Positions 1 to 64,000 of a stretch of 64,000 nt of DNA are shown here, piece after piece (positions within the stretch are counted from its first letter, which is position 1; the number at the start of each line of letters is the position of its first letter). This DNA comes from Mariniblastus sp. (GTDB taxonomy: Bacteria > Planctomycetota > Planctomycetia > Pirellulales > Pirellulaceae). Made by a program: the position numbers and the translations under genes. The notes below the pieces were generated by a model. The model did not search any database and was not told the origin of the DNA. It worked only from the letters and a program-made list of their open reading frames with translations. Where the stretch lies: contig WTFU01000102.1 of NCBI GenBank assembly GCA_011523945.1, forward strand, positions 1-64,000, in the 5' to 3' direction.

Positions 1-41
1 CAGCCACCTTAAATTAAAATTTTTGTTATGAAAGCGATCTC

Positions 42-671
42 TTGATTACCAAATTAACCGGCCAGCTTCTGGCATTGCAGGAAACAACCGTTTCAATCGG
101 CATTGAGCCCTTTGAATACGAAGTTGCCGTTCCTGATTTCACCCGTAAACATCTACAATTAAGCGTTGGCGAAAAAGTGGATCTCTACACGATTCAATAT
201 ATTGACGGCAATCCGCAAAAAGGCGGGCGGATGACACCCCGATTGATTGGATTCAGTAGCCATATCGAGCGTCAGTTTTTTGAGTTGTTCTGCTCGGTTC
301 CAGGGCTTGGTGTAAAAAAGGCGCTGAAGGCGATGGTGCGACCGGTCCAGGACATTGCGAAGTCGATCGAAGATCAGGATGTGCAGTCACTTACGACTCT
401 CCCCGGAATAGGTCCTGCGATGGCTGAAAAAATTGTCGCGCAATTGCGTCGCAAAATGGCTAAGTTCGCGCTGTTGGTTCAGCAGGATCCGACGCAGCAA
501 GCGGGGGATATTGAACGAAGTATTGTGGATGAGACATTCCAGGTACTGTTGGCTCTCGGGCACAGCGAATCCGACGCTCGAAAATTGCTCGAAGAACCGC
601 TTGACGGGAAGCAGAAATTCAAAGATGTCGAATCATTACTTCAGGCAGTCTACGAACAGTCTAATCGTTGA
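42..671 (+). CDS. ruvA: Holliday junction helicase subunit RuvA
   Basis: RuvA forms a tetramer that binds four-way DNA junctions and loads the RuvB motor during recombination repair. The 209-residue protein has the family length and order: an N-terminal OB-like barrel beginning MITKLTGQL, two helix-hairpin-helix motifs (VPGLGVKKAL near residue 87 and LPGIGPAMAEKI near 119), and a C-terminal RuvB-contacting domain (LLALGHSESDARKLL). The start is a TTG; an ATG 14 bases upstream is out of frame and runs into a stop at once, and no strong Shine-Dalgarno site is visible. A reading frame entering from the left ends with TAA at 10-12 and could be the tail of ruvC, but three codons are too few to call. 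A strong hairpin follows at 780-809. Confidence 0.93.
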   Translation: MITKLTGQLLALQETTVSIGIEPFEYEVAVPDFTRKHLQLSVGEKVDLYTIQYIDGNPQKGGRMTPRLIGFSSHIERQFFELFCSVPGLGVKKALKAMVRPVQDIAKSIEDQDVQSLTTLPGIGPAMAEKIVAQLRRKMAKFALLVQQDPTQQAGDIERSIVDETFQVLLALGHSESDARKLLEEPLDGKQKFKDVESLLQAVYEQSNR

Positions 672-779
672 TGTGGGCTCGCTGCGGTTATGGTGCATTC
701 GGTTTATTAACCAGCATGCAAGTTGGCTGATTCAATCGACACCGATTAATTCTGCTGAAGTTGACGGGTGCTCAAACAA

Positions 780-809
780 AAAAGCCATCGAAGAAATTCG
801 ATGGCTTTT
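780..809. terminator. Bidirectional intrinsic terminator between ruvA and the next convergent gene
   Basis: A perfect 13-bp inverted repeat (AAAAGCCATCGAA / TTCGATGGCTTTT) closes on a GAAA tetraloop. The arms carry A and T ends, so each strand has U residues after the stem. It lies between ruvA and the convergent gene ending at 848, as expected for a shared terminator. Confidence 0.85.
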
Positions 810-847
810 GAGGTCTTGTTCGGTAAAGCTGGTTTAGAGCTTTCGGC

Positions 848-1171
848 TTAAAATACGTCTGTGAGGAAGTGGTGGCCGAAATGGTACCGCCGAGGTGACG
901 GATAGTAGTTGTGCCACTGCTTATTGTAAACCGGTACTCGCATTTCTGCGGGGTAACGATGGTACAGACTGTCAGCGCTCCGGAAGTACTCATTTCCCCA
1001 GTAATTCTGTGGGTAAGTAACATACGGGTAGTGATAGAACCGGTCCATGTTACGTGAACCTTGTTGGCCCCAACTGGCACCGTAAGCAGGTTGTTGAGCT
1101 TGTGCGGTTGACTGACCGATTACTGCGAATGCACATACGCAAATTGCAACGGCGAATAGACGACGGATCAT
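848..1171 (-). CDS. Small exported Tyr/His-rich protein, unknown function
   Basis: Family not recognised. The start was set at the ATG at 1171 because GAGGAGGAAG stands about nine bases upstream; a longer in-frame reading to 1213 lacks this site. The 107-residue product starts with MIRRLFAVAICVCAFAV, a clear signal peptide with likely cleavage near AQA. The mature part of about 85 residues is very rich in Tyr, His, Trp, Pro and Arg (for example YHYPYVTYPQNYWGNEY) and has no Cys. Such composition suits a surface or cell-envelope protein, but that is inference. It is transcribed towards the shared terminator at 780-809 and is 367 bases from the next minus-strand gene. Confidence 0.7.
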   Translation of the reverse strand: MIRRLFAVAICVCAFAVIGQSTAQAQQPAYGASWGQQGSRNMDRFYHYPYVTYPQNYWGNEYFRSADSLYHRYPAEMRVPVYNKQWHNYYPSPRRYHFGHHFLTDVF

Positions 1172-1538
1172 GGAGTTCTTCCTCCTCAAAGGCATTGTCA
1201 ACGAACAATGCAAATGGACGGGTGTTGGCTAACTGAGGTTTTACGGTAAATGTGTTGTCTTGTTGAAACGAAAACGGCTAGTCAATCGAATCAAGAGTCG
1301 GTCTCCCAATGGGTAAACCCATCGTGAAACTGATACCAGCTAAAAAAGCTGCATTAACCGTTTGTTCGACATTATCAATACACAAATGCCAGCAATAAAT
1401 GATTAGCCCGTAAAGTTTACCTAGGTTGGTGCTGCCATTCCTCAAAGTCCTCACTTTGGTGGGGAAATTGTCCGATGACACTTCCAAATTGGCGGTTTGC
1501 TGGCCGTTTGGATGTTACGCTAACGGGTAGTCTTCCGA
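1172..1538. other. Intergenic region without a convincing gene
   Basis: It holds the ribosome binding site and presumably the promoter of the small secreted protein at 848-1171. A 69-codon minus-strand frame at 1278-1487 has no recognisable domain, signal peptide or ribosome site and was not called. No RNA gene was recognised. Confidence 0.5.
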
Positions 1539-3851
1539 TTACGTTTGATCCTTCACACGCTTTTCTGGGGAAAACGTCTTTAGGATCGCTGGTAAGAAAA
1601 CTAGATCTCCAAAAAGAGCAGAAGCAACCGTGATGGCGCCCATCGAAGCAAAAATTCGATGCTCCCTCGCTTCACTGAGCATGACCGTCATGAAGCCGCA
1701 GACAAGTACCAACGTGGTCATGATCAATGCCGTTCCAACCGAGGTGAACGCCTTTCGGATTGCTTCCGACTCATCCCCCGTTTCCCTCTTTTCCTCAACG
1801 TAACGTGTTAAGAAATGAATCGTATCGTCTACTGCAATGCCAAGACAGCATGTAAACGCGCAAACGGTGACGATTTCGAGTGCTTGACCTGTGAGTGCCA
1901 AATAAGTGCCGGCAACACAGAGCGGAAACAGGTTAGGGAGAATCGAAATAATTCCAATTCTCAGTGAACGGTAGACACAGGCAAGGATCAAAAAAATGAT
2001 GATAGCTGCCGTTCCAAGGCTGGTTACTAAATCAACGACGATTTGATAAATATTCTCCCATCGCCAAATTGGTGCTCCGCTTAGCCTCACTGTAAAGCCC
2101 GGGTGATCGGCAATGATCGCTTGGGTTCCATCTTGAATCCGTTGAAACACCGGGCCGTAGGCTGCGATGCCTAAATCTTGCACCCGAAATTTGATCTGAG
2201 CAACTCGGTTTTCAGGAGTGTAGTAGCTCCGCTTTAACGATGGAGGTAACAAATCGAGCATAGAGATCCGAGTGGCTGCAGGTCCCGATCCCGGCAAGGC
2301 TTCGAGAAGATTGTAAATTGAAATAGGGTGTCCAATTAGTTGTTCTTGTTTTAAAAGATCATCAATGTCCTGAAGAATTTGTAAAAGTTCAACGTTCTTC
2401 GCTTGTTTATCGTCCCCGGTCTGCCATTCAATCGTGATGGAGGCTTGGCTTAGCCCGCCCATGGCAACGTCCATTTTTTGGTTGGCGATTGCGGGTTCGG
2501 TGTACCTGGGCAGTAGATCCCCCAGTCGATCGTCTGGCCGCAGCGTGAGAGAAATTGAAAACAGAACGAGCGATAATACGATTCCGATCGCGCTCATTCG
2601 CCTCGGGTATCGTAAAACTAAGTCAACGATTCCACCGATTCGACTGATATTACGATCGACATAGCCTTTCCCGTAGCCAATGTGAATTCTCTGGCCGAGC
2701 CATGTGGAGCAGGCAAGTGGAATTGCAAGAACAACGGAAAGGAATGCCAGCCCGACCCCGAAAACGCAACAGTATCCAAAATCGCGAACCAATTCATGAT
2801 TGGCTAACGCGAGCGAGCCAAAACCAACGGCAGTTGTTAGCGACGTTAAAAAGCAGGCAAGGCCAACTTTTCGCACGCCCTCGCGTGCTGCATCCAATCC
2901 TTTTAAACCCATTGCTCGCTCATGGCGTATTTGGACCATGAGGTGCACACCATCTGTAAAAGCAACCAGCGCTACCAGAATTGGCAGGACGACGTCGATG
3001 AAGGGATTCATCTGTAAATTGAGGTAACGTACAAAACCCAGCGTCCAAAAGACTCCCAAGAATGGCGCTGCGGCGACGATGCCAACGGCGACAATTCCGC
3101 GAAAAAGCACCATACTCATGAGTATGATCATCCCATACGCAATCGACTGATACTTCAGTTGGTTGTCCTGTTGAGAGCTTTGCGCTGTTAAGCGAAACGG
3201 AACCCGTCCCGTGACAAAAAAGTTCATTTTGACATCGGGGTGATTTACCAGTTGTTGCTCGGCCGCCTCACGGATGCCAGAGGTAAAAATACTCTCGTCA
3301 TCGACGAAAAAGTAATTAAAGCGAACCATCAGGAGCAGGGTGTTGCCATCGTCCGACAGAAACTGTCCGTTAATTAGGGGGTGTTCCCGAGCGTTTTGTT
3401 TCGACCTTTCGAATCGCTCGGGAGCGGCTTCTTTGTTGGGGAGTAATGGCTCGCTGAGTCCAAAAATATTGAGGCTTGGAATCTTGTCCATCCAGAGAAT
3501 GTTATCGACATAATCCTGTGACTCGAGATGCTCAACAACTGAGCGAATGGCTTCCGCTCCCTCGCTTGTAAAGAATTGCTCCGACTCCACCACGATCACG
3601 ACATCGAAACCAGAAGTCGGGATGGTCTCGACATCTGGCGGCCTCTCCGAATCAGCATCTTCGTCGGCTTCGTCTAGGATATTCGTTTGCGTCTCAAATG
3701 AGCGGCTCGTGGTAATCCCGAGCGCCTCGGTGATTCTTTCTGGCGCGATGTAGCCACCAATCGCAATCAGACTGAGCGCAACGACTAGCATTGAAGATAG
3801 CCATCGCCGGTCGACAATCCATGAGGTTGCTAAACTAAATCTCGTAGACAA
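1539..3851 (-). CDS. RND superfamily exporter (MMPL/HAE3 type)
   Basis: An inner-membrane proton-driven exporter of the MMPL/HAE3 branch (predicted exporter, COG1033). The 770 residues show the duplicated RND plan: one helix at 18-35, a large periplasmic loop, a helix bundle, a second single helix near 415, a second periplasmic loop and a second bundle. The family TM4 motif appears twice, as FTDGVHLM in the first half and as GIAVDDTIHFLTRY near residue 675 in the second, where the Asp pair is expected to carry protons. Hopanoid, lipid or other hydrophobic cargo is usual for the branch, but the substrate cannot be read here. The start lies 14 bases after the stop of the redoxin-monooxygenase gene, so the two probably form an operon. 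Confidence 0.88.
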   Translation of the reverse strand: MSTRFSLATSWIVDRRWLSSMLVVALSLIAIGGYIAPERITEALGITTSRSFETQTNILDEADEDADSERPPDVETIPTSGFDVVIVVESEQFFTSEGAEAIRSVVEHLESQDYVDNILWMDKIPSLNIFGLSEPLLPNKEAAPERFERSKQNAREHPLINGQFLSDDGNTLLLMVRFNYFFVDDESIFTSGIREAAEQQLVNHPDVKMNFFVTGRVPFRLTAQSSQQDNQLKYQSIAYGMIILMSMVLFRGIVAVGIVAAAPFLGVFWTLGFVRYLNLQMNPFIDVVLPILVALVAFTDGVHLMVQIRHERAMGLKGLDAAREGVRKVGLACFLTSLTTAVGFGSLALANHELVRDFGYCCVFGVGLAFLSVVLAIPLACSTWLGQRIHIGYGKGYVDRNISRIGGIVDLVLRYPRRMSAIGIVLSLVLFSISLTLRPDDRLGDLLPRYTEPAIANQKMDVAMGGLSQASITIEWQTGDDKQAKNVELLQILQDIDDLLKQEQLIGHPISIYNLLEALPGSGPAATRISMLDLLPPSLKRSYYTPENRVAQIKFRVQDLGIAAYGPVFQRIQDGTQAIIADHPGFTVRLSGAPIWRWENIYQIVVDLVTSLGTAAIIIFLILACVYRSLRIGIISILPNLFPLCVAGTYLALTGQALEIVTVCAFTCCLGIAVDDTIHFLTRYVEEKRETGDESEAIRKAFTSVGTALIMTTLVLVCGFMTVMLSEAREHRIFASMGAITVASALFGDLVFLPAILKTFSPEKRVKDQT

Positions 3852-3865
3852 AGCAAGGCGCTCTT

Positions 3866-5896
3866 TTATTTGCTAATAGTGGATCGGGAATCGCTCGTCT
3901 TACGAAGAGGACGATTTTGACTATCGGTCTTTTTCTTTTTTAGGTGCCTGAGCACCTGACGCCAGATTTCGTCTTTTGAAAGCGCGCCGTTTCTATCGAG
4001 GTCAAGCGTGCGAAACCCGTTTTCACGAACAACGCGAGGAAGTTCGAGGCGAGATACGGCCCCATTATTGTCGGTATCATATTTTCTAAGATACTCATCG
4101 ACAACCTCTTGAGCTTGCCGTAATAGCTCGGGAGAGTCGCTTTGGTCTCGGGCGGTTTTAGCCGCTGGTGGGTTTCGCGGAATCGTAACGAAAGCGAACG
4201 CGACGGCCATCTCCTCGTTGGTTTGATCGCCCCACATAACCAATTCAGTCGGGTCAGGATTCGCGGGGTTGGAACTAGAGTTGTCGAAGGTAACGTCAAA
4301 ATCGAGGGTCTCGATCTCTTGGAGCGGGATTGGGTCTTTGAACTCGTAAATATGTTGCCAGTTAAAATCGTAATTAGGAACTTTTAGTAAAGTTGAATCA
4401 CGCTTGATTGAATTGGATTTTGGGAATGTTGCGTCGAGAGTGAATGACTTTCCACGAAGGTGCATGTGGGGCGAGATTCCGAGGAGTTCTCCTGTTTGGG
4501 GGAGTCGCTCGAATGTTCCGTAGATCTTGGCGTTTGCATCGCCCGCTTTAATCACAAAACTCTGATTCATGGCAATGAGGGTTAAGAGTTGGTGTTCGAT
4601 TTGAGTCTCATCACCTAAGACTAGGCCTATTCGCGTAATGTCCTCGGTAGCTTGGCCGTTGGTTGTGTAATGTTGCTGGAAAACCAGTTTTGAGCCGGCG
4701 GGAATTAGTCTACCCTGCCGAGGATCGTAACTGGGCGGTTTTTGTCCCGGCACGTAGGCCGCCAGCCAACCGCCTAGCTTCATGTCGGCCCCATCGGGAG
4801 GCCGGACAAAACAAATCGAATGATGAACCACGCTGCGATCTCCGGGGATGATCTCAGCGGCAGTGACCCAAGTATCTTTTTTGAATCCCGGATCAGCCAC
4901 AAAGTATTGATAGTCTATGACTCCGTCACTGGGGATTTTTAAAGCCTCGGTGGACATACTAACGATCAAGTCGGGTTCACGAGGTAGTCTCCATTCACTG
5001 TTGCTCCCATAATCTTTTGCCTTGGGGAGGTCTGCCGGGTTCCCCTCGGGAGATCCAGCGGCAACCCAATCGCGAATCATTTCCTTTTCATCACTCGTCA
5101 TCCGCCGCTCGTTTTTGAATTCGCCGTGTGCAGGATCAGCGTGCCACGGTGGCATTCGCTGATCGTCAATCACTTCCACGATCATGTCTGACCAGCCGAC
5201 AACTTCATCAAAGCTCGATAGCTCCATCGGCGCGAGTTCGCCTTGGCGGTGGCACTCCATGCAGTGGTTCTGCAGTATCCGCGAAATTTGATTTGAGTAG
5301 TTGATGCCGGATTTTATTTCTTTTTTCTTGATCCGCCCAATTAAGCAACCATCAACCTCGGTTTCAGGAACTGAAATCGGGTGGTTAGACAGGTGCTCGG
5401 TTATCGCGATCAACAGGTCATCGCGGGTCGGCTTCCGCTTTGCCATCCCCGGTTGGTATTGATCATCGATTCGCCCACGGTAGAGGGTATCCAGATTCCC
5501 GTTTACTAGAAAAACTTCGGGTGTTCGCTCGGCGTTGAATTGGTCAGCGACAATATTGCCGATATCTTTAACGATTGGAATCGAAACACTAAATCGTTCA
5601 CGGAACTTTTTAAGGTCGGCAATTGAATCCTGTTGATTGCTTGACACTGCGATAAAATCAACGTCTGAAAATTTTTCGGCCAGCTGGTCCAGCCTGCCAG
5701 AATAAAGTTTTGCAAGTGGACACTCGGTTCCAATGAAGCAGACAACTGTCAAATGAGATCCCAGATTTCTCTCTAGCGAGATCGGATTACCATCCAGATC
5801 GTTGAGTCGGAAACTGAGTTCATCACTGTGACCTCCCCGTGGCAAAACGGAAGCGGCCAGCAAGGAGATCACACTAAAAAAGCGGAGAGCATACAT
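3866..5896 (-). CDS. Exported redoxin / cytochrome c / copper monooxygenase / EF-hand fusion
   Basis: A secreted multidomain redox protein. An upstream start at 5914 is possible; 5896 puts the methionine directly before the hydrophobic signal MYALRFFSVISLLAA. Counting from the longer form, residues 35-180 are an AhpC/thioredoxin-like redoxin with a single cysteine in GTECPLAKLY. A c-type haem site CMECH is at 218-222, with RMPPW near 254 as possible axial Met. Residues about 330-600 resemble the copper type II ascorbate-dependent monooxygenase fold, with HH at 364-365, HYT at 415 and HMH at 483-485 as candidate copper ligands. Two EF-hand loops (DTDNNGAVSRLE and DLDRNGALSKDE) end the protein. 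Domain calls rest on motifs; the substrate is unknown. An RND exporter gene follows after 14 bases. Confidence 0.85.
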   Translation of the reverse strand: MYALRFFSVISLLAASVLPRGGHSDELSFRLNDLDGNPISLERNLGSHLTVVCFIGTECPLAKLYSGRLDQLAEKFSDVDFIAVSSNQQDSIADLKKFRERFSVSIPIVKDIGNIVADQFNAERTPEVFLVNGNLDTLYRGRIDDQYQPGMAKRKPTRDDLLIAITEHLSNHPISVPETEVDGCLIGRIKKKEIKSGINYSNQISRILQNHCMECHRQGELAPMELSSFDEVVGWSDMIVEVIDDQRMPPWHADPAHGEFKNERRMTSDEKEMIRDWVAAGSPEGNPADLPKAKDYGSNSEWRLPREPDLIVSMSTEALKIPSDGVIDYQYFVADPGFKKDTWVTAAEIIPGDRSVVHHSICFVRPPDGADMKLGGWLAAYVPGQKPPSYDPRQGRLIPAGSKLVFQQHYTTNGQATEDITRIGLVLGDETQIEHQLLTLIAMNQSFVIKAGDANAKIYGTFERLPQTGELLGISPHMHLRGKSFTLDATFPKSNSIKRDSTLLKVPNYDFNWQHIYEFKDPIPLQEIETLDFDVTFDNSSSNPANPDPTELVMWGDQTNEEMAVAFAFVTIPRNPPAAKTARDQSDSPELLRQAQEVVDEYLRKYDTDNNGAVSRLELPRVVRENGFRTLDLDRNGALSKDEIWRQVLRHLKKKKTDSQNRPLRKTSDSRSTISK

Positions 5897-6056
5897 GGGA
5901 AGTTGAGAACACAAAATTTGAGAGGAAAAGGAGTCTGCCGCGACCGCGGAATACCCGAGAAGTGATTAGCGTTTTCACCAAAACATTCAAAAACTTAGAA
6001 TCCAGTTGTGCGGATGTTACAGGGGAAACAAGTTTGCTCTTCACGACTGAATGGCT

Positions 6057-6848
6057 TCAGTTGTCCTGCCGCGGCATTCTACCCGCAGCGATTTCGTCTT
6101 CAAATTCATCCATCATCGGCCAGTCAACGGCGCACGTCCCGAAATCAGCCATGTGGCAGTATTCTCCGACACGTTTGATTGCCGCATCGAGGAGTGAGTT
6201 GTCCTTTTCGAAAATTGGCCCATGGCTAGGCAAAAGCCACTTAACATCACTTTTGCGAATTCTCTGGAGTGACTTTTGAAATGCAATTAGATCACTCCCG
6301 TGATGAGCATCGATCGCCCCGATGCACCCATCTCGATAAATGTTGTCGCCGCTGAAGAGATAGTCTCCCATTCGAAAAGAAAGTTGGCTGTCAGTGTGAC
6401 CGGGTGTCAGCCAAACTTCTAACTCCAAATTGCCCACCTTAATGATGTCGCCTTCGTTGATTAGATGCTCCACTTCGACCGGCGGCATTGCCATGTCGAT
6501 CCCCTGGGCCTCAATCAGTGCGAACGTTTTGATTCGATCACCGCTTTGCAACGATGAGGCTGCTAAAGGATGGGCCGAAACCGAGGTCCGCAGAATTTGT
6601 TTTGCTTTGGCAAGTCCCTGAATGTGATCCACATCAGCGTGAGTTGCGATTAAACTTTGGCATCCGGAAAATGGGAGGTCGATTTCACGAATCATATTAA
6701 TGATTTCGTCGACAGTATCTTCATAGCCGATATCGATAATCACCCACTGCCCACCGTCGAATACGACATAAACATTGCAGCCAAGCACCTGCCCAAGCTG
6801 GTGATTGACTTCGATGATATGTGGAAAGACGGGTTTGCGTTCGAGCAT
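6057..6848 (-). CDS. Metallo-beta-lactamase-fold hydrolase
   Basis: A 263-residue cytoplasmic protein of the glyoxalase II-like metallo-beta-lactamase superfamily. Metal-site motifs are in order: THADVDH, a histidine in TPGHTDSQ, an aspartate in FSGDNIY and a histidine in LPSHGP. The first motif reads HxDxDH instead of the usual HxHxDH; the same variant occurs in the ComEC-type protein of this window (SHADADH), so it need not mean loss of activity. There is no signal peptide. The substrate is not predictable: thioester, sulfur-transfer and nucleotide-derived substrates all occur in the family. The gene stands between the redoxin gene and an SDR epimerase, with gaps of over 100 bases on both sides, so it is probably transcribed alone. 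Confidence 0.85.
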   Translation of the reverse strand: MLERKPVFPHIIEVNHQLGQVLGCNVYVVFDGGQWVIIDIGYEDTVDEIINMIREIDLPFSGCQSLIATHADVDHIQGLAKAKQILRTSVSAHPLAASSLQSGDRIKTFALIEAQGIDMAMPPVEVEHLINEGDIIKVGNLELEVWLTPGHTDSQLSFRMGDYLFSGDNIYRDGCIGAIDAHHGSDLIAFQKSLQRIRKSDVKWLLPSHGPIFEKDNSLLDAAIKRVGEYCHMADFGTCAVDWPMMDEFEDEIAAGRMPRQDN

Positions 6849-6959
6849 GAAGAATATTCCGAGGACAGTAAACAGCCCATGGCATCAGGACCGTTGCGAG
6901 GCTCTAATTTTACGGTTTTTTTAATTTAGGTTCAACAAGCAGTATGGGACGCTTCAGCG

Positions 6960-7820
6960 TTACTCATCGACGGCTAGTGCTTGACGGAGTCCGGTTCGAA
7001 AGGTTTCGTAAAGAAAAATGTTACCGAATTGAGCAATTAGTTTTTTGTTTGATACTCGTTTGTTACTTCCCGAACGCGTATTTGTATTGAGCGTTTCGGT
7101 TTCTTCCCATGGAATCTCTGAAAGTCCGAGTTGTTCGGCAATGAACCGATAGTACTCTTTTCGCTTTGGAGGATTGCCGTCACTAACGTTAAATGTCTCC
7201 TGCACAACTGCCTGCTCGGCCACTTTCTGAATAATCCTCGCGCCGTCGTCAACATGAACCAAATTCAAGTAACCGTCGGAAGATATTTTTTTCCATTGTT
7301 GTGATTGAATCAGTGTTTTGGTAGGGACGCGCTGTGGCCCGTAAATTCCGGCGAATCTAAGAATGCAGGATTGAGTTGCAAACCGGCAGTCTCGGAGGAC
7401 TTCCTCGGCGGCAAGGCATGCCTTGCCGCCGTCTCTTGAAGGATTGGTGGGTGAATTCTCGTCGATCCAAGCTCCTTCGAAATTACCATAAACGCCAGTT
7501 GAACTGACATAAATCAGTTGAGATGGGGGGGCTTTGATTCCAGAAAGGACGTTTTTTAGACCGTTGACGTAAACGTTATGAACGCTGTCGTATTTTTTTC
7601 GATCCATGCCAACGGAGAACAGGATTGTGTCGGCTTTCGGGAGGTCTTTAACCGTGTGAGAGTCGGTAATGTCGGCAATCACAGGAATCATGCCTTCTCT
7701 TTGGAATTTTTCGGCGTTGATTTTGGAACGTGTGACAACGTACACGTCGTCCCCTTTAGTCTCCCATAAACGGGCGACGCGAAGCCCTAAATAGCCGCAA
7801 CCCAAAACAAGACGATTCAC
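6960..7820 (-). CDS. SDR-family NAD(P)-dependent epimerase/reductase (YeeZ-like)
   Basis: An extended short-chain dehydrogenase/reductase with a Rossmann fold. The 286 residues start MNRLVLGCGYLGLRVA, a GxGxxG dinucleotide site in the GCGYLG form typical of YeeZ-like epimerases. STGVYG near residue 107 resembles the active-site Ser and Tyr region, though the usual YxxxK is replaced by a short form, as in other YeeZ relatives. FNVSDGNPPKRKEYYRFIAEQLGL matches the C-terminal substrate-domain pattern. The substrate is unknown; nucleotide sugars are common in the broader family. A second minus-strand frame overlapping its start (7756-8007) was judged a shadow. Confidence 0.85.
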   Translation of the reverse strand: MNRLVLGCGYLGLRVARLWETKGDDVYVVTRSKINAEKFQREGMIPVIADITDSHTVKDLPKADTILFSVGMDRKKYDSVHNVYVNGLKNVLSGIKAPPSQLIYVSSTGVYGNFEGAWIDENSPTNPSRDGGKACLAAEEVLRDCRFATQSCILRFAGIYGPQRVPTKTLIQSQQWKKISSDGYLNLVHVDDGARIIQKVAEQAVVQETFNVSDGNPPKRKEYYRFIAEQLGLSEIPWEETETLNTNTRSGSNKRVSNKKLIAQFGNIFLYETFRTGLRQALAVDE

Positions 7821-8061
7821 GATTTTTCCTTCCAGTTATTCCGAATGTCGGGTTGAGCCCATCGAAAAAAAACGGTTTTACGCAGGCCGAATGGTGGAAA
7901 GCTGCGTATTTTATTGAAGAACGTTTTTTCACGGTCGCGCCCCGCGCGGATTTGAATGGTACAATGTTGGACGGTTCCTGTTGAGCGGCATAGCAAAAGT
8001 TGGCCAAGTTTTGTTTTTTTTATGACAACCTTATGCTAGTCACGGAGTTTATTCACTCAAA

Positions 8062-8073
8062 CCGCTCGAGCGG
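8062..8073. promoter_or_regulatory. 12-bp perfect palindrome upstream of the HtrA-type gene
   Basis: CCGCTCGAGCGG is its own reverse complement and lies 34 bases before the ATG at 8107, between the divergently transcribed SDR gene and the protease gene. Position and symmetry fit an operator for a dimeric regulator, but nothing else supports this. The surrounding 286 bases (7821-8106) hold no gene. Confidence 0.3.
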
Positions 8074-8106
8074 AGTTAAAAATAAAATTTTCAGGATGAG
8101 TTTGGA

Positions 8107-9165
8107 ATGTTTGAATTTAATCGTTTTGTAGCCTGTCTCGTGGTGTGCTGCACCGGATCGGTGGTCTGTCCTGCGGACTTTGCACACGGTCAAGGGAGTG
8201 AAGTTCAGTCGAGCGTTAAGTCTGAAAAGGCAAACGATGATTTTTTATTTTCTGGCGAGGTGCCCAAGACAATTGAAGAACTTAGGCAGATGGAAAGTCG
8301 GTTTGCCGAGATTTCCGAAAAGGTAAGGGCCGCGACTGTTAACATTCAAATGGCTCAGTCGCAGGGGTCGGGCGTCGTCGTTTCGAGTGACGGCTATATT
8401 TTAACTGCCGCTCACGTCATTGGGGATCCAGATCAAACTGCGAAAATTACCTTCCTGAATGATTTAGATGAAGAAGGCAAACCGAAGGTCGTGTTTGCCA
8501 AAGCAAAGACGCTTGGCATCGATCGTAAAATCGATTCAGGGATGCTAAAGATTTTGGAAGAGGAAGGAAAAGAAAATGATTTCCCTTACCTCGATATCGC
8601 CATCTCAGCGGATCTCAACGAAGGACAGTGGGTCATGGCAGTCGGGCATCCTGGTGGTTTAGATAAAGAAAGAGGAATGGTGACGCGGATTGGACGCATC
8701 CTTTCCAGTGGTGAACGTGTTATTCGGACGGATTGCACCCTCGTTGGAGGTGACTCGGGCGGCCCGTTGATTGATATGAATGGCGACCTTATCGGAATCC
8801 ACAGTCGAATTGGGTCCGATTTGGTTGATAACTTACATGTCCCTGCAGACGTTTATTCAGAGACTTGGGATTCGTTAGCGAAATCCTTGATCATCAGTGG
8901 AACTCCAAGTTTAGGTATCAGTGTTGTAGACGATTCCAACATCATTGAAGAAGTCATTGAAGGACGCGCCGCCTCGGACGCTGGACTAAAGGTTGGGGAT
9001 GTCATTCTGGAAATTGAATCGATTGATATCACTGACAAAGCTTCCTTAGGGAAGGCGATTAGAGACCTGGACCTTAAACCGAATGCGAAGATCGAGATTG
9101 TCATTTTAAGAGAATCCGAAGAAAAAGAGATTGAACTGAAAGTTGGTGAGAAAGGGAAAGGTTAG
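8107..9165 (+). CDS. HtrA/DegP-type trypsin-like protease with one PDZ domain
   Basis: An exported serine protease of the S1C family, expected to degrade or handle misfolded envelope proteins. The 352 residues comprise a signal peptide (cleavage near AHG at 26-28), a trypsin-like domain at about 70-250 and one PDZ domain at about 265-346 (GISVVDDSNIIEEVIEG, AGLKVGDVILEI). The catalytic triad is intact: His103 in LTAAHVIG, Asp143 in KIDSGMLKI, Ser217 in GGDSGGPL. It is shorter than two-PDZ DegP. A second HtrA-like gene follows 82 bases downstream on the same strand; the pair probably shares a transcript. Confidence 0.9.
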   Translation: MFEFNRFVACLVVCCTGSVVCPADFAHGQGSEVQSSVKSEKANDDFLFSGEVPKTIEELRQMESRFAEISEKVRAATVNIQMAQSQGSGVVVSSDGYILTAAHVIGDPDQTAKITFLNDLDEEGKPKVVFAKAKTLGIDRKIDSGMLKILEEEGKENDFPYLDIAISADLNEGQWVMAVGHPGGLDKERGMVTRIGRILSSGERVIRTDCTLVGGDSGGPLIDMNGDLIGIHSRIGSDLVDNLHVPADVYSETWDSLAKSLIISGTPSLGISVVDDSNIIEEVIEGRAASDAGLKVGDVILEIESIDITDKASLGKAIRDLDLKPNAKIEIVILRESEEKEIELKVGEKGKG

Positions 9166-9247
9166 GCAACGCGTCGCGATTGAAACACTCGCCGTTAGCC
9201 TCGACCGAAAATCTCCCTTGTTGCCCGTAACCAAAAAGAATCCAAAT

Positions 9248-10861
9248 ATGAAAAAGCACATTCAACTAACCGCCGCTGCAGCACTATTGTTTTTTTACTT
9301 GGTGGCAGCTGTAGGTGCTCAGGAATCGACCGAAGGACAGAATAAGGAGAATTCTAGCGACGGCAAAACAGAGGCCGTTCAACCTTCGGATAAACCAGAG
9401 GCCGAGAAATCTGAAAGCTCGGATTCGGATCAAGATGAGAAAGGCGATACTGGTTCGGATTCGGCTGACAAAATGTCTGAGGGCAAATCAGATGACAATT
9501 CCGATGGAGAGTCAGAGTCAAAAGAGGCGGAGGATAAGAACAAGGACGAGGAAGATTCTGAAACAAAGAGTCTGGCCGAAAAAGCACGGACTTCCTTTCG
9601 CGAGCGGTTCAATTCGAAAAAGTCACAGTCTGTAAGTAAGTTTTCCAAGCAATCCGATCAATTTCTCTCGATTTTCGATCCGATTTTGGGGTCAGTTAAC
9701 GCGTCCACCTTGCAGGTAGTTTCAGGTACGAGACAAGTTGCTTTGGGGACTGTCGTTGATGCGGACGGTTTTGTGCTGACCAAAGCAAGTGAATTGAAGG
9801 GAAAACTTGGGGTTGAGATGCCCGACGGCAAGGTTTTGGAAGCAAAAGTGGTTGGTATTGATAAGCCAACCGATCTCGCACTATTAAAGATTGAAGCCAA
9901 GGGTTTGCCAGTTGGACAATGGAGCGCTGATCCGACTCCGGAGACCGGGCGATGGCTGGCTACGCCTAAGGCTGGTGAAAACGGGAAAGCGACGATCGGG
10001 GTGGTCAGCGTCAACGCGCGGGAAATTCCGCCCTCTAAACCCTTTATTGGAATCATGATGAAGGATGAGCCGGAGGACAAAGGCGTGCGAATTACTGAAG
10101 TAATCGAGCGTTCGCCTGCTGATTTTGCAGATGTGTCGGTAGACGACGTTATTTTTAAACTTGACGATAGAGAGATCAAAAATGCTCGTGACGTCCGCGA
10201 TGCGATTGGCCAGTATGACGTGAATGACCGTGTCACGCTGGGGGTTCTTCGCGATGACAAGGAAATAGAGTTACGTTTGAACTTGGGGGAACGCGATAAG
10301 ATTTCTCCAGAGAGTAAGCGCAGTAATATGCAAAATAGTATGGGAAGCGTTTTGAGTCGTCGACGTAAGAAATTCCCATTAGCGTTTCAACACGACTCCA
10401 TGCTGAATTCAAAAACATGTGGCGGACCAATTGTTGATCTCTCGGGAAAAATCGTTGGGATCAATATTGCGAGAGCGGGGCGTGTCTCCAGTTTGGCGAT
10501 TCCCGTTAGTGAAATACGGGACGTGATTGAAGATCTCAAAACCGGCGAGAAGGCGCCAGAGAAAGTCAATGCTGATGAGATCGCGAGTATCTCACGTGAG
10601 CTTGCAGAGATGGATGGAAAGTATTCGGATCTGCCAAACAAAAAATCTGTGCTTGAGCAAAAGTACAATCAAGAGCGTGCCAGGGTCGAAGAGTTAAACA
10701 AGTCAATTTCTGATCTGAAGCAACGCTTGAAAGTCATTGAAGAAAAGAAGGCTGGCTTTGGGCAAGACCTCAAGGAACTGAAAAAAGAAATGTCGACGAT
10801 TGAAAAAACGCGTCAACGTCTTGAAGCGGATCTTGAAAAATTGCGAATTGGAAGTCGGTGA
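9248..10861 (+). CDS. HtrA-like pseudoprotease with PDZ inserted in the protease fold and C-terminal coiled coil
   Basis: The start at 9248 was chosen because MKKHIQLTAAAALLFFYLVAA is a signal peptide; a frame open further upstream overlaps the previous gene. Of 537 residues, 26-130 are a charged Glu/Asp/Ser/Lys-rich linker. Residues 150-260 match the first half of an HtrA protease domain (GTVVDADGFVLT, then DLALLKI). Residues 264-347 are a PDZ domain, and 375-430 match the second half (TCGGPIVDLSGKIVGINIA, AIPVSEI). Residues 445-535 are a coiled coil. Where HtrA has catalytic His the sequence has Ser181; where it has Ser it has Cys391; Asp209 is kept. Serine protease activity is therefore unlikely. 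A scaffold or partner of the active HtrA upstream is a reasonable inference. Confidence 0.82.
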   Translation: MKKHIQLTAAAALLFFYLVAAVGAQESTEGQNKENSSDGKTEAVQPSDKPEAEKSESSDSDQDEKGDTGSDSADKMSEGKSDDNSDGESESKEAEDKNKDEEDSETKSLAEKARTSFRERFNSKKSQSVSKFSKQSDQFLSIFDPILGSVNASTLQVVSGTRQVALGTVVDADGFVLTKASELKGKLGVEMPDGKVLEAKVVGIDKPTDLALLKIEAKGLPVGQWSADPTPETGRWLATPKAGENGKATIGVVSVNAREIPPSKPFIGIMMKDEPEDKGVRITEVIERSPADFADVSVDDVIFKLDDREIKNARDVRDAIGQYDVNDRVTLGVLRDDKEIELRLNLGERDKISPESKRSNMQNSMGSVLSRRRKKFPLAFQHDSMLNSKTCGGPIVDLSGKIVGINIARAGRVSSLAIPVSEIRDVIEDLKTGEKAPEKVNADEIASISRELAEMDGKYSDLPNKKSVLEQKYNQERARVEELNKSISDLKQRLKVIEEKKAGFGQDLKELKKEMSTIEKTRQRLEADLEKLRIGSR

Positions 10862-10967
10862 TCGCGGAATTCCGTCCTTCTTGAAAGTTGTTCGTCCCTG
10901 CTCCAAATTAATCTTGGCTGGTTATTTAATTCCGTTACCTGTGATTTGTTGTTGAGCGTTTTCCCAT

Positions 10968-11513
10968 ATGGCAATCTCCTGGAATCGCTGGTCCCGAAAA
11001 CTACATCGGTGGGGGGCAGTGTTAACGTGTTTGCCGCTTCTGTTGGTCATCGGTTCCGGATTGCTCCTTCAAATAAAAAAACAGTCCTCTTGGGTGCAAC
11101 CGGCAACGGTTAAAGGTGTTGGGAAGGTTCCTGAGTTAGAGTGGGAGCAGCTACTTCAGTCGGTCATTGCAGTGCCTGAATCTGAAGTGTTGAGTTGGGA
11201 GGATATTGACCGGGTCGATGTCCGTCCCGGTAAGGGAATTGCCAAGGTTCAATGTCAAAACCGTTGGGAAGTCCAGGTAGATCTACAGACATCCGAAGTG
11301 AGGGCGGTCAATTATCGCCGTTCCGATCTGATTGAGAGTCTCCACGATGGATCTTTCTTTAGCGATGCGGCGAAATTGTGGGTTTTCTTCCCTAATGGGC
11401 TTGTTTTACTCGGGCTGTGGTTCACCGGCGTCTACCTATGGTGGTTGCCGATTGGAGCGAAACGGAAGAAGAAGAGGCGGATGGCGAATCAAGAAGCCAA
11501 AACAGTTGCTTGA
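10968..11513 (+). CDS. PepSY-associated membrane protein, short form
   Basis: A 181-residue inner-membrane protein. It has an N-terminal helix (RKLHRWGAVLTCLPLLLVIGSGLLL), a periplasmic PepSY-like segment (about 45-130) and a C-terminal helix with LWFTGVYLWWLP, a pattern seen in PepSY-associated TM proteins, some linked to iron-siderophore reduction. The basic tail stays in the cytoplasm. Most PepSY-TM proteins are longer with four helices; this is the short form. It is convergent with the TPR lipoprotein gene, 37 bases away. No function can be assigned beyond the family. Confidence 0.75.
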   Translation: MAISWNRWSRKLHRWGAVLTCLPLLLVIGSGLLLQIKKQSSWVQPATVKGVGKVPELEWEQLLQSVIAVPESEVLSWEDIDRVDVRPGKGIAKVQCQNRWEVQVDLQTSEVRAVNYRRSDLIESLHDGSFFSDAAKLWVFFPNGLVLLGLWFTGVYLWWLPIGAKRKKKRRMANQEAKTVA

Positions 11514-11528
11514 GTGCCGTGATGCAGG

Positions 11529-11562
11529 GAAGTCAGGTGATCCCGTTTGGTTACCTGATTTC
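11529..11562. terminator. Hairpin at the convergent ends of the PepSY gene and the secretion operon
   Basis: An imperfect stem of about 14 bp, including G-U pairs, centred on TCAGGT / ACCTGA covers the stop codon of the minus-strand TPR lipoprotein gene. A T-run follows about 12 bases later on the plus strand. It could serve both strands, but no U-tract directly abuts the stem. Confidence 0.4.
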
Positions 11563-13131
11563 AAACGATTGCAATTTTTTTAATGCCATTCGGTGCTTTG
11601 CTTTTTGGTCCGTCTTTTCATAGTAGGTAGCGATGTTCGCAAGGCATTGGGAAGCATCTTCATAGCTTTGAAGTTTGAGGAATTCATCGTATACATAATT
11701 CAGCAAGCCAATCCCCTGCTCTTCTCGGCCACGCATTAAATAAGCTAAACCATAATCGGCTTGAGCTCGCAGCCGTTCATGGGCTGGCCACTGGCTGGAG
11801 GTTTTGATGGCTGACTGCAGTAGGTTCATTCCCTGAGCGAGACTGCCGTTCTGCAATTTAAGCGTCGCGAGAATTGCTTTGGCTCGATCTCCCAAAAGCG
11901 ATGATTGAGATCCAAGCCGCAGTAGAATTGCTGATGCGGGGCCCTGCTGGCCTCCGTCAATCATGGCGAGTGCCTGTTGCATTTGTAATTCTTCTCGAAG
12001 CGAAACTCCATTAACGAGTGCTTCTGATTTCTTAAACGCTAGGATTGAGTTTTGAGATTCATGGCGCTTTAAGCTCTGAATTCCAATGGTTGCCCAAACG
12101 ACCGCTTCGTCGATCGAGGATTCACTAAATCCAAATTCAAGGTTTTCATTTCGAAGCGAATGTTCTAGCCGCCCGATAACATCAGCAGGCCATTCAGTCG
12201 AAACGGGCCTCAGAAACGCCGCTTTGCTCCAGAAATCTGGATCTTTAAGGTCGCCTTCAACTGCGTGTTGGCTTTGGAGTTCGATGGCTGTCAGCCAGCT
12301 CTTTTGCCATTGTTCTAATTGGTCTGCATGGCGAAAAGCCTCGCCGAGTAAAAGCCCGGTGTGGGCGGCTTGAATTGGTTGGGATTGTTTCTGAAGATCA
12401 CGAGCTCGACTTAAGGCCTCAATGCTGCTGTCATAGTCCTCATTCATCAAGTGTGCGATTCCTTCGAGTCGCAAGGCCTCCGCTTCAGCGATTAACGAAT
12501 TGCTCTTTGCCGCAATCTTGGACAACTGAATTGAAAATGCTGAATCTGTATCATTGACTTGTAAAAACGCAAGGAATCGATTTCTGTTTTCGAGGTAGTT
12601 TCCTGCTTTTCCCTGATTGTATTGTTGTTTTACAAAAGATTGCCACGCGTCCTGTTTTCCCGCAGTCCATCGCAAATCCAGGGCACGGGCCAAGACTTCC
12701 CGATGACTGGATGACAGTTGGTTCGAACCCTCGCCCCACATAATTTTTGTGGCGATATCAGGATAGAGGGCAACCATATTACGAAGCGAATTCCATCGCT
12801 CCGATTCAATCATCTCTTCGACAACGACGCTCAGGGATTCTGCAGTGAATGCGAGGTTTCCGGTGTCACCGAGTGTGAGGCCGCCAGCAAGTCTAAGTTT
12901 TTCGGGAATGGGTTTGCCCGATGAATCGAGCTGCTCGTCCGATGACAGGTCCGATTCGGTGTCTAGCATTGACTGTTTGAGGAGATCGGTGTCCGGATTT
13001 TCTGAATCAACGTTGAACAGCGAACATCCACTCAATCCAATGCCCAAAACAAGGCACAATATTACCCCCAATCGGAAGGCGATTGCTTTTCCGAGGAGGT
13101 GATTTCGATTGGGAAGATTGGTGTATTTCAA
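11551..13131 (-). CDS. TPR-repeat lipoprotein of the secretion operon
   Basis: A 526-residue predicted lipoprotein. The hydrophobic start ends in the lipobox LSGC (Cys near residue 36), followed by an acidic linker. From about residue 90 on the chain is alpha-helical with TPR-like repeats (for example AEALRLEGIAHLMNEDYDSSIEALSRA and YGLAYLMRGREEQGIGLLNYV). It is the last gene of the eleven-gene pilus/type II secretion operon, 45 bases after the secretin gene. By position it may be a pilotin or scaffold that helps secretin assembly, like PilF or PilW in type IV pili, but it is much larger and has no recognised homology to them. Confidence 0.75.
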   Translation of the reverse strand: MKYTNLPNRNHLLGKAIAFRLGVILCLVLGIGLSGCSLFNVDSENPDTDLLKQSMLDTESDLSSDEQLDSSGKPIPEKLRLAGGLTLGDTGNLAFTAESLSVVVEEMIESERWNSLRNMVALYPDIATKIMWGEGSNQLSSSHREVLARALDLRWTAGKQDAWQSFVKQQYNQGKAGNYLENRNRFLAFLQVNDTDSAFSIQLSKIAAKSNSLIAEAEALRLEGIAHLMNEDYDSSIEALSRARDLQKQSQPIQAAHTGLLLGEAFRHADQLEQWQKSWLTAIELQSQHAVEGDLKDPDFWSKAAFLRPVSTEWPADVIGRLEHSLRNENLEFGFSESSIDEAVVWATIGIQSLKRHESQNSILAFKKSEALVNGVSLREELQMQQALAMIDGGQQGPASAILLRLGSQSSLLGDRAKAILATLKLQNGSLAQGMNLLQSAIKTSSQWPAHERLRAQADYGLAYLMRGREEQGIGLLNYVYDEFLKLQSYEDASQCLANIATYYEKTDQKAKHRMALKKLQSFEIR

Positions 13132-13176
13132 GAGTCAAACAATCAAAATTGAGGTGTCGGTACCGAGGCAAGCGAA

Positions 13177-15243
13177 TTAGTAAGCCCGCGGTACAATGTT
13201 GTGAAATTGAAAAAATTTATGCAGTCCACAGTCGTCCAGTTCCGTCTGAAGAACTTCAGAAGGTGAAAAGGTTGATAGGGTTTGTTCTCCGTTTAACGCG
13301 GTTGGATGGACACTGAGTTGCTGGAGTAAATCTTGACTGATTGCAGCGGATTCTGACGGTGTGTTGAAAACATAGGGTCTAATCATAACCACCAATTCAC
13401 GGCGAATTCGGCTCGTGTTTTGCTTTCGAAAAAAGAAGCCGAAGACGGGTAGTTTTCCAAGCCCCGGTACTTTTTGACGTTGGTCAGAAATTTCGTCTTC
13501 GATCAGTCCACCCATAACCACGGCTAAACCATCCTTTGCGACGACGGTGCCGCTGACTGTGCTGCGGGTTACGGTGTCGACTACAAATTCTTGTGTAGAG
13601 TTAGTCAGGCCAAGCACGGGAATTTTTCCACCGTCAACGACCCGCTGGGCATTTTCCTGAACGACGCGCAAGGTAACGGTGCGGTCGGCGTTAATGCTTG
13701 GGGTGATCAGCAGCGATTGGCCAATATCCCGTAACTCTGTAATCGGAGTCCCTGCGATTGTGTTGGAGCTGGTAGCGGAGGTGCCAACAATTTGTGTTGG
13801 ACTGAAACCAATAGTCAATGGAATCGTTTCGCCGATGAAAATACGACTAACTTCGTTGTTGGCCGTTAACAGCAGCGGAGAGTTGAGGATGGTGATTCGG
13901 TTATCGTCTTCGAGTAATTGCATCCTTGCCCGAAAGTTGTTGCTGACGACTTGAAAGGTAAAATCACCCTGATTTAAGACCGAACCGCCGGGGATCATCG
14001 AGGCAATTTTTCTTGCGTCACCAGAGAAATTGTCAGAAGGCGTTGGCAAAATGTCGCCTGTTGTAAAGCTGCCAGCGGTCGTTGATCCGTCTGAATATTG
14101 GTAGTCGAATACGCTACGGAATTCATCGTCGAGAAGAACTCTCATGACCTTGAGCTCGAGCAAAACTAATGGGGTGGGGACGTCGAGGCTTTGGATTAAA
14201 GTTTCGATCTGTTTCATCGTCGCCTCGTCACCAGTTCGAACAACGACTTGGTTGTTTCTGCGAACCACGGTTACATAAATCGTCGCTTGCCGCTCTTTAA
14301 GTAGCTTGGAAATGGGGTCGTCAGGGTTTTCCGGTGGTTGATTGCGAATGGATCGTTCATTAATTGCATCAATCAATTGTTGAATTTCATCGGAAGATAA
14401 ATTGCTCAACGGTTCTGTTTCATCAATCGCTCGACTTCGACTGTTACGGTATGCCGGATTCGTGCTGAAGCCGCCCATTCCATTAAGCGAATTGAATGAA
14501 CGACCACCGTAAGTCTGCCCCTGAAAAGCTCCGAGACCGAGGTTGCGGCTGTCAACCAAGTCGAACCGATTGAGTCGGTGTACGAGATCAAGTACCGAAT
14601 CCTGATCACCCACACCAAAATTAAGGACGACGCGTTCGCCAAACAAGTCACGAATTGCTACGGCTGCATCTACTGGATTGGGGTAAAGCAGAGTGAAAAC
14701 TTGTGTTTGCTCATCACGAAAACTGGCAAGGTTTTCTTCATACTCTTCCGTGGTATGGATACGGATGACGCCCGACTTTTCATCAATGCGGTAATAAAGG
14801 TCATGAGTTTTCGTGAGGTTTTCCAGAACGTCCCTTGGTTTTACATCGCGGAGAAATAAATTGATTTTTACTTTGTTTGCATTGGTCGAGGGAACAATGT
14901 TGATCCCTGACTGCTCTGAGAACAGTCGCATAGCGTCGCCGAGATCTTGATCCCGAAAATCAATCATTTCAATCGGTTCGTCTGAAAAAACTAATCCATC
15001 CGAAAACGACATCAGGAGAGGATCGTCGTTTTCGATTAAAGGATCGAGATTACTTGGATCGATCGCTGGAGCCACGGCCGGCGCTTCTTGAATAATCGGT
15101 GTGGGGGCGTTGGGCGTCGGATTGGCGACCTGCGCACGCAAACCATCGCCCTCCGCCTGAAAAGCGAAAAATAAGAATGCAGTCATGAGCAAGGGCGAGC
15201 AATGGTGTGCAAGCGCCCATGCATTCGGTAACATCCGTGTCAT
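13177..15243 (-). CDS. gspD: Secretin (GspD/PilQ type) outer-membrane channel
   Basis: It forms the gated outer-membrane ring of the pilus or type II secretion machine. The 688 residues have a signal peptide, an STN/N0-like domain at about 95-165 (DLGDAMRLFSEQSGINIV), N-type ring-building domains, and a C-terminal secretin domain. The C-domain holds the hallmark VVMGGLIEDE followed by KVPGLGKLPVFGFFF and ELVVMIRPYV. A low-complexity loop with SFNSLNGMGGF interrupts the N-domains. It is followed by the TPR lipoprotein and preceded by the PilP-like gene, the usual partner of PilQ. Confidence 0.9.
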   Translation of the reverse strand: MTRMLPNAWALAHHCSPLLMTAFLFFAFQAEGDGLRAQVANPTPNAPTPIIQEAPAVAPAIDPSNLDPLIENDDPLLMSFSDGLVFSDEPIEMIDFRDQDLGDAMRLFSEQSGINIVPSTNANKVKINLFLRDVKPRDVLENLTKTHDLYYRIDEKSGVIRIHTTEEYEENLASFRDEQTQVFTLLYPNPVDAAVAIRDLFGERVVLNFGVGDQDSVLDLVHRLNRFDLVDSRNLGLGAFQGQTYGGRSFNSLNGMGGFSTNPAYRNSRSRAIDETEPLSNLSSDEIQQLIDAINERSIRNQPPENPDDPISKLLKERQATIYVTVVRRNNQVVVRTGDEATMKQIETLIQSLDVPTPLVLLELKVMRVLLDDEFRSVFDYQYSDGSTTAGSFTTGDILPTPSDNFSGDARKIASMIPGGSVLNQGDFTFQVVSNNFRARMQLLEDDNRITILNSPLLLTANNEVSRIFIGETIPLTIGFSPTQIVGTSATSSNTIAGTPITELRDIGQSLLITPSINADRTVTLRVVQENAQRVVDGGKIPVLGLTNSTQEFVVDTVTRSTVSGTVVAKDGLAVVMGGLIEDEISDQRQKVPGLGKLPVFGFFFRKQNTSRIRRELVVMIRPYVFNTPSESAAISQDLLQQLSVHPTALNGEQTLSTFSPSEVLQTELDDCGLHKFFQFHNIVPRAY

Positions 15244-15302
15244 GGTGTCTCCAAATTCACCAAGGCTAATTAGGCCAAGCAGTGAATTGGGCAGATTGGG
15301 GG

Positions 15303-15827
15303 TTAATCGTACAAATAAACGGTACGTTCCAGCTCTGGAAAGTACAACTCGATCATTTCTTTAGAGATATTCTTGACTTGCATCAAGACCCAAACCCCAT
15401 CGGACACTGGCACCGACAACTGCGTATTGGTGCGAATTCTAATAATTGTATTCTTAGATTGGAGAATCGCGGCGCTGCGGTTCCCGTTAATAATCTTGGA
15501 TTGGACGTTAAACGTAGGCATTTGAAGCAATTGCTTGCGTAAATTGGCCGTTTGCAACTCCAAGTCTTTTGAAAGCTTAGCGATTTGCTTTTGAATGCTA
15601 GCAATTTCAGCTTTCAGTTTTTTGTTTTCTTGGACGAGTGCGGCGTTCTGTTGAACGAAGGTGTCAAGTTTTTCGACGTCCCGGATTTTCGACAGTGTTT
15701 GTTCGATGACTGTGGACGGAGCGGTGGGATCTTGTTTCTCTTGCGCGTTGGTACTTGGGGGAAAACCAGAGAGACTGAACAGGCTCACCAAAGAAAGCAT
15801 GACGAATAACGATTTTGAATTATTCAT
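15303..15827 (-). CDS. PilP/GspC-like periplasmic linker candidate
   Basis: A 174-residue exported protein. It has a signal peptide (cleavage near NAQ), a KQDPTAPS stretch recalling the DP-rich N-terminus of PilP, a coiled coil at about 60-100 and a C-terminal beta-rich part ending VWVLMQVKNISKEMIELYFPE. PilP and GspC link the secretin to the inner-membrane platform, and this gene sits directly upstream of the secretin gene, where those are usually found. Sequence similarity is weak, so the role is inferred from position, size and layout. Confidence 0.6.
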   Translation of the reverse strand: MNNSKSLFVMLSLVSLFSLSGFPPSTNAQEKQDPTAPSTVIEQTLSKIRDVEKLDTFVQQNAALVQENKKLKAEIASIQKQIAKLSKDLELQTANLRKQLLQMPTFNVQSKIINGNRSAAILQSKNTIIRIRTNTQLSVPVSDGVWVLMQVKNISKEMIELYFPELERTVYLYD

Positions 15828-15891
15828 GATCTGCTTTCAGGTGAAGTGTTGGATTAGTGATTGAACCTAATGATTATAACGGATGCCGACG

Positions 15892-17097
15892 CTAATTGCC
15901 GGCCGCGAGCAGTGCAACAAAGAATGAAATGTAGACATAGCCCACCACTCCACCGATTCCAATGGTTAAAAAGGGAGTCAAAATCGCGTTCAGCCTTTTG
16001 ACGGATGTATGAAATTGAGCTTCGTGGAAGTCTGCAACTTCTTCCAGTACCCCTTTGAGGTCTCCAGATTGTTGGCCGACAGAAACCATTTTTCTTAACA
16101 TCGGAGCAAATGCGTTGCCCATATCGATTGCATCGGCGAAATTCCCGCCTTGAATGATTGATGCTCGAGTGTTGTTGACAGTTTTTGCAGTAAAGCGATT
16201 GTATAAAAGTTTTTCAACCGTTCCCAACCCGTCAATCAGTGTGATCCCACTCTCAAGCATAACGCTCAAACTTCTCGCAAACGTCGAAGTTTCACATAGT
16301 TTAAAGAGTGTTCCGATAATTGGGATTCGCAATGCGTTTCGGTCGATCCACATTCGACCTTCTTTAGAGCGGTAAGCGGCGATTGAGAAAACTGCTACTC
16401 CAATGAGGATGATTCCGACCAGCGGATAATACTGCCTCATAAAACTGGAGGTGTCGACCAGGCGTTGAGTCATCGCTGGCATGTTTTTTCCGAGGCTCTG
16501 GAGGTAGATTTCCAATCGGGGAATGAGGTAGACAACCATATAAGCAGTCACCCCAACAGCAATCATGAGAACCAGCAATGGGTAGACTAAGGCCGATGAG
16601 AATTCCTGAATTCCACGTCTTCGCGAACGCATGGTAGCGACAGCTCGTTCCAAAACTGGCGGGAGTTCACCGGTTCTTTCACCAACACGGATCAGTTGAA
16701 TGGTGAATTCAGGAAAACAGCGGTTTTTACTCATCGCTTGTGAGAGGGTGTCGCCTGATTGGATATTGCTAACGATTGACTTCCAAATTTTTCCAAGAGA
16801 TTTGCGAGGTGCTTCATCGATGAGGGCGATCAGACCAGAGAGTAGCGGCATGCCACCTTTGAGCATCATGGAGAGTTGTTGAAGGCTAAGTTCGACGTCG
16901 ACGGCGCGCGGGCGAAGGTACTGAGACAGATCAAGTTTTAGGCTGGATTCAACAGGTGAGTTGATGGGCGTAACGCCGATTACAATTAGCCCGCGACTTC
17001 GAAGCAGTGACGCTGCTGCCGAGCGACTGGTTGCATCAACGACCCCCACACGCGGTCCGCCGGTCGCGTCTCTTGCTTTGTATCGAAATTCTGGCAT
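15892..17097 (-). CDS. gspF: Inner-membrane platform protein GspF/PilC
   Basis: The polytopic core on which prepilin subunits are assembled. The 401 residues begin MPEFRYKARDATGGPRVGVVDA, the standard GspF/PilC start, followed by two copies of the T2SSF domain (about 75-195 and 265-390) and three membrane helices (YPLLVLMIAVGVTAYMVVYLI, YPLVGIILIGVAVFSIAAY, and the C-terminal segment). FARSLSVMLESGITLIDGL in the second copy is characteristic. It starts 4 bases after the stop of the GspE-like ATPase gene, so the two are tightly coupled. Confidence 0.93.
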   Translation of the reverse strand: MPEFRYKARDATGGPRVGVVDATSRSAAASLLRSRGLIVIGVTPINSPVESSLKLDLSQYLRPRAVDVELSLQQLSMMLKGGMPLLSGLIALIDEAPRKSLGKIWKSIVSNIQSGDTLSQAMSKNRCFPEFTIQLIRVGERTGELPPVLERAVATMRSRRRGIQEFSSALVYPLLVLMIAVGVTAYMVVYLIPRLEIYLQSLGKNMPAMTQRLVDTSSFMRQYYPLVGIILIGVAVFSIAAYRSKEGRMWIDRNALRIPIIGTLFKLCETSTFARSLSVMLESGITLIDGLGTVEKLLYNRFTAKTVNNTRASIIQGGNFADAIDMGNAFAPMLRKMVSVGQQSGDLKGVLEEVADFHEAQFHTSVKRLNAILTPFLTIGIGGVVGYVYISFFVALLAAGN

Positions 17098-17101
17098 GGG
17101 G

Positions 17102-18607
17102 CTAGTAAGGGCTTATGACGGTTGCGATTTGTTGGACAGATGTTAATCCCTGGGTGAGTTTTTCAATGCTGTCGTCCATCAAATCGGGCAACTGTCGTTC
17201 ATCGAGCAGTTGTTGGATGTGGGTTTCGTCTGGCCGACTGGCGACCACGCGAGCCATTTCCTGATCGTAAACAATAAACTCAAACAATCCGATGCGGCCC
17301 ATGAAGCCCGTACCCGCACAATAGCGACAGCCACCGGAACGATAGACCGTTGTGCCGGTCAACTCAGGGCGAGCAAGTGAAATGGCTTCAGCCTCCGGCA
17401 TTGCGTACGCCAGTTTGCATTTTTGGCAGAGTTTTCGAACGAGTCGTTGAGCCGCGAACATGCGGGATACAGCTCCAATCAAGAAGGGTTTGATTCCCAT
17501 GTCAGCCAATCGGGTGATGGCGCCAACTGCAGAATTGGCATGAAGTGTGGTGAAAACGAGATGGCCGGTTAGGGCCGCCCTGATCGCCGTTTCGGCTGTC
17601 TCTTCGTCTCGAATTTCGCCAATCATCAAAACATCGGGGTCGTGCCGTAGAGAGCTTCGCAACGCCTTGTGAAAACTAACTTTATCATTCGCGTCGACTT
17701 CGACTTGTGAGATGCCATCAATAACGTATTCAACAGGATCCTCGATAGTAATGACATTGAGTGATTTCCGATTAATCAGAGATCTGATTGCTCCATATAG
17801 TGTGGTGCTTTTGCCGCAACCGGTTGGCCCGGTCATTAAAATGAGGCCATTGGGCCGGTCGATTACGCGCTCAAATTGAGCTAGGTCTGGCGGCGACATC
17901 CCCAGGCGGCCAAGGGTTAGGTCCTGTGTTTGCGTGGCAAGCAAACGGAGCGTCATCCGTTCTCCATGTTTGGTGGGGATCGTCGCAGTACGAATGTCAA
18001 TTTCGCTATTATGGTCAGAGCTAAGGGTGAAGCGTCCGTCTTGAGGTGCTCGGCGCTCCGCAATATCCATTCCTGACATTACTTTCAGTCGGGAAAGCAG
18101 TGGTTGATGGACGGCAATAGGAAACTGGCGATAGTCATCAAGTAATCCGTCTACGCGGAGACGGATGCGAAGGTCGATTGAAGAGGGTTCGATATGAATG
18201 TCGGTCGCTTGCCGGATTAACGCGGCGTGAAAAATTTCGTCGCCAACAGCAACGATGTTTTCAGACTCTGGATCAACCTGGGTGCCGGTAAATTGAATTC
18301 TCACCGGCTCACTCTGATTGCCGTTCCACCTCACAGTATCCTGAAAGATTCGCTGAATCGCTTCAAATAGGGTCTCGGGATCGGCGGCAACCACATCGAC
18401 TGGATGAGAGATGTAGCGTCTGACGGCCTGGATACTTTGTTCGTCGTTCAGATCTTTGCAGGCAATTAAGACACGGTCATTTTGTAATGTAAAAGGTAGA
18501 ACCTGCCGCCGCGTTGCCAGGTTGGCTGGTATCCGCAATGCCCACACTGGATCAATTTTGACTTGATCCATGTCTAGCAGTTCAGTGTTATTAACAATGT
18601 CGGACAT
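17102..18607 (-). CDS. gspE: Assembly ATPase GspE/PilB
   Basis: The hexameric cytoplasmic motor that drives pilus or pseudopilus extension. The 501 residues show an N-terminal MshEN-like domain (IPANLATRRQVLPF), Walker A GPTGCGKSTT at 260-269, an Asp box (TIEDPVEY), Walker B (DPDVLMIGEIRDEETAETA) and a His box (LVFTTLHAN). The zinc-binding tetracysteine motif typical of GspE/PilB is split as CQKCK and CRYCAGTG. The gene lies between the PilT-like ATPase and the GspF platform gene. Confidence 0.93.
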   Translation of the reverse strand: MSDIVNNTELLDMDQVKIDPVWALRIPANLATRRQVLPFTLQNDRVLIACKDLNDEQSIQAVRRYISHPVDVVAADPETLFEAIQRIFQDTVRWNGNQSEPVRIQFTGTQVDPESENIVAVGDEIFHAALIRQATDIHIEPSSIDLRIRLRVDGLLDDYRQFPIAVHQPLLSRLKVMSGMDIAERRAPQDGRFTLSSDHNSEIDIRTATIPTKHGERMTLRLLATQTQDLTLGRLGMSPPDLAQFERVIDRPNGLILMTGPTGCGKSTTLYGAIRSLINRKSLNVITIEDPVEYVIDGISQVEVDANDKVSFHKALRSSLRHDPDVLMIGEIRDEETAETAIRAALTGHLVFTTLHANSAVGAITRLADMGIKPFLIGAVSRMFAAQRLVRKLCQKCKLAYAMPEAEAISLARPELTGTTVYRSGGCRYCAGTGFMGRIGLFEFIVYDQEMARVVASRPDETHIQQLLDERQLPDLMDDSIEKLTQGLTSVQQIATVISPY

Positions 18608-18617
18608 ATGTGTTCGT

Positions 18618-19751
18618 TCAAGCTCGGGTACGAAGTGAGATCTGTGACAGAATTTCTGGATTGCGAGCGAGCCCGAAGGCAGTCTGCTCCGAAATCAAAC
18701 GCTGTCGCCACAACCGCGCGAGACTGTCATCGAGGGTCCACATCCCTTCTTCGCTGCTGTTTTGAATAATCGAAGATAGCTGATTTAGGTTCGCGTTGGC
18801 AATTAAATTTGAAATTGCCTGATTGGCATGCATCACTTCGCTGGCCAGCACCCTTTGGGAAATTGCTGCAGGATCAGGTGTTTGGTCCTTAACGACAAGA
18901 CGCGGCAATAAATGTTGAACAACGATTGTTCTCAGTACGGTGGCGACCAGTCGCTGAGCGAGTTCCTGCTCTTCAGCAGGATAGGCGCTGATTAGACGTT
19001 CGATCGCGGTCTTACAATCGCCTGCGTGGAGTGATGCAAACACGAGGTGGCCAGTTTCAGCCGCCGTGATTGCAGTTCGGATCGTTTCGACGTCCCTTAG
19101 TTCGCCCACCAAAATAATGTCTGGATCCTGGCGGACGGCGTCGATTAACGCCTGATGAAAGTTATCTACGTCTACGCCGATTTGCCGCTGGTTTACCAAT
19201 GCTTTTTGCGATGGGTGAATAAACTCGATTGGATCTTCGAGTGTAATAATATGACTCGCTCGTTGGGCATTAATTCGATCGATTAACGAAGCAATGGTTG
19301 TGCTTTTTCCTGACCCAGTCGGCCCAACCACGAGGACTAATCCATCTTTGAGTGAACATTTGTCGTACAGCCTTGGATTCAACCCGAGTTGTTCGAGGGT
19401 GGGGATGGTATTGGAAAGCCGGCGGAAGGAAAAAGATAACTGTCCCTGCCGACGGTATATGTTAAATCGAAATCGATGGTTGCCGTCGATAGAGAACGCG
19501 CCATCAACCGACCCCCGCGAAGCAAGCTGTTTTAGTTGTGGCGGTGAGAGAATTGAGTTTGCGAATGCCTCCGCCAAATTCGAGGTGAACTTATTTTTAT
19601 CAAGCACAGGGAAATCAGCTTTATTCAGCATTCCATCGATCCGGAAATGGATCGGTTCTCCAACCGAGCAATGGATGTCCGAAGCGCCAGAATCAATAGA
19701 ACTTTTTAAGAGGTCGTTTAAAAATTCAGAGGATGATTTAGCGGGCGTCAT
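18618..19751 (-). CDS. pilT: PilT-type retraction ATPase
   Basis: A 377-residue secretion ATPase of the PilT branch. It has an N-terminal PAS-like part (ASDIHCSVGEPIHFRIDG), Walker A GPTGSGKSTT, TLEDPIEF, and Walker B DPDIILVGELRDVETIRTAITAAETGHLV, the wording specific to PilT rather than GspE. There is no tetracysteine motif. In type IV pili PilT depolymerises the fibre and gives twitching motility or DNA uptake. Pure type II secretion systems lack it, so its place inside the operon argues that the machine can retract. It precedes gspE by 10 bases. Confidence 0.9.
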   Translation of the reverse strand: MTPAKSSSEFLNDLLKSSIDSGASDIHCSVGEPIHFRIDGMLNKADFPVLDKNKFTSNLAEAFANSILSPPQLKQLASRGSVDGAFSIDGNHRFRFNIYRRQGQLSFSFRRLSNTIPTLEQLGLNPRLYDKCSLKDGLVLVVGPTGSGKSTTIASLIDRINAQRASHIITLEDPIEFIHPSQKALVNQRQIGVDVDNFHQALIDAVRQDPDIILVGELRDVETIRTAITAAETGHLVFASLHAGDCKTAIERLISAYPAEEQELAQRLVATVLRTIVVQHLLPRLVVKDQTPDPAAISQRVLASEVMHANQAISNLIANANLNQLSSIIQNSSEEGMWTLDDSLARLWRQRLISEQTAFGLARNPEILSQISLRTRA

Positions 19752-19804
19752 TAGTCTCTTCCAACGATAGGCAGTATGCCATGCTTGATTTTAAGTTTCG
19801 TTCA

Positions 19805-20419
19805 TTAAATAACGAAAACGATCGTCCACATTTTCTGGGTTTTGTTTTCCGGGTCTGGTTTCATTGTAATCGAAACGGGAATGATGCTTTTGGCAACGGT
19901 GTTGACATCGGTTAGAAATTTTAACACGTCAAAAAAAGCACCTTTGACTTCCACCGGCCAAAATTCGACCGGTTCCTGAACTGCTTGTTCGTTCATCATT
20001 TCAAATAAATCACGCATGTACGACGACACTGTCATACTGTCGGTGCCACCTTGCGAGACAATTGAAAGATTGTAATCACGCATCAGTTCGGTGATTTTCT
20101 CGAACGTTTCGAGGCGGGATTTCCGGCTTCTCCAGCTCTGGCTAAGTTCTCTGATTTGTTCTTTGGAGCTTGACTCTCTCGTTCTTAATCGTTCCAGACT
20201 CTGTTTCTCGTTTTCGAGGTACTGTTTCGAAAGTTGAGCGGCCTCCTCTGAAACTGCTGCCTGCCTCGCAGTATTGTACTCGGCCTCAATTTTCGATTTT
20301 TCCTGACGCAAAGGAATGGCGAATACAACGGAGTAGACCGCCAATATCAAAGCAGCCGGGAAAAGCATCAGCAGAAACCGTTCGCGTTTTGAATTATCTT
20401 TGAGTGGTGTGATCGCCAT
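19805..20419 (-). CDS. PilO/GspM-like alignment-complex protein
   Basis: A 204-residue bitopic inner-membrane protein. It has a short cytoplasmic start, one membrane helix (FLLMLFPAALILAVYSVVFAIPL), a periplasmic coiled coil (about 40-110) and a small C-terminal alpha/beta domain (about 115-204). This is the PilO/GspM plan; sequence similarity is low, as is normal for the family. It follows the PilM/PilN-like gene, again as in pil operons. A 19-bp tandem repeat sits in the gap before its start. Confidence 0.7.
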   Translation of the reverse strand: MAITPLKDNSKRERFLLMLFPAALILAVYSVVFAIPLRQEKSKIEAEYNTARQAAVSEEAAQLSKQYLENEKQSLERLRTRESSSKEQIRELSQSWRSRKSRLETFEKITELMRDYNLSIVSQGGTDSMTVSSYMRDLFEMMNEQAVQEPVEFWPVEVKGAFFDVLKFLTDVNTVAKSIIPVSITMKPDPENKTQKMWTIVFVI

Positions 20420-20471
20420 AAAGATTGGTGAGGATAAAAGATCAAGTAATGGTGGTATGTGATCGCGATCG

Positions 20472-20509
20472 TTAACTGGTACGAGACTTATTAACTGGCA
20501 CGAGACGTA
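20472..20509. repeat. Two tandem copies of a 19-bp unit
   Basis: TTAACTGGTACGAGACTTA is followed directly by TTAACTGGCACGAGACGTA, with two mismatches between copies. It lies in the gap between the PilMN-like and PilO-like genes. It may be a recent slippage duplication; no regulatory role is evident. Confidence 0.8.
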
Positions 20510-20518
20510 AGTAGATGG

Positions 20519-21868
20519 TTAGTTGGTTGTCATTCGATTCTTTTTCCGAGGCTGGACCGCCGATTCGAACGGCCCCGTTTCCGCTAACAAAATTTTATAA
20601 TCCCAGGGACCGCCTGTTGTTAGTTTTTGCTGGCCTTCCTGTCGCGCGGGATTGACTGCCCAGCCCAGTTTGACCGATCGCTCGCGAAGGCTTTTTGCAA
20701 GTCCCTGAGCGGCTTCTCCATTAAGGGAGACTCCTGAAATGAGAATCCCCTCTTCCGTCCCCTCAACTTGTTCAATCACGAGGTCTTCGGTTCGCATTTC
20801 GATGAGTAATTCCAGGAGTGTGGCAAAGCGATTGTTTTGGCTTTCAAGAAAAAAAGTAATTCGTTTCAGGTCATCGCCAAGCGCGGTAACTGCCGTTTCG
20901 ACTTCCGCTCGCTTTTCTAAAATTTGAATCAGTTGGCCGTCGTTTTTCTTCTTTTCGGCGGCCGGTGCTTCGAGTTCAGAAATTTTAGCTTGTAAATTTT
21001 TGTTGTATTGTTGGACATATTGTGCGTGCCAGAAACAAAATCCAACAACCAGCAGAGCGATGATCCCTGAAAAAATATGTCGAATTGGGCGGGTTGGCGT
21101 GCGATCAAAATGTCTAAGCCGTGGGGCAAGGATTGAGTCCAGACGTTTTCGGTAGTTATTAGCGACGATTCCGGCCCAGCGTTTTACGGTCGCGTCGTCT
21201 GTTAAATTCTCAAATGTCGCATCCTCTTCATCCAGATCGATATTTTGGCTGCCAGTGAGAATCGGTTCACTGGATACGAGCGGTTCGGATGATCGTTGTT
21301 TGACCTGTTCCAGTCGCGTGGAGTTGTCCGTGAGGTGGAAAACCAAGTCCTCCCATACCTCAAGCGTTCGCCGGTTGCTTCTGGCATCCGTGTCCGCAGC
21401 GAAACCAGATGGGTGGGCAATCAGAGTGTCGCGGCAGCCAAGGGATTCGAGGTGCTCATTGATCGCGTCTAGATCAGCATTTCTAATTGCGCTAACCCAA
21501 AACTTTTGATAGTCATCCTCGACCCCGAGATTCGTTGAAGCGAGCGAGATTTCGTCGATATCGATACCCGATAGAGTTTCCGCTTCAAACTTAAGGACTT
21601 CCTCGAGATCGGCCGGCTCAATTCCACTTACGCTAAGTTTTGGAAGGAGGACGATCTGCGACCAAACATCGGCTGAGAGTACCAACGTCTTGCTGCCCAG
21701 TCTCGGCTGGTTTTGAGTGACCTGAATGATGGCCTCATACAAAGTCGACTCGACATCTACCGTTTCCTGTAGGTAAAAGCTGGGTTGGGAGATGTCCTTG
21801 CCAAAATCGGCGCGCACCATCTGTCGATCAAAAAAAAGCAGAATCGATATGTCTGATCGTTTGGCCAT
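20519..21868 (-). CDS. PilM-PilN / GspL-like fusion
   Basis: A 449-residue protein combining a cytoplasmic actin-like PilM/GspL domain (about 1-270), one membrane helix (HIFSGIIALLVVGFCFWHA, about 290) and a periplasmic coiled coil plus small alpha/beta domain (about 310-440) like PilN or the GspL periplasmic part. Fusion of the two functions in one chain is the GspL plan. It should recruit the assembly ATPase to the platform. It is downstream of the three prepilin genes. Confidence 0.7.
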   Translation of the reverse strand: MAKRSDISILLFFDRQMVRADFGKDISQPSFYLQETVDVESTLYEAIIQVTQNQPRLGSKTLVLSADVWSQIVLLPKLSVSGIEPADLEEVLKFEAETLSGIDIDEISLASTNLGVEDDYQKFWVSAIRNADLDAINEHLESLGCRDTLIAHPSGFAADTDARSNRRTLEVWEDLVFHLTDNSTRLEQVKQRSSEPLVSSEPILTGSQNIDLDEEDATFENLTDDATVKRWAGIVANNYRKRLDSILAPRLRHFDRTPTRPIRHIFSGIIALLVVGFCFWHAQYVQQYNKNLQAKISELEAPAAEKKKNDGQLIQILEKRAEVETAVTALGDDLKRITFFLESQNNRFATLLELLIEMRTEDLVIEQVEGTEEGILISGVSLNGEAAQGLAKSLRERSVKLGWAVNPARQEGQQKLTTGGPWDYKILLAETGPFESAVQPRKKNRMTTN

Positions 21869-21984
21869 TGTCAGTGTTAAAATATAGCGATTTGGGGATT
21901 GCCCAGATGGCCGACTCCCGTTGCCGCGCTTTAATTGATGAAAAGCGTGATTGGTTTCGAGGCGAAGTTAATATTGGAGTTGTC

Positions 21985-22881
21985 TTATTCGTTGATAGCC
22001 GACGCTCGTGATTGAAAATCGAAAACGACGGGTGGACTGTTGGGAGTGATTTGCAGGTATTTTATTTCCCGTTTCCCGTTAACGTCGGCGACAATGGCAC
22101 GAAAGCCAACTGGAACGCCGCGGAATAAAAAGGACCCAGGCTGTTTGTCTTCATCGTCATATACGGCGAGTGACGTCAAGGAGGAATTTGGGTCCGGGCT
22201 TAACAATGCAATCCGAACGGTAGCACTTTCAGGACGATCGAGGAGGACTTTGCCGGTTACTTCAACTTTTCCGCCTGACAAATTCGCTGCCAGCACCTGT
22301 GGTTCGGTTTGATTGTTAGATAACGGGATCGTTATTTGCAACTGCCTGAGAGTTCCCGTTTCGTCGACGACCGGTTCTGGAGGCCGCCCCCATGGATCGA
22401 CGAGTTGGTTTGTCCCGATGGGAAGTTGCAGGTAGGGGCCTCTCCAGCCACAGGGAAGTCGAATAGTGGAGTAGTCCACTGGTTGCTCCGGGCCGGCTCG
22501 GAATTGAAAGGGGAATTGAATTGCAAGTTGGTTTTCGTTTGACCACAATTCGCCCAGCGACAGAAACTCCTCGGAGTCTTCATCACTGGTTGCAATTCGT
22601 GGAAACCGTCCGACATCAGCGACGAATCCCGAAACGATTGGCGTCCCATCGAGCTGGAATTTTTGGGAGGGGCCGAGTGTGGCAACTTTAATTTCTTCAA
22701 GCAATCTTGCCGCCGAGTCAAATCTCTCGCTATCGACTTGGGGTTGCAGTGACTGAACAGCAACGGTTGCTACGATGGCTAAAATAACGAGTACTACCAT
22801 CAGCTCAAGAAGAGTCAATCCGGAACGGAACCGCCGATGCGGGATGAAACGACGAGGTTGGGCTGAGCAAATGGGGGCCAT
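21985..22881 (-). CDS. Prepilin-like protein, GspG-like (prepilin C)
   Basis: A 298-residue protein with a basic leader and the type III signal FRSGLTLLELMVVLVILAI: cleavage after Gly, then a hydrophobic helix with Glu at +5. The mature part has SERFDSAARLLEEIK and WRGPYLQLP...VDPWGRP, the WGxPY and PWGxP signatures of major pseudopilins (GspG). A C-terminal extension of about 100 residues (beta-rich, ending near IKYLQITPNSPPVVFDFQ) is unusual for GspG. First residue after cleavage is Leu, not Phe. Confidence 0.85.
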   Translation of the reverse strand: MAPICSAQPRRFIPHRRFRSGLTLLELMVVLVILAIVATVAVQSLQPQVDSERFDSAARLLEEIKVATLGPSQKFQLDGTPIVSGFVADVGRFPRIATSDEDSEEFLSLGELWSNENQLAIQFPFQFRAGPEQPVDYSTIRLPCGWRGPYLQLPIGTNQLVDPWGRPPEPVVDETGTLRQLQITIPLSNNQTEPQVLAANLSGGKVEVTGKVLLDRPESATVRIALLSPDPNSSLTSLAVYDDEDKQPGSFLFRGVPVGFRAIVADVNGKREIKYLQITPNSPPVVFDFQSRASAINE

Positions 22882-22953
22882 CTCATTGGTCCTCGGTATG
22901 GCTAGGCCAGTGTTTCGCGAGCCGACTTCCTAGAACCGATCTCGATCCCGGTA

Positions 22954-23610
22954 TTACTTGCGGTTGTCAGGGTAGCGGAGAAACATTACCAGGTCGTCAC
23001 CACACTCTGAAAGGGTGAGTTCACTGACCTCGTTTTCGCCCGGTTTCATATTTGTGATGTCATCGGGCGTTTCAATTTCTCCATTGGGGCCAGCTGAAAC
23101 GACGCGGATAAATTTTGATTCCGTTTGGTTGATGGTTCCGTCCTGATCAAAGTCCACCTGTAACTCAAGTTCATTTCCCCAGCCGTCAACGATCGTGGGT
23201 TCACCTGTTTTGTTACGGCCCGTCGCGTGCACGTAGGGACCATGCCAGCCGATCTTGTTAACGGGATCGTAGTTCTTAAGCTCGGGTGCGGCTTCCTCCA
23301 TATGCTCTGGAGCGTCCTCTTTAAGTAGATCGTTAATTTTCCGCGGGAGCGCGTTTGTTTTGTGCGATAACGACTCTATTACTCCGTCTTCACCGGCCAT
23401 TGCCTCACGGACGGTGTTCATCGTTGCCTGCGTGGCAATCTCGACAGGGCTATCAGCCTCTCCAGTGGGCGAGGCTATGTCAATGTTGTCGAAGGTCGGG
23501 AAAATAATCAAAGCAGTTGCGATTAAAATCACGAGCACGACTAGTAACTCAAGAAGAGTCAAACCACCCCTGTTCAAACTGCGATGTGTGTGTGTATTGA
23601 ATTTGACCAT
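22954..23610 (-). CDS. Prepilin-like protein (prepilin B)
   Basis: A 218-residue prepilin. A leader ending in RGG is followed by LTLLELLVVLVILIATALII. The mature part has WHGPYVHATG and VDGWGNELEL, again the GspG-like WxGPY and DxWGN pattern, then VDFDQDGTINQTESKFIRVVSAGPNG, where Asp residues could form the calcium site seen in GspG pseudopilins. It is encoded 72 bases before the next prepilin gene. Confidence 0.85.
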   Translation of the reverse strand: MVKFNTHTHRSLNRGGLTLLELLVVLVILIATALIIFPTFDNIDIASPTGEADSPVEIATQATMNTVREAMAGEDGVIESLSHKTNALPRKINDLLKEDAPEHMEEAAPELKNYDPVNKIGWHGPYVHATGRNKTGEPTIVDGWGNELELQVDFDQDGTINQTESKFIRVVSAGPNGEIETPDDITNMKPGENEVSELTLSECGDDLVMFLRYPDNRK

Positions 23611-23641
23611 AATTTGTTACCAACACGAATACAGTTGCAAG

Positions 23642-24439
23642 CTAATCCGTGTAATAGTCCTCCAGTTCCTTGGAGACGCTGTGAATTCCATCTCGCCCGG
23701 GGATTGCGGCGCCGACGTAACGTGCAATCGACTTAAGTTCGTCAACAGATCTGATTTCGACGAGCAATAAATAGCGCGAGTACATGTCGTCAGGACTTTG
23801 TTCGCGGCTATCTGAAAAGTGGACCGGGCTTTCCGAGAAAGCAGCCCTTGCACCGGCGCCGACCATCGAACATTGCTCACCCAATCCAACCACAATGTAC
23901 TTTGCATTTTCTGCCGGTTCCAAATTCCAGTCTTGTGGAAGAATGGTTGTTGCTGAATCGTCACTGAGGCTACAAACGTTCGAGTCAGTGCCAATTTCCA
24001 CGGGCGTTTGATCGTGGGAGTTGTAAGTCGCGTTAATTGTCTCTGCCGCCGCAGGCACGAGTTCGGTGATACCGATTTCGCGAAGCGCACCTACATCGGC
24101 GACACTCAAATTAGTTGTCTCGAAGATCTCCGACCCGCCAATGTAACTGGGGATACTGCCATCGAGTGAGTCAGACCCGGCAACCAAAGCATCGAAGCGG
24201 TTCCCAATTTTCCCTTGAGAAAGTAGTGAACTACGTCGAATGGTCGCATCAATCTCCGGTATGTTCGAGGCAGCCGTCGCGACCTGCGTTCTTTTTAGCA
24301 TTCCAGGCAAAGTTGAAACAACGATTCCACCAAGGGCGATTAGGATGGTAAGGACTACCAATAACTCCAGCAGCGACAGACCGGATCGAACGGTGCGTCG
24401 AGTTGGATAATTTTCGCTTTGAGTGTTGCTTAACATCAA
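23642..24439 (-). CDS. Prepilin-like protein (prepilin A), first gene of the secretion operon
   Basis: A 265-residue prepilin. The leader ends in RSG and is followed by LSLLELLVVLTILIALGGIVV. The mature domain is not clearly GspG-like: it lacks WGxPY and carries several Cys residues (near SNVCSLSD and EQCSMVG), which may form a disulfide. It could be a minor pilin or tip subunit. It is the first minus-strand gene of the eleven-gene operon; the promoter is expected in 24440-24765. Confidence 0.82.
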   Translation of the reverse strand: MMLSNTQSENYPTRRTVRSGLSLLELLVVLTILIALGGIVVSTLPGMLKRTQVATAASNIPEIDATIRRSSLLSQGKIGNRFDALVAGSDSLDGSIPSYIGGSEIFETTNLSVADVGALREIGITELVPAAAETINATYNSHDQTPVEIGTDSNVCSLSDDSATTILPQDWNLEPAENAKYIVVGLGEQCSMVGAGARAAFSESPVHFSDSREQSPDDMYSRYLLLVEIRSVDELKSIARYVGAAIPGRDGIHSVSKELEDYYTD

Positions 24440-24765
24440 AATCGTGATCCGCTAAAACTTAATCCGCTCAATCGGAAAACCGTAACGTCGTGATTAACGA
24501 GAGCCGGGGGTCGCGAGGACCGGTTTTGCCCTAATTATTTTTTCGGCTCGAATTACGCCGAGATCGAACCTACAGCATTTTACCTTACTTATCCGAGTAA
24601 TAACGATTTTACGATCGATCGCTACAAACTTTACGACTGTGGGGCAAAGAGCCCCCCTCGATTGGTTGGTATTCGACCCTTGTAGGGAAACCGCCGCGCA
24701 AGAAAGCTAGCAACCGAGCATTTAAGGGAAAAGTGAGTAAACTCACTTACCTAAGAAATACTTGT
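24440..24765. other. Intergenic region upstream of the secretion operon
   Basis: No gene was found. It should contain the promoter of the prepilin operon (minus strand) and, at its right end, a hairpin at 24731-24748 that serves the neighbouring peptidase gene. No match to a known RNA family was recognised. Confidence 0.5.
24731..24748 (-). terminator. Possible terminator of the PepX-type peptidase gene
   Basis: An 8-bp perfect stem (AAGTGAGT / ACTCACTT) with a 2-base spacer lies 18 bases after the stop of the minus-strand gene at 24766. On the minus strand it is followed by TTTTCCCTT. The stem is short and AT-rich, so strength is uncertain. Confidence 0.5.
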
Positions 24766-26658
24766 TCAGTTTTTGTTTGAAACCGCTTTCTCAAAGGCTG
24801 TCGTTCCGCCGACGACCGGAATTTCCAGCGTAGTGCTGCTAAGGTCAATTGTCAGTTCAGTTCCCGCATCAGGCCAAAGCGTAAATTCTCGATCGCTTGA
24901 GAAAATCATCAATCCAATCTTTTGTCCGGCCGGGATGATTTGATCATCCGGTTCAAGTTCAAAACTGAGTTCGTAGAATTCGCCTGGAACCAGCGGATTA
25001 CTTTCGGTAATCGAGACGTTGTTTTGAGGGTCGGCCCACCCACGTGTGATGATGTTGTCATTAATTTTAGACGAGTCACTGAATGGAAGTGAAACTAGCC
25101 AAATAGAAAGGTTGGCGGCTGGTTTGTTTGCGGCGAGCTTAATTTTTAAGGTGGAGGTTCCCGAAAGATGGACGGGCTCTTTCAGAGTGGCAGTCGCGTA
25201 AAGCAACCGATTATCGGAATCGGCCGACTGAGCCAGTTTTTTTCCGCTAAACTGGACATCGTCAATCAGCGTTTCTTGACCTTGACCTCTTGACTTTCCA
25301 GCGATTTCTAAAGAACCGGTGGTCTTTCCACCTTTTCCAAGCATCAATAACACGGGAGCAGCATCGGGGTTGGGATAGTCTTTATAAGGCGTTGGGTTTT
25401 GTGGACGAGCATCTTCTCGAACCACCCAGGCTTTGGCATCTTTTTCGACGTCATTTTCTATTCCGTGGAGATAGCGAGTGAACCATCGATTCATCAATTT
25501 CATAGGGACATAACCACGATGGCCTCCTTGATGGAGATAGGTTTGAAGCGGCACCCCTTTCGCTTTCAGTTTTTCATGAATTCGAATGGTATGGCTTGGC
25601 ATCACATTCCAGTCGTTAAAACCGTGTGCCATTAAAGTTGCGGCTTTGTAATTGTCGAGAGCGTTTGCGTAGTCGCGGCCGGCCCAAAAATCGTTGTAGT
25701 CTCCTGTCAAACGATCCTGATTATTCGCCATCTCTTTGTCGCGAACCTCACAGTCGCAATGTTCTCGTTTTTCGGGGGCGCCGCTATGGATGAAATTGTA
25801 CAGCACATCAATGTCTTCCCCCATGTAACCACCGGGGTGTCGAACGAGTCCATTGGCGCGGTAGTAATGGTAGTACGAGGTGTTCGGGGCAATTGGAATG
25901 ATAGCCTCGAGCCCTTCCACTCCTGTTGTTGCAGCGGCAATTGGTAGCGTTCCGTTGTATGAGGTTCCCGTCATGCCAACTTTGCCGGTACACCAAGCCG
26001 CGAGAACTTCGTCTGAACCATCTGGAGTGGTGTAACCTTTAGCGCGTCCGCACAACCAATCGACAACGGCTTTAGGGGCTAATGATTCATTGATCCCGCC
26101 GACCGTCGGACAACCCTGTGAAAGTCCTGTTCCAGGGGAGCACGAATGGACAACGGCGAAGCCTCTGGGGATCCACGCCCTGTGATGAGATTGGCTTATA
26201 AAGGGGCGTTGGGTTTTGGTTGTGATTTGCGGTGGGTTGTTTCGCTTAGGTGGCACTTCTCCAAGTTCATGCTTTGGATTCCACATGTACTCTTTTGAGG
26301 TTGAACTGACACCCGCAAAGTAAGGACTGGTGACGTATACTACAGGAACCTTGAGGCCTTCAGTCTCCGTTTGTTTCTGGCGAGTCACAGAAACATGCAT
26401 TCGGTCGGGTGAGCCATCCTGATCGGAATCAAAATCTGTTTGAACCCAAAGATCATGGGTAATCCAGTCTTTGGGGTTTTTAAATCCCTCAACTTCTTGA
26501 GCTTCCCCGTCTTTAAATTGAGGCACTGATTTCTCTTGAGCGTCCTTTTCTTGAGCGTCAACCCGTGGTGCTTGAATGGCTAACAGAACGAATGCTGTTA
26601 AACAGATGCTACAGATGCTGAAGCTAAAACTCGCTCGTAAATGGCAATTGAATTTCAT
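24766..26658 (-). CDS. Exported Xaa-Pro dipeptidyl-peptidase (S15/CocE family)
   Basis: A secreted alpha/beta hydrolase of the PepX/CocE group. It has 630 residues with a signal peptide (cleavage near VDA at 33-35), the catalytic domain at about 65-400 and a C-terminal jelly-roll PepX_C domain at about 410-620. The triad is visible: Ser233 in TGTSYNG, Asp349 in HGFNDWNV and His380 in HQGGHRG. It should remove X-Pro dipeptides or hydrolyse related esters or amides outside the cytoplasm. A DxDxDG stretch near 77-81 (DSDQDGSPD) may bind calcium. It stands alone between two hairpins. Confidence 0.88.
   Translation of the reverse strand: MKFNCHLRASFSFSICSICLTAFVLLAIQAPRVDAQEKDAQEKSVPQFKDGEAQEVEGFKNPKDWITHDLWVQTDFDSDQDGSPDRMHVSVTRQKQTETEGLKVPVVYVTSPYFAGVSSTSKEYMWNPKHELGEVPPKRNNPPQITTKTQRPFISQSHHRAWIPRGFAVVHSCSPGTGLSQGCPTVGGINESLAPKAVVDWLCGRAKGYTTPDGSDEVLAAWCTGKVGMTGTSYNGTLPIAAATTGVEGLEAIIPIAPNTSYYHYYRANGLVRHPGGYMGEDIDVLYNFIHSGAPEKREHCDCEVRDKEMANNQDRLTGDYNDFWAGRDYANALDNYKAATLMAHGFNDWNVMPSHTIRIHEKLKAKGVPLQTYLHQGGHRGYVPMKLMNRWFTRYLHGIENDVEKDAKAWVVREDARPQNPTPYKDYPNPDAAPVLLMLGKGGKTTGSLEIAGKSRGQGQETLIDDVQFSGKKLAQSADSDNRLLYATATLKEPVHLSGTSTLKIKLAANKPAANLSIWLVSLPFSDSSKINDNIITRGWADPQNNVSITESNPLVPGEFYELSFELEPDDQIIPAGQKIGLMIFSSDREFTLWPDAGTELTIDLSSTTLEIPVVGGTTAFEKAVSNKN
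26531..26560. repeat. 15-bp tandem duplication within the PepX-type gene
   Basis: Two 15-base units sharing TCTTGAGCGTC encode the repeated DAQEK of the linker just after the signal peptide (residues about 34-43). In-frame slippage in a tolerant linker is the likely origin. Confidence 0.75.
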
Positions 26659-26842
26659 GAAAAGGTGCTCGTTGACCGGAGGTTTTGTGTTCGGGTTAAG
26701 CTTTTAATTTATCACTCACTTTGCCACTTCTCAACTCATTCCGTGTGGAACTGAAAGATCGTTAACATATTGTCGAAGTAAATCCGGTTCACGATCTGCA
26801 ACTCTCAGTTTCTTCGACTGGTATGGGATTATTGTTAAACGA

Positions 26843-26872
26843 AAACGCCAGCCCGAATTCGGACTGGCGTTT
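26843..26872 (-). terminator. Intrinsic terminator after the TlpA-like gene
   Basis: A 15-bp stem with one mismatch (AAACGCCAGCCCGAA / TTCGGACTGGCGTTT) lies 66 bases beyond the stop at 26939. On the minus strand it runs into TTTTCGTTT. There is no unpaired loop in the strict pairing, so the apex must open by a few bases. Confidence 0.8.
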
Positions 26873-26938
26873 GGTCGCGGTTGACAATATTTGAATTAGA
26901 GGAGTTTGGGGCGAAGAACGGTTGACTCAATTGAATTT

Positions 26939-28123
26939 TTAAAAATCGAAGGTTGGCTTTGACTTTTTTTGCTTTTTACCCGTCCTCTTTTCTTCTTTGA
27001 GTTGTTTTAAGAAAGTTAAAAGTTCTTCTCTCTGGGCTCCACCGTTGTCGACGGCCTTCTGCTGCATCTCAATCGCTTTCTCAAGATTCTCGTCGACGAC
27101 GTATATGAAATGTGCCAGTGTGTCGAGGATCGCCCCGTTATCCGGAGCTGCCTTAACCGCAGCTTCGGCAGTTTTCTTTGCCTGTTCGAGGACGGCAGCG
27201 CTTACGTCCCCGCTTTTTTCGTGTTTTTCATAAATACTCCAGGCGATACTGTTGAGTGCCATCGGATCATTTTTGTTTTCGTTGGTAAAGATTTTCAACT
27301 CATTGGCCGCATCGGCTCGATTGCTTGAAATCAATATTCCCATGCGAGCCATGGTTAGTTGCTTTTTGCTTGATTTGAACTGTTCATCGTCAATCAGTTC
27401 ATCCATTAGCTGGAGCGCTTTTTCTGGGTTGCCGTTCCGCATTTGTTCCCCAACCGAACGCATGGCAAGATTTAACATCATTTGACGTTTTCTTGCTTCC
27501 TCCTGTTTTTTGAATTGAACTGCAAATGCCTTTCGATCCCACTCCCCTGAAACAACCTTTTCAAGCGGTTGGTCAAGCCTCATTGGATGGCCAATCCACT
27601 CTACGAGTCCGGTTTTTCCAATGAGGAATGCGCAAGGAATTCCTGTTCGTTTGGCGGCCGCAAAATAGTCATTAAAAACAGATTTATCTGGGTCGATCGT
27701 TAACGAGTAATTGTTAGTGAGTTCGCCATAAGTTCTACCTGTGGAGTCACCGGCAACTGGTCGTTCAAGAAACTTAGTTACGGTATCAAGGTCTTCATCA
27801 CTGATGCTTATGATTTGAACATTGTCCGATGAATGTTTGTCCTGCAGTTCTGAGATATGGGGCATTGCCGCAATGCAAGGCCCACACCAAGTGGCCCAGA
27901 ATTCAATGACATAAATATTTCCATCTTCAATTTTCGAAGTTTGAGGGAGCAATCCGTTTCGGTCGCTTATCCAGAATTCGATATCGAGGTCAGGGGCTTT
28001 TGAGCCAATCGTGAAATTTGGGGAGGCGTTGGCCTCCTGGGCAAAGCTTGGTTGAATTCCAACAGAAATCACCAAGACAGTGGTGACCAAAAATGTAATG
28101 ATGTTGTGATTAAAAAGATGCAC
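26939..28123 (-). CDS. Exported TlpA/ResA-like thioredoxin with C-terminal helical repeats
   Basis: A 394-residue periplasmic thiol-disulfide protein. It has a signal peptide (cleavage near FAQ at 27-29), a thioredoxin fold at about 38-195 with WCGPC (Cys80, Cys83) and cis-Pro in GIPCAFLI, then a helical TPR-like part at about 215-375 (ALNSIAWSIYEKHEKSGD, ILDTLAHFIYVVDENLEKAIEMQQKAV). The charged tail KKQKKSKPTFDF ends the chain. Reductive roles in cytochrome maturation or envelope protein repair are typical; the TPR part suggests a protein partner. There is no obvious operon partner. Confidence 0.85.
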   Translation of the reverse strand: MHLFNHNIITFLVTTVLVISVGIQPSFAQEANASPNFTIGSKAPDLDIEFWISDRNGLLPQTSKIEDGNIYVIEFWATWCGPCIAAMPHISELQDKHSSDNVQIISISDEDLDTVTKFLERPVAGDSTGRTYGELTNNYSLTIDPDKSVFNDYFAAAKRTGIPCAFLIGKTGLVEWIGHPMRLDQPLEKVVSGEWDRKAFAVQFKKQEEARKRQMMLNLAMRSVGEQMRNGNPEKALQLMDELIDDEQFKSSKKQLTMARMGILISSNRADAANELKIFTNENKNDPMALNSIAWSIYEKHEKSGDVSAAVLEQAKKTAEAAVKAAPDNGAILDTLAHFIYVVDENLEKAIEMQQKAVDNGGAQREELLTFLKQLKEEKRTGKKQKKSKPTFDF

Positions 28124-28517
28124 GGCTAGCTTTCATGAAAATGTGTGTTCGTTTTTTGCAATCTGTTTATTTTGGTTGCCGATTCCGAATTGATTCGAAT
28201 CGGAAAAGGTCGCGACGAGGGGAATCATTTTGGGGCCACTCAATTACTGACTAATCAAGAATTTTGCCAGTTTACGTTCATGGGGAATTTTCTCTCAACA
28301 ATGCAACGATCGCAAACTCTTCTAGCAATCATTACGGGCTTGGTTGCTATTTGAGCTGAAGAGGACCTCAATTTTACACGATATAGTGAGAGTGCGGGTG
28401 AGATTTGTGATGAATGTTACAAGCCCGAAGTCGTTTAGTTATCTCGTTTCTACGTCTTCGTTTTAAACGAATTCCGCTAATCTACGGGCTTATATAAATT
28501 TAATGCGGTAGGGCTAA
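28124..28517. other. Divergent intergenic region without a recognised gene
   Basis: It separates the minus-strand TlpA-like gene from the plus-strand MATCAP-like gene and should hold both promoters. A 69-codon plus-strand frame at 28145-28354 has no domain or ribosome site and was left out. Confidence 0.5.
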
Positions 28518-29801
28518 ATGTCGAATAATCGGGAAACTTTGAGAATACGTAATGCCTGCGGCTTGTTGAGCCAGGCATCGCGTTCGGTGAGGATTCTGAC
28601 TCACCTTTCGTGGCCAACCCAAGTTCGTGAACGATTTTTCGCAGACAAAGAGAGGGAATTGCCGCGTGTCGTTTACTCTGAATTTGATCCGAGTGATGCC
28701 CTTGAGCGTGTTGTCCTCGCGCGGGCTTCATTCAAGTGCGAGCAAATCGTCAACGAGTGGCTCCATATTTCGGCGTTCAATATTGAGACTGCGGCGAAGA
28801 TGTTGGCAGCTCGAGGCACGCCCGATTTTTTTAGATATTCTTCGGAGTTGTACGGATTACCGCACGATCTACTTTCTGATCATGAGAATTCGACATTGCA
28901 ATTAGCAATGCAGTTTGATTCCACCTTTGAAAAATTTGAGGGAATGGACTTGGCGGGGCTAGATGATTCCATGGTTACCGCCAGTGAGGTTGCTGCAGCA
29001 ATTCGTCTGGAAGTAGAAAAATCATTTGGTGATCAAGCTCCGCAGGTTTCTTTGGTGGATGAGCTGTCGGCGAACGCTCTCGCTGGACCCTCGAGGATCC
29101 GAATTCGACGCGGAGCAAAATTTACCGACCGCGATCTTAGGCAGTTGATTCATCACGAAGCGCACGTCCATGTTGGGACTTGGTTGAATGGATTGGCTCA
29201 ACCGAATGTCTCGATACTTGCAGCAAGTCGCCCGGGAACAACGGCGACGCAAGAGGGGTTGGCGGTGTTTTCGGAATTCATTACCGGCTCGATGGACCTG
29301 AATCGATTTCGACGACTGGCCGACCGGGTGATTGCAATTCAGATGGCAATTGATGGAGCCGATTTTTTGGACGTTTACCGGTTTTATCTCGAGAGGATTG
29401 GTGACCGAGAGCAAGCATTTGAAAATACGAGGCGGGTTTTTCGAGGAGGTTTGCTTACCGGTGGAGGTCCGTTTACGAAAGACATTCTTTACCTCGAAGG
29501 TTTGTTGAAGGTTCACAATTTTCTTCGAACGATGGTCTCCGCCGGCAGAGCGGATTGCTTGCGATTATTGTTTGTCGGAAAATTAGATCTTGAAAATCTG
29601 CCGGTCATCGGCATTCTGGCAAGTCGCGGAATTTGCCATCCACCCAAATTCCTCCCCCCCTGGGCGAAGGATATGCGGTTTCTTTTGTGCTATTTAACTT
29701 ACTCTAGCTTTCTCAATCAAATTGACTTAACCCAAGTCAAGATACACTACGAGCAAATGTTACAGGCAATTCCACGCCAGTTCGATCCAGTATCTTCCTG
29801 A
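28518..29801 (+). CDS. DUF1704 metallopeptidase (QEGLA-motif, MATCAP-like)
   Basis: A 427-residue cytoplasmic protein of the DUF1704 family, often annotated as flavohaemoglobin expression-modulating QEGLA-motif protein. The metal site reads HExxxH at 213-218 (HEAHVH) with QEGLA at 245-249, whose Glu is the third ligand. The eukaryotic members MATCAP1/2 are tubulin tyrosine carboxypeptidases with the same HExxxH motif; the bacterial substrate is unknown. There is no signal peptide or membrane helix. A helical N-terminal region (1-150) precedes the catalytic domain. Confidence 0.82.
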   Translation: MSNNRETLRIRNACGLLSQASRSVRILTHLSWPTQVRERFFADKERELPRVVYSEFDPSDALERVVLARASFKCEQIVNEWLHISAFNIETAAKMLAARGTPDFFRYSSELYGLPHDLLSDHENSTLQLAMQFDSTFEKFEGMDLAGLDDSMVTASEVAAAIRLEVEKSFGDQAPQVSLVDELSANALAGPSRIRIRRGAKFTDRDLRQLIHHEAHVHVGTWLNGLAQPNVSILAASRPGTTATQEGLAVFSEFITGSMDLNRFRRLADRVIAIQMAIDGADFLDVYRFYLERIGDREQAFENTRRVFRGGLLTGGGPFTKDILYLEGLLKVHNFLRTMVSAGRADCLRLLFVGKLDLENLPVIGILASRGICHPPKFLPPWAKDMRFLLCYLTYSSFLNQIDLTQVKIHYEQMLQAIPRQFDPVSS

Positions 29802-30193
29802 CCGTATTCGATGGGGTTATTAAAAGGGCAACAATGGAGCGCGTTCGCAATAACAAGCCGTCTTGGCCAGTGTAATTCTGAAGCCAAATAGGCTGTCGAT
29901 TGAGGATGTTTTTCGGGTAGCGCGGAATCAAGGTCTGAAAACTTTTGGTTCGCGGTTTTTCTGAGCCGTATCAAAAGTTGCCCAAATATGGCAAGATAAT
30001 TTGGGTCGGATGGTGACAAAGTCTGTTCTGGGGACACTTTGGGATTTTTGTCTCGCTGCAGCAGTTCATCTGGAAAATTGGAGGTGTATTATTACGTTAT
30101 ACATCCTCTCAATTGGCCATTCCTGTTAGCCCACTAGTGATCTGCAGTCTGCCCAGTTGTATGACGAACGAAACTTAAGCTGAGATGTGATTT
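29802..30193. other. Intergenic region without a recognised gene
   Basis: Between two plus-strand genes. Minus-strand frames here (such as 29747-30037) overlap the metallopeptidase 3' end and show no domain. It presumably carries the promoter of the DUF952 gene. Confidence 0.45.
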
Positions 30194-30550
30194 ATGACCC
30201 CAGAATTTCCAAATTTGATTTATAAAGTAACCAATCGTTCAGAATGGAAATCGGCGCAGGATGCGGGCGTTTTTGCTGGAGCTCCGGTCGATCTGGAGGA
30301 TGGATATATTCACTTTTCTACGGAAATCCAAGTTCGAGAAACGGTAGAAAAACACTTTCAGGGGCAAACGGAATTGCTTTTGTTGTGTGTGGAGATCAAC
30401 CGGCTTGGGCATGAGATTAAGTGGGAAGAGTCACGGGGTGGGCAGTTGTTTCCTCATTTATATGTACCGCTAAAAGTCGAGGCTGTCGTGGAGGTAATCG
30501 ATTTGCCGAATGGAGACGACGGCACTTTTATATTTCCGGATAAGTTTTAG
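30194..30550 (+). CDS. DUF952 family protein
   Basis: A 118-residue cytoplasmic protein. The family pattern is clear: IYKVTNRSEWKSAQDAGVF, DGYIHFSTEIQVRETVEKHF, then SRGGQLFPHLYVPL. Length matches the family. The biochemical role of DUF952 is not established; the fold is thought to resemble ADP-ribosyltransferase-like proteins, but that is recalled, not visible. The gene is monocistronic and convergent with the dapB operon. Confidence 0.85.
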   Translation: MTPEFPNLIYKVTNRSEWKSAQDAGVFAGAPVDLEDGYIHFSTEIQVRETVEKHFQGQTELLLLCVEINRLGHEIKWEESRGGQLFPHLYVPLKVEAVVEVIDLPNGDDGTFIFPDKF

Positions 30551-30597
30551 CGCATTCTGGCAACGTGGTGCCATCAATTGCAATTAAGAGAAGGAAC

Positions 30598-30999
30598 CTA
30601 GTCGGAATTCGCTTTTGAGCCTCGCGTTGAAAAGGCTCGTGTTTTGAATTTCTCCATTGCTTCAGGAAGCGGGAATTCCAAAATTGATACTTCTCCGAGA
30701 CTGCGAATTTCTTTCAGCCGTTTCCACCCTCGGGTAACCAGCGATTCACGCTGGCGAACATGAGTTTGGTCGAGTTGGGATTTATCAAAGTCGCCTTCGA
30801 CTTGGACCGCTTCAAAATCTTCAGCCACGATGTACTGTGCGAGCGTTGGATTGCAGCGAATGTGTCGCTCGGGCTCTGCATGCAGTAATTCAGGATCCAG
30901 CATTCCCGTAACATACCTTAGGTACAGATCGCTCTGAGTGATGTTCTCAACATCGCCTCCGCAAATACTGCACAGATAGCCTTCGTCGCATTTCGCCAT
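30598..30999 (-). CDS. Small zinc-ribbon-like protein downstream of dapB
   Basis: The start at 30999 is fixed by GGGAGGGAAG just upstream; longer readings of this frame run back through dapB and are not real. The 133-residue protein begins MAKCDEGYLCSICGGDV, giving Cys4, Cys10 and Cys13, a likely incomplete metal knuckle. The rest is charged and helical, with no domain I recognise. It starts 22 bases after the dapB stop, so it is probably cotranscribed. A link to lysine or peptidoglycan metabolism is only suggested by that position. Confidence 0.72.
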   Translation of the reverse strand: MAKCDEGYLCSICGGDVENITQSDLYLRYVTGMLDPELLHAEPERHIRCNPTLAQYIVAEDFEAVQVEGDFDKSQLDQTHVRQRESLVTRGWKRLKEIRSLGEVSILEFPLPEAMEKFKTRAFSTRGSKANSD

Positions 31000-31021
31000 T
31001 TGCTTCCCTCCCGATCCCAAT

Positions 31022-31828
31022 TTAGCTAAGACCAAGCACATCGAACATGTTGTAAAGTCCCGGTGGTTTGCTGGCGACGAATTTTGCGGCGGCAAGCGCC
31101 CCGCTTGCATAACAGTCTCGATTGCTGGCTGAAACATTAAGCTCGATTGTTTCGCCCAGCATCCCGAAATGAATAGTATGCGCTCCAGGGTTGTCTCCGG
31201 TTCGCACCGCGTGATATCCAATCTCATTTCGAGGTCGTTCACCGACGAGCCCTTCTCGCCCGTGCTGGTGGTGGGTTTGGCCCATCGTTTGGGCAATGAT
31301 CTCTCCAAATTTAAGAGCGGTTCCACTGGGAGCGTCAGCTTTGAATCGATGGTGTTTTTCAATGATCTCAACGTCCACACCGGTTGTGTGATCTTTTAGT
31401 GCTTGACCGGCTGTCTCCACAAGCTTCATGGTTAAATTTACGGCCAGGCTCATGCTCGGTGCCCATACAACCGCGATCTGCTTGGCGGCAGCATGAATTT
31501 CTTCGATGATCGAAACGTCGAGTCCTGTTGTTGCCATGACTAATGGCTTGTTATTCGAAAGGCAATAGTTGAGAGCAGCGGCAGCTCCCTGAGAATGTGA
31601 GAAATCAATGACAACGTCAACGTCGGAGGGGTAATCGTCTGTAAACGGAACATCGATAGCATCAATTCCGGATTGGACTCCAGCATCCAGTCCTATAGAG
31701 GGGTGATCTTTAGCCTCTAATGCTGCGGTTATTTTTAAGTTGGGATCTTCGTTTCCGAGTGCGATGAGTCGCTTTCCCATCCTTCCAGCTGCGCCGCTGA
31801 TTGCCAGGTTCGTTGGTCGATTGCTCAT
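31022..31828 (-). CDS. dapB: 4-hydroxy-tetrahydrodipicolinate reductase
   Basis: DapB reduces 4-hydroxy-tetrahydrodipicolinate with NAD(P)H in the diaminopimelate/lysine pathway. Family marks are LAISGAAGRMGKRLIAL (nucleotide site) near the start, VVIDFSH, and the catalytic and substrate motif EKHHRFKADAPSGTALKFGE. The start at 31828 places MSNRPTNLAISG at the usual distance from the Rossmann motif, with GGGGAC upstream; an in-frame start at 31858 would add ten residues. The small zinc-ribbon gene follows 22 bases later. Confidence 0.93.
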   Translation of the reverse strand: MSNRPTNLAISGAAGRMGKRLIALGNEDPNLKITAALEAKDHPSIGLDAGVQSGIDAIDVPFTDDYPSDVDVVIDFSHSQGAAAALNYCLSNNKPLVMATTGLDVSIIEEIHAAAKQIAVVWAPSMSLAVNLTMKLVETAGQALKDHTTGVDVEIIEKHHRFKADAPSGTALKFGEIIAQTMGQTHHQHGREGLVGERPRNEIGYHAVRTGDNPGAHTIHFGMLGETIELNVSASNRDCYASGALAAAKFVASKPPGLYNMFDVLGLS

Positions 31829-32229
31829 GAGAGTCCCCAATTTTAAAGGTAAATCCACTTTTCATCGCAGTTCCGAGCTAACTGAGGCCAAAGAACTGCG
31901 GTTAAATAAACAACGGTTGGAGTGAGACCAGAAATTTCCAAACCATTCCGGTGCGTATTTCGTACCTAGAGTCAGTCTAAAGCCTACTTAAGGTGTTTGA
32001 AACGCCCCCAAACTTAACGTATTTTCCCAAGTTTGAGCAGCGTTGGGGACTTTTGAGGAGTTGTAAGGTTTTATTTTTCATGGGTTTGCGTGAATTTAAG
32101 GTGCAAATAAATGCATTTTTAATTGACTCAACGCGGTGCCCTTCTTACAATTCCACCTCGATTCGGAGGTTGGTGCAAACCGAACCGGAACAAACTCGCC
32201 GGAACCAACGGATTTAACGGAGAATTAGG
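31829..32229. other. Divergent intergenic region between dapB and the dksA-like gene
   Basis: No convincing gene; a 74-codon plus-strand frame (31993-32217) has no domain. The right end carries GGAGAATTAGG directly before the ATG at 32230, a strong ribosome site. Promoters for both flanking operons are expected here. Confidence 0.5.
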
Positions 32230-32610
32230 ATGAAAATGAAAAAAGCGGACGTCAAGCCTTTTAAAGAGATGCTCTTGGTGCTTCGCGCCCGACTGCGTGG
32301 GGATGTTTCGACGCTTGCTGACGCGGCACTGTCCAGTGCTGGTGCGGGAAGAAGTGGAAATTCTTCGGTTCCCAGCCACATTGCCGATATGGGAAGCGAC
32401 ACATTCGAGCAGGATAATACGATATTATTGATGAATAATGAGGGAGAGACCCTCGTCCAGATCGAAGGCGCTCTTGAACGGGTTGAGAACGGCGTTTATG
32501 GTACTTGTCTTGAGTGCTCGGGGAAAATCCCCAAAATGCGACTCAAAGCAATTCCTTACACACCTTATTGCGTCAAATGTGCCAGTGAGCTCGAAAGCAA
32601 TAACTACTAA
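32230..32610 (+). CDS. DksA/TraR-family C4 zinc-finger protein
   Basis: A 126-residue protein with an N-terminal coiled coil and a C-terminal zinc finger [22 protein letters not shown] followed by VKC, the DksA/TraR pattern with four cysteines. DksA proteins act through the RNA polymerase secondary channel, often with ppGpp. The region before the finger ([20 protein letters not shown]) matches the DxxD-type area of the family loosely. It overlaps or abuts lspA, so the genes are cotranscribed. Confidence 0.85.
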
Positions 32611-32650
32611 CGCAGAAGCTGCATTGACAGACCGAACAGAGGGCGGACGA

Positions 32651-33238
32651 TTGACATGGGATCGTCACGCCCTGTTTTTTTTGCCTTGTTTGATCGGTCT
32701 AACGCTCGATCTGGTAACTAAGTGGTATATGTTTCGATACCATTTTGACCCTTTGCGAGCGGATCCGAAATCTGAAGATTATGCCGCTCAAATTCCGCAT
32801 TGGTGGATCCCGGATATCTTCGGTATTCAGACCGCGACTAATCCAGGCGCACTCTTCGGGCTCGGTCAGGGCTATCAGTGGGTGTTTGCCCTGGTCAGTA
32901 TTTTACTGATATTGGGATTTATTGTCTGGCTGTATGGGTACGGAGGAATTCGTGACCGTTGGCTTACCTTAACCCTCGGTATTATTTGTGGCGGTGCGTT
33001 GGGGAATTTTTATGATCGCGTTGGCTGGGGAGCACTCCCAGACTATCCAGCGGAGATTCAGTACAATGTGCGCGATTGGATACTGTTCAACCTCGATGGC
33101 GTTCAAGGTTTCAATCCCTGGCCTAACTTTAATATCGCCGATGTTTGTTGCGTTTGTGGAGCGATCATGATGGTCATCTATGCCTATCGTGCTGAGCAAA
33201 AAACGGGTTCCGATGATCTTGGAACTGACGTGGACTAA
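32651..33238 (+). CDS. lspA: Lipoprotein signal peptidase (signal peptidase II)
   Basis: LspA cleaves the signal peptide of lipidated prolipoproteins in the inner membrane; this window encodes several lipobox proteins that need it. Motifs are DLVTKWYMF, NPGALFGLGQGYQW, GNFYDRVGWG and NFNIADVC, the last two holding the catalytic Asp pair. Four membrane helices are evident. The start is uncertain: the frame is open upstream into the dksA-like gene, with GTG at 32585 and TTG at 32624 and 32651. The last was chosen because GAGGGCGG stands before it and the first helix then starts at a normal distance. The result is about 195 residues. Confidence 0.83.
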   Translation: MTWDRHALFFLPCLIGLTLDLVTKWYMFRYHFDPLRADPKSEDYAAQIPHWWIPDIFGIQTATNPGALFGLGQGYQWVFALVSILLILGFIVWLYGYGGIRDRWLTLTLGIICGGALGNFYDRVGWGALPDYPAEIQYNVRDWILFNLDGVQGFNPWPNFNIADVCCVCGAIMMVIYAYRAEQKTGSDDLGTDVD

Positions 33239-33298
33239 TCCTAAATCTTGCGAACCGCTGAGTTGTTTTTCAAATTAAGCGGTTGAAATGTATCTCAA

Positions 33299-34105
33299 AT
33301 GGAACTGGAAGCACGCTTATCCTTTGCCAATCAGATTGCGAAGGCAGCTGGTAAACGGACATTAAAATATTTTCAAACTACTCTTTTCGATGTGCAGAAA
33401 AAAGAAGATGGTTCTCCGTTAACGATTGCCGACCAAGATGCCGAGCGGTATTTGAGAAAAATGATTCAGGAGCACTATCCGTCTGATTCGATTATCGGAG
33501 AAGAGTTTGAATCGGTTGAAGGTAGTTCTCCTTATCGCTGGATTCTTGATCCAATCGATGGAACCAAGTCTTTCATTAGTGGTGTTCCGTTGTACGGGAC
33601 AATGGTTGCGGTTGAGCAAATAGAGTCCGATTCAAAAACAAGAAATTCAGTAATCGGATCAGTATATTTACCCGGTCTCGATGTTGGCGTTTATGCTGCT
33701 CAGGGCTTGGGAGCTTGGGCGTTTCAGGGAGATCAACCGGTTGTCCGTGCAAAGGTTTCAAAAAAATCACGACTGGAAGATTCTGTTTTAACTACCTCAT
33801 CGATCGATTCCTTTGGTGCCCGTGAAGCCGGGGATGCTTATCAAGCGTTGTCAAGCAGCGTCTATTTTTGCAGAACTTGGGGAGACGTTTACGGATATTT
33901 CCTGGTCGCTACCGGGCGAGTTGAGGTCATGATTGATCCGGAACTCAATATTTGGGATGCGGCGGCCGTCCAGCCGATCATCGAAGAAGCTGGTGGAAGA
34001 TTCACCGATTGGCAAGGGAATCAACGAATTGATTCCGGCGATGCAGTTGGTTCCAACGGTTTAATTCACGAGGCGGTACTCCAGAAACTTGGGGCTGGAA
34101 TATGA
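33299..34105 (+). CDS. Inositol monophosphatase-family phosphatase (HisN-like)
   Basis: A 268-residue Mg-dependent phosphatase. Metal-binding motifs are GEEFE (Glu), WILDPIDGTKSFI (DPIDGT) and WDAAAVQPIIEEAGGRFTDW. ISGVPLYGTMVAV after the DPIDGT site is the wording typical of histidinol-phosphatases of the HisN type rather than SuhB, but substrate cannot be settled from sequence. It follows lspA by 60 bases on the same strand and may share its transcript. It is convergent with the TPR gene at 34139. Confidence 0.85.
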   Translation: MELEARLSFANQIAKAAGKRTLKYFQTTLFDVQKKEDGSPLTIADQDAERYLRKMIQEHYPSDSIIGEEFESVEGSSPYRWILDPIDGTKSFISGVPLYGTMVAVEQIESDSKTRNSVIGSVYLPGLDVGVYAAQGLGAWAFQGDQPVVRAKVSKKSRLEDSVLTTSSIDSFGAREAGDAYQALSSSVYFCRTWGDVYGYFLVATGRVEVMIDPELNIWDAAAVQPIIEEAGGRFTDWQGNQRIDSGDAVGSNGLIHEAVLQKLGAGI

Positions 34106-34138
34106 ATTGCCTTTTAACCGACGGTCACCTCGAAGACG

Positions 34139-35515
34139 TTACCAAATTGTTTTTTCGTAGAGGTCCTTAGCTTCGGTGAAATCGGGGAATTGGCGACCGC
34201 TCTCAATGATTTCCTCGAAGAGCTGTTTCGAGGCTGAACGATTTTTATTCATCAATATCCTTGCGGCAAAGTAACTGCATTCTGAGCTGATTTGACCAGC
34301 TCTTAGAACGTTTTGAAGGATTTTTTCGGACTCCTCTTGGCCTCCAAACCGATAGAGCAGCCAGGCAAGTGACATGGCAGCGTTGCGACCGGCGGGCTGT
34401 CGAAGATCTGGTTGAATTTTGACTGCCACTTGTGCGTATTGCAGCCCCCGATTCTCTTCGCCCTTAATGTTGCTTAGTGTCATTGCCAGCTCCAGGATAA
34501 TTCCAAGGTTCGCTGGCGATTCGAGATGTGCTGGTTCCAAGATCGATTTGGCAGTTTCATAGTCTTTTTGATAGCGGGCCACGAGCGCGGAAAGTAATTG
34601 AGTATCAAGATTTGGTTGGGTTTGGGAGGCGCGGTCGACACACCTTTTGGCAAGATCAAGCTTGCCGTTTTCCAACGCCCAGCGAGCAACGGTGGTTTGG
34701 TTTACGGCATTCTCAGGCTCAAGTTCTGAAGCAGCGACCATAAACTCTTCAGCTTTTTCCAGCTCGTTCGCTTCCTGGTAGAGAACTGCCATGGTGATTT
34801 CAGGTCTTTGCGTAGTTTTCTTATTTTCATTCCAGTGCTTTTTGAGCAATGTCAATGCTTCATCCGATTGACCGGACTTGAATAGACTTCGCGCTAGCCG
34901 TGAAATTATATTCGAATTGTCAGGATCTTGATCCGCCAAGGGCTTAAGCAAATCAGAAGCCTCGCCCCATGAATTTCGATATTCGGCAATTGCTGCCGAG
35001 TTCAGCGCGATTCGGTTTTGAATGTTCTGTTTCCGATAGTCATTATTGGATATCTTGGTTGTCAGTTGTGATGCGCGTTCAAATAGAATTTCAGCCTCGG
35101 CATAGCGTCCGTTTTGAATGGCTGATTCTGCAAAAAACAATATCGCGCCCGGGTCAGTTGGCCTGTTTCGCATTGCATTTTCGAGCTCAGTTCTTGCAAG
35201 ATTGGGGCGATTGGCAGCTTGAAACATGGTCGCCAATAGTAGTTCAGCTGGTGGTAGTGAGGTGTCTGCTTCGCAAACCGACGTGAGTAAAACTTTGGCT
35301 TTCGCGAAATCGCCGGTTTTGAAAATCTCAATTGCCTGTGTTACTTGGTCATGTTTGGCATTTAAGTTCTCGATGTGTGGTCGCAGCAACAAGCTCGATG
35401 TTAACTCCTGACTATTGGCAACCTGTGGTAGCGTACACACGGACGAGACACTAAAGATTAACGCCGCCGTCAACCAATGGAAGGCAAGATTGTTGTGATA
35501 TTGGGTGGTGATCAT
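34139..35515 (-). CDS. Exported TPR-repeat protein
   Basis: A 458-residue protein with an N-terminal hydrophobic segment (LTAALIFSVSSVCTLPQVANS), probably a signal peptide, then about ten helical TPR units from residue 60 to the end (for example AEILFERASQLTTK, ALTLLKKHWNENKK, AKSILEPAHLESPANLGIILELAM). No catalytic domain is visible. TPR arrays scaffold protein complexes; the partner is unknown. It has no neighbour on its strand within 3 kb, so it is probably monocistronic. Confidence 0.8.
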   Translation of the reverse strand: MITTQYHNNLAFHWLTAALIFSVSSVCTLPQVANSQELTSSLLLRPHIENLNAKHDQVTQAIEIFKTGDFAKAKVLLTSVCEADTSLPPAELLLATMFQAANRPNLARTELENAMRNRPTDPGAILFFAESAIQNGRYAEAEILFERASQLTTKISNNDYRKQNIQNRIALNSAAIAEYRNSWGEASDLLKPLADQDPDNSNIISRLARSLFKSGQSDEALTLLKKHWNENKKTTQRPEITMAVLYQEANELEKAEEFMVAASELEPENAVNQTTVARWALENGKLDLAKRCVDRASQTQPNLDTQLLSALVARYQKDYETAKSILEPAHLESPANLGIILELAMTLSNIKGEENRGLQYAQVAVKIQPDLRQPAGRNAAMSLAWLLYRFGGQEESEKILQNVLRAGQISSECSYFAARILMNKNRSASKQLFEEIIESGRQFPDFTEAKDLYEKTIW

Positions 35516-35918
35516 CGTCGAAGAAAGGGGGATAAGGTTTAAGCTGATGGGAATTCGTAAACCAGCATGATCGAATTAGAGTGAGAAAGCTAATTCGAAA
35601 ATGACTGTTTTTATTTTAGCGTAGTTTCTAATTTGAATATCACCGAATAGGAGGGATATTTCGATTGTGACACGAATGATTTTTCGACGAAATGTCAGGT
35701 CGGGAGGCAGGCTTAAATGGATCTAACAAATAGGTTCGTAGCTGAGACCACCTGAATTAAGCTGGGTTGTGCGGAAGCGTTTGGCCGGCAGTTTTACTGG
35801 CTGTGGGTGATGTGTTGTACTGTTAATTGTGCCATAAGATGGTAAATTCAAAGAGTTCTTTGTTAGGACGACTTGTCTGAGCAAAAGACGGAGTGATATT
35901 GAATTTGAAAGAGTGTTT
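35516..35918. other. Divergent intergenic region without a recognised gene
   Basis: It separates the TPR gene from the LRR lipoprotein gene and is AT-rich. A minus-strand frame at 35723-35971 overlaps the LRR start and was rejected. GAAAGAG before the ATG at 35919 is the ribosome site of the LRR gene. Confidence 0.45.
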
Positions 35919-37373
35919 ATGAATTCTGTCGTCAAGAAATGTTTTGTAATATCTTTGTTTGTAAATTTCATCGGCTTGGTCGGATGCGAAATTAGCGACT
36001 ACAGCGATCTTCGTCGGCAGAGGGACGAGCGCACGGCTGCAGTAAAAGGTAAGGAGCCTGCGATCGCTTCATTGGATCCGAAGAATTCTGAATCGGTTTC
36101 AGATCCTGCTATCGTCGATCCCGTGCCTCAAGTTAAAGTTCCCGTCACGCCAGCGCCAGTTGCGATAAATGGTTTTTCGATGGCGGAAGAAGAAGCTGTT
36201 CGTGAAAAGCTTGAAAACAGAGATGCGTTCTTCTCAATGGATGACGATGGGTTCGCAGTAGAAATTGACTTGGCCGAATGCTCACTTGGAAACGAGGCGC
36301 TTGAGCAGTTGGGTAAATTCACTAAGCTGACCAGAGTCATTCTTGATGGGACCAAGGTTGATTCTGATTCCTTTGATCATCTTGCAAAAATCTTGAACCT
36401 TGAGTATCTGGACATCAGTCGAAGCACGCCTTCGGCGGAGGATTTTGAGAAACTCAAACCATTAAAACGATTGAAGTTTTTACAGTTGTTGAAGGCAACC
36501 TTGTCGGCCGAGGGGATGAAAGTTCTCTCCAAGTATCCTGCCCTGGAACAGATTCGTTGCGGACAAACGAGGGTGGGAGACGAGGAATTGCAATACCTTT
36601 CCGAATTGCAGACCCTGAAAGCAATTGACTTGAGTGATTGCAATCGTGTGACAATTGTTGGCTTGGAAGCACTGTCCCATTGCCCAAATCTTTCGTTTTT
36701 AAAAGTGTGGGGCGACTCGATTAACGATGAGGCAATGGGTTTTGTAGCCCAGATGAAAAAACTCAAGGTACTCGGGTTGAACGACTCGAATATTACAGAC
36801 GAAGGGTTTAAGACGCTTGCTGATTTGGATTTAAAAGAAATTCACTTATTTCGAACGTCTATCGGTGATGAAACGCTTCGCGTAATTGCCGGGATGCCTA
36901 ACATTGTCAAACTTAATTTAAGAGATACGCGACTCTCGGATCAGGGGATCGAGTATTTAACTGCGTTAAAAAAGCTTGAAAAACTTGATTTGAGCGAGTG
37001 TAATTCGCCTGGTATTACTGACGCTGCAGGGAAAAGTATCGCGAAGTTTTCCGGTCTCAAAGAACTCAATTTATGGAGCACTAAATTTTCAGACGTTGGA
37101 CTTGAGCCAGTCACTTCGCTGAAAGGACTCACGTCTCTGAATTTGGATAATACCAAAGTGACAGACGCAGGGATTAAAATGCTCGAACGTATGCCGCAGT
37201 TGACCTTTTTGCATCTTGGTAAAACAAAGATTACCGATGCATCGAAGCCTTCTTTAATGGGGCTGAACAATCTTCAATATCTCAATATTTCCTACACGGG
37301 AATTACTGAGGATGTTGCCTATGATTTAGACGATCACTTTGCCGCTTCAGATTGCACTGTGATTTTACCATAG
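35919..37373 (+). CDS. Leucine-rich-repeat lipoprotein
   Basis: A 484-residue predicted lipoprotein. The ATG at 35919 is preferred over an in-frame GTG six bases upstream because GAAAGAG sits at the right distance. The lipobox is LVGC (Cys near 24). After a linker, residues about 115-480 are roughly 13 leucine-rich repeats of about 23-24 residues of the cysteine-containing/RNI-like sort (LTRVILDGTKVDSDSF, LTSLNLDNTKVTDAGIKML, LTFLHLGKTKITDA). Surface-exposed binding of proteins is the usual role. Such LRR proteins are frequent in planctomycetes. Confidence 0.85.
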   Translation: MNSVVKKCFVISLFVNFIGLVGCEISDYSDLRRQRDERTAAVKGKEPAIASLDPKNSESVSDPAIVDPVPQVKVPVTPAPVAINGFSMAEEEAVREKLENRDAFFSMDDDGFAVEIDLAECSLGNEALEQLGKFTKLTRVILDGTKVDSDSFDHLAKILNLEYLDISRSTPSAEDFEKLKPLKRLKFLQLLKATLSAEGMKVLSKYPALEQIRCGQTRVGDEELQYLSELQTLKAIDLSDCNRVTIVGLEALSHCPNLSFLKVWGDSINDEAMGFVAQMKKLKVLGLNDSNITDEGFKTLADLDLKEIHLFRTSIGDETLRVIAGMPNIVKLNLRDTRLSDQGIEYLTALKKLEKLDLSECNSPGITDAAGKSIAKFSGLKELNLWSTKFSDVGLEPVTSLKGLTSLNLDNTKVTDAGIKMLERMPQLTFLHLGKTKITDASKPSLMGLNNLQYLNISYTGITEDVAYDLDDHFAASDCTVILP

Positions 37374-37390
37374 CAAAATGAGGCAACCGG

Positions 37391-38674
37391 CTAAGAGCCA
37401 TTTACAAGTCGTTCCAGATAGGCTTTGAATTGAGTCATTTTCTCCGGTGGATCGCCCGGGCCAATCACCAGCGGTCCCTCATCGTCGCCTGGGGTAAGCC
37501 CGTGGCTGCCTTTTACGAGTGAAGCGTCGAGTGGAATCACATCCATCGAGTAACGTAAACCGATTTTTTTACGAATCAGTTTTCGGATGGCACGAAACTT
37601 GGAAGTCATGAAGAGTTCGCAAGGGTCGTATCCGGGCTTCCGGTGAATGTCGACGGTTGCAGCAAAGTCGGGAGCGAGACGGTCTTCGAGCCAATAATAA
37701 TACGTAAACCAGGCATTGGGTTCTGCAAGGGCAATTAGTTCTCCGCTTCTTGGGTGGTCAAGTTCCAGATCACCGGGCTCAACCACCGCCGCAACGCCAG
37801 GAGTCGAATCCAGAATTTTTCGGACGGCGGGGATATCCGAGGGGTTAGCAATGTAGATATGTGCGAGCTGATGATCCGCCACGGCAAATGCCCTCGATTC
37901 ACCTGGAATTAACACTTCTCCAAACGGGCCAGATCGAATGTTCAGTAAATCGAATTCTCTAAAGAGGCGATTGAGGTGTACGGGGTGGTTCACAGGAACG
38001 AGACCATATTCGGAGACTACGACCACTTTGGCGTTGATCTCGTCTGCGGCCTGAATGATCTTTGCGGCACAAGCATCGACTTCCTTGACACGCTCCGGCT
38101 CATGTGAGGTAAATCTCTGAAAGTCATAGTCGAGGTGAGGAAGGTAGGCGAGTGTCAATTCCGGTTTTTTGCGTCTCATCACCAGAGAAGTTGCCTCGGC
38201 GATCCATTGTGTACTGGGAAGGCCGGCATTGGGCCCCCAGAAACTAAAGAATGGAAAGGGGCCGAGGGATTGGGTTAAATCGCATTCGGTGAAATCCAAG
38301 ATGTCGAAAATTTTTGAACCATCACAACCGTAATGCGGTTTCGGGGTGCAGCTGTAGCGGACTCCAGAGCCTTGGTTGAACCACCAAAACATTTTTGCTG
38401 TTTCGATGTTGTTGTAAAATTTCTCTCCTTGAACCAGCGAATTTGCCTGTTGCCAGAATCGAATTTCTTGAGTGTCGCGATAGTACCAGCCGTTGGCGAC
38501 GATTCCATGGTCTCGCGGCGACAATCCAGTGAGCAATGTTGCCTGAGATGTGGATGTGACCGCAGGCAACGGGCTTTTCCACACGGTAGCATTACCGACG
38601 GCTGCCAGATTAGGTGCGTGCGCAAGTAGTTTTGGAGTCAGGCCGACCACATTGATGACACAAACACGGGTCAC
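37391..38674 (-). CDS. eboF: Alkaline phosphatase-superfamily phosphodiesterase, EboF-like
   Basis: A 427-residue type I phosphodiesterase/nucleotide pyrophosphatase-like protein. MTRVCVINVVGLTPKLLA starts the fold, and PAVTSTSQATLLTGLSPRDHGIVANGWYYRD holds the Thr nucleophile region and the DHGI motif; a histidine-bearing metal site appears in YLPHLDYDFQR and VVSEYGL. I recognise the wording NVVGLTP and GIVANGWYYRD from EboF proteins of ebo clusters. There is no signal peptide. It is the last of three minus-strand genes whose families all occur in ebo clusters (UbiA, TIM barrel, phosphatase). The substrate is unknown. Confidence 0.72.
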   Translation of the reverse strand: MTRVCVINVVGLTPKLLAHAPNLAAVGNATVWKSPLPAVTSTSQATLLTGLSPRDHGIVANGWYYRDTQEIRFWQQANSLVQGEKFYNNIETAKMFWWFNQGSGVRYSCTPKPHYGCDGSKIFDILDFTECDLTQSLGPFPFFSFWGPNAGLPSTQWIAEATSLVMRRKKPELTLAYLPHLDYDFQRFTSHEPERVKEVDACAAKIIQAADEINAKVVVVSEYGLVPVNHPVHLNRLFREFDLLNIRSGPFGEVLIPGESRAFAVADHQLAHIYIANPSDIPAVRKILDSTPGVAAVVEPGDLELDHPRSGELIALAEPNAWFTYYYWLEDRLAPDFAATVDIHRKPGYDPCELFMTSKFRAIRKLIRKKIGLRYSMDVIPLDASLVKGSHGLTPGDDEGPLVIGPGDPPEKMTQFKAYLERLVNGS

Positions 38675-38741
38675 GTTATTTCTCGATTCAAATGGAACTA
38701 TGGGCTGGAGCGTGAGGAAGCTGGATTAAAGATGTTACTCG

Positions 38742-39599
38742 TTAAAGCGGTTTATCATTTTCGAGTAAGTCTTGGATAATGGGATTTAAAAAGTCATAGG
38801 ACTGTCGAACTACGTTGGCAGCATCATGGCTGTGGCGGCTAAGTTCGACATGGAGTCCTCCCTTGTAGCCACACCGATTTAATGATTCGATGACGGGTGG
38901 AAAGTGAATTTGGCCGTCTCCAAATTTTAGGTGTTCATGAACGCCGGATTTCATATCCTCAATATGAACATTTACAATGCGGTCTGCCCATTTTTCAATG
39001 TAATTTGCGATCGGAATTTCACTTAAACAGAAGAGGTGCCCAATATCGAGAGTCATTTTCATGCGAGGAGAGTCGAGCAGATGTGTGAGTCGCTCGTACC
39101 GCCCGGTTGTGTCGATTAGCATTCCCGGTTCAGGTTCAAATCCAATATCAATTTCACGCGATTCCGCATACCGGAGAACGGTTTCGAGATTTTTTACCAA
39201 ACGGTCCATCGCCGCGTCAAAGGACAGTCCCTGCGGTTTGATGCCTGACCAGATTGATACGCAATCGCTATCAAGCTCAACACCAACGTCGATGCAGTAT
39301 TTAATAAAGTCGATTCTTTTTTGTGACTGATTCGGGTCGGGGTCGAGAAGCGTCGGCGAATGCTTGGATTCTGGATTTAGGAGGAATCGCGCGCCGGTTT
39401 CAATTACGTTTGAAATTTGATGTTGTTGAAAGAAATGTTTGAATTGCTGAACCTGAATATCTGCCGCCGGATCCCGCGGGCTGAGCCAGCCGTGGTCAAT
39501 GGTAATGGCCACACTTTTGTAGCCGGTCTTGGCAAGTAACTCTAAACCATCCTTTGCGATGTGGTTCGAAAGGCCGTTCGTGTTGTAGCCGATGATCAT
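38742..39599 (-). CDS. eboE: Xylose-isomerase-like TIM-barrel protein, EboE-like
   Basis: A 285-residue sugar phosphate isomerase/epimerase-family protein (AP endonuclease 2 TIM barrel). Start MIIGYNTNGLSNHIAKDGLELLAKTGYKSVAITIDH is the EboE pattern. Metal-ligand candidates are Glu and His in DIGFEPEPG, DIGHLFCL, VNVHIEDMK and LHVELSRHSH. There is no signal peptide. It lies between the UbiA gene (81 bases upstream) and the phosphodiesterase gene (67 bases downstream) on the same strand. Its reaction in ebo clusters is not established. Confidence 0.72.
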   Translation of the reverse strand: MIIGYNTNGLSNHIAKDGLELLAKTGYKSVAITIDHGWLSPRDPAADIQVQQFKHFFQQHQISNVIETGARFLLNPESKHSPTLLDPDPNQSQKRIDFIKYCIDVGVELDSDCVSIWSGIKPQGLSFDAAMDRLVKNLETVLRYAESREIDIGFEPEPGMLIDTTGRYERLTHLLDSPRMKMTLDIGHLFCLSEIPIANYIEKWADRIVNVHIEDMKSGVHEHLKFGDGQIHFPPVIESLNRCGYKGGLHVELSRHSHDAANVVRQSYDFLNPIIQDLLENDKPL

Positions 39600-39680
39600 G
39601 AAAATGTGCCGTATGTTCTTTCGATGAGCTAATGGCTTTTATCGTGAATGAATAATTTTAAAAAACAACAGTTGAATGAG

Positions 39681-40715
39681 CTAGGTCGTGGAAATAAAGC
39701 GACTTAAGAGAATATTGGGAATCAAAAGGCTAAGCACAATTAATGCGTAAAACTCTGATTGTGGCGCAGCGAGGAAGCAGATGACTGCATCGAGTATAAT
39801 GAGGCTGCGCAGAACAGAAATGACTCCCGACTGGATAGCGGCCGGAGTTGCAATAATCGCAGCTCCAACGACGCGGCGGATAATTGTCAGGGAAATGACA
39901 CCGACGATAACGGGGTAAATGTTCTTGACGAGAGAGGACGGCTCGAGGTCCATTGGGCAGTAAACGACACTCCCAATTCCAGCGATTCCGGCAAGGACAA
40001 AGCCACAGGCGATAAAAAGGGGCAAGCGTTTTTGTGACTCAACTGCCTCATTTCTACCTAATAAGGTAACTCCGCAAATTAAAGTTGCGATGGAAATGGA
40101 GATCCACCAGGCGACTAAAGGAATATTCAAGAATGTCGAAGCCGTTCCCGAGGTTGTAAGGCCTGTCGCCAGTGGAATGAGTGTGCTTGTACCGAGAAGA
40201 ATGTTGAGGCCGCGGCAGCTTCCCATCAAAAAGGGCGCAAAAAGGGTGCGTTTCATTGCGCCGTTGTAAAGCAGGATGCACACCGCAAGCAGGACGGCAA
40301 TGATGGTTGACCGCGCGAAAGGGCTTGTGAGTAAAAAGGGATCGCTCCCGCTCCCGACCCATCCAGCGAGCGAGGCCAAACCGACACCTAAGGAAATGAG
40401 GAGGTAGCCCGCGGTTTTGGCGGTTTTGAGCGAAATTGATCCAGCAGGCAGCGGCCGGCTTGGCCGTTGAATTCGATCGATCTCAATGTCAAAGACATCG
40501 TTAAGCACCATGCCGGCAAGATACAGGAAAGACGATGAAACAATGAGGAGGCAAAGCTCTAAAAAAGGTGTCCACGCTTGATGAACCAGTAAAAACGCCA
40601 TCAAAATGTTGGAGATCGCTGTCGGTAAGGCAGAAATTCGCAACAATCGAAGCCAAGGGATGAAAGTAGAGTGGCGGGAAGCGGACTCCAATGAACTCTC
40701 GTTTTCAATTTTCAT
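39681..40715 (-). CDS. eboC: UbiA-family prenyltransferase, EboC-like
   Basis: A 344-residue membrane protein with about nine helices. The first Asp-rich motif is NDVFDIEIDRIQRPSRPLPAG (Asp73, 76 and 80), the prenyl-diphosphate/Mg site of UbiA enzymes. The second Asp motif (DxxxD) is not evident; GRNEAVESQKRLP stands about where it would be. The start has MKIENESSLESAS before the first helix. The protein is the first of the ebo-like trio; a leader with a terminator-like hairpin lies 235 bases upstream (40951-41053). The prenyl acceptor is unknown. Confidence 0.75.
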   Translation of the reverse strand: MKIENESSLESASRHSTFIPWLRLLRISALPTAISNILMAFLLVHQAWTPFLELCLLIVSSSFLYLAGMVLNDVFDIEIDRIQRPSRPLPAGSISLKTAKTAGYLLISLGVGLASLAGWVGSGSDPFLLTSPFARSTIIAVLLAVCILLYNGAMKRTLFAPFLMGSCRGLNILLGTSTLIPLATGLTTSGTASTFLNIPLVAWWISISIATLICGVTLLGRNEAVESQKRLPLFIACGFVLAGIAGIGSVVYCPMDLEPSSLVKNIYPVIVGVISLTIIRRVVGAAIIATPAAIQSGVISVLRSLIILDAVICFLAAPQSEFYALIVLSLLIPNILLSRFISTT

Positions 40716-40950
40716 AATAAATGCAACTAAATTGGTCCAAAGAGCGATGGCTTAAACGTAGCAAGTCACGAGCAAGCACGGGAATGCTTGTATACGCTAG
40801 CGATTTTAGGTTGTTTTTGCTCGCCTGCCCACTGATGTGCCCAATTCGTAGGTCTGGTTTTAAGGAAGAAGCTCAAAATCGGTTCAAGAGACGGATCCGG
40901 TCGAGCGGTGATGTGGATTGGGAGACATTGATAGAAGCAAGGAATCGCGC

Positions 40951-41053
40951 AAAAAAGAAACCCGGTCGGAGCTTACCGAACCGGGTTTCACCCCCCTGGG
41001 TATACGAACTGAAGCGCAGCGATTCAGTAGGGTTGTTATCGACGAAACCCGCC
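40951..41053 (-). promoter_or_regulatory. Possible transcription attenuator in the leader of the ebo-like operon
   Basis: Read on the minus strand: a segment with GGGTTTCG (41050-41043), a hairpin with arms ACTGAA / TTCAGT (41028-41008), a segment with GAAACCCGG (40989-40981) and a segment with CCGGGTTTC (40965-40957) followed by six T. The middle segment can pair with either GGGTTTC copy, giving an antiterminator or a terminator. It resembles no riboswitch class I recognise. An independent small RNA ending at this terminator is the main alternative. Confidence 0.4.
40957..40989 (-). terminator. Intrinsic terminator hairpin on the minus strand
   Basis: A 10-bp stem (GAAACCCGGT / ACCGGGTTTC) with a bulge and three more pairs is followed on the minus strand by TTTTTT. 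No minus-strand gene ends upstream of it, so it must belong to a leader or a small RNA; see the attenuator entry. Confidence 0.75.
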
Positions 41054-41279
41054 CAACTCTTTGGTAAAAAGCATCAACTTTGTCAGTTCTTTCGGTTCCG
41101 TAAATCATTTTGATATTTCATGGAATTTGGGCAACATAAAGTTTACGCGATAGGTAATGAGTACCGATTAAATAGAGAACGCACCGCTAGGTAGGTGGGT
41201 GTAATCAACTGGCTTGCTGCGCGACCGGCGCACGGGCAACCGCATGAGAATCTAAAGAATCAGTAGTCAAGGAAGCCAA

Positions 41280-42869
41280 GTGAAACGATCGTCAAGTTGG
41301 ATCGCCGTACTACCCTCGCTTGTAATCCCGATCTGCATCGGGCTTATGTTGTATTTGGGGCTATCCTATCTGATTAACGATGGGCATATCTCGAATGAGA
41401 CCGTCCTAAGATATTTGACGGGGCATCCGGTTTCTAAAGTAACCGTCGGGATGTTCTTTATTGGAATCGCCTCATTGGGGTTGATCGCTAACAATATTTT
41501 TGAGCAATTCAGCGGCGAAAAGAAAATCTCAATTAGTATTCCTCAAGGTGAGGTCGGGAGTGCTTCTGTAAGCTCGTCTTCCGGTTCTTCCGTAGGAAAG
41601 AGACCACGGGGAGTAATTGAAGAGCGAACAGTTGACTTGGGAAAGCATTTGCTGGAGTTGCCGAAATGGATGCATGACCATTACTTATGGCAGCGCTTAG
41701 TGAACGCGTTGCACTGTATTTACCGCACTAACTCTACTGCTTCTGTAGAAGATGAACTTAAGTATTTAGCAGACTTAGATCTCGATCGGCAGCAACAACG
41801 GTACTCCCTGGTGAGAATATTGATTTGGGCGACGCCGATGCTTGGTTTTCTGGGGACTGTTTTGGGAATTTCCCAGGCGCTCGGCGGAATCAATGTTGGC
41901 CCTGACAATGATTTTCAGCAAATGATGGATGGACTACGTGGTAGCCTTTACGTTGCGTTTGATACGACGGCTCTGGCTTTGACTTTATCCATGGTTTTAA
42001 TGTTTGGCCAGTTTTTAGTTGAGAGATTTGAGACCCAGTTGTTGGAGCTAGTGGATCAGCGGGCAAAACAGGAAATAAATGCCAACTTCGATATGACAGT
42101 GGCTCAAGCCCAGCCAATCTACGAAAATGTTGCCCACAAATTCCTAAATGCTTCTCAGAGGTCGATTGAAGAGCAAACTAGCCGCTGGCAAAAAACGATC
42201 CAGGCAGCCCATGCGACTTGGCTAGAGTCACAGGAAAACCTGAAGGATCGCCTGAATCAGCAATTGGTAGATTCCATTCAGCAAAGTGTTGAGACACTGA
42301 CCTTGGGTTTAACGAATTCAATCGACAAAGCGGATGAATCGATGTCGCACCGTTGGAGTCAGTGGCAGGTAACGCTTTCTGACAACGCCCGGTTGATGTC
42401 CGATTACCAAGGTAAACTGGCTCAGCAAGCTGAATTGATGGGCGAGTTGTTGGCTCAAGACCGAAACCAACAAAGTTTAGAGCCCATTCTTGCTCAAAAT
42501 CGAAGAGCCGCCGAAGCAACGGAGAAATTAAAGGATGCTGTTGAATCGATGGTAGTGAGTCTCGCTGAGAATCGCCAGGGAATGCTGGGACCAGGTGCAT
42601 CATCCGCCGATACCAGCGTTGAAAAACCACACTGCGAGTCAAAGTCTTCTAGTTCCGTGCTTGGAAAGGCGGAGATCAAGCGACAGATCGCCGAAATCAC
42701 CCAGTTCGGCATGGGAGCTCGGATCGATTTTGAAGAAACTCGACCTTCTCCCGAGCCGGTGTGTGCGAGTTCAGAGGCGACAACCGCAGAGGTCATTCTA
42801 CCTGTCCGTAAACAGGAACGTCAGTTTGTCACGGTTAACATTGACCGGAGTTCAAAAAGAACTGCATGA
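41280..42869 (+). CDS. MotA/TolQ/ExbB-like channel protein with long helical tail
   Basis: A 529-residue inner-membrane protein with a GTG start behind AAGGAAGCC. Two helices lie at about 10-30 and 55-75; the MotA/TolQ/ExbB core follows at about 175-265 with TPMLGFLGTVLGISQALGG and AFDTTALALTLSMVLM, where the Thr pair matches the channel-lining Thr of TolQ/ExbB. A long predicted helix or coiled coil runs from about 265 to 420, ending in a low-complexity tail. In this superfamily a pentamer of such subunits surrounds a dimer of TolR/ExbD/MotB subunits and uses ion flow for rotation or pulling. It overlaps the next gene by 4 bases. Confidence 0.82.
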   Translation: MKRSSSWIAVLPSLVIPICIGLMLYLGLSYLINDGHISNETVLRYLTGHPVSKVTVGMFFIGIASLGLIANNIFEQFSGEKKISISIPQGEVGSASVSSSSGSSVGKRPRGVIEERTVDLGKHLLELPKWMHDHYLWQRLVNALHCIYRTNSTASVEDELKYLADLDLDRQQQRYSLVRILIWATPMLGFLGTVLGISQALGGINVGPDNDFQQMMDGLRGSLYVAFDTTALALTLSMVLMFGQFLVERFETQLLELVDQRAKQEINANFDMTVAQAQPIYENVAHKFLNASQRSIEEQTSRWQKTIQAAHATWLESQENLKDRLNQQLVDSIQQSVETLTLGLTNSIDKADESMSHRWSQWQVTLSDNARLMSDYQGKLAQQAELMGELLAQDRNQQSLEPILAQNRRAAEATEKLKDAVESMVVSLAENRQGMLGPGASSADTSVEKPHCESKSSSSVLGKAEIKRQIAEITQFGMGARIDFEETRPSPEPVCASSEATTAEVILPVRKQERQFVTVNIDRSSKRTA

Positions 42870-44470
42870 GACGGCGAAAGAAAAATCGAACCCAACTCAG
42901 CGTTTCGTTGTTTCCGTTTTTAGCGGTGTTGATCTGCACTCTCGGTGTTTTAATTGTAATGCTCGTCATGGCAGTGAAATCTGCTGATGATCAATCTGCC
43001 AAGAAGCAAGCAGAGGACGATTCCGAGAAATTAGAGCAGATTGCGGAATTAAATGATGCCGTTTCCCTGGAGCAGATTCGCATCAAGGGGATGTCTTCGG
43101 TGCGTCCAGATGCTTTAGAGAAACTAAAACAGTCTCGTTCGCACCGAAGCTATCTCGAAGTGGAAGTTCGGAAGGCCAAACGGGAGCTTGAGAAAGTCAT
43201 TGCGGAGTGGAATCGCCTTCAGCGCGAGCCGGAACCAGTTTTATCTCTGGAGAAATTCTCAGAGATTGATGGAAAGCAGAAGCTGGCTAGATTGGAAGAT
43301 GAGATCCTTAAATTACGTTCTGAGATCGAGACGAAACGTGATAAGAACTCTGCGATCAAGCCAACGACTTACGTAATCGAGCCTTATCAGGGACGCGGTG
43401 GAACTTTCAGAAGGCCAATTTTCATCGAATGTTTAAAGGATGAGATCGTCTTGCAACCTTCCGGAATTCGGTTACGCAAAGACGAATTTGTTTTGCCGCT
43501 TCAGCCCGGCAATATGCTCGATTCAGCGTTGCTTGCCAATCGAGAATACTGGGAACGCTATGATCTGGTTGGTAAAGAAGGAAATCCTTATCCATTGGTG
43601 ATTGTTCGGCCGGAGGGGGCAGAAACGTTTGTATTGGTTCGTCGGGCAATGCAAAGTTGGGATGATGAGTTTGGATATGAGCTGGTCGATGCTGGAAAGG
43701 TTTTGAGTTTCGGAAAAAAAGACCCTCAGCTGATTGAAGAAGTAAACAACGCGATCGAAGAGGCGAGGATTCGGCAGCAGTCACAGATCGCGTTGATTGA
43801 GTCTCACCGTGCCCGGGAAGCCATGTTTTCGGACGAGCGTTCTCGCCCGGGACTCCGTGTGTCTGGAGGACAGGGTGGATTTGTCTCGACAGCAAGGGGA
43901 TTAGGAGATGGATTGGAAGGATCCGATGTGCGTGGGGCTAGAAAACAATCTGATTCAAAAAATCCGACGGATCTTCTTTCGAAAAGGAATTCAAAACAGG
44001 GTGAGTTGGAGGCCGAGCGGACGAGTTCGAGGGATAGATTGAGTTCTTTGACGGGCGCTGCTCGTTCCCAATCGAAAGCTGGAGCTGGAGGAGAGGTCGC
44101 AGGTGACATCCTTCAGTCTACATTGAGTATTGCCAATCAGCGCGGTATTAACTGGGCATTGCCGGCGAGAACAATGGGGGCCACCGGGTACGTTCGCCCT
44201 CTTCGGCTGTATTGTGGAGCCGACTACCTTGAGCTTAAATCTGGTGGTGTTAATGGCAAACGAATCATAATGGTCGGGGACACTGCAGATGCGATTGATC
44301 CACTAGTGGAGCAGATCTGGGGGCAAATAAAATCATGGGGGGTTGCCGGTAAAAATGGTTATTGGAAACCACAGCTTCGCGTGACGGTATTACCTGGTGG
44401 AGAGATTCGATTTTCGGAATTAAATGGGCTGCTGTACAACAGTGGTCTTTTGATTGAGGAGTCGCGCTAA
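42866..44470 (+). CDS. TolR/ExbD-like protein 1, membrane Asp replaced by Ala
   Basis: A 534-residue bitopic protein: basic start, one helix (LFPFLAVLICTLGVLIVMLVM, about 15-36), a coiled coil (about 45-165), a beta-rich domain (about 170-300), a charged low-complexity stretch (about 310-430) and a final globular part. The helix aligns with TolR/ExbD as PFLAVL against PLLDVL: Pro17 is kept, but the proton-carrying Asp is Ala20. No OmpA-like peptidoglycan-binding domain is recognised. Its ATG overlaps the channel gene by 4 bases, and its stop overlaps the next start, so the three are translationally coupled. Confidence 0.75.
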   Translation: MRRRKKNRTQLSVSLFPFLAVLICTLGVLIVMLVMAVKSADDQSAKKQAEDDSEKLEQIAELNDAVSLEQIRIKGMSSVRPDALEKLKQSRSHRSYLEVEVRKAKRELEKVIAEWNRLQREPEPVLSLEKFSEIDGKQKLARLEDEILKLRSEIETKRDKNSAIKPTTYVIEPYQGRGGTFRRPIFIECLKDEIVLQPSGIRLRKDEFVLPLQPGNMLDSALLANREYWERYDLVGKEGNPYPLVIVRPEGAETFVLVRRAMQSWDDEFGYELVDAGKVLSFGKKDPQLIEEVNNAIEEARIRQQSQIALIESHRAREAMFSDERSRPGLRVSGGQGGFVSTARGLGDGLEGSDVRGARKQSDSKNPTDLLSKRNSKQGELEAERTSSRDRLSSLTGAARSQSKAGAGGEVAGDILQSTLSIANQRGINWALPARTMGATGYVRPLRLYCGADYLELKSGGVNGKRIIMVGDTADAIDPLVEQIWGQIKSWGVAGKNGYWKPQLRVTVLPGGEIRFSELNGLLYNSGLLIEESR

Positions 44471-45516
44471 TGAGTCTCAAGCGAATTACGACCGGGCAAG
44501 ATTCTTTTTTGGATATTGTCGCGAACTTAGTTGGAATTCTTATCATTTTAGTGGTGGTTGTTGGCGCACAGGCGTCAGCATCTTGGGTTCATTCTACTCC
44601 CAATGAAGATCTTTCAGCTGAAATTGAAAATCTCAAAGCAACTCAAGCGAGTTTAGGTGAGACAGTCAAAAAAATTCAGTTGGATAACGAGGCATTGGGG
44701 GAACAGCAGGCAAAGGAGAACAGGTTAGCTGCAGCTTTAGCCGACGAACGACATGAGGCTCTGATTCGGCTCGAGTTACTTCAGCAAAAGCTAGATGCGG
44801 TCAAAAAAAATCGGATAGAAAAAATAGCGGAAATTGATGCAGCGGCGGCCATTGAGTTTGAAAAGAAAGAAGCTTTTGAAACTCAGCAGCAGAAATTAAT
44901 GGACGAGTTAGCGGAGCTGGATCGAGAGTCGAAAGCTATTTCTTTTAGCAATGAGCCGGTGACCGAGGTTATCAAGCACTTTCCCAATCCGATTGCCAAA
45001 ACGGTTTTTTCAGATGAAATTCATTTTTGTTTAAACAACGGTCGTCTTTCCTATGTTCCGATGAGTGAGTTGATATCACTCATGAAGTCTGAGTGGAAGC
45101 TGAATGCGGAAAAGTTGAGTCGAGCCGAACAGACGATCGAAGTGGTGGGGCCAGTAAACGATTACCGAATGCAATATGAATTGGTCGTGAAGACAAATTA
45201 CGACCGAATGGGAGGTGGCATGAATGCCCAAAAAACAGTTAGTTTTCAGGGGTTTAGGATGCTTCCCACGAGTCCGCTTATCGGAGAAACCATTGAGGTG
45301 GCTCTTCGGGAGAATTCAGATTTTCAGAAGAGGCTGTCTGGTTTCGAACCCGGGAAAACAACAATTTCGATATGGGTCTATCCGAATGATTTTGAGTCGC
45401 ACGGAGTACTCAAGAATTGGATCTACGAGAATGGTTTTCAAATGGCGAGTTGGCCTCTTGGTCACGGTAAGAGGATCTCGGGTGGCCCCTCCGGTTTCAA
45501 AACCTCCGCACAGTGA
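44470..45516 (+). CDS. TolR/ExbD-like protein 2 with conserved membrane Asp
   Basis: A 348-residue bitopic protein. The N-terminal helix (DSFLDIVANLVGILIILVVVV, about 11-32) carries Asp15 at the TolR/ExbD/MotB position (FLDIV against LLDVL). A coiled coil (about 45-155) and a C-terminal alpha/beta domain (about 165-345) follow, with EIHFCLNNGRLSYVPM resembling IFIECLKDEIVLQPSG of the preceding protein, so the two downstream proteins look like diverged paralogues. The start overlaps the preceding stop by one base (TAATG). The likely role is the stator partner of the channel protein at 41280. Confidence 0.78.
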   Translation: MSLKRITTGQDSFLDIVANLVGILIILVVVVGAQASASWVHSTPNEDLSAEIENLKATQASLGETVKKIQLDNEALGEQQAKENRLAAALADERHEALIRLELLQQKLDAVKKNRIEKIAEIDAAAAIEFEKKEAFETQQQKLMDELAELDRESKAISFSNEPVTEVIKHFPNPIAKTVFSDEIHFCLNNGRLSYVPMSELISLMKSEWKLNAEKLSRAEQTIEVVGPVNDYRMQYELVVKTNYDRMGGGMNAQKTVSFQGFRMLPTSPLIGETIEVALRENSDFQKRLSGFEPGKTTISIWVYPNDFESHGVLKNWIYENGFQMASWPLGHGKRISGGPSGFKTSAQ

Positions 45517-45697
45517 GCGACAGGTGTCATGCTCTCTCCATCGTTTGCACTTGGGCCTTGGTTGAAGTAATTTAATGTCAAACGGCCTGGTTCCCGCTTT
45601 GAGATGAAGTGCATCATCACTTTGATTTTTAGAGTGAGTGAAGATGCGTGGCGGGCTGATTTAGGCCATTCAATGACCTGTTGTTAGAAACCCGCTC

Positions 45698-46156
45698 ATG
45701 GCGCGAAAAAATCCTCGGCGTAATATTGCGAGAATTGAAGTGCCCGGAGAGGGCCGGAAGATTTATGGAGGCTGGGTAGTTCGTATTCAACGGCGAGGCG
45801 AGCGTTTTTCCAAGTACTTTTCAGATCTTAGTCACGGTGGGAAACGGTTGGCATTGCAGGCCGCAAAATTGTTTCGCGACGAAATTGACCAAAGCCATAA
45901 ACGTTATTCGGTGAAGGATTTGTCGGCCAAGCCTTCGGTTCGAAATCGCTCTGGCCAGGTCGGGCTTCGCCTTCACGAGCAAACCGACCGCCGCGGTGAG
46001 TTCGATTATTCTTATTGGTATTGGATTGCGCAGTGGACCGATGGGCACGGTCGGCGACGGACTCGTTCTTTTTCAATTCATAAGCATGGAGAAGAAGAGG
46101 CCTACCGCCTTGCCTTTGAGGCCCGGAATCAAGGGATTAAACAGGCGAAGCGTTGA
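45698..46156 (+). CDS. Tandem AP2-like DNA-binding protein
   Basis: A basic 152-residue protein made of two AP2/ERF-like three-strand-plus-helix units: residues about 22-65 (GGWVVRIQRRGERFSKYFSD, then AAKLFRDEI) and about 105-150 (YWYWIAQWTDGHGRRRTRSFSIHKHGEEEAYRLAFEARNQ). In bacteria AP2 domains usually occur attached to homing HNH endonucleases or phage integrases; no nuclease motif is present here. It could be a DNA-binding regulator or a remnant of such an element. It lies 181 bases after the stator-like trio on the same strand, without clear coupling. Confidence 0.7.
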   Translation: MARKNPRRNIARIEVPGEGRKIYGGWVVRIQRRGERFSKYFSDLSHGGKRLALQAAKLFRDEIDQSHKRYSVKDLSAKPSVRNRSGQVGLRLHEQTDRRGEFDYSYWYWIAQWTDGHGRRRTRSFSIHKHGEEEAYRLAFEARNQGIKQAKR

Positions 46157-46216
46157 CTGAGACGCTCAAGTTGTCAGCTGTTGTCATTCTAAATTTCACG
46201 CTGAATCATGGCGTCG

Positions 46217-46504
46217 CTACCACTCAATTCTGACTGGTTCTCCAACGTTGATCCCCAACATTTCGCTCAGACTAATTCCGACGATTCCGACCTCGAGGAA
46301 CCCTGAGTTACTTAACTTTGCGACCATCGTGGCTGCCGGTTGATCATGAGGATCAGGGTAGAGACCAATCGTTTCATGCCCCCCAAAAATAATTCGGACT
46401 GATTCGTCTCTGGGGACATTTGTGATTTGTTCAATTGAGATATCAGTCACCAAGTCTCCGCCCGCGTTCACTGAGGCGACGTGTCCTTCAATTAAATTCG
46501 ACAA
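46217..46504 (-). CDS. Stand-alone SAM hydroxide adenosyltransferase C-terminal-like domain
   Basis: A 95-residue cytoplasmic protein. HVASVNAGGDLVTDI and GFLEVGIVGISLSEMLGINVGEPVRIEW match the C-terminal beta-barrel domain of DUF62/SAM hydroxide adenosyltransferases (related to fluorinase and chlorinase), where it normally follows the catalytic N-domain with the conserved Asp. That domain is absent here and nothing upstream encodes it, so the protein cannot cleave SAM by itself. It may bind SAM/adenosine or form mixed complexes. The match is by pattern only. Downstream lies the AP2 gene, convergent. Confidence 0.6.
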   Translation of the reverse strand: MSNLIEGHVASVNAGGDLVTDISIEQITNVPRDESVRIIFGGHETIGLYPDPHDQPAATMVAKLSNSGFLEVGIVGISLSEMLGINVGEPVRIEW

Positions 46505-46722
46505 TGTTATTCTCCGAGGGAGCTGAGAGACATTTATTTTGACCCGAATCTATCACATGCTTGGCGGGTTGGCGATGCAGTGTTTTTAAGTTAACAACAT
46601 AATCAAAAATATTGCAACTTTAAGTTGCGCTAATGTTGCCCGAGCGTTGGGTTTATGGCTGGGTATCTGCGTTTTGAAGAGACTATCTTTACATTTGGAT
46701 GGTGAGTTTGAGAGTGCAGGAA

Positions 46723-48249
46723 CTACGAAGAGATCATTTTTGAGAGCATTTCTTTGATCAATCCCGGGTTGGCGTTAGGATTCAATTTTCTTGCTTGCCC
46801 AATCAGCATCCCGATTGCTTTTGCATTTCCAGATTGAATTTGTTCAATTACCTCTTGGTTTTCCGCAATAAGCTTTTCACAAAGAGTGACAAGTTCACGG
46901 TTGTCTACGGGTTTAATGCCTAATCGTTTAATGGCTTCCTGAGACGAAATGCAATGTTCAACCATCTCATTGAGTACTTCTTTACCGCGAGTCTGGTCGA
47001 GCGTTCCCGCAATCACTAATTTTAATAATTCGGTAAATTGCTGGGGAGAAACTGGGTATTGGTCGATTGTTTGATTTGATTCATTGAGTTGCCTTAGAAC
47101 TTCTTGGCCGATCCAATTGTTTGCGATTCTACTATTCTCGCAACCGTCGGCGACCTCTAAAAAGTAATTCACCACTCCCCTGCCCTGAGAAACCATGACG
47201 GTTGCATCTGCGGATTTTAAATTGTATCGCTCGATCAGTAATTTTCGTAAATCGGATGGCAAAGACCCGAGTTGCGATTTAATTTGTTGAATTTGAACTT
47301 CTTCAATTTTCACCGCAATCAAATCTGGATCGGGGAAATATCGATAATCAGCTGAATCCTCTTTCTCTCGTTGAAGCGTCGTCGACTGGGTATGGTCGTT
47401 CCAACCACGGGTTTGTTTGGGAGCATCCGCAATAGTGAAGCCGTTTTCCTGCCAAGCTTCGAATTGCCGTTGAGCTTCATGGGTGATTGATCGTTCAACT
47501 GCCCGAAAACTGTTGAGGTTTTTAATCTCTACGATCGGAGTTGCAATTTTCTCTTCTCCAAACGGGATATGCAGGTTGACGTTTGCGTCGCAACGCAAAT
47601 TGCCCTGCTGCATGTTGCAGTCAGAGACGTCGATGTAATTTAAGATAAGTTTCAGCTCTGAGAGAAATGACTTCGCCTCAGCAGCGCTTCGAAGGTCAGG
47701 TTGGGTAACAATTTCAAGAAGTGGAGTGCCGGTTCGGTTGAGATCAATTTTTGAGTTCTGCCCGCGATTGGATTCGTCGTGAATACTTTTTCCCGCATCT
47801 TCTTCGAGATGGGCTCGTTCGATACGAATTCGCCTCGGTTGGCTTGAATTCTCGACGGCTTCAATGTCGAGATAGCCAGGTCCACAAATGGGCTGGTCAA
47901 ATTGACTGATTTGATAGCCCTTCGGGAGATCAGGATAGAAATAGTTTTTCCGGTCCCATTTAGTCGATTGAGCGATCTGGCAATTTAGTGAGAGTCCTGC
48001 CCGAATTGAAAGTTCCAAAGCATGTTGGTTGATGACTGGAAGGGAACCGGGCATCCCGGTACAAACCACACAGGTTTGTGAATTAGCAGCTCCCCCGAAT
48101 CGTGTCGAGCAACCGCAGAATAATTTAGAATCGGTGTCGAGCTGTACGTGGACTTCGAGGCCAATGATAATTTCGGACTGGTCAAATCGTACAACGCGTC
48201 GGTTGGTTGATTGAGGGTTGGAAGCGTGATTCACGACTGAGTCCTCCAT
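46723..48249 (-). CDS. gatB: Asp/Glu-tRNA amidotransferase subunit B
   Basis: GatB activates the misacylated Glu-tRNA(Gln) or Asp-tRNA(Asn) for amidation in the GatCAB complex. The 508 residues have the catalytic cradle with IIGLEVHVQLDTDSKLFCGC, CTGMPGSLPVIN, KNYFYPDLPKGYQISQ, and the C-terminal helical plus YqeY/GatB tail domain with LIGQARKLNPNANPGLIKEML. Cysteines in FCGCSTRFGG...CVVC form the expected zinc site. Its start overlaps the gatA stop by 19 bases, a translational coupling. Confidence 0.95.
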   Translation of the reverse strand: MEDSVVNHASNPQSTNRRVVRFDQSEIIIGLEVHVQLDTDSKLFCGCSTRFGGAANSQTCVVCTGMPGSLPVINQHALELSIRAGLSLNCQIAQSTKWDRKNYFYPDLPKGYQISQFDQPICGPGYLDIEAVENSSQPRRIRIERAHLEEDAGKSIHDESNRGQNSKIDLNRTGTPLLEIVTQPDLRSAAEAKSFLSELKLILNYIDVSDCNMQQGNLRCDANVNLHIPFGEEKIATPIVEIKNLNSFRAVERSITHEAQRQFEAWQENGFTIADAPKQTRGWNDHTQSTTLQREKEDSADYRYFPDPDLIAVKIEEVQIQQIKSQLGSLPSDLRKLLIERYNLKSADATVMVSQGRGVVNYFLEVADGCENSRIANNWIGQEVLRQLNESNQTIDQYPVSPQQFTELLKLVIAGTLDQTRGKEVLNEMVEHCISSQEAIKRLGIKPVDNRELVTLCEKLIAENQEVIEQIQSGNAKAIGMLIGQARKLNPNANPGLIKEMLSKMISS

Positions 48250-49703
48250 GGTTCGGAGGGATTCGCCGTATGCCAGGATGTTGCGATTTGGAATTGATGA
48301 GCGGCTTGTAGCAGAGAACTTTCCTCGTATGCCCTGCCCTGTAACTGGAGGCCAATTGGTAGTCCATTGCTCGATGGTTCGACAGGAACCGAAATAGCTG
48401 GAATTCCAGCTAGATTGGCTGAGACGGTATAAATATCTGCAAGATACATTGCGAGAGGATCCTGAGTGTGCTGCCCCAACTTAAATGCCGTAGTTGGCGT
48501 TGTTGGGCCTAAAATCAGGTCAACCTTTTGAAAGGCTTCGTCGTAGTCTTGTTTAATCATACGGCGAACTTTCGATGCCTTTAAATAGTAGGCTTCATAA
48601 TAGCCAGAGCTGAGGGCGTAGGTTCCCAGCATAATCCGTTGTTTAACTTCATCGCCAAACCCTTGCCCCCGAGTATTTCGGTACATCTCCTCCAAGTCAT
48701 CGGCTTGTGCCCGAAAGGTGTAACGGACGCCATCGTAGCGTGCGAGATTGCTTGAAGCTTCGCATGGCGCGATGATGTAATAGGCTGCAATAGCCGACTT
48801 TGTGTGCGGCATCTCAATTTCTTCAATGTTTGCCCCGAGTTGTTTGAACACGGAAATGGAATCGGTGATCTTTGTGTTGACTTCTGAATCAAGCCCTTCG
48901 TCCAAATGTTCGCGAACGACTCCAATGCGTAATCCACTTAATGGTGATTCAAGGCTTTTGAGAAAATCCGCGACTTGTATTTTGGATGAGGTTGAGTCAC
49001 GTGGATCGAATCCTGCGATGACGGACATGAGCAATGCTGATTCTTTCGCGGTCCGTGTCATTGGGCCGATTTGATCGAGGCTACTTGCAAAGGCAATCAA
49101 TCCGTACCGACTGACACTTCCGTAAGTAGGCTTTAGCCCGGTGATTCCGCAGAACGAAGCTGGTTGACGAATAGAACCTCCCGTGTCTGAACCAATCGCG
49201 ACGGGCGCTAACCGACCAGCAACACAGGCCGCTGAGCCGCCGCTTGAGCCTCCGGGAACCCGATTGGTTGCCCATGGATTTGCGGTGGGACCAAAAAATG
49301 AATTCTCGGTCGAGCTGCCCATTGCAAACTCGTCCATATTTGTTTTGCCGATAATGACTGCGCCGGCTGACTTTAGTTTTTCGACAATCGTAGCATCATA
49401 GGGAGGCGAAAATTTTTCCAGCATTTTCGACCCTGCGGTGGTCGGTTGCCCGGCAACGCAAATCCCGTCTTTGATGGCTATTGGTAGACCTGCAAGACAG
49501 CCTAAGGGCTTTCCCGCCTTTCTAAGTTGGTCGATTGATTCGGCTTGCTCAACCGCTGATTCAGAGATGCTGATGAATGCATTCAGATCTCCATTGTGAG
49601 ATTGAATGCGATCGAGAAAATGCTGAACACAGTCCGTCGCTGTGACTTCTCCAGTGTTGAGTTTGTCGACGATTACGTCAGCGTTCAATGCTGAGAGTGT
49701 CAT
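48231..49703 (-). CDS. gatA: Asp/Glu-tRNA amidotransferase subunit A
   Basis: GatA hydrolyses glutamine to provide ammonia to GatB. The 490 residues belong to the amidase signature family with the Ser-cisSer-Lys triad: Lys78 in IAIKDGI, Ser154 in PGGSSGGSAA and Ser178 in GSDTGGSIRQPA, matching the usual numbering. It lies between gatC (37 bases upstream) and gatB. Confidence 0.95.
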   Translation of the reverse strand: MTLSALNADVIVDKLNTGEVTATDCVQHFLDRIQSHNGDLNAFISISESAVEQAESIDQLRKAGKPLGCLAGLPIAIKDGICVAGQPTTAGSKMLEKFSPPYDATIVEKLKSAGAVIIGKTNMDEFAMGSSTENSFFGPTANPWATNRVPGGSSGGSAACVAGRLAPVAIGSDTGGSIRQPASFCGITGLKPTYGSVSRYGLIAFASSLDQIGPMTRTAKESALLMSVIAGFDPRDSTSSKIQVADFLKSLESPLSGLRIGVVREHLDEGLDSEVNTKITDSISVFKQLGANIEEIEMPHTKSAIAAYYIIAPCEASSNLARYDGVRYTFRAQADDLEEMYRNTRGQGFGDEVKQRIMLGTYALSSGYYEAYYLKASKVRRMIKQDYDEAFQKVDLILGPTTPTTAFKLGQHTQDPLAMYLADIYTVSANLAGIPAISVPVEPSSNGLPIGLQLQGRAYEESSLLQAAHQFQIATSWHTANPSEPWRTQS

Positions 49704-49740
49704 GTGTTCGTCCAGTTAATTGGAAAATCCGAGTTTAAAA

Positions 49741-50064
49741 TTACGAATCCGTGTTTCGAAAAACGGGGGGAACGAGATAGAATTCTCCATCCGATTCAGG
49801 GGCATTGTCCAGGATTTTCTCGCGGGAGACACTCGGTGTTAGTTGGTCTTCTCGAATGGCATTCACCGATTCGATGGCTCCAAAAAAAGGAGAGACATCT
49901 TCAGAAATTTCAACCTGCTCTAACTGGCTGACGAAGTCGAGTATCTGTTCCAGCTTGTTCCCCGATGATTCCAATTGCTGTTGGTCGAGGTGTATCCGTG
50001 CAAGTTTCGCGATTCGGTTGACGATTGGTTGCTCAGCGATTGGTTGCTCAGGTGAATTTGACAT
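49741..50064 (-). CDS. gatC: Asp/Glu-tRNA amidotransferase subunit C
   Basis: A 107-residue small helical subunit that wraps GatA and GatB. IVNRIAKLARIHLDQQQLE and the tail ILDNAPESDGEFYLVPPVF are the GatC signatures. ATG at 50064 was chosen; an in-frame GTG at 50076 would add four residues. A 15-bp tandem repeat just after the start (50023-50051) duplicates EQPI, so the N-terminus is slightly longer than usual. It is first in the gatC-gatA-gatB order. Confidence 0.92.
   Translation of the reverse strand: MSNSPEQPIAEQPIVNRIAKLARIHLDQQQLESSGNKLEQILDFVSQLEQVEISEDVSPFFGAIESVNAIREDQLTPSVSREKILDNAPESDGEFYLVPPVFRNTDS
50023..50051. repeat. 15-bp tandem repeat in the 5' end of gatC
   Basis: GATTGGTTGCTCAG occurs twice, one base apart (50023-50036 and 50038-50051), encoding a repeated EQPI. 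It is in frame, so it is tolerated; replication slippage is the likely origin. Confidence 0.8.
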
Positions 50065-50257
50065 GAGAGATTCCACGGGACCAAAGGACAGCTTGTTATC
50101 AGCCCGTTAGCAGCTTCGAGGTTGGAAAACAGCTGCGGGAGCGCCTTAACGACACTCAGCATAACGTTTCGACCTGACTAGCAAAACTAGGTTCGCGGAC
50201 AAGTGATCGCGCAGGGCTGCACAGAATCTCGCTGAAACGCCTTAAACCAGAGCGCAA

Positions 50258-50518
50258 CTACGAAGGTAATTTGAATGGTTTTTGCTTGACGGCTTTTCGA
50301 ATTGCTCCGCTGCGGATGCACTGAACGCAAACTTTCATAGTTTTCGTTCCGCCGCCGGGAAGCGCGGTTCGGACTTTTTGCAGGTTGGGGCGAAATTGTC
50401 GACGGGTAATTCCAGTCTTTTTCGTTCCGACACCACCGAGATACTTGGCTTTACCACGCGTTTCTACACGATTGCCCATTTGAGGGCCTTTTCCACACAC
50501 TTCACAAACGCGAGCCAT
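50258..50518 (-). CDS. rpmB: 50S ribosomal protein L28
   Basis: An 86-residue L28 protein. MARVCEVCGKGPQMGNRV and the zinc knuckle pairs CEVC and CVQC are in place, with the basic middle (KTGITRRQFRPNLQKV) typical of the family. It has its own promoter (50579-50606) and sits between the gat operon and the GIY-YIG gene. Confidence 0.95.
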   Translation of the reverse strand: MARVCEVCGKGPQMGNRVETRGKAKYLGGVGTKKTGITRRQFRPNLQKVRTALPGGGTKTMKVCVQCIRSGAIRKAVKQKPFKLPS

Positions 50519-50578
50519 GACTTTGTCCGTTAAAAATCGATCAATTTTTCAGATTTAGATACAAAAAGTTAGCTACGC

Positions 50579-50606
50579 AGTATAGCAATTCGGCTCGATT
50601 GTTCAA
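50579..50606 (-). promoter_or_regulatory. Promoter of rpmB
   Basis: On the minus strand TTGAAC (50606-50601) and TATACT (50584-50579) are 16 bases apart, with TGC before the -10 box as an extended -10 element. The -10 box is about 60 bases before the rpmB ATG. Sigma-70 type by pattern only. Confidence 0.55.
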
Positions 50607-50631
50607 CGGCATAAATAGCAGTATTTTATTG

Positions 50632-50656
50632 CAAAAACCCCTGTTTTTGGGTTTTT
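50632..50656 (-). terminator. Possible terminator of the Cho-like gene
   Basis: Two alternative short stems, CAAAAAC / GTTTTTG (loop CCCT) or AAAAACCC / GGGTTTTT, lie 42 bases after the stop at 50698. Both are AT-rich with T-runs; on the minus strand the stem ends in TTTTTGC. Weak but well placed. Confidence 0.5.
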
Positions 50657-50697
50657 CGCCATTCATTTGAGCGAACTTCGCTGGATTGGGCTGCGGC

Positions 50698-51900
50698 TTA
50701 GGCGGTTTGCCGAATATCGCCATTTAACCGCCTCTCACAGATATCGACCGCATCGTCAAAGGGAATCAGTGAATTTTTGAGTTGGGGGTGCTTTCTGAAC
50801 CATGCGATCACAATAAGTTGGAGATTCATTTCCATTAAATTATCAGGGATGGGATTTTCGGCGATCGAGACCTCGGTGAGTCGTTTGATTGTTGCAATTG
50901 CACGTTCCTCTGAGTCCGGTGCAACGGCACTTCCAACGAGTTGTCCACCTTTTAAGAAAAGCCATGCTTCGCGGTTTTTTCTGGCTTCAATTGGAAGGAC
51001 TCCGTTGTAAGTCTCTTCAGCATCCCGAAGTGCCGACATCCGCCGATCGAGCCAATTAAGATTCGAGAGATGGTCTCTCAGTATCGCGGCTTTTTCGAAA
51101 GACTTGCTACTGGCGGCAGTCTGCATTTGTTGATCTAAACGGACGAGAATGGAACGATCCTTGCCGAGAATAAATTGACGTGCATTATCAACATTGGTTT
51201 GGTAGATGCGGGAACTGCAGTGCGCGGCGCATGGGCCTGGGCACGTCCCCAGTTCAAAACGAATGCACTGTGCTGTGAGTGGATTATCAAAAAGCGTTAG
51301 TTGATTGTTAAATTTGAATTTGGTTTTATCGGCGCAATCACGGAGTTGAAAACACTGGTTGATTGTTTCGACTGCCGACCGTAAACGTGAAGTGCCTGCG
51401 ATCGGACCGAAGGACGATTCAGATTTTTCCGTAATACGTCTCGTGAAAAATGCGTTGGGTGCCTGCCCTCCGCCAATACAGATAAAGGCCGGTTGCCGCT
51501 TGGTAGGTTGCCCCTGTGTATTGAACTCGGGTCGCCAGCGATAAATGAGTTCTTGTTCTCGAATCAAGGCGAGGAGTTCATTAGAGATCGGTTCCCAGAT
51601 GAGTTTTTTACTGTGTTGCCGAATTCTCTCTGCTTTTTTGTCGGCGGGAGTTTTCGCAAAATAAGAGAGTAGTCGGTTGCGAAGTGATTTTGATTTACCG
51701 ACGTAGCAAAGCTGATCTCGGTCATCGAGCCATCCGTAGACTCCGGGGGTCAACGGACAGTGGTCGCGCAAAAGTGCTCTCGCTTTCATCCTGTCGCAGG
51801 GGATTGGATGCCTTTTAATACGACCTCTGGTTTGCTGAACCAGGACCGACGTCCCAAATCCATTGAAGTTGGGGATTTGATTTTCTATCAGTTTCGGCAC
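50698..51900 (-). CDS. GIY-YIG nuclease of the UvrC/Cho type lacking the C-terminal half
   Basis: A 400-residue protein. Residues about 47-130 are a GIY-YIG domain (GVYGWLDDRDQLCYVGKSKSLRNRLLSYF). Then comes the UvrC-type cysteine region (CIRFELGTCPGPCAAHCSSRIY) and a UVR motif (AASSKSFEKAAILRDHLSNL). The RNase H-like 5'-incision domain and HhH motifs of full UvrC are absent. This matches Cho-like single-incision nucleases, though longer. The start is uncertain: GTG at 51900 has AGAGGA upstream, while ATG at 51789 (MKARALLRDHCP) starts closer to the domain. Confidence 0.78.
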   Translation of the reverse strand: MPKLIENQIPNFNGFGTSVLVQQTRGRIKRHPIPCDRMKARALLRDHCPLTPGVYGWLDDRDQLCYVGKSKSLRNRLLSYFAKTPADKKAERIRQHSKKLIWEPISNELLALIREQELIYRWRPEFNTQGQPTKRQPAFICIGGGQAPNAFFTRRITEKSESSFGPIAGTSRLRSAVETINQCFQLRDCADKTKFKFNNQLTLFDNPLTAQCIRFELGTCPGPCAAHCSSRIYQTNVDNARQFILGKDRSILVRLDQQMQTAASSKSFEKAAILRDHLSNLNWLDRRMSALRDAEETYNGVLPIEARKNREAWLFLKGGQLVGSAVAPDSEERAIATIKRLTEVSIAENPIPDNLMEMNLQLIVIAWFRKHPQLKNSLIPFDDAVDICERRLNGDIRQTA

Positions 51901-52731
51901 GAATCCATCCTCTCTTTGGCAATATGCACACTCCCTGATGCAAACGGACTGCCATAGAAATTAGGATAAAGGATCGCACTACGGAAATAAATAGCTGGAA
52001 GTTTGTCTTTATGATTTGAATAAATTGTTCTTGAAGGCTGGACGTTTCAGCTCTCTATTTCCACGAAGTTTTTAAAAGGTTGATGAGAGGGAGGGCACGC
52101 GATCGCGAGCGATAAATGTATCGAATCTTGCCGGCTTTGGTTTGCCTAGAGCACTCGCGTGGGGAAAGGAAGCCGGTTGACGCACTTGTTTAGATCGTTT
52201 TGTACCCCGAGATGCGAACTATTGGCTTCCCCTTCAAACCTCAGTCTTTCTGTAGACAGAAAATCCGGAACCGTTTTGTTAATTTGTAGCAACGGCGCGG
52301 GTTAACCGATGAACTTACGCCAAATTTTTTACGGTTTGCGATTTGACAAGTCGATAACACTGGTAGATCAAAACGCCGGGAGGGCGAGACACGGACTGTT
52401 TCGCAACCAGGATAGAGTCATAGCATGACGATGGAGCGACATGCTGTGACTTTTTTTATGCGCATTCTGCGATTCCAATCGTTCTTTACCACCAAACGAA
52501 GTTTGTTAGTGATCAAGCATTGGCAATCAGAGCTGTCGGTTGCGGTTGGAATTCTCTCGAATTGCAATGCTAAACCATCTTTTTATGAGTGGTTTTGAAT
52601 CTGGATGGAACTTTTTTGGCGCACAGGTTCGTCACTGCAAGCATGATTTCGCTGGCCGGCAGCAGATATGCTACTCTTTAGTCTTCTTGTTCGTTCGGAA
52701 ACTAGAGTTGGATGTCTTCGATGGAGTTGAC
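51901..52731. other. Long intergenic region before comEC
   Basis: No gene was recognised in about 830 bases. The comEC frame is open from 52540, but residues before 52732 have no membrane helix or family match. A perfect -35-like TTGACA sits at 52343-52348 without a good -10 partner. No RNA family was recognised. Confidence 0.5.
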
Positions 52732-55293
52732 ATGTGCTCGTCAGATCCCGATAGAATTGAATTTTCAGCAACACGACGTCGGCCATCTTATCAGCCGATG
52801 CTGCTCGTGGCCGTTGCCTTTGCAATGGGTATATTATTGGACCGGATGGGGGACCTTAATTGGCGTTTTTCGTTTTGTTCATCTTGGTTGTGCTTATTCA
52901 GTTGGTTGATCATTTCGCGGTGTCCAGCGATTCCCAGAATGGAATGGATTTTAATTTCATTGGGTTCTAGGTTCAAACGAGAGAGAGTCGCCTCAATCAT
53001 TCTTCTTGTTGGCATTTTGTTTGGCGGTTCCTTCTGGCATCACGGTCGTTGGAATTGGTTTTCACATGATGAAGTTGGCCGTTATGCAATGGAGGTTTCG
53101 CGTCCTTGTTGTGTTGAAGCGCAGGTTGTTTCAGAGCCATTGTGGGTGATCTCAGACGTGACTTTTGGGATCCGTCCCGAGATGAAAATGAATACCCGTC
53201 TGCTATTGAAAGTGAGTCGTTTGCGAGATGGTCTAGATTGGGTAGATGTAGGTGGAGTCTGTGATCTTGTGATCCACCAATCCGTGAACGGCATTCGCTC
53301 GGGTGATCGAATCGAGGTATTTGGTTACTTAGTAAAGAGCTCGCCGCCGAATAACCCCGGCGGTTTCGATTATCAGGAGTACTATCGCGGAAAAGCTAAA
53401 TGCGCAGTTATACACGCGTATCAAGCTGAAAGTGTTCGTGTGATTGAGTCAGCCAATTGGTTTACAACACGCTGGATTTCAAGTTTAAGGCAGGGATTTA
53501 ATGAATTGGCTTGGAAGTACATACCCAGCCCTGAAGCAGGGTTCGCGTCTGCCATTCTGCTCGGGAATCGAGAACAGTTGTCACGAGTTCGACGCCAAAG
53601 ATTTTTGGAAACAGGCACCTCGCACTTGCTGGCGATATCCGGGCTTCACGTCGGGGTTTTAGCTGGGGCGTTCTTTTGTTTTTTTCGTTTTGGAGTTTTT
53701 AGTCGAAGAAAAAGCCTGTGGTTAACAATCATTTTTGTGCTGTTTTATGCTTGGCTTGTCGAGTTTCGTTCACCGGTTTTACGAGCATCGATCTTGGTGA
53801 CCCTTTATTGTCTTGGGCGACTTCTAGGGGAAGGAAGTTTTTCTTTTAATTTACTTGCGATCGCTGGAGTTGTGGTTTTAATAATCAACCCAAGCGATCT
53901 TTTTGGGATTGGCCCCCAACTTTCTTTTCTTGCCGTCGCTTCATTAACCATCACTGCTGATTGGATTTTTGGGCAACCTTCGGTTAATCCAATTCAGCGA
54001 TTGATTGCGGGGACTAGGTCTCCTCTGGTCCGAATTTGGAATTGGATGTTTCGACAGTGTCGGAAGGCTATGTTAGTTAGCTTTGTGATTTGGCTGGTTG
54101 CTTTACCGTTGGTCGCCTACCATTTTCATTTGGTCGCCCCGGTAGCCCTTGTGGCTAATCCTCTTCTACTCATGCCGATCGCTTTCAGCCTCTATGGCGG
54201 GATGGCGGTTTTGTTTTTAGGAGCGTTTTTGCCGTTACTCGCGACGCTATTCGGCTCGCTGTGTCAGTTAAGTTTGGGGCTGGTCGAATGGTTGGTTGCC
54301 GTTTTTCAGCGAATCCCATTAGGGCATTTCTGGACGGCAGGTCCACCCGGTGTTTCAGTGATGCTGTTTTACACCGGAGCATTTTTATTGTTTGTGTATC
54401 CTAAGACGAAAATTCAACGAAGATGGCTACCCATTTGTTTTGTGGTTTGGTTGGTGTTTGCGTGGTTGATTCCAGCAAGATGGAGTGCCAAAGAAAGTGC
54501 TCGGCATGGGGGGGAGCTTGTTTGTACCTTTCTCGATGTCGGGCATGGCTCTAGTGTGTTGCTCCAGTTGCCTGATGGAAAGAATGTGCTTTACGATTCT
54601 GGCTCACTTGGTTCACCTGATTCTGGTGCTAGGAGTATTGCGGGAGCGCTTTGGTATCAGGGTGTTCAGCATATCGATGCGGTAGTGATTTCACATGCTG
54701 ACGCAGATCATTTTAATGCGCTCCCTCAATTGGCAAAGCAGTTCACGATTGGCCAAGTGTATGTCTCACGCATGATGCTGAAAGACCGGTCTCTACAAGT
54801 TAGGGCATTGCTGTCGTGTCTGGATGAGTCGGGTGTTGAGGTTGTGTCAGTTGCATCTGGAGATCGACTGTTCAAATCTTCTCTGGTTAGCTTCGACATT
54901 CTTAGTCCGCCTCGTGAGGGCATTCGTGGAAACGACAATGCCAATAGCATCGTATGGATGGTCGAGTACGGTGGGAGGCGAATTTTACTTCCCGGTGATA
55001 TCGAGGAGGAAGGATTGGCGCAATTGTTGGCTCGCAAGCCTGTCGAGATAGAGGTTTTAATGGCAGCTCATCATGGAAGTGCGAACAGTCTTCCTGCGAA
55101 ATTCATTCAATGGGCATCCCCTCAGTACACGGTTATCAGTTGTGGAAGGACTCGGCTAAGTGAATCGATGAATCAGAATTTTTCTGATTCTAAGAAGGCT
55201 GTCTTCAGAACCGATCGCGATGGCGCCGTGCAGTTTCGATTCAGACAAGAGGGAGAGGCGGTTGTGAGACGTTGGAAAACAGAGCCCTGGTGA
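52732..55293 (+). CDS. comEC: ComEC/Rec2 DNA-uptake channel
   Basis: ComEC is the inner-membrane channel for transforming DNA. The start at 52732 has TGGAG five bases before ATG; the open frame upstream is unlikely to be translated. The 853 residues have two helices, a DUF4131 region (about 95-260), the competence domain with many helices and LLAISGLHVGVLAG, and a C-terminal metallo-beta-lactamase domain with FLDVGHGSSVLLQL, SHADADHFNAL, LLPGDIE and MAAHHGS. The retractile pilus operon of this window could supply the DNA-capture fibre. Convergent with the ABC genes, 50 bases away. Confidence 0.92.
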   Translation: MCSSDPDRIEFSATRRRPSYQPMLLVAVAFAMGILLDRMGDLNWRFSFCSSWLCLFSWLIISRCPAIPRMEWILISLGSRFKRERVASIILLVGILFGGSFWHHGRWNWFSHDEVGRYAMEVSRPCCVEAQVVSEPLWVISDVTFGIRPEMKMNTRLLLKVSRLRDGLDWVDVGGVCDLVIHQSVNGIRSGDRIEVFGYLVKSSPPNNPGGFDYQEYYRGKAKCAVIHAYQAESVRVIESANWFTTRWISSLRQGFNELAWKYIPSPEAGFASAILLGNREQLSRVRRQRFLETGTSHLLAISGLHVGVLAGAFFCFFRFGVFSRRKSLWLTIIFVLFYAWLVEFRSPVLRASILVTLYCLGRLLGEGSFSFNLLAIAGVVVLIINPSDLFGIGPQLSFLAVASLTITADWIFGQPSVNPIQRLIAGTRSPLVRIWNWMFRQCRKAMLVSFVIWLVALPLVAYHFHLVAPVALVANPLLLMPIAFSLYGGMAVLFLGAFLPLLATLFGSLCQLSLGLVEWLVAVFQRIPLGHFWTAGPPGVSVMLFYTGAFLLFVYPKTKIQRRWLPICFVVWLVFAWLIPARWSAKESARHGGELVCTFLDVGHGSSVLLQLPDGKNVLYDSGSLGSPDSGARSIAGALWYQGVQHIDAVVISHADADHFNALPQLAKQFTIGQVYVSRMMLKDRSLQVRALLSCLDESGVEVVSVASGDRLFKSSLVSFDILSPPREGIRGNDNANSIVWMVEYGGRRILLPGDIEEEGLAQLLARKPVEIEVLMAAHHGSANSLPAKFIQWASPQYTVISCGRTRLSESMNQNFSDSKKAVFRTDRDGAVQFRFRQEGEAVVRRWKTEPW

Positions 55294-55343
55294 TCCGGAT
55301 CACCTCGACCGTCGTGCCAGCGTTTCATGCATGTGATTTGGAG

Positions 55344-56162
55344 CTAAGCCTCGTAGGCCGAAATGTACTCCCGGTTCGTAATTGCCCAGACGCCAATGCT
55401 GAGAGTGGTCAGGGTAACTGCCGTGAGGATGAAAATGTGAGTAGTCACAGCATAGCCATCGCCAAAAACCTCACGGTAGGCCATTTCGGAACTGCTTGGA
55501 AGGAACCATCCAAGCCAAGTCAACGAGATTTCCTGAAGGTGATAGCGGATGGAAAATTTATTCATGAGGACTCCCGGGACTGACCCCATGATGATGTCAG
55601 AGCCAATTACGAATCCGACTGAAAATGTCATAGCTCGCTTTATGAATAGAACACCCAATAACGAAAATACTGCTCCGTAAACGAGGCACGCGAGTAAAAA
55701 GATGCCGGAGAGGGAAAGCCAGAATCTCCCAGCGTCTTCCGTGCGGAGTTGGTTGTCAATCAAGAGCGTGCAGAGTGAGATTGAGATAATGCAAATTGCG
55801 AAAGAGACTCCGGATGAGGCTAGGAATTTCCCGAGAAAAATAGAGATTCTGCCACCGGGGCGGCTGGCGAGGAATACCCAGCTTTTACCCTCCAATTCTG
55901 CGCTGACATTAGGAGTTGCCCACAAAATCAAAGATAAGAGGCCGACTAAGCCAATTAATACGATGGTGAGTAAGGGAGTAAAATCTTGGAGAATGGAGTT
56001 GGAGATTTGAGTTCTCGAAAATCTGGCTCCTAGGATTAAGAGCCCCAGCATGGTCGGAGGGAATAAGGCCAGAACAAGCGATACAGAAGTGCGCTGAATC
56101 GTAAACGAACTTCGAATTTCAAACAGGCAGGTCGCGAGCGCATTTTGAAGAGTATTTCTCAT
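55344..56162 (-). CDS. ABC-2 type permease (second transporter)
   Basis: A 272-residue membrane protein with six helices (for example VSLVLALFPPTMLGLLILGA, PLLTIVLIGLVGLLSLILWA, FAICIISISLCTLLI, GIFLLACLVYGAVFSLLGVLF). WVFLASRPGGRISIFLGKFLASSG is the usual cytoplasmic coupling segment. Its start overlaps the ATPase gene stop by 4 bases. The cargo cannot be inferred. Confidence 0.8.
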   Translation of the reverse strand: MRNTLQNALATCLFEIRSSFTIQRTSVSLVLALFPPTMLGLLILGARFSRTQISNSILQDFTPLLTIVLIGLVGLLSLILWATPNVSAELEGKSWVFLASRPGGRISIFLGKFLASSGVSFAICIISISLCTLLIDNQLRTEDAGRFWLSLSGIFLLACLVYGAVFSLLGVLFIKRAMTFSVGFVIGSDIIMGSVPGVLMNKFSIRYHLQEISLTWLGWFLPSSSEMAYREVFGDGYAVTTHIFILTAVTLTTLSIGVWAITNREYISAYEA

Positions 56163-57106
56163 GACAGGCCCCCTTGAATTAACTCGCCTCGATGAAGTTT
56201 CATCAACATCGAAAAGAGTGTGTTGAGGGAATCATCGGTCGACCGAATTTCGGTTATTGAAATCTTATGCTGTTCGATGATTTTTGGAATGGCTTGGTAG
56301 AGTTGGGATGCCGAGCGTGTTGAGAATAAGATCTCGGTTGAGGAAGTGAATCTGAGCGATTCAATTTCACAGTGTTCGATCAATAGCTTTGCCAGCTGTT
56401 TGGGAGTCGGGGTGCGCATGGTCAATTCATAGGGTGTGTCGGCAAGGATATTTCGAACTTCCGAAGGAGAACCGGAAGCGAGTAGTCGACCTCCGGAAAT
56501 CAGCAAGAATGATGGGTTGATGGCTTCAACTTCATGGAGAATGTGACTCGCAAGAATCAAACCTTTTCCTTGAGAGGCCCATGTTTTTAGAAAGGCCGAC
56601 ATTTCGTGACGCCCAATTGGATCGAGACCGTTAAATGGTTCGTCAAGGATCAGTAAGTCAGGATTGTGGGCTATTGCCTGACCGATTTTTGCACGCTGGC
56701 GCATGCCGAGTGAATAATTTCTCATAGGTCTGTTCATCGCGTGGCTAAGCCCGACAAAGTCGAGGGACTCTTTCGCCTTTTTTTGAGCCTGTTTAAAGCG
56801 AAAACCATGCAGTTGGACCATGTAGGTGACCCATTCAAGCCCGGTAGCCCGCGGGTAATTAATTTCAACGGACGGACAGAGTCCAATTCGACGCAGTAAC
56901 TTGCTTTTCTTCCATGGATTGACGCCAAAAAGTGTTACCGATCCGATCGTTGGTTTGAGTTGTCCAAGAATTAGATTGATCAACGTGGTTTTTCCAGAAC
57001 CGTTGGGCCCCAATAAACCATAGGTGCCGGCCTGCAGGTTCAGGCAAATGTCGTTAACCCCGATTACATCGTTGTAGAGTTTCGTTGTGTGTTTTAGTTC
57101 AATCAT
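56159..57106 (-). CDS. ABC transporter ATP-binding protein (second transporter)
   Basis: A 315-residue ATPase: Walker A GPNGSGKTTL, signature YSLGMRQRAKIGQA, Walker B LLILDEPFNGLDP, H-loop ASHILHEVE. The C-terminal extension (about 215-315) is typical of ABC-2 export ATPases. It pairs with the overlapping permease gene downstream; 51 bases separate it from the first transporter's permease gene. Confidence 0.9.
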   Translation of the reverse strand: MIELKHTTKLYNDVIGVNDICLNLQAGTYGLLGPNGSGKTTLINLILGQLKPTIGSVTLFGVNPWKKSKLLRRIGLCPSVEINYPRATGLEWVTYMVQLHGFRFKQAQKKAKESLDFVGLSHAMNRPMRNYSLGMRQRAKIGQAIAHNPDLLILDEPFNGLDPIGRHEMSAFLKTWASQGKGLILASHILHEVEAINPSFLLISGGRLLASGSPSEVRNILADTPYELTMRTPTPKQLAKLLIEHCEIESLRFTSSTEILFSTRSASQLYQAIPKIIEQHKISITEIRSTDDSLNTLFSMLMKLHRGELIQGGLS

Positions 57107-57157
57107 GATTGTCTTACTACCTCGCCAGTCGGTTCATTCTTAACGTGGAAGCGTCAA

Positions 57158-58180
57158 TTACATAGGCGAGGATACTCTTCGGTAGAGGATCGTCATGGAG
57201 AAAGCAGTGATACCAAAAAGTGAAATAATCCCTCTCCACGATTCAGCGAATGTTTCAAATCCGAATATATACGACTGTAGGCTTCCCAGGCTGTTATATA
57301 GCGAAATTGCGGACCAGTTCGTCACAACTTCACTTCGCATGACCTCGGGATCCCATAGGGGAAGTCCCATTTGCAGAGCCGTGGCGAGAACGATGGTTAG
57401 CCAGGCTCCGTGGCCGAGCCCCCAAACGGCAAACCACGAGAAGTTGGCGAACCGGCTTTCCTGAGTCAACGAAGAAAGCATCAATGCGACTGCCGATGTC
57501 GGGATTACCAAACCAAATGTTGCAATGACAATTCGGACCGGGATATCCCAGGTCTGAGGAAATGTTGAAATGTCTGGAGACATTAACAATGCAATCATGT
57601 AAAGGCAAAGTGCCGGCAGCGTTGTGACTAAAGTTATGAAAATAGATGGAACGCAGATCTTGCCACAGATGTATTCGAGTTTGGAGATCGGTCGAGAGAA
57701 GTAAAGTAAAAATGCTCGTGATCGAATGTCTTGTGAGATTAGCGACGGGGCGATAAATCCGACAAGAAACAAAATAACAATTGCTTGCGGATATCTGAAA
57801 AACGACATCAGCATCCATCGCCAAATTGTATTTCGAATTTCAGGAATGTCACCAGATTGAAAAACGTTTTGGAGATCATCGACACCTAGGAAAAACGAAA
57901 ATCGATTCGTTATTGATTCCGTTAGCGCGAGCATGGCGGCTTGGTTGAGGCTGCCGTCCCCCCCCACGAGACTGAGTTGATCGGCAATGAGTTGTTTCTC
58001 AATAACGAAGAAACCCGCTGCCCAGTATGTCATCGGAAGCCACGCGGTTAGCATGATCCGTTTGACCCATTTGGATTTCAGTGCGAGTTGCACGCCGATG
58101 CGGCAGATCGCCAGCCATCGGAAAAGTGATGAGTTTTTTTCATTTGTCAACCTCCTGTAACCAACATCATGGATAGGCAT
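57158..58180 (-). CDS. ABC-2 type permease (first transporter)
   Basis: A 340-residue membrane protein with about six helices, including MLTAWLPMTYWAAGFFVI, MLMSFFRYPQAIVILFLVGFIAPSL and a large loop between the first two helices. ISQDIRSRAFLLYFSRPISKLEYICGKI is the ABC-2 coupling pattern also seen in NosY- and GldF-like permeases. It overlaps the ATPase gene end by one base. Confidence 0.8.
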   Translation of the reverse strand: MPIHDVGYRRLTNEKNSSLFRWLAICRIGVQLALKSKWVKRIMLTAWLPMTYWAAGFFVIEKQLIADQLSLVGGDGSLNQAAMLALTESITNRFSFFLGVDDLQNVFQSGDIPEIRNTIWRWMLMSFFRYPQAIVILFLVGFIAPSLISQDIRSRAFLLYFSRPISKLEYICGKICVPSIFITLVTTLPALCLYMIALLMSPDISTFPQTWDIPVRIVIATFGLVIPTSAVALMLSSLTQESRFANFSWFAVWGLGHGAWLTIVLATALQMGLPLWDPEVMRSEVVTNWSAISLYNSLGSLQSYIFGFETFAESWRGIISLFGITAFSMTILYRRVSSPM

Positions 58181-59118
58181 TAATCGACCTCCTCAGTATT
58201 GGGAGATTCGGTTACGGTTGAGAGAAAGACCTCTTCAAGTGAATTCCGAGCTGGAATAAGCGATTGGATATTAACTCCGGTTTGGTAGGCAGCCTTCCAA
58301 ATGATCTCCGGCAATTCTGGTGACTGACTGGCGACCGTTAACGTTCCATCCGGGTTTTTGATCACTTCAACATCATTCGTGTCCAGTTCCTGAGCAAGTT
58401 GGTCAATATTTTCAATCGCTCGAATGCAGAACGAGGGATTAGTCGTTCGATTAAGGTTGGCCAGTGGTTCGCAAAGTTTGACTTTCCCCTGAGAGAGAAT
58501 AACAACGTCGTCACAGATCGCTTGAACATCCGGTAAGATATGCGTCGAAATCAAAACGGATTTCCCCATTTGAGAAGCCAACAATCGGATTCGTTTTAAG
58601 AGAGTCTCACGCTCCTCGGGGTCCAGGCCGGACGTTGGTTCATCGAGAATTAAGAATTCGGGATCGTGAACGATCGCCGAAGCAAATTTTATTTTTTGCC
58701 GCATGCCCGTGGAATAAGTGTCTACCATTCGGTAGCGTTCCTGTTTCATGTCGCAGAAATCCAGGATTTCGTGAGCCCGACGCAGCGATTCGGTTTTGGG
58801 AATTCCTGATAAGCAACCAGAAAATTGAACCGCATTGACGCCCGAAAGCCCGGAAATGTAACAGTCGTCTTCGGGCATGTATCCAATCCGATTGCGGATT
58901 TGGCGTCCCTGTTTCCGTACGTCGAAGCCGAGGAAAGATGCTGTGCCACTGGTGGGTTGAACTAACCCGAGTAGTAATTTTATGAGGGTAGACTTACCAG
59001 CACCATTGGGGCCGAGCAATCCTGTAATTCCCGCGCGAATCTCAAGGTCAATGCCGTCGAGAGCCCGCATGGATTTGAAGGACTTCGTGATTTGCTTTAA
59101 AGAAATCAGGCTCGTCAT
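58180..59118 (-). CDS. ABC transporter ATP-binding protein (first transporter)
   Basis: A 312-residue ATPase: Walker A GPNGAGKSTL, signature YSTGMRQKIKFASA, Walker B FLILDEPTSGLDP, H-loop STHILPDV. It is the first gene of a four-gene minus-strand run ATPase-permease-ATPase-permease. The two ATPases are alike in plan but differ in sequence, so this is not a recent duplication. Confidence 0.9.
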   Translation of the reverse strand: MTSLISLKQITKSFKSMRALDGIDLEIRAGITGLLGPNGAGKSTLIKLLLGLVQPTSGTASFLGFDVRKQGRQIRNRIGYMPEDDCYISGLSGVNAVQFSGCLSGIPKTESLRRAHEILDFCDMKQERYRMVDTYSTGMRQKIKFASAIVHDPEFLILDEPTSGLDPEERETLLKRIRLLASQMGKSVLISTHILPDVQAICDDVVILSQGKVKLCEPLANLNRTTNPSFCIRAIENIDQLAQELDTNDVEVIKNPDGTLTVASQSPELPEIIWKAAYQTGVNIQSLIPARNSLEEVFLSTVTESPNTEEVD

Positions 59119-59368
59119 GGTAGAAACTAGAGTTGATATTTCAGGAAAGGGCTTAGTTTTTCGACTTAAGTTTTTAAGATGCCATGTCGGTGCAAAGCGT
59201 CAGGGCATGGATTGGTTGGAATGAAAATCAAGCATTAAAAGATTGACGTGCAGAGGTGAGGCTGAGCCGTGATACGAATCTTTGGTGGGATCTGATTTTA
59301 CCTATCGCACCATCACTGAATCTAACAACCGCATGCCTGATAGAATTAGTCCCGGCTGATAAATTTGG

Positions 59369-59692
59369 CTACCAGCCCATCACCATATTCGATTCGATTG
59401 ATTTTCGAGCTTGCTCGAGGTCAGTACCCGTTTCTTGCATATACAACCGTATCGCGTGAACTTTGTCTCCGGACGCTTTGGCAAGGCAGTCCCGGGCAAT
59501 ACCGCAGGGGTCAGATTCAGCGGTAATCCCGAGCACACCTTTTGAAATAACCCAACTATTTCGGGGGCGTTTGGTAAGCCGGACGATATTTTCCCCGGGG
59601 TAACAATCGGCAGCGACCGTGGTTGCTGCTCCCTCGTCGTCCGCCCAGGTAATGATGATGTGTGCGTCTGTCTCAACTTCAAAAAGCGGCAT
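59369..59692 (-). CDS. Small protein with an L7/L12 C-domain-like tail
   Basis: A 107-residue cytoplasmic protein; GCAGGAATAAC before the ATG supports the start. The C-terminal part AIRLYMQETGTDLEQARKSIE resembles the helix-turn-helix segment of ribosomal protein L7/L12 C-terminal domains (AIKLVREATGLGLKEAK type). The N-terminal half (about 1-75) has three Cys and no match I recognise. L7/L12-tail-like small proteins of unknown function exist in many bacteria. It stands alone between birA and the ABC genes. Confidence 0.6.
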   Translation of the reverse strand: MPLFEVETDAHIIITWADDEGAATTVAADCYPGENIVRLTKRPRNSWVISKGVLGITAESDPCGIARDCLAKASGDKVHAIRLYMQETGTDLEQARKSIESNMVMGW

Positions 59693-59919
59693 GGTTGTTA
59701 TTCCTGCAAGATGATTTCAGTGTTCAGTGAATGGCTCAGTGGCAACCATGTCAGTGCGTAGGCTGATGTGATTCGGTAAGGCCTAAAACTTATCTCTCGA
59801 TTCGGTTTTGAGGCGGGGCTTTATTTTGACACCGGACTGAAAATTATTCCAGTATTGGCAAGCAAATAATAGGAGCTGAATGTGAAAATTAACGCGCTCA
59901 AACTCGCAGAGCGGTGCTT

Positions 59920-60747
59920 TTAGCCAGAGGAAACTAACTTCTGGACGGATCCGCTGTGGATTGTCTGAATTTGATTTTCTGATTCGATTCTTAATCCACC
60001 GTCCGAAGTGATTCCGAGGCAAATTCCGTTCAGCGTTGCTCCCGATGGAGAGGTAACGATTACCGCGTGCTCGCGCCACAACAGGACTTGGTTGAATTGG
60101 TCGACTATTTGCTGTGGGGATTCAGTGACGATTGAGATTTGTTTTTCCAGCTCAGTTAGGATTTTGATGAGAATGTTTGAAAGTGAGTTGGAGTGACCGG
60201 ATACTTGCGCGAGACTGGTGGCGGGCGTGGTTTCCCGAGATGCCCGGCGATCGTCCATCTCTTGCAGTGTTGGCAAGTTGAAATTGTTGATGTTTGCACC
60301 GATCCCAATAATTGAATAAGGGTTTGCGTCAGTGACAACCGATTCGACCAGAATGCCCGCTATTTTCTTTTCGTTTAACATGACATCGTTAGGCCATTTA
60401 ATCTCAAAATCGTGTGTCGGTTCGATCAATTTCAAGGCGTTAGCAACCGCCAGGGCGGAGGCGAGTGAGATCAGCCCCGACGGGGGAGAGATTCGGCGGT
60501 CTATTTGGTTATTTGAAATGGAAGTTGCGTAGGTGAACGTTAAACTTCCTGTGCCGGACCACCATTGGCGACTGCGCTGGCCGCGTCCCCTCGTTTGGGA
60601 CTCTGCAATAATTACCGCCGGTGAATGGAGAGTGGACTCACGCAGCAACTCAATTGCTCGGTCGTTGGTCGAGTGGATTTGAGAATGAACTTCGATGTAT
60701 GCGGCAGGAAACGCGTTGCTGATTTTCTGTTCATCGAAGGTGGGCAT
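59920..60747 (-). CDS. birA: Biotin--protein ligase, monofunctional
   Basis: BirA attaches biotin to the carboxyl-carrier protein of acetyl-CoA carboxylase and similar enzymes. The 275 residues carry the biotinyl-5'-AMP loop as TRGRGQRSRQW, then GSLTFTY, FEIKWPNDVMLNEKKIAGILVES and IGIGANINNF. There is no N-terminal helix-turn-helix, so it is the non-repressor form. The C-terminal SH3-like domain (GATLNGICLGITSDGGLRIE) is present. Confidence 0.92.
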   Translation of the reverse strand: MPTFDEQKISNAFPAAYIEVHSQIHSTNDRAIELLRESTLHSPAVIIAESQTRGRGQRSRQWWSGTGSLTFTYATSISNNQIDRRISPPSGLISLASALAVANALKLIEPTHDFEIKWPNDVMLNEKKIAGILVESVVTDANPYSIIGIGANINNFNLPTLQEMDDRRASRETTPATSLAQVSGHSNSLSNILIKILTELEKQISIVTESPQQIVDQFNQVLLWREHAVIVTSPSGATLNGICLGITSDGGLRIESENQIQTIHSGSVQKLVSSG

Positions 60748-60819
60748 ACTACTTTAGGCCAAAATCAAATGAGATGATCCATCTTAAATCTTCAGTAGGG
60801 CATCCGATCTGTTGGTGAA

Positions 60820-61992
60820 CTATTCCTTGGGGAGTAGCTTATTTGTGCTGCCCGGAGCATAGGTGCTTTTACCAAATAAAATCGAGGGCGGGAGATCAAC
60901 TTCGTTGCTGTTATTTTGGACTGCTGACTTGCTGTCAGTGTTGTCGATGGGCGGGATTTGTTGTGCTTGTGGAAGTTTAAAGGCTGGAGGTGGAGATGGC
61001 GCCGGGGCGGAGCCAAGTGAGTTGTTGATGTCAGCGGGAGGGGGGGTCGCTCTAACTGGTTTCTGCGGAAATGGTTTTTGTGCAAATGAATCAAAGTTGG
61101 TCGAAGGATATTTGATTTGGGGTGTCGGAGTGGGGTTGGACGATTTATCAATTGGTTGGCTGGGGGCCTTAAACTCATTATTCGTGGGAGTGTTCTGAGA
61201 GAGTGTCGATTTATTTGGGTTCGGTGTGGCCTTGTTATTTTGTAGAGCCTTTAGCTGTTCCTGTGCAAGTAATAGCTCGGATCTAATTTTAGCAGCTTCG
61301 GATGAACTGGAGTTGGTCTCGGGTTGCGGTTTTTTGTTGTTGCTACCATTGAACTTAAAGGCAGAGTTGTCAGTGAGTGAGCCACCAAATTCAAGAAGGT
61401 TGGTATTTTTACTGGGGGCTGCAGGGTTAGGCGCCTTGAATCCGGAATTCGATGGTACGCTATTTTGGGTTGAATTTTGCGTCGAAACGAAGTCATTCTT
61501 GTTGCTTTTGAATTGTCCCGTGAATCCGTTCGTCTGAACATTCGGCAAATCACGGCCAGCAAAACTGTCCGTTGAATTTTTTGGGCTGGATGGTTTCTTT
61601 TTGGATAACCCATTCACTTGATAAGGTTTTCGGATTGGGTTGGTAGTGTTTTCTGAAACTTTGGTGACTTCTTGCCGCAATTCATTGATACTGCCTAGTT
61701 GTTGTCTCTCTCCGGCGGGTGGTGATTTTAACTCCATCACGATGTCCTCTTGCTCAGGGTCGAGAGGGCTGGGGGAGAAATGGCGTGCCGGAGGTGGAGG
61801 CGTTTCTTTGTTGTCACTTGCGCTGAGTTTATCTTCTGTTTCCCAGAACTTGAAGTTCTTTGGTTGAGGTAAAGAGGTCTTGCCGGAAGGGAATCCAAGC
61901 TTACAGCCTGTTGAAATTGAAAAAGTGCCAATAATGATGCAGCACATCAGCCAATTAGATTTTGTAGTTTGAACGGGATTCATGTCACTCAA
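60820..61992 (-). CDS. Pro/Asn/Ser-rich lipoprotein, unknown function
   Basis: A 390-residue protein. A hydrophobic segment (LMCCIIIGTFSISTGC) ends in a lipobox, with Cys near residue 30. The rest is low-complexity, rich in Pro, Asn, Ser, Lys and Gln, with one helical patch (SSSEAAKIRSELLLAQEQLKALQNN). This suits an extended, disordered envelope protein. Several other frames over this gene stay open because of its biased composition and are not genes. It lies 72 bases upstream of birA in the same direction. Confidence 0.68.
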   Translation of the reverse strand: MSDMNPVQTTKSNWLMCCIIIGTFSISTGCKLGFPSGKTSLPQPKNFKFWETEDKLSASDNKETPPPPARHFSPSPLDPEQEDIVMELKSPPAGERQQLGSINELRQEVTKVSENTTNPIRKPYQVNGLSKKKPSSPKNSTDSFAGRDLPNVQTNGFTGQFKSNKNDFVSTQNSTQNSVPSNSGFKAPNPAAPSKNTNLLEFGGSLTDNSAFKFNGSNNKKPQPETNSSSSEAAKIRSELLLAQEQLKALQNNKATPNPNKSTLSQNTPTNNEFKAPSQPIDKSSNPTPTPQIKYPSTNFDSFAQKPFPQKPVRATPPPADINNSLGSAPAPSPPPAFKLPQAQQIPPIDNTDSKSAVQNNSNEVDLPPSILFGKSTYAPGSTNKLLPKE

Positions 61993-62165
61993 CTCAACAT
62001 TACTCGTATAGAAACGAAACTTGCAAAATGGGATTTCGCGTGGCGAATCTTAGAGAGGGCGGCGACTTCCGTCAATGTCGACGGGCTCGTTCAACCGAGA
62101 GGCGTTTGGGGTAAAACGCGGTAAGCAAAAACAAAGCATGTATCACGGTTGTTACTTGCTAGCAT

Positions 62166-62195
62166 GAAAAAAGGGCCGTGCAATTGCAGGCCCTT
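62166..62195 (-). terminator. Terminator of the superoxide dismutase gene
   Basis: A stem AAGGGCC / GGCCCTT (62171-62177 and 62189-62195) is extended by an inner TGCAA / TTGCA pair with a bulged G. On the minus strand it is followed by a run of T (62170-62167 and the stem end). It lies 44 bases after the sod stop. Confidence 0.8.
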
Positions 62196-62238
62196 CTCTA
62201 AAATCAATGACACCAAGCTACCACGCTAAAACGTTCCG

Positions 62239-62844
62239 TTATTTGGCAGCGGCATATCGTTCTGCTACGGCGTTCCAATCGATAACATTAAAAAACGCAG
62301 CGACGTAGTCAGGGCGACGATTCTGATAATTGAGGTAGTAAGCGTGTTCCCAAACGTCCAGACCGAGGACCGGCGTCCGCCCTTCCATCAGTGGGTTATC
62401 TTGGTTGGGAGTGCTCTCAACGACAAGCTTTCCACCGTCAACGCTTAGCCAAGCCCAACCGCTTCCAAAGCGCGTCCCCGCAGCGGCCGTGAACTTTTCC
62501 TTGAATCCATCGAAGCTCCCAAATTCAGCATTGATCGCTTCCGCTAAATCGCCGGTTGGCTCTCCTCCACCGTCAGCGCTCATGACTGACCAGAAAAGAG
62601 AGTGATTTGCATGCCCACCGCCATTGTTTCGAACGGCACCGCGCGTCGCTTCAGGAACACTACTGAGATCAGAGATTAATTCTTCGATAGATTTTTCGCC
62701 CAACTCAGAACCTTCAAGAGCAGCATTCACTTTCGTGACGTAACCGTTGTGATGTTTGCCATGGTGAATTTCCATTGTTCTTGCGTCGATGTGAGGTTCC
62801 AAAGCATCGTATGCATAGGGTAATTCGGGAAGTGAGTAAGCCAT
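62239..62844 (-). CDS. sodA: Superoxide dismutase, Mn type
   Basis: It converts superoxide to oxygen and hydrogen peroxide in the cytoplasm. The 201 residues have metal ligands His27 (MEIHHGKHH), His in [10 protein letters not shown], and Asp and His in [20 protein letters not shown] and the Gln in PNQDNPL favour the Mn over the Fe form. There is no signal peptide. GAGGAAAAC precedes the ATG, and a promoter is placed at 62907-62935. Confidence 0.94.
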
Positions 62845-63233
62845 GTTTTCCTCTGTGCAAATATTTGTATTTCGAATGTTTTTAAACGGTTCGCGCGTCG
62901 ATCATTAAAATAGCTAATTGGCTATCGATTGACAATATGCTGCCTTGAGTCGCATTTCAGTTGGCAATTATTTAGGATTCGCAGGAGACGCGTAATACTC
63001 GTCGAGCAGTGTGTATATAAAGTGACGACGTTGCGAAGTAGGCTAACCGTACTGAATTTTGGAGGATAACGAGCGAGGCGGAAGGAGGCTTCGTTTCGAT
63101 CCTAAAACGAACGGCAGAAAAATTCGAGCCATAACAGCGTTCGATTGCGGTTGCAATTGACTGGAAACACTGACGGATTCTTTTGTTAACTACTCGAACT
63201 AGCAAGGGGCGAGGTCGTAAAAAGTTTTCTGTG
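62845..63233. other. Intergenic region between sodA and the diguanylate cyclase gene
   Basis: It holds the sodA promoter at 62907-62935. A 77-codon minus-strand frame (62972-63205) shows no domain and was not called. Confidence 0.5.
62907..62935 (-). promoter_or_regulatory. Promoter of sodA
   Basis: On the minus strand TTGTCA (62935-62930) and TATTTT (62912-62907) are separated by 17 bases, close to sigma-70 consensus. The -10 box is about 63 bases before the sodA ATG. Confidence 0.5.
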
Positions 63234-64000
63234 TTAACGTGTTTTATCTGAAATGCTGAGCGGTTTGGGTTTTAGAACCAAATCGACTTCTGTGATCATT
63301 AAATGCCGGCGGAGTTCTGCGATGACATCCGGGGCTAGTTCGTTTGCATTTGCCGAGAACCAGCCTTTCTTCAGTTCTCGAATGTTGACTCGAATCGCTG
63401 TTTGCGTTTCTCGACGCTTGGTTTCTTTGTCGAGGTGAATGAGTTTTTCATTGAATTCGATTTCCAGAATGAATCGACCTTTTCTCCCCCGTTTTTGGGA
63501 GTCAATGCGTTCGATATTTAGAGAAGCAAAGTCAGATTCTACCGTACGAATTTCAGCTTCTGTCTCGATAATGTAACCTCGCAGTTTTTCGATGATGAGT
63601 GCGAGTGGAGTCGAAGTTGTATACTCTTCACAAATGAGTGTGCCATTTGCAATATTCCTCCACGATATTCCCAAAGTTGCGTTATCAACTTTTTTCATGT
63701 CAGGCCGTCCCGGGATGATGGAAGCCTGTGCGGCAACGACTCGGTTGCGTCCCAGTTCTTTTGCTTCGAGCAAAGCGCTATCTGCCCTGACAAAAAGATC
63801 AGTCGCGGTGTCGTGGTCTTCAACTTCTGCGACGCCAAAACTGGCAGTAATGCATTTGCCACCGAGCATCGGTTGAGGGGTTTCGGTTAATTCAAGGCGA
63901 ATTTTTTCGGCTCGCTGAGAAGCGGCTTCAAGATCGCAGTCGGCGCAAATGATTACAAATTCTTCACCTCCGTAGCGGGCGACTACATCTTCTGTACGGA
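63234..64000 (-). CDS. Diguanylate cyclase (GGDEF), 3' part only, with unknown C-terminal domain
   Basis: The gene runs off the right edge, so its N-terminal part and any sensor domain are missing. The frame continues to the window end and reads RTEDVVARYGGEEF there: GGEEF (63971-63957) is the active-site signature, and RxxD five residues before it is the product-inhibition site. Then comes ITASFGVAEVEDHDTATDLFVRADSALLEAKELGRNRV, the standard GGDEF end. About 165 more residues follow, a mixed alpha/beta domain with no match I recognise. The enzyme makes cyclic di-GMP, which commonly controls pili and the switch between motile and sessile states. Confidence 0.85.
   Translation of the reverse strand, partial: RTEDVVARYGGEEFVIICADCDLEAASQRAEKIRLELTETPQPMLGGKCITASFGVAEVEDHDTATDLFVRADSALLEAKELGRNRVVAAQASIIPGRPDMKKVDNATLGISWRNIANGTLICEEYTTSTPLALIIEKLRGYIIETEAEIRTVESDFASLNIERIDSQKRGRKGRFILEIEFNEKLIHLDKETKRRETQTAIRVNIRELKKGWFSANANELAPDVIAELRRHLMITEVDLVLKPKPLSISDKTR

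Follow-up and report, generated by a model that had tools for sequence, protein, structure and literature searches.

The operon and its three products

The window, which is the whole stretch of 64,000 nucleotides of Mariniblastus sp. DNA that was analysed, contains a tight operon of three genes in the order M, S2 and S3, all on the plus strand, as read from its open reading frames. M and S2 overlap by 4 bases (ATGA), and S2 and S3 overlap by 1 base (TAATG). The reading frames and both overlaps had been described in an initial annotation of the window, and their positions are as given there. The features of the operon are listed below, where M' is an alternative ring protein found in some genomes of the same order.

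41280..42869, plus strand: M, a ring protein of the MotA/TolQ/ExbB type with a long C-terminal tail; 529 residues, GTG start (PF01618, conserved motifs)
41856..41867, plus strand: M Thr193, the pore threonine of TM3, to Gly196, which is His in M' (alignment conservation)
41961..41969, plus strand: M Asp228, which is Asn in M', and Thr229-Thr230, with the pore threonine of TM4 (alignment conservation)
42866..44470, plus strand: S2, a single N-terminal helix, a coiled coil and two tandem, related beta domains; 534 residues (AlphaFold2, hhalign, conservation)
42923..42925, plus strand: codon gcg of S2 Ala20, at the position of the ExbD/TolR Asp (conservation; acidic in 19 of 21 M' genomes)
44470..45516, plus strand: S3, a single N-terminal helix (DSFLDIVANLVGILIIL), a coiled coil and a beta domain; 348 residues (AlphaFold2, conservation)
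44500..44526, plus strand: S3 Asp11, Asp15 (the putative proton site) and Asn19, at a spacing of four (no variation among the 80 loci with letters)

M is a member of the ring protein family, scoring 41 bits against Pfam PF01618, the cut-off of which is 22.9 bits. Elsewhere, one M' scores 34.9 bits and a decayed copy in locus L416 scores 16.3 bits, below the cut-off. The motifs G189-x2-G192-T193 and A226-F227-D228-T229-T230 are conserved, and the pore threonines of native M are found in 85 of 87 rows (T193) and 86 of 87 rows (T230). PF01618 loci number eight in the genome of the window; the trio is one of them and a more distant, paralogous trio is another. T193 and T230 align with the GT and TT threonines of six other ring proteins of this genome, and in these six the position of Asp228 is hydrophobic. 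Asp228 lies two residues before the pore threonine, and its side chain may not point into the pore. In the tail of M, Gln299 and Trp303 (window 42174-42188) are nearly invariant (70 of 73 and 71 of 73 rows) and are a possible docking point.

The two small subunits reach no family cut-off in Pfam and NCBIfam. Neither of them matches PF02472 (ExbD/TolR) at E values up to 1, and the OmpA-like peptidoglycan domain is absent from their Pfam matches. The helix motif of S2 is SLFPFLAVLxCTxG. The initial annotation had placed Ala20 in S2 and Asp15 in S3; the codons read gcg and gat (44512-44514 for the latter), and the pattern is conserved and not due to chance.

The structures of S2 and S3 were modelled as monomers with AlphaFold2. 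The S3 model (me5aadd41f9ef, pLDDT 83.9) has helices at residues 10-35 and 46-158 followed by a beta domain at 182-329, and the S2 model (m244e06664ad8, pLDDT 74.8) has helices at 17-120 and 133-162 and beta domains at about 183-281 and about 440-533. The stalk made of these parts is predicted to be periplasmic. The two domains of S2 are related to each other (hhalign probability 82.5, E 1e-5), and no relation of the S3 beta domain to either of them is detectable by the same method. The N-terminal parts of S2 and S3 match with a probability of 95.4 and an E of 2e-8 when the coiled coil is included, and with a probability of 74 when the helices are compared alone, so that the kinship is perhaps owed partly to the coiled coil. 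Comparison of S2 and S3 with ExbD of the same genome gave E values of 0.02-0.3, that is, no detectable ExbD kinship. A fold search of the PDB with both models returned nothing at an E of 0.001 or below, for which the long coiled coils may be the reason, and mutual information between S2 and S3 over 181 rows gave no clear axle register.

Conservation of the helix asymmetry

The trio was sought in the order, in the class and in a sample of the phylum, as the initial annotation had proposed. S3 is present in all 99 same-order genomes searched, the window's own included, a few of the matches being fragments. It is present in 94 of 118 genomes of the class, where the match in G175 is weak and paralogue-like, and in 13 of 149 genomes of the phylum sample, of which 7 are within the class and the other 6 are weak.

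In a set of 81 loci, which comprises the window and two paralogous trios among others, Asp11, Asp15 and Asn19 of S3 are each found in every one of the 80 loci with letters, there being one gap. Position 20 of S2, read in 80 rows, is Ala in 69, Asp in 6, Ser in 3 and a gap in 2; two of the three Ser belong to a paralogous trio. The Asp is thus found in 6 of 78 rows with letters, and all six of these go with M'. Cys24 of S2 is present in 78 of 78 rows with letters. The 80 closest named records, Mariniblastus and other Pirellulaceae among them, overlap this set and are not independent of it. Asp15 of S3 is found in all 77 that are readable (3 are unreadable), and position 20 of S2 is Ala in 65 and Thr in 4 of the 69 readable ones; in the remaining 11, S2 is cut, absent or missed by the pattern, and one of these, L294, reads Ala. 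Among the 67 named records with a readable M, Gly196 is found in 67 and Asp228 in 66, while S2 has Ala in 62, Thr in 4 and is unreadable in one.

The 27 rows from the class outside the order have Ala (22), Thr (3) or Ser (2) at position 20 of S2 and Asp in S3. The asymmetry of S2 and S3 is conserved across the order and across the families of the class that keep the motor. Of the trios outside the class, L234 and L235, read by eye, have Asp in both small subunits, and L232 and L233, which resemble the paralogous trio, have Ser in the S2 helix and Asp in that of S3. The paralogous trio itself shows this combination in all 8 of its rows; its representative in the window's own genome, where it is the second trio, is at L039:8125-11483 (G000:C36). 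Two ExbB loci of the same genome with two different ExbD genes each (L032 and L034) have Asp in both, and Ala in S2 is therefore not a genome-wide habit. The idea put forward at the outset, that of two unequal TolR-like subunits only one of which has the membrane Asp, holds as far as it concerns a conserved trio, related and unequal helices and an Asp in one of them.

Exchange and loss of the ring

At the exception loci of the order, six with Asp and one (L103) with Ser in S2, M is missing, divergent or 595 bases off. An M-type gene was nevertheless found in each of the seven genomes. In the six S2-Asp genomes it differs from native M by A184V, G196H, I197F, D228N, A231T, L236A and S237A, and the ring gene of L103 has the first five of these changes. 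With the M-type gene from the exception genomes as the query, 396 same-order genomes yielded 19 matches of at least 366 bits and two more at 229 and 190 bits, with the next at 165 bits, and hence 21 M' genomes. His196, Phe197 and Asn228 are present in 21 of 21 M', and Gly196, Ile197 and Asp228 in 85, 84 and 85, respectively, of 87 native rows. M' forms one clade (100 SH-aLRT).

In 11 of the 21 genomes the M' gene lies no more than about 3 kb from S2, and in the other 10 it is on a different contig; in G576 it lies directly 5' of S2. G523 combines an unlinked M' with a native M that is still intact and part of the operon. An intact native M was not found in the other 20 M' genomes, which are drafts 68-99% complete, so that its absence is not certain. 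A native-type M still precedes S2 in seven of these 20 genomes, of which six belong to genus g295 and the seventh is G366. Thr193 and Thr230 are lost from all seven of these genes, three of which retain a TT slightly further on, and Asp228 is kept in one (G484). Three native-type M genes of this kind, which precede S2 in genomes with M' and have lost the pore threonines and kept the tail, are at L416:8303-9835, L417:5045-6580 and L418:5435-6460. That the Asp of S2 reflects a mere unlinking of M from the operon was considered and dropped, because the pore alignment points to a shared, different ring and M' adjoins S2 in G576.

Position 20 of S2 is acidic in 19 of the 21 M' genomes. It is Asp in 18 (G061, G077, G078, G089, G093, G094, G347, G348, G354, G356, G366, G430, G437, G441, G445, G484, G492 and G576), Glu in G349, Ser in G096 and Ala in G523, the genome that has retained the intact native M. 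Asp15 of S3 is found in 20 of the 20 M' genomes read, G354 being the one outside the count. In rows with the native ring, an acid at position 20 of S2 occurs in 0 of 89, the residue being Ala in 84, Thr in 3 and Ser in 2; L082 and L220, for which the fetched sequence contains no local M, are counted as native here. The acid of S2 usually reappears where the native ring is replaced by M'. The near kin G363 (native ring) and G354 (M') have the S2 helices QMFPFLAVLICTMGALVV and QMFPFLDALICTMGALLV, respectively, with few differences between them. That the acidity of S2 tracks the identity of the ring indicates that position 20 of S2 answers to the pore of the ring. The proposal in the initial annotation that both helices share one channel gains support from this covariation.

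For the S2 phylogeny, the 116-row tree was made after 25 loci had been removed by hand as near-duplicates, as cut or as poor matches. The 75 native rows of the 96-row tree set all have Ala in S2; they include 8 hand-chosen class rows outside the order, all with Ala, and five class rows with Thr or Ser are absent from them and present among the 89. In the S2 tree computed without the helix columns, the M' state requires 7 changes, at least 3 of which are forced by starred branches. A single clade of the M'-bearing S2 is rejected (p-AU 6e-54, with 43 of the 96 rows and a simpler model). In family f14, the remainder of the S2 helix is like that of its native kin. In a sign test on independent pairs, the differing pairs all change in the same direction, and there are 7 pairs over all branches. 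On the well-supported branches the test is not significant (median p 0.25 with 3 pairs and 0.125 with 4 pairs), because the starred branches provide only 3-4 pairs.

In family f21 (L204-L217; 14 loci fetched, 12 rows in the tree), S2 and S3 are still adjacent and are recognisable by their periplasmic parts. The N-terminal helices of both have neither the motifs nor an acid, and native M is not adjacent to the pair. When 16 f21 genomes were searched with a profile, only partial MotA-type matches emerged, the best at 72-101 bits, intact M scoring at least 292 bits in that search. This pattern means that both helix motifs are lost together with the ring and that the S2-S3 pair can outlast both. 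L329, L331 and L348 of this family have another MotA-type gene, which is followed by a protein with the helix GSGEDSFVAVVVTKLTGALLFILLL, where an Asp occupies the -4 place and an Ala the usual proton place.

Trios with an acid in both small subunits (from 19 genomes of the order, plus two trios from beyond the class) and pairs with an acid in neither (f21), which the initial annotation had held to speak against a shared channel with one site, do occur. Within the order each goes with a changed or a lost ring, and they therefore refine the idea and do not break it.

A putative motor with an unequal axle

The features observed directly, namely the conservation, the asymmetry of the helices, the exchange of the ring with the change in S2 and the joint loss, can be combined in one model. 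Probably, M, S2 and S3 make up one ion-driven motor of the ExbBD/TolQR/MotAB kind, in which S2 and S3 form an unequal axle in one ring. M would form the ring, a pentamer by analogy, and the N-terminal helices of S2 and S3 would stand together inside it at a ratio of 1:1, so that the complex would have a stoichiometry of 5:1:1. The coiled coils and the periplasmic beta domains would form an unequal stalk, turning with the axle. With the native ring, Asp15 of S3 would be the only axle residue to carry a proton past T193 and T230; S2 has retained a small residue at the corresponding position, and M itself has the additional Asp228. With the exchange of the native ring for M' and its His196 and Asn228, S2 has nearly always regained an acid at position 20. 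Structures of the classical motors have their two Asp in unequal states, and in the trio this division would be written into the genes. A task of this motor at the cell envelope is likely, since the stalk is predicted to be periplasmic.

A more specific form of the model is offered tentatively, as a possibility that falls short of an even chance. The 5:1:1 motor would have one site on its axle and pass about five ions per turn, not ten; the second carboxylate would have moved from the axle to Asp228 of the ring, and the acid would return to S2 with M'. If this is true, nature has switched repeatedly between one-site and two-site motors.

The ring might instead serve two kinds of homodimer, M5-S3(2) being the motor and M5-S2(2) an idle, regulatory or plugging complex that gains its Asp with M'. 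The axles of ExbD, TolR and MotB are dimers of a single subunit (excerpts of PMC12905483 and PMC9389320), and this arrangement demands of the S2 and S3 genes merely that each use the same ring. It is unlikely nonetheless, since translational coupling links S2 and S3 in the window and the pair persists even in f21, which has lost native M, and a dead S2 homodimer would hardly remain core through a whole order. Rather unlikely, too, is a purely structural acid in the S2 of M' genomes, which would pair with His196 of the ring as a contact site and carry no protons. His196, Asn228 and the S2 acid do co-occur, and Gly196 with Ala20 would be the uncharged version of the same contact in the native ring; the acid sits, however, at the place of the ExbD/TolR Asp, and the Glu of one genome retains the carboxyl group at a different length. 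Against the shared axle itself stand the one M' genome with Ser in S2 (G096), the non-significant sign test, the unclear axle register, the lack of detectable ExbD/TolR kinship in the S2 and S3 sequences, the possible orientation of Asp228 away from the pore and the incompleteness of many drafts.

The link between M' and the S2 acid could also reflect the inheritance of a single transferred M'-S2 block and not repeated adaptation. M' is one clade, the helix of S2 is short and in about half of the M' genomes the two genes are no further than about 3 kb apart, but the helix-free S2 tree scatters the M' rows, one clade is rejected, the S2 helix of f14 is otherwise native-like and M' and S2 are on different contigs in the remaining genomes, which makes such a block very improbable. 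The long tail of M had led the initial annotation to liken it to ZorA, and weak matches to ZorA (E 0.005 and 0.006) agree with a defence or Zorya-like system. This lead was not borne out: the best ZorA match is 13.7 bits with the E of 0.005, ZorB is absent among the matches of S2 and S3 at E values up to 1, and S3 has no match in phage or plasmid records. PADLOC gave no defence-family match at an E of 0.01 in 8 flanking proteins, in keeping with the earlier remark that no ZorC/D/E-like gene is nearby, and none at an E of 1 in the downstream AP2-domain protein. With the trio kept across the order and each flanking family confined to at most 26 of 81 loci, a role in defence is scarcely credible.

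The trio shares with ExbBD and TolQR a PF01618 ring with GT and TT pore threonines, single-helix partners encoded beside the ring gene and a partner Asp at the start of the helix. It differs in having two unlike axle-type partners, one of them acid-less, the extra Asp228 of the ring, and partners with long coiled coils and no ExbD domain detectable in their sequences. The equivalent residues are Asp25, Thr148 and Thr181 in ExbBD and Asp23, Thr145 and Thr178 in TolQR, and the two axle Asp of these motors occupy unequal places (excerpts of PMC12905483 and PMC12965293). MotAB and PomAB likewise combine a ring with a single-helix Asp partner, whereas the trio has two unlike partners and no match to an OmpA-like peptidoglycan domain.

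One ring gene with two different TolR-type genes is also the arrangement of AglRQS of Myxococcus xanthus. Both AglQ and AglS reportedly have the conserved Asp, and their assembly into homodimers or heterodimers is described as not yet settled (excerpt of PMC9389320); both match PF02472 (excerpt of PMC3169522). Here S2 is acid-less and neither subunit matches PF02472. An Asp in both is thus not found in the window, where S2 has Ala20, and within the order acids in both were found in M' genomes only. A system of paired, unlike TolR-type genes in the PVC lineage shares the lineage and the unlike pair with the trio (excerpt of PMC12204202); the trio differs in that inspection by eye showed no TPR or vWA family near it repeatedly, and no acid-less partner is described in that excerpt.

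ZorA of Zorya is a ring protein with a long tail. ZorAB resembles the trio in its long-tailed ring protein and in weak profile matches, and differs in that these are marginal and no other defence-family match is nearby. No description of the trio was found in searches of the open-licence papers of PubMed Central, and the main text of a study of gene essentiality in Planctopirus limnophila contains none of the terms TolQ, ExbD, ExbB, biopolymer, MotA and TonB (PMC10632474).

In ring-and-axle models, the number of ions per turn is the product of the ring and axle subunits, ten for 5:2, and five would require an entirely new model (excerpt of PMC9389320). A widely kept motor with a one-acid axle, which has near relatives with two acids, would make the question of ions per turn testable in living cells, and ring and axle residues that change together in nature point to the residue pairs that set the proton path.

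The flanks of the 81 loci were clustered, and the commonest of the flanking families, none of which exceeds the 26 loci given above, is GatB, on the opposite strand. A neighbouring partner gene was rejected as the load of the motor on these grounds. Inspection of the trio's recurrent neighbours by eye revealed neither a force-transducer gene nor a TPR or vWA family. The AP2-domain protein (PF00847) is encoded downstream on the same strand (window 45698-46156), and 21 of the 81 loci have a member of its family close to the trio.
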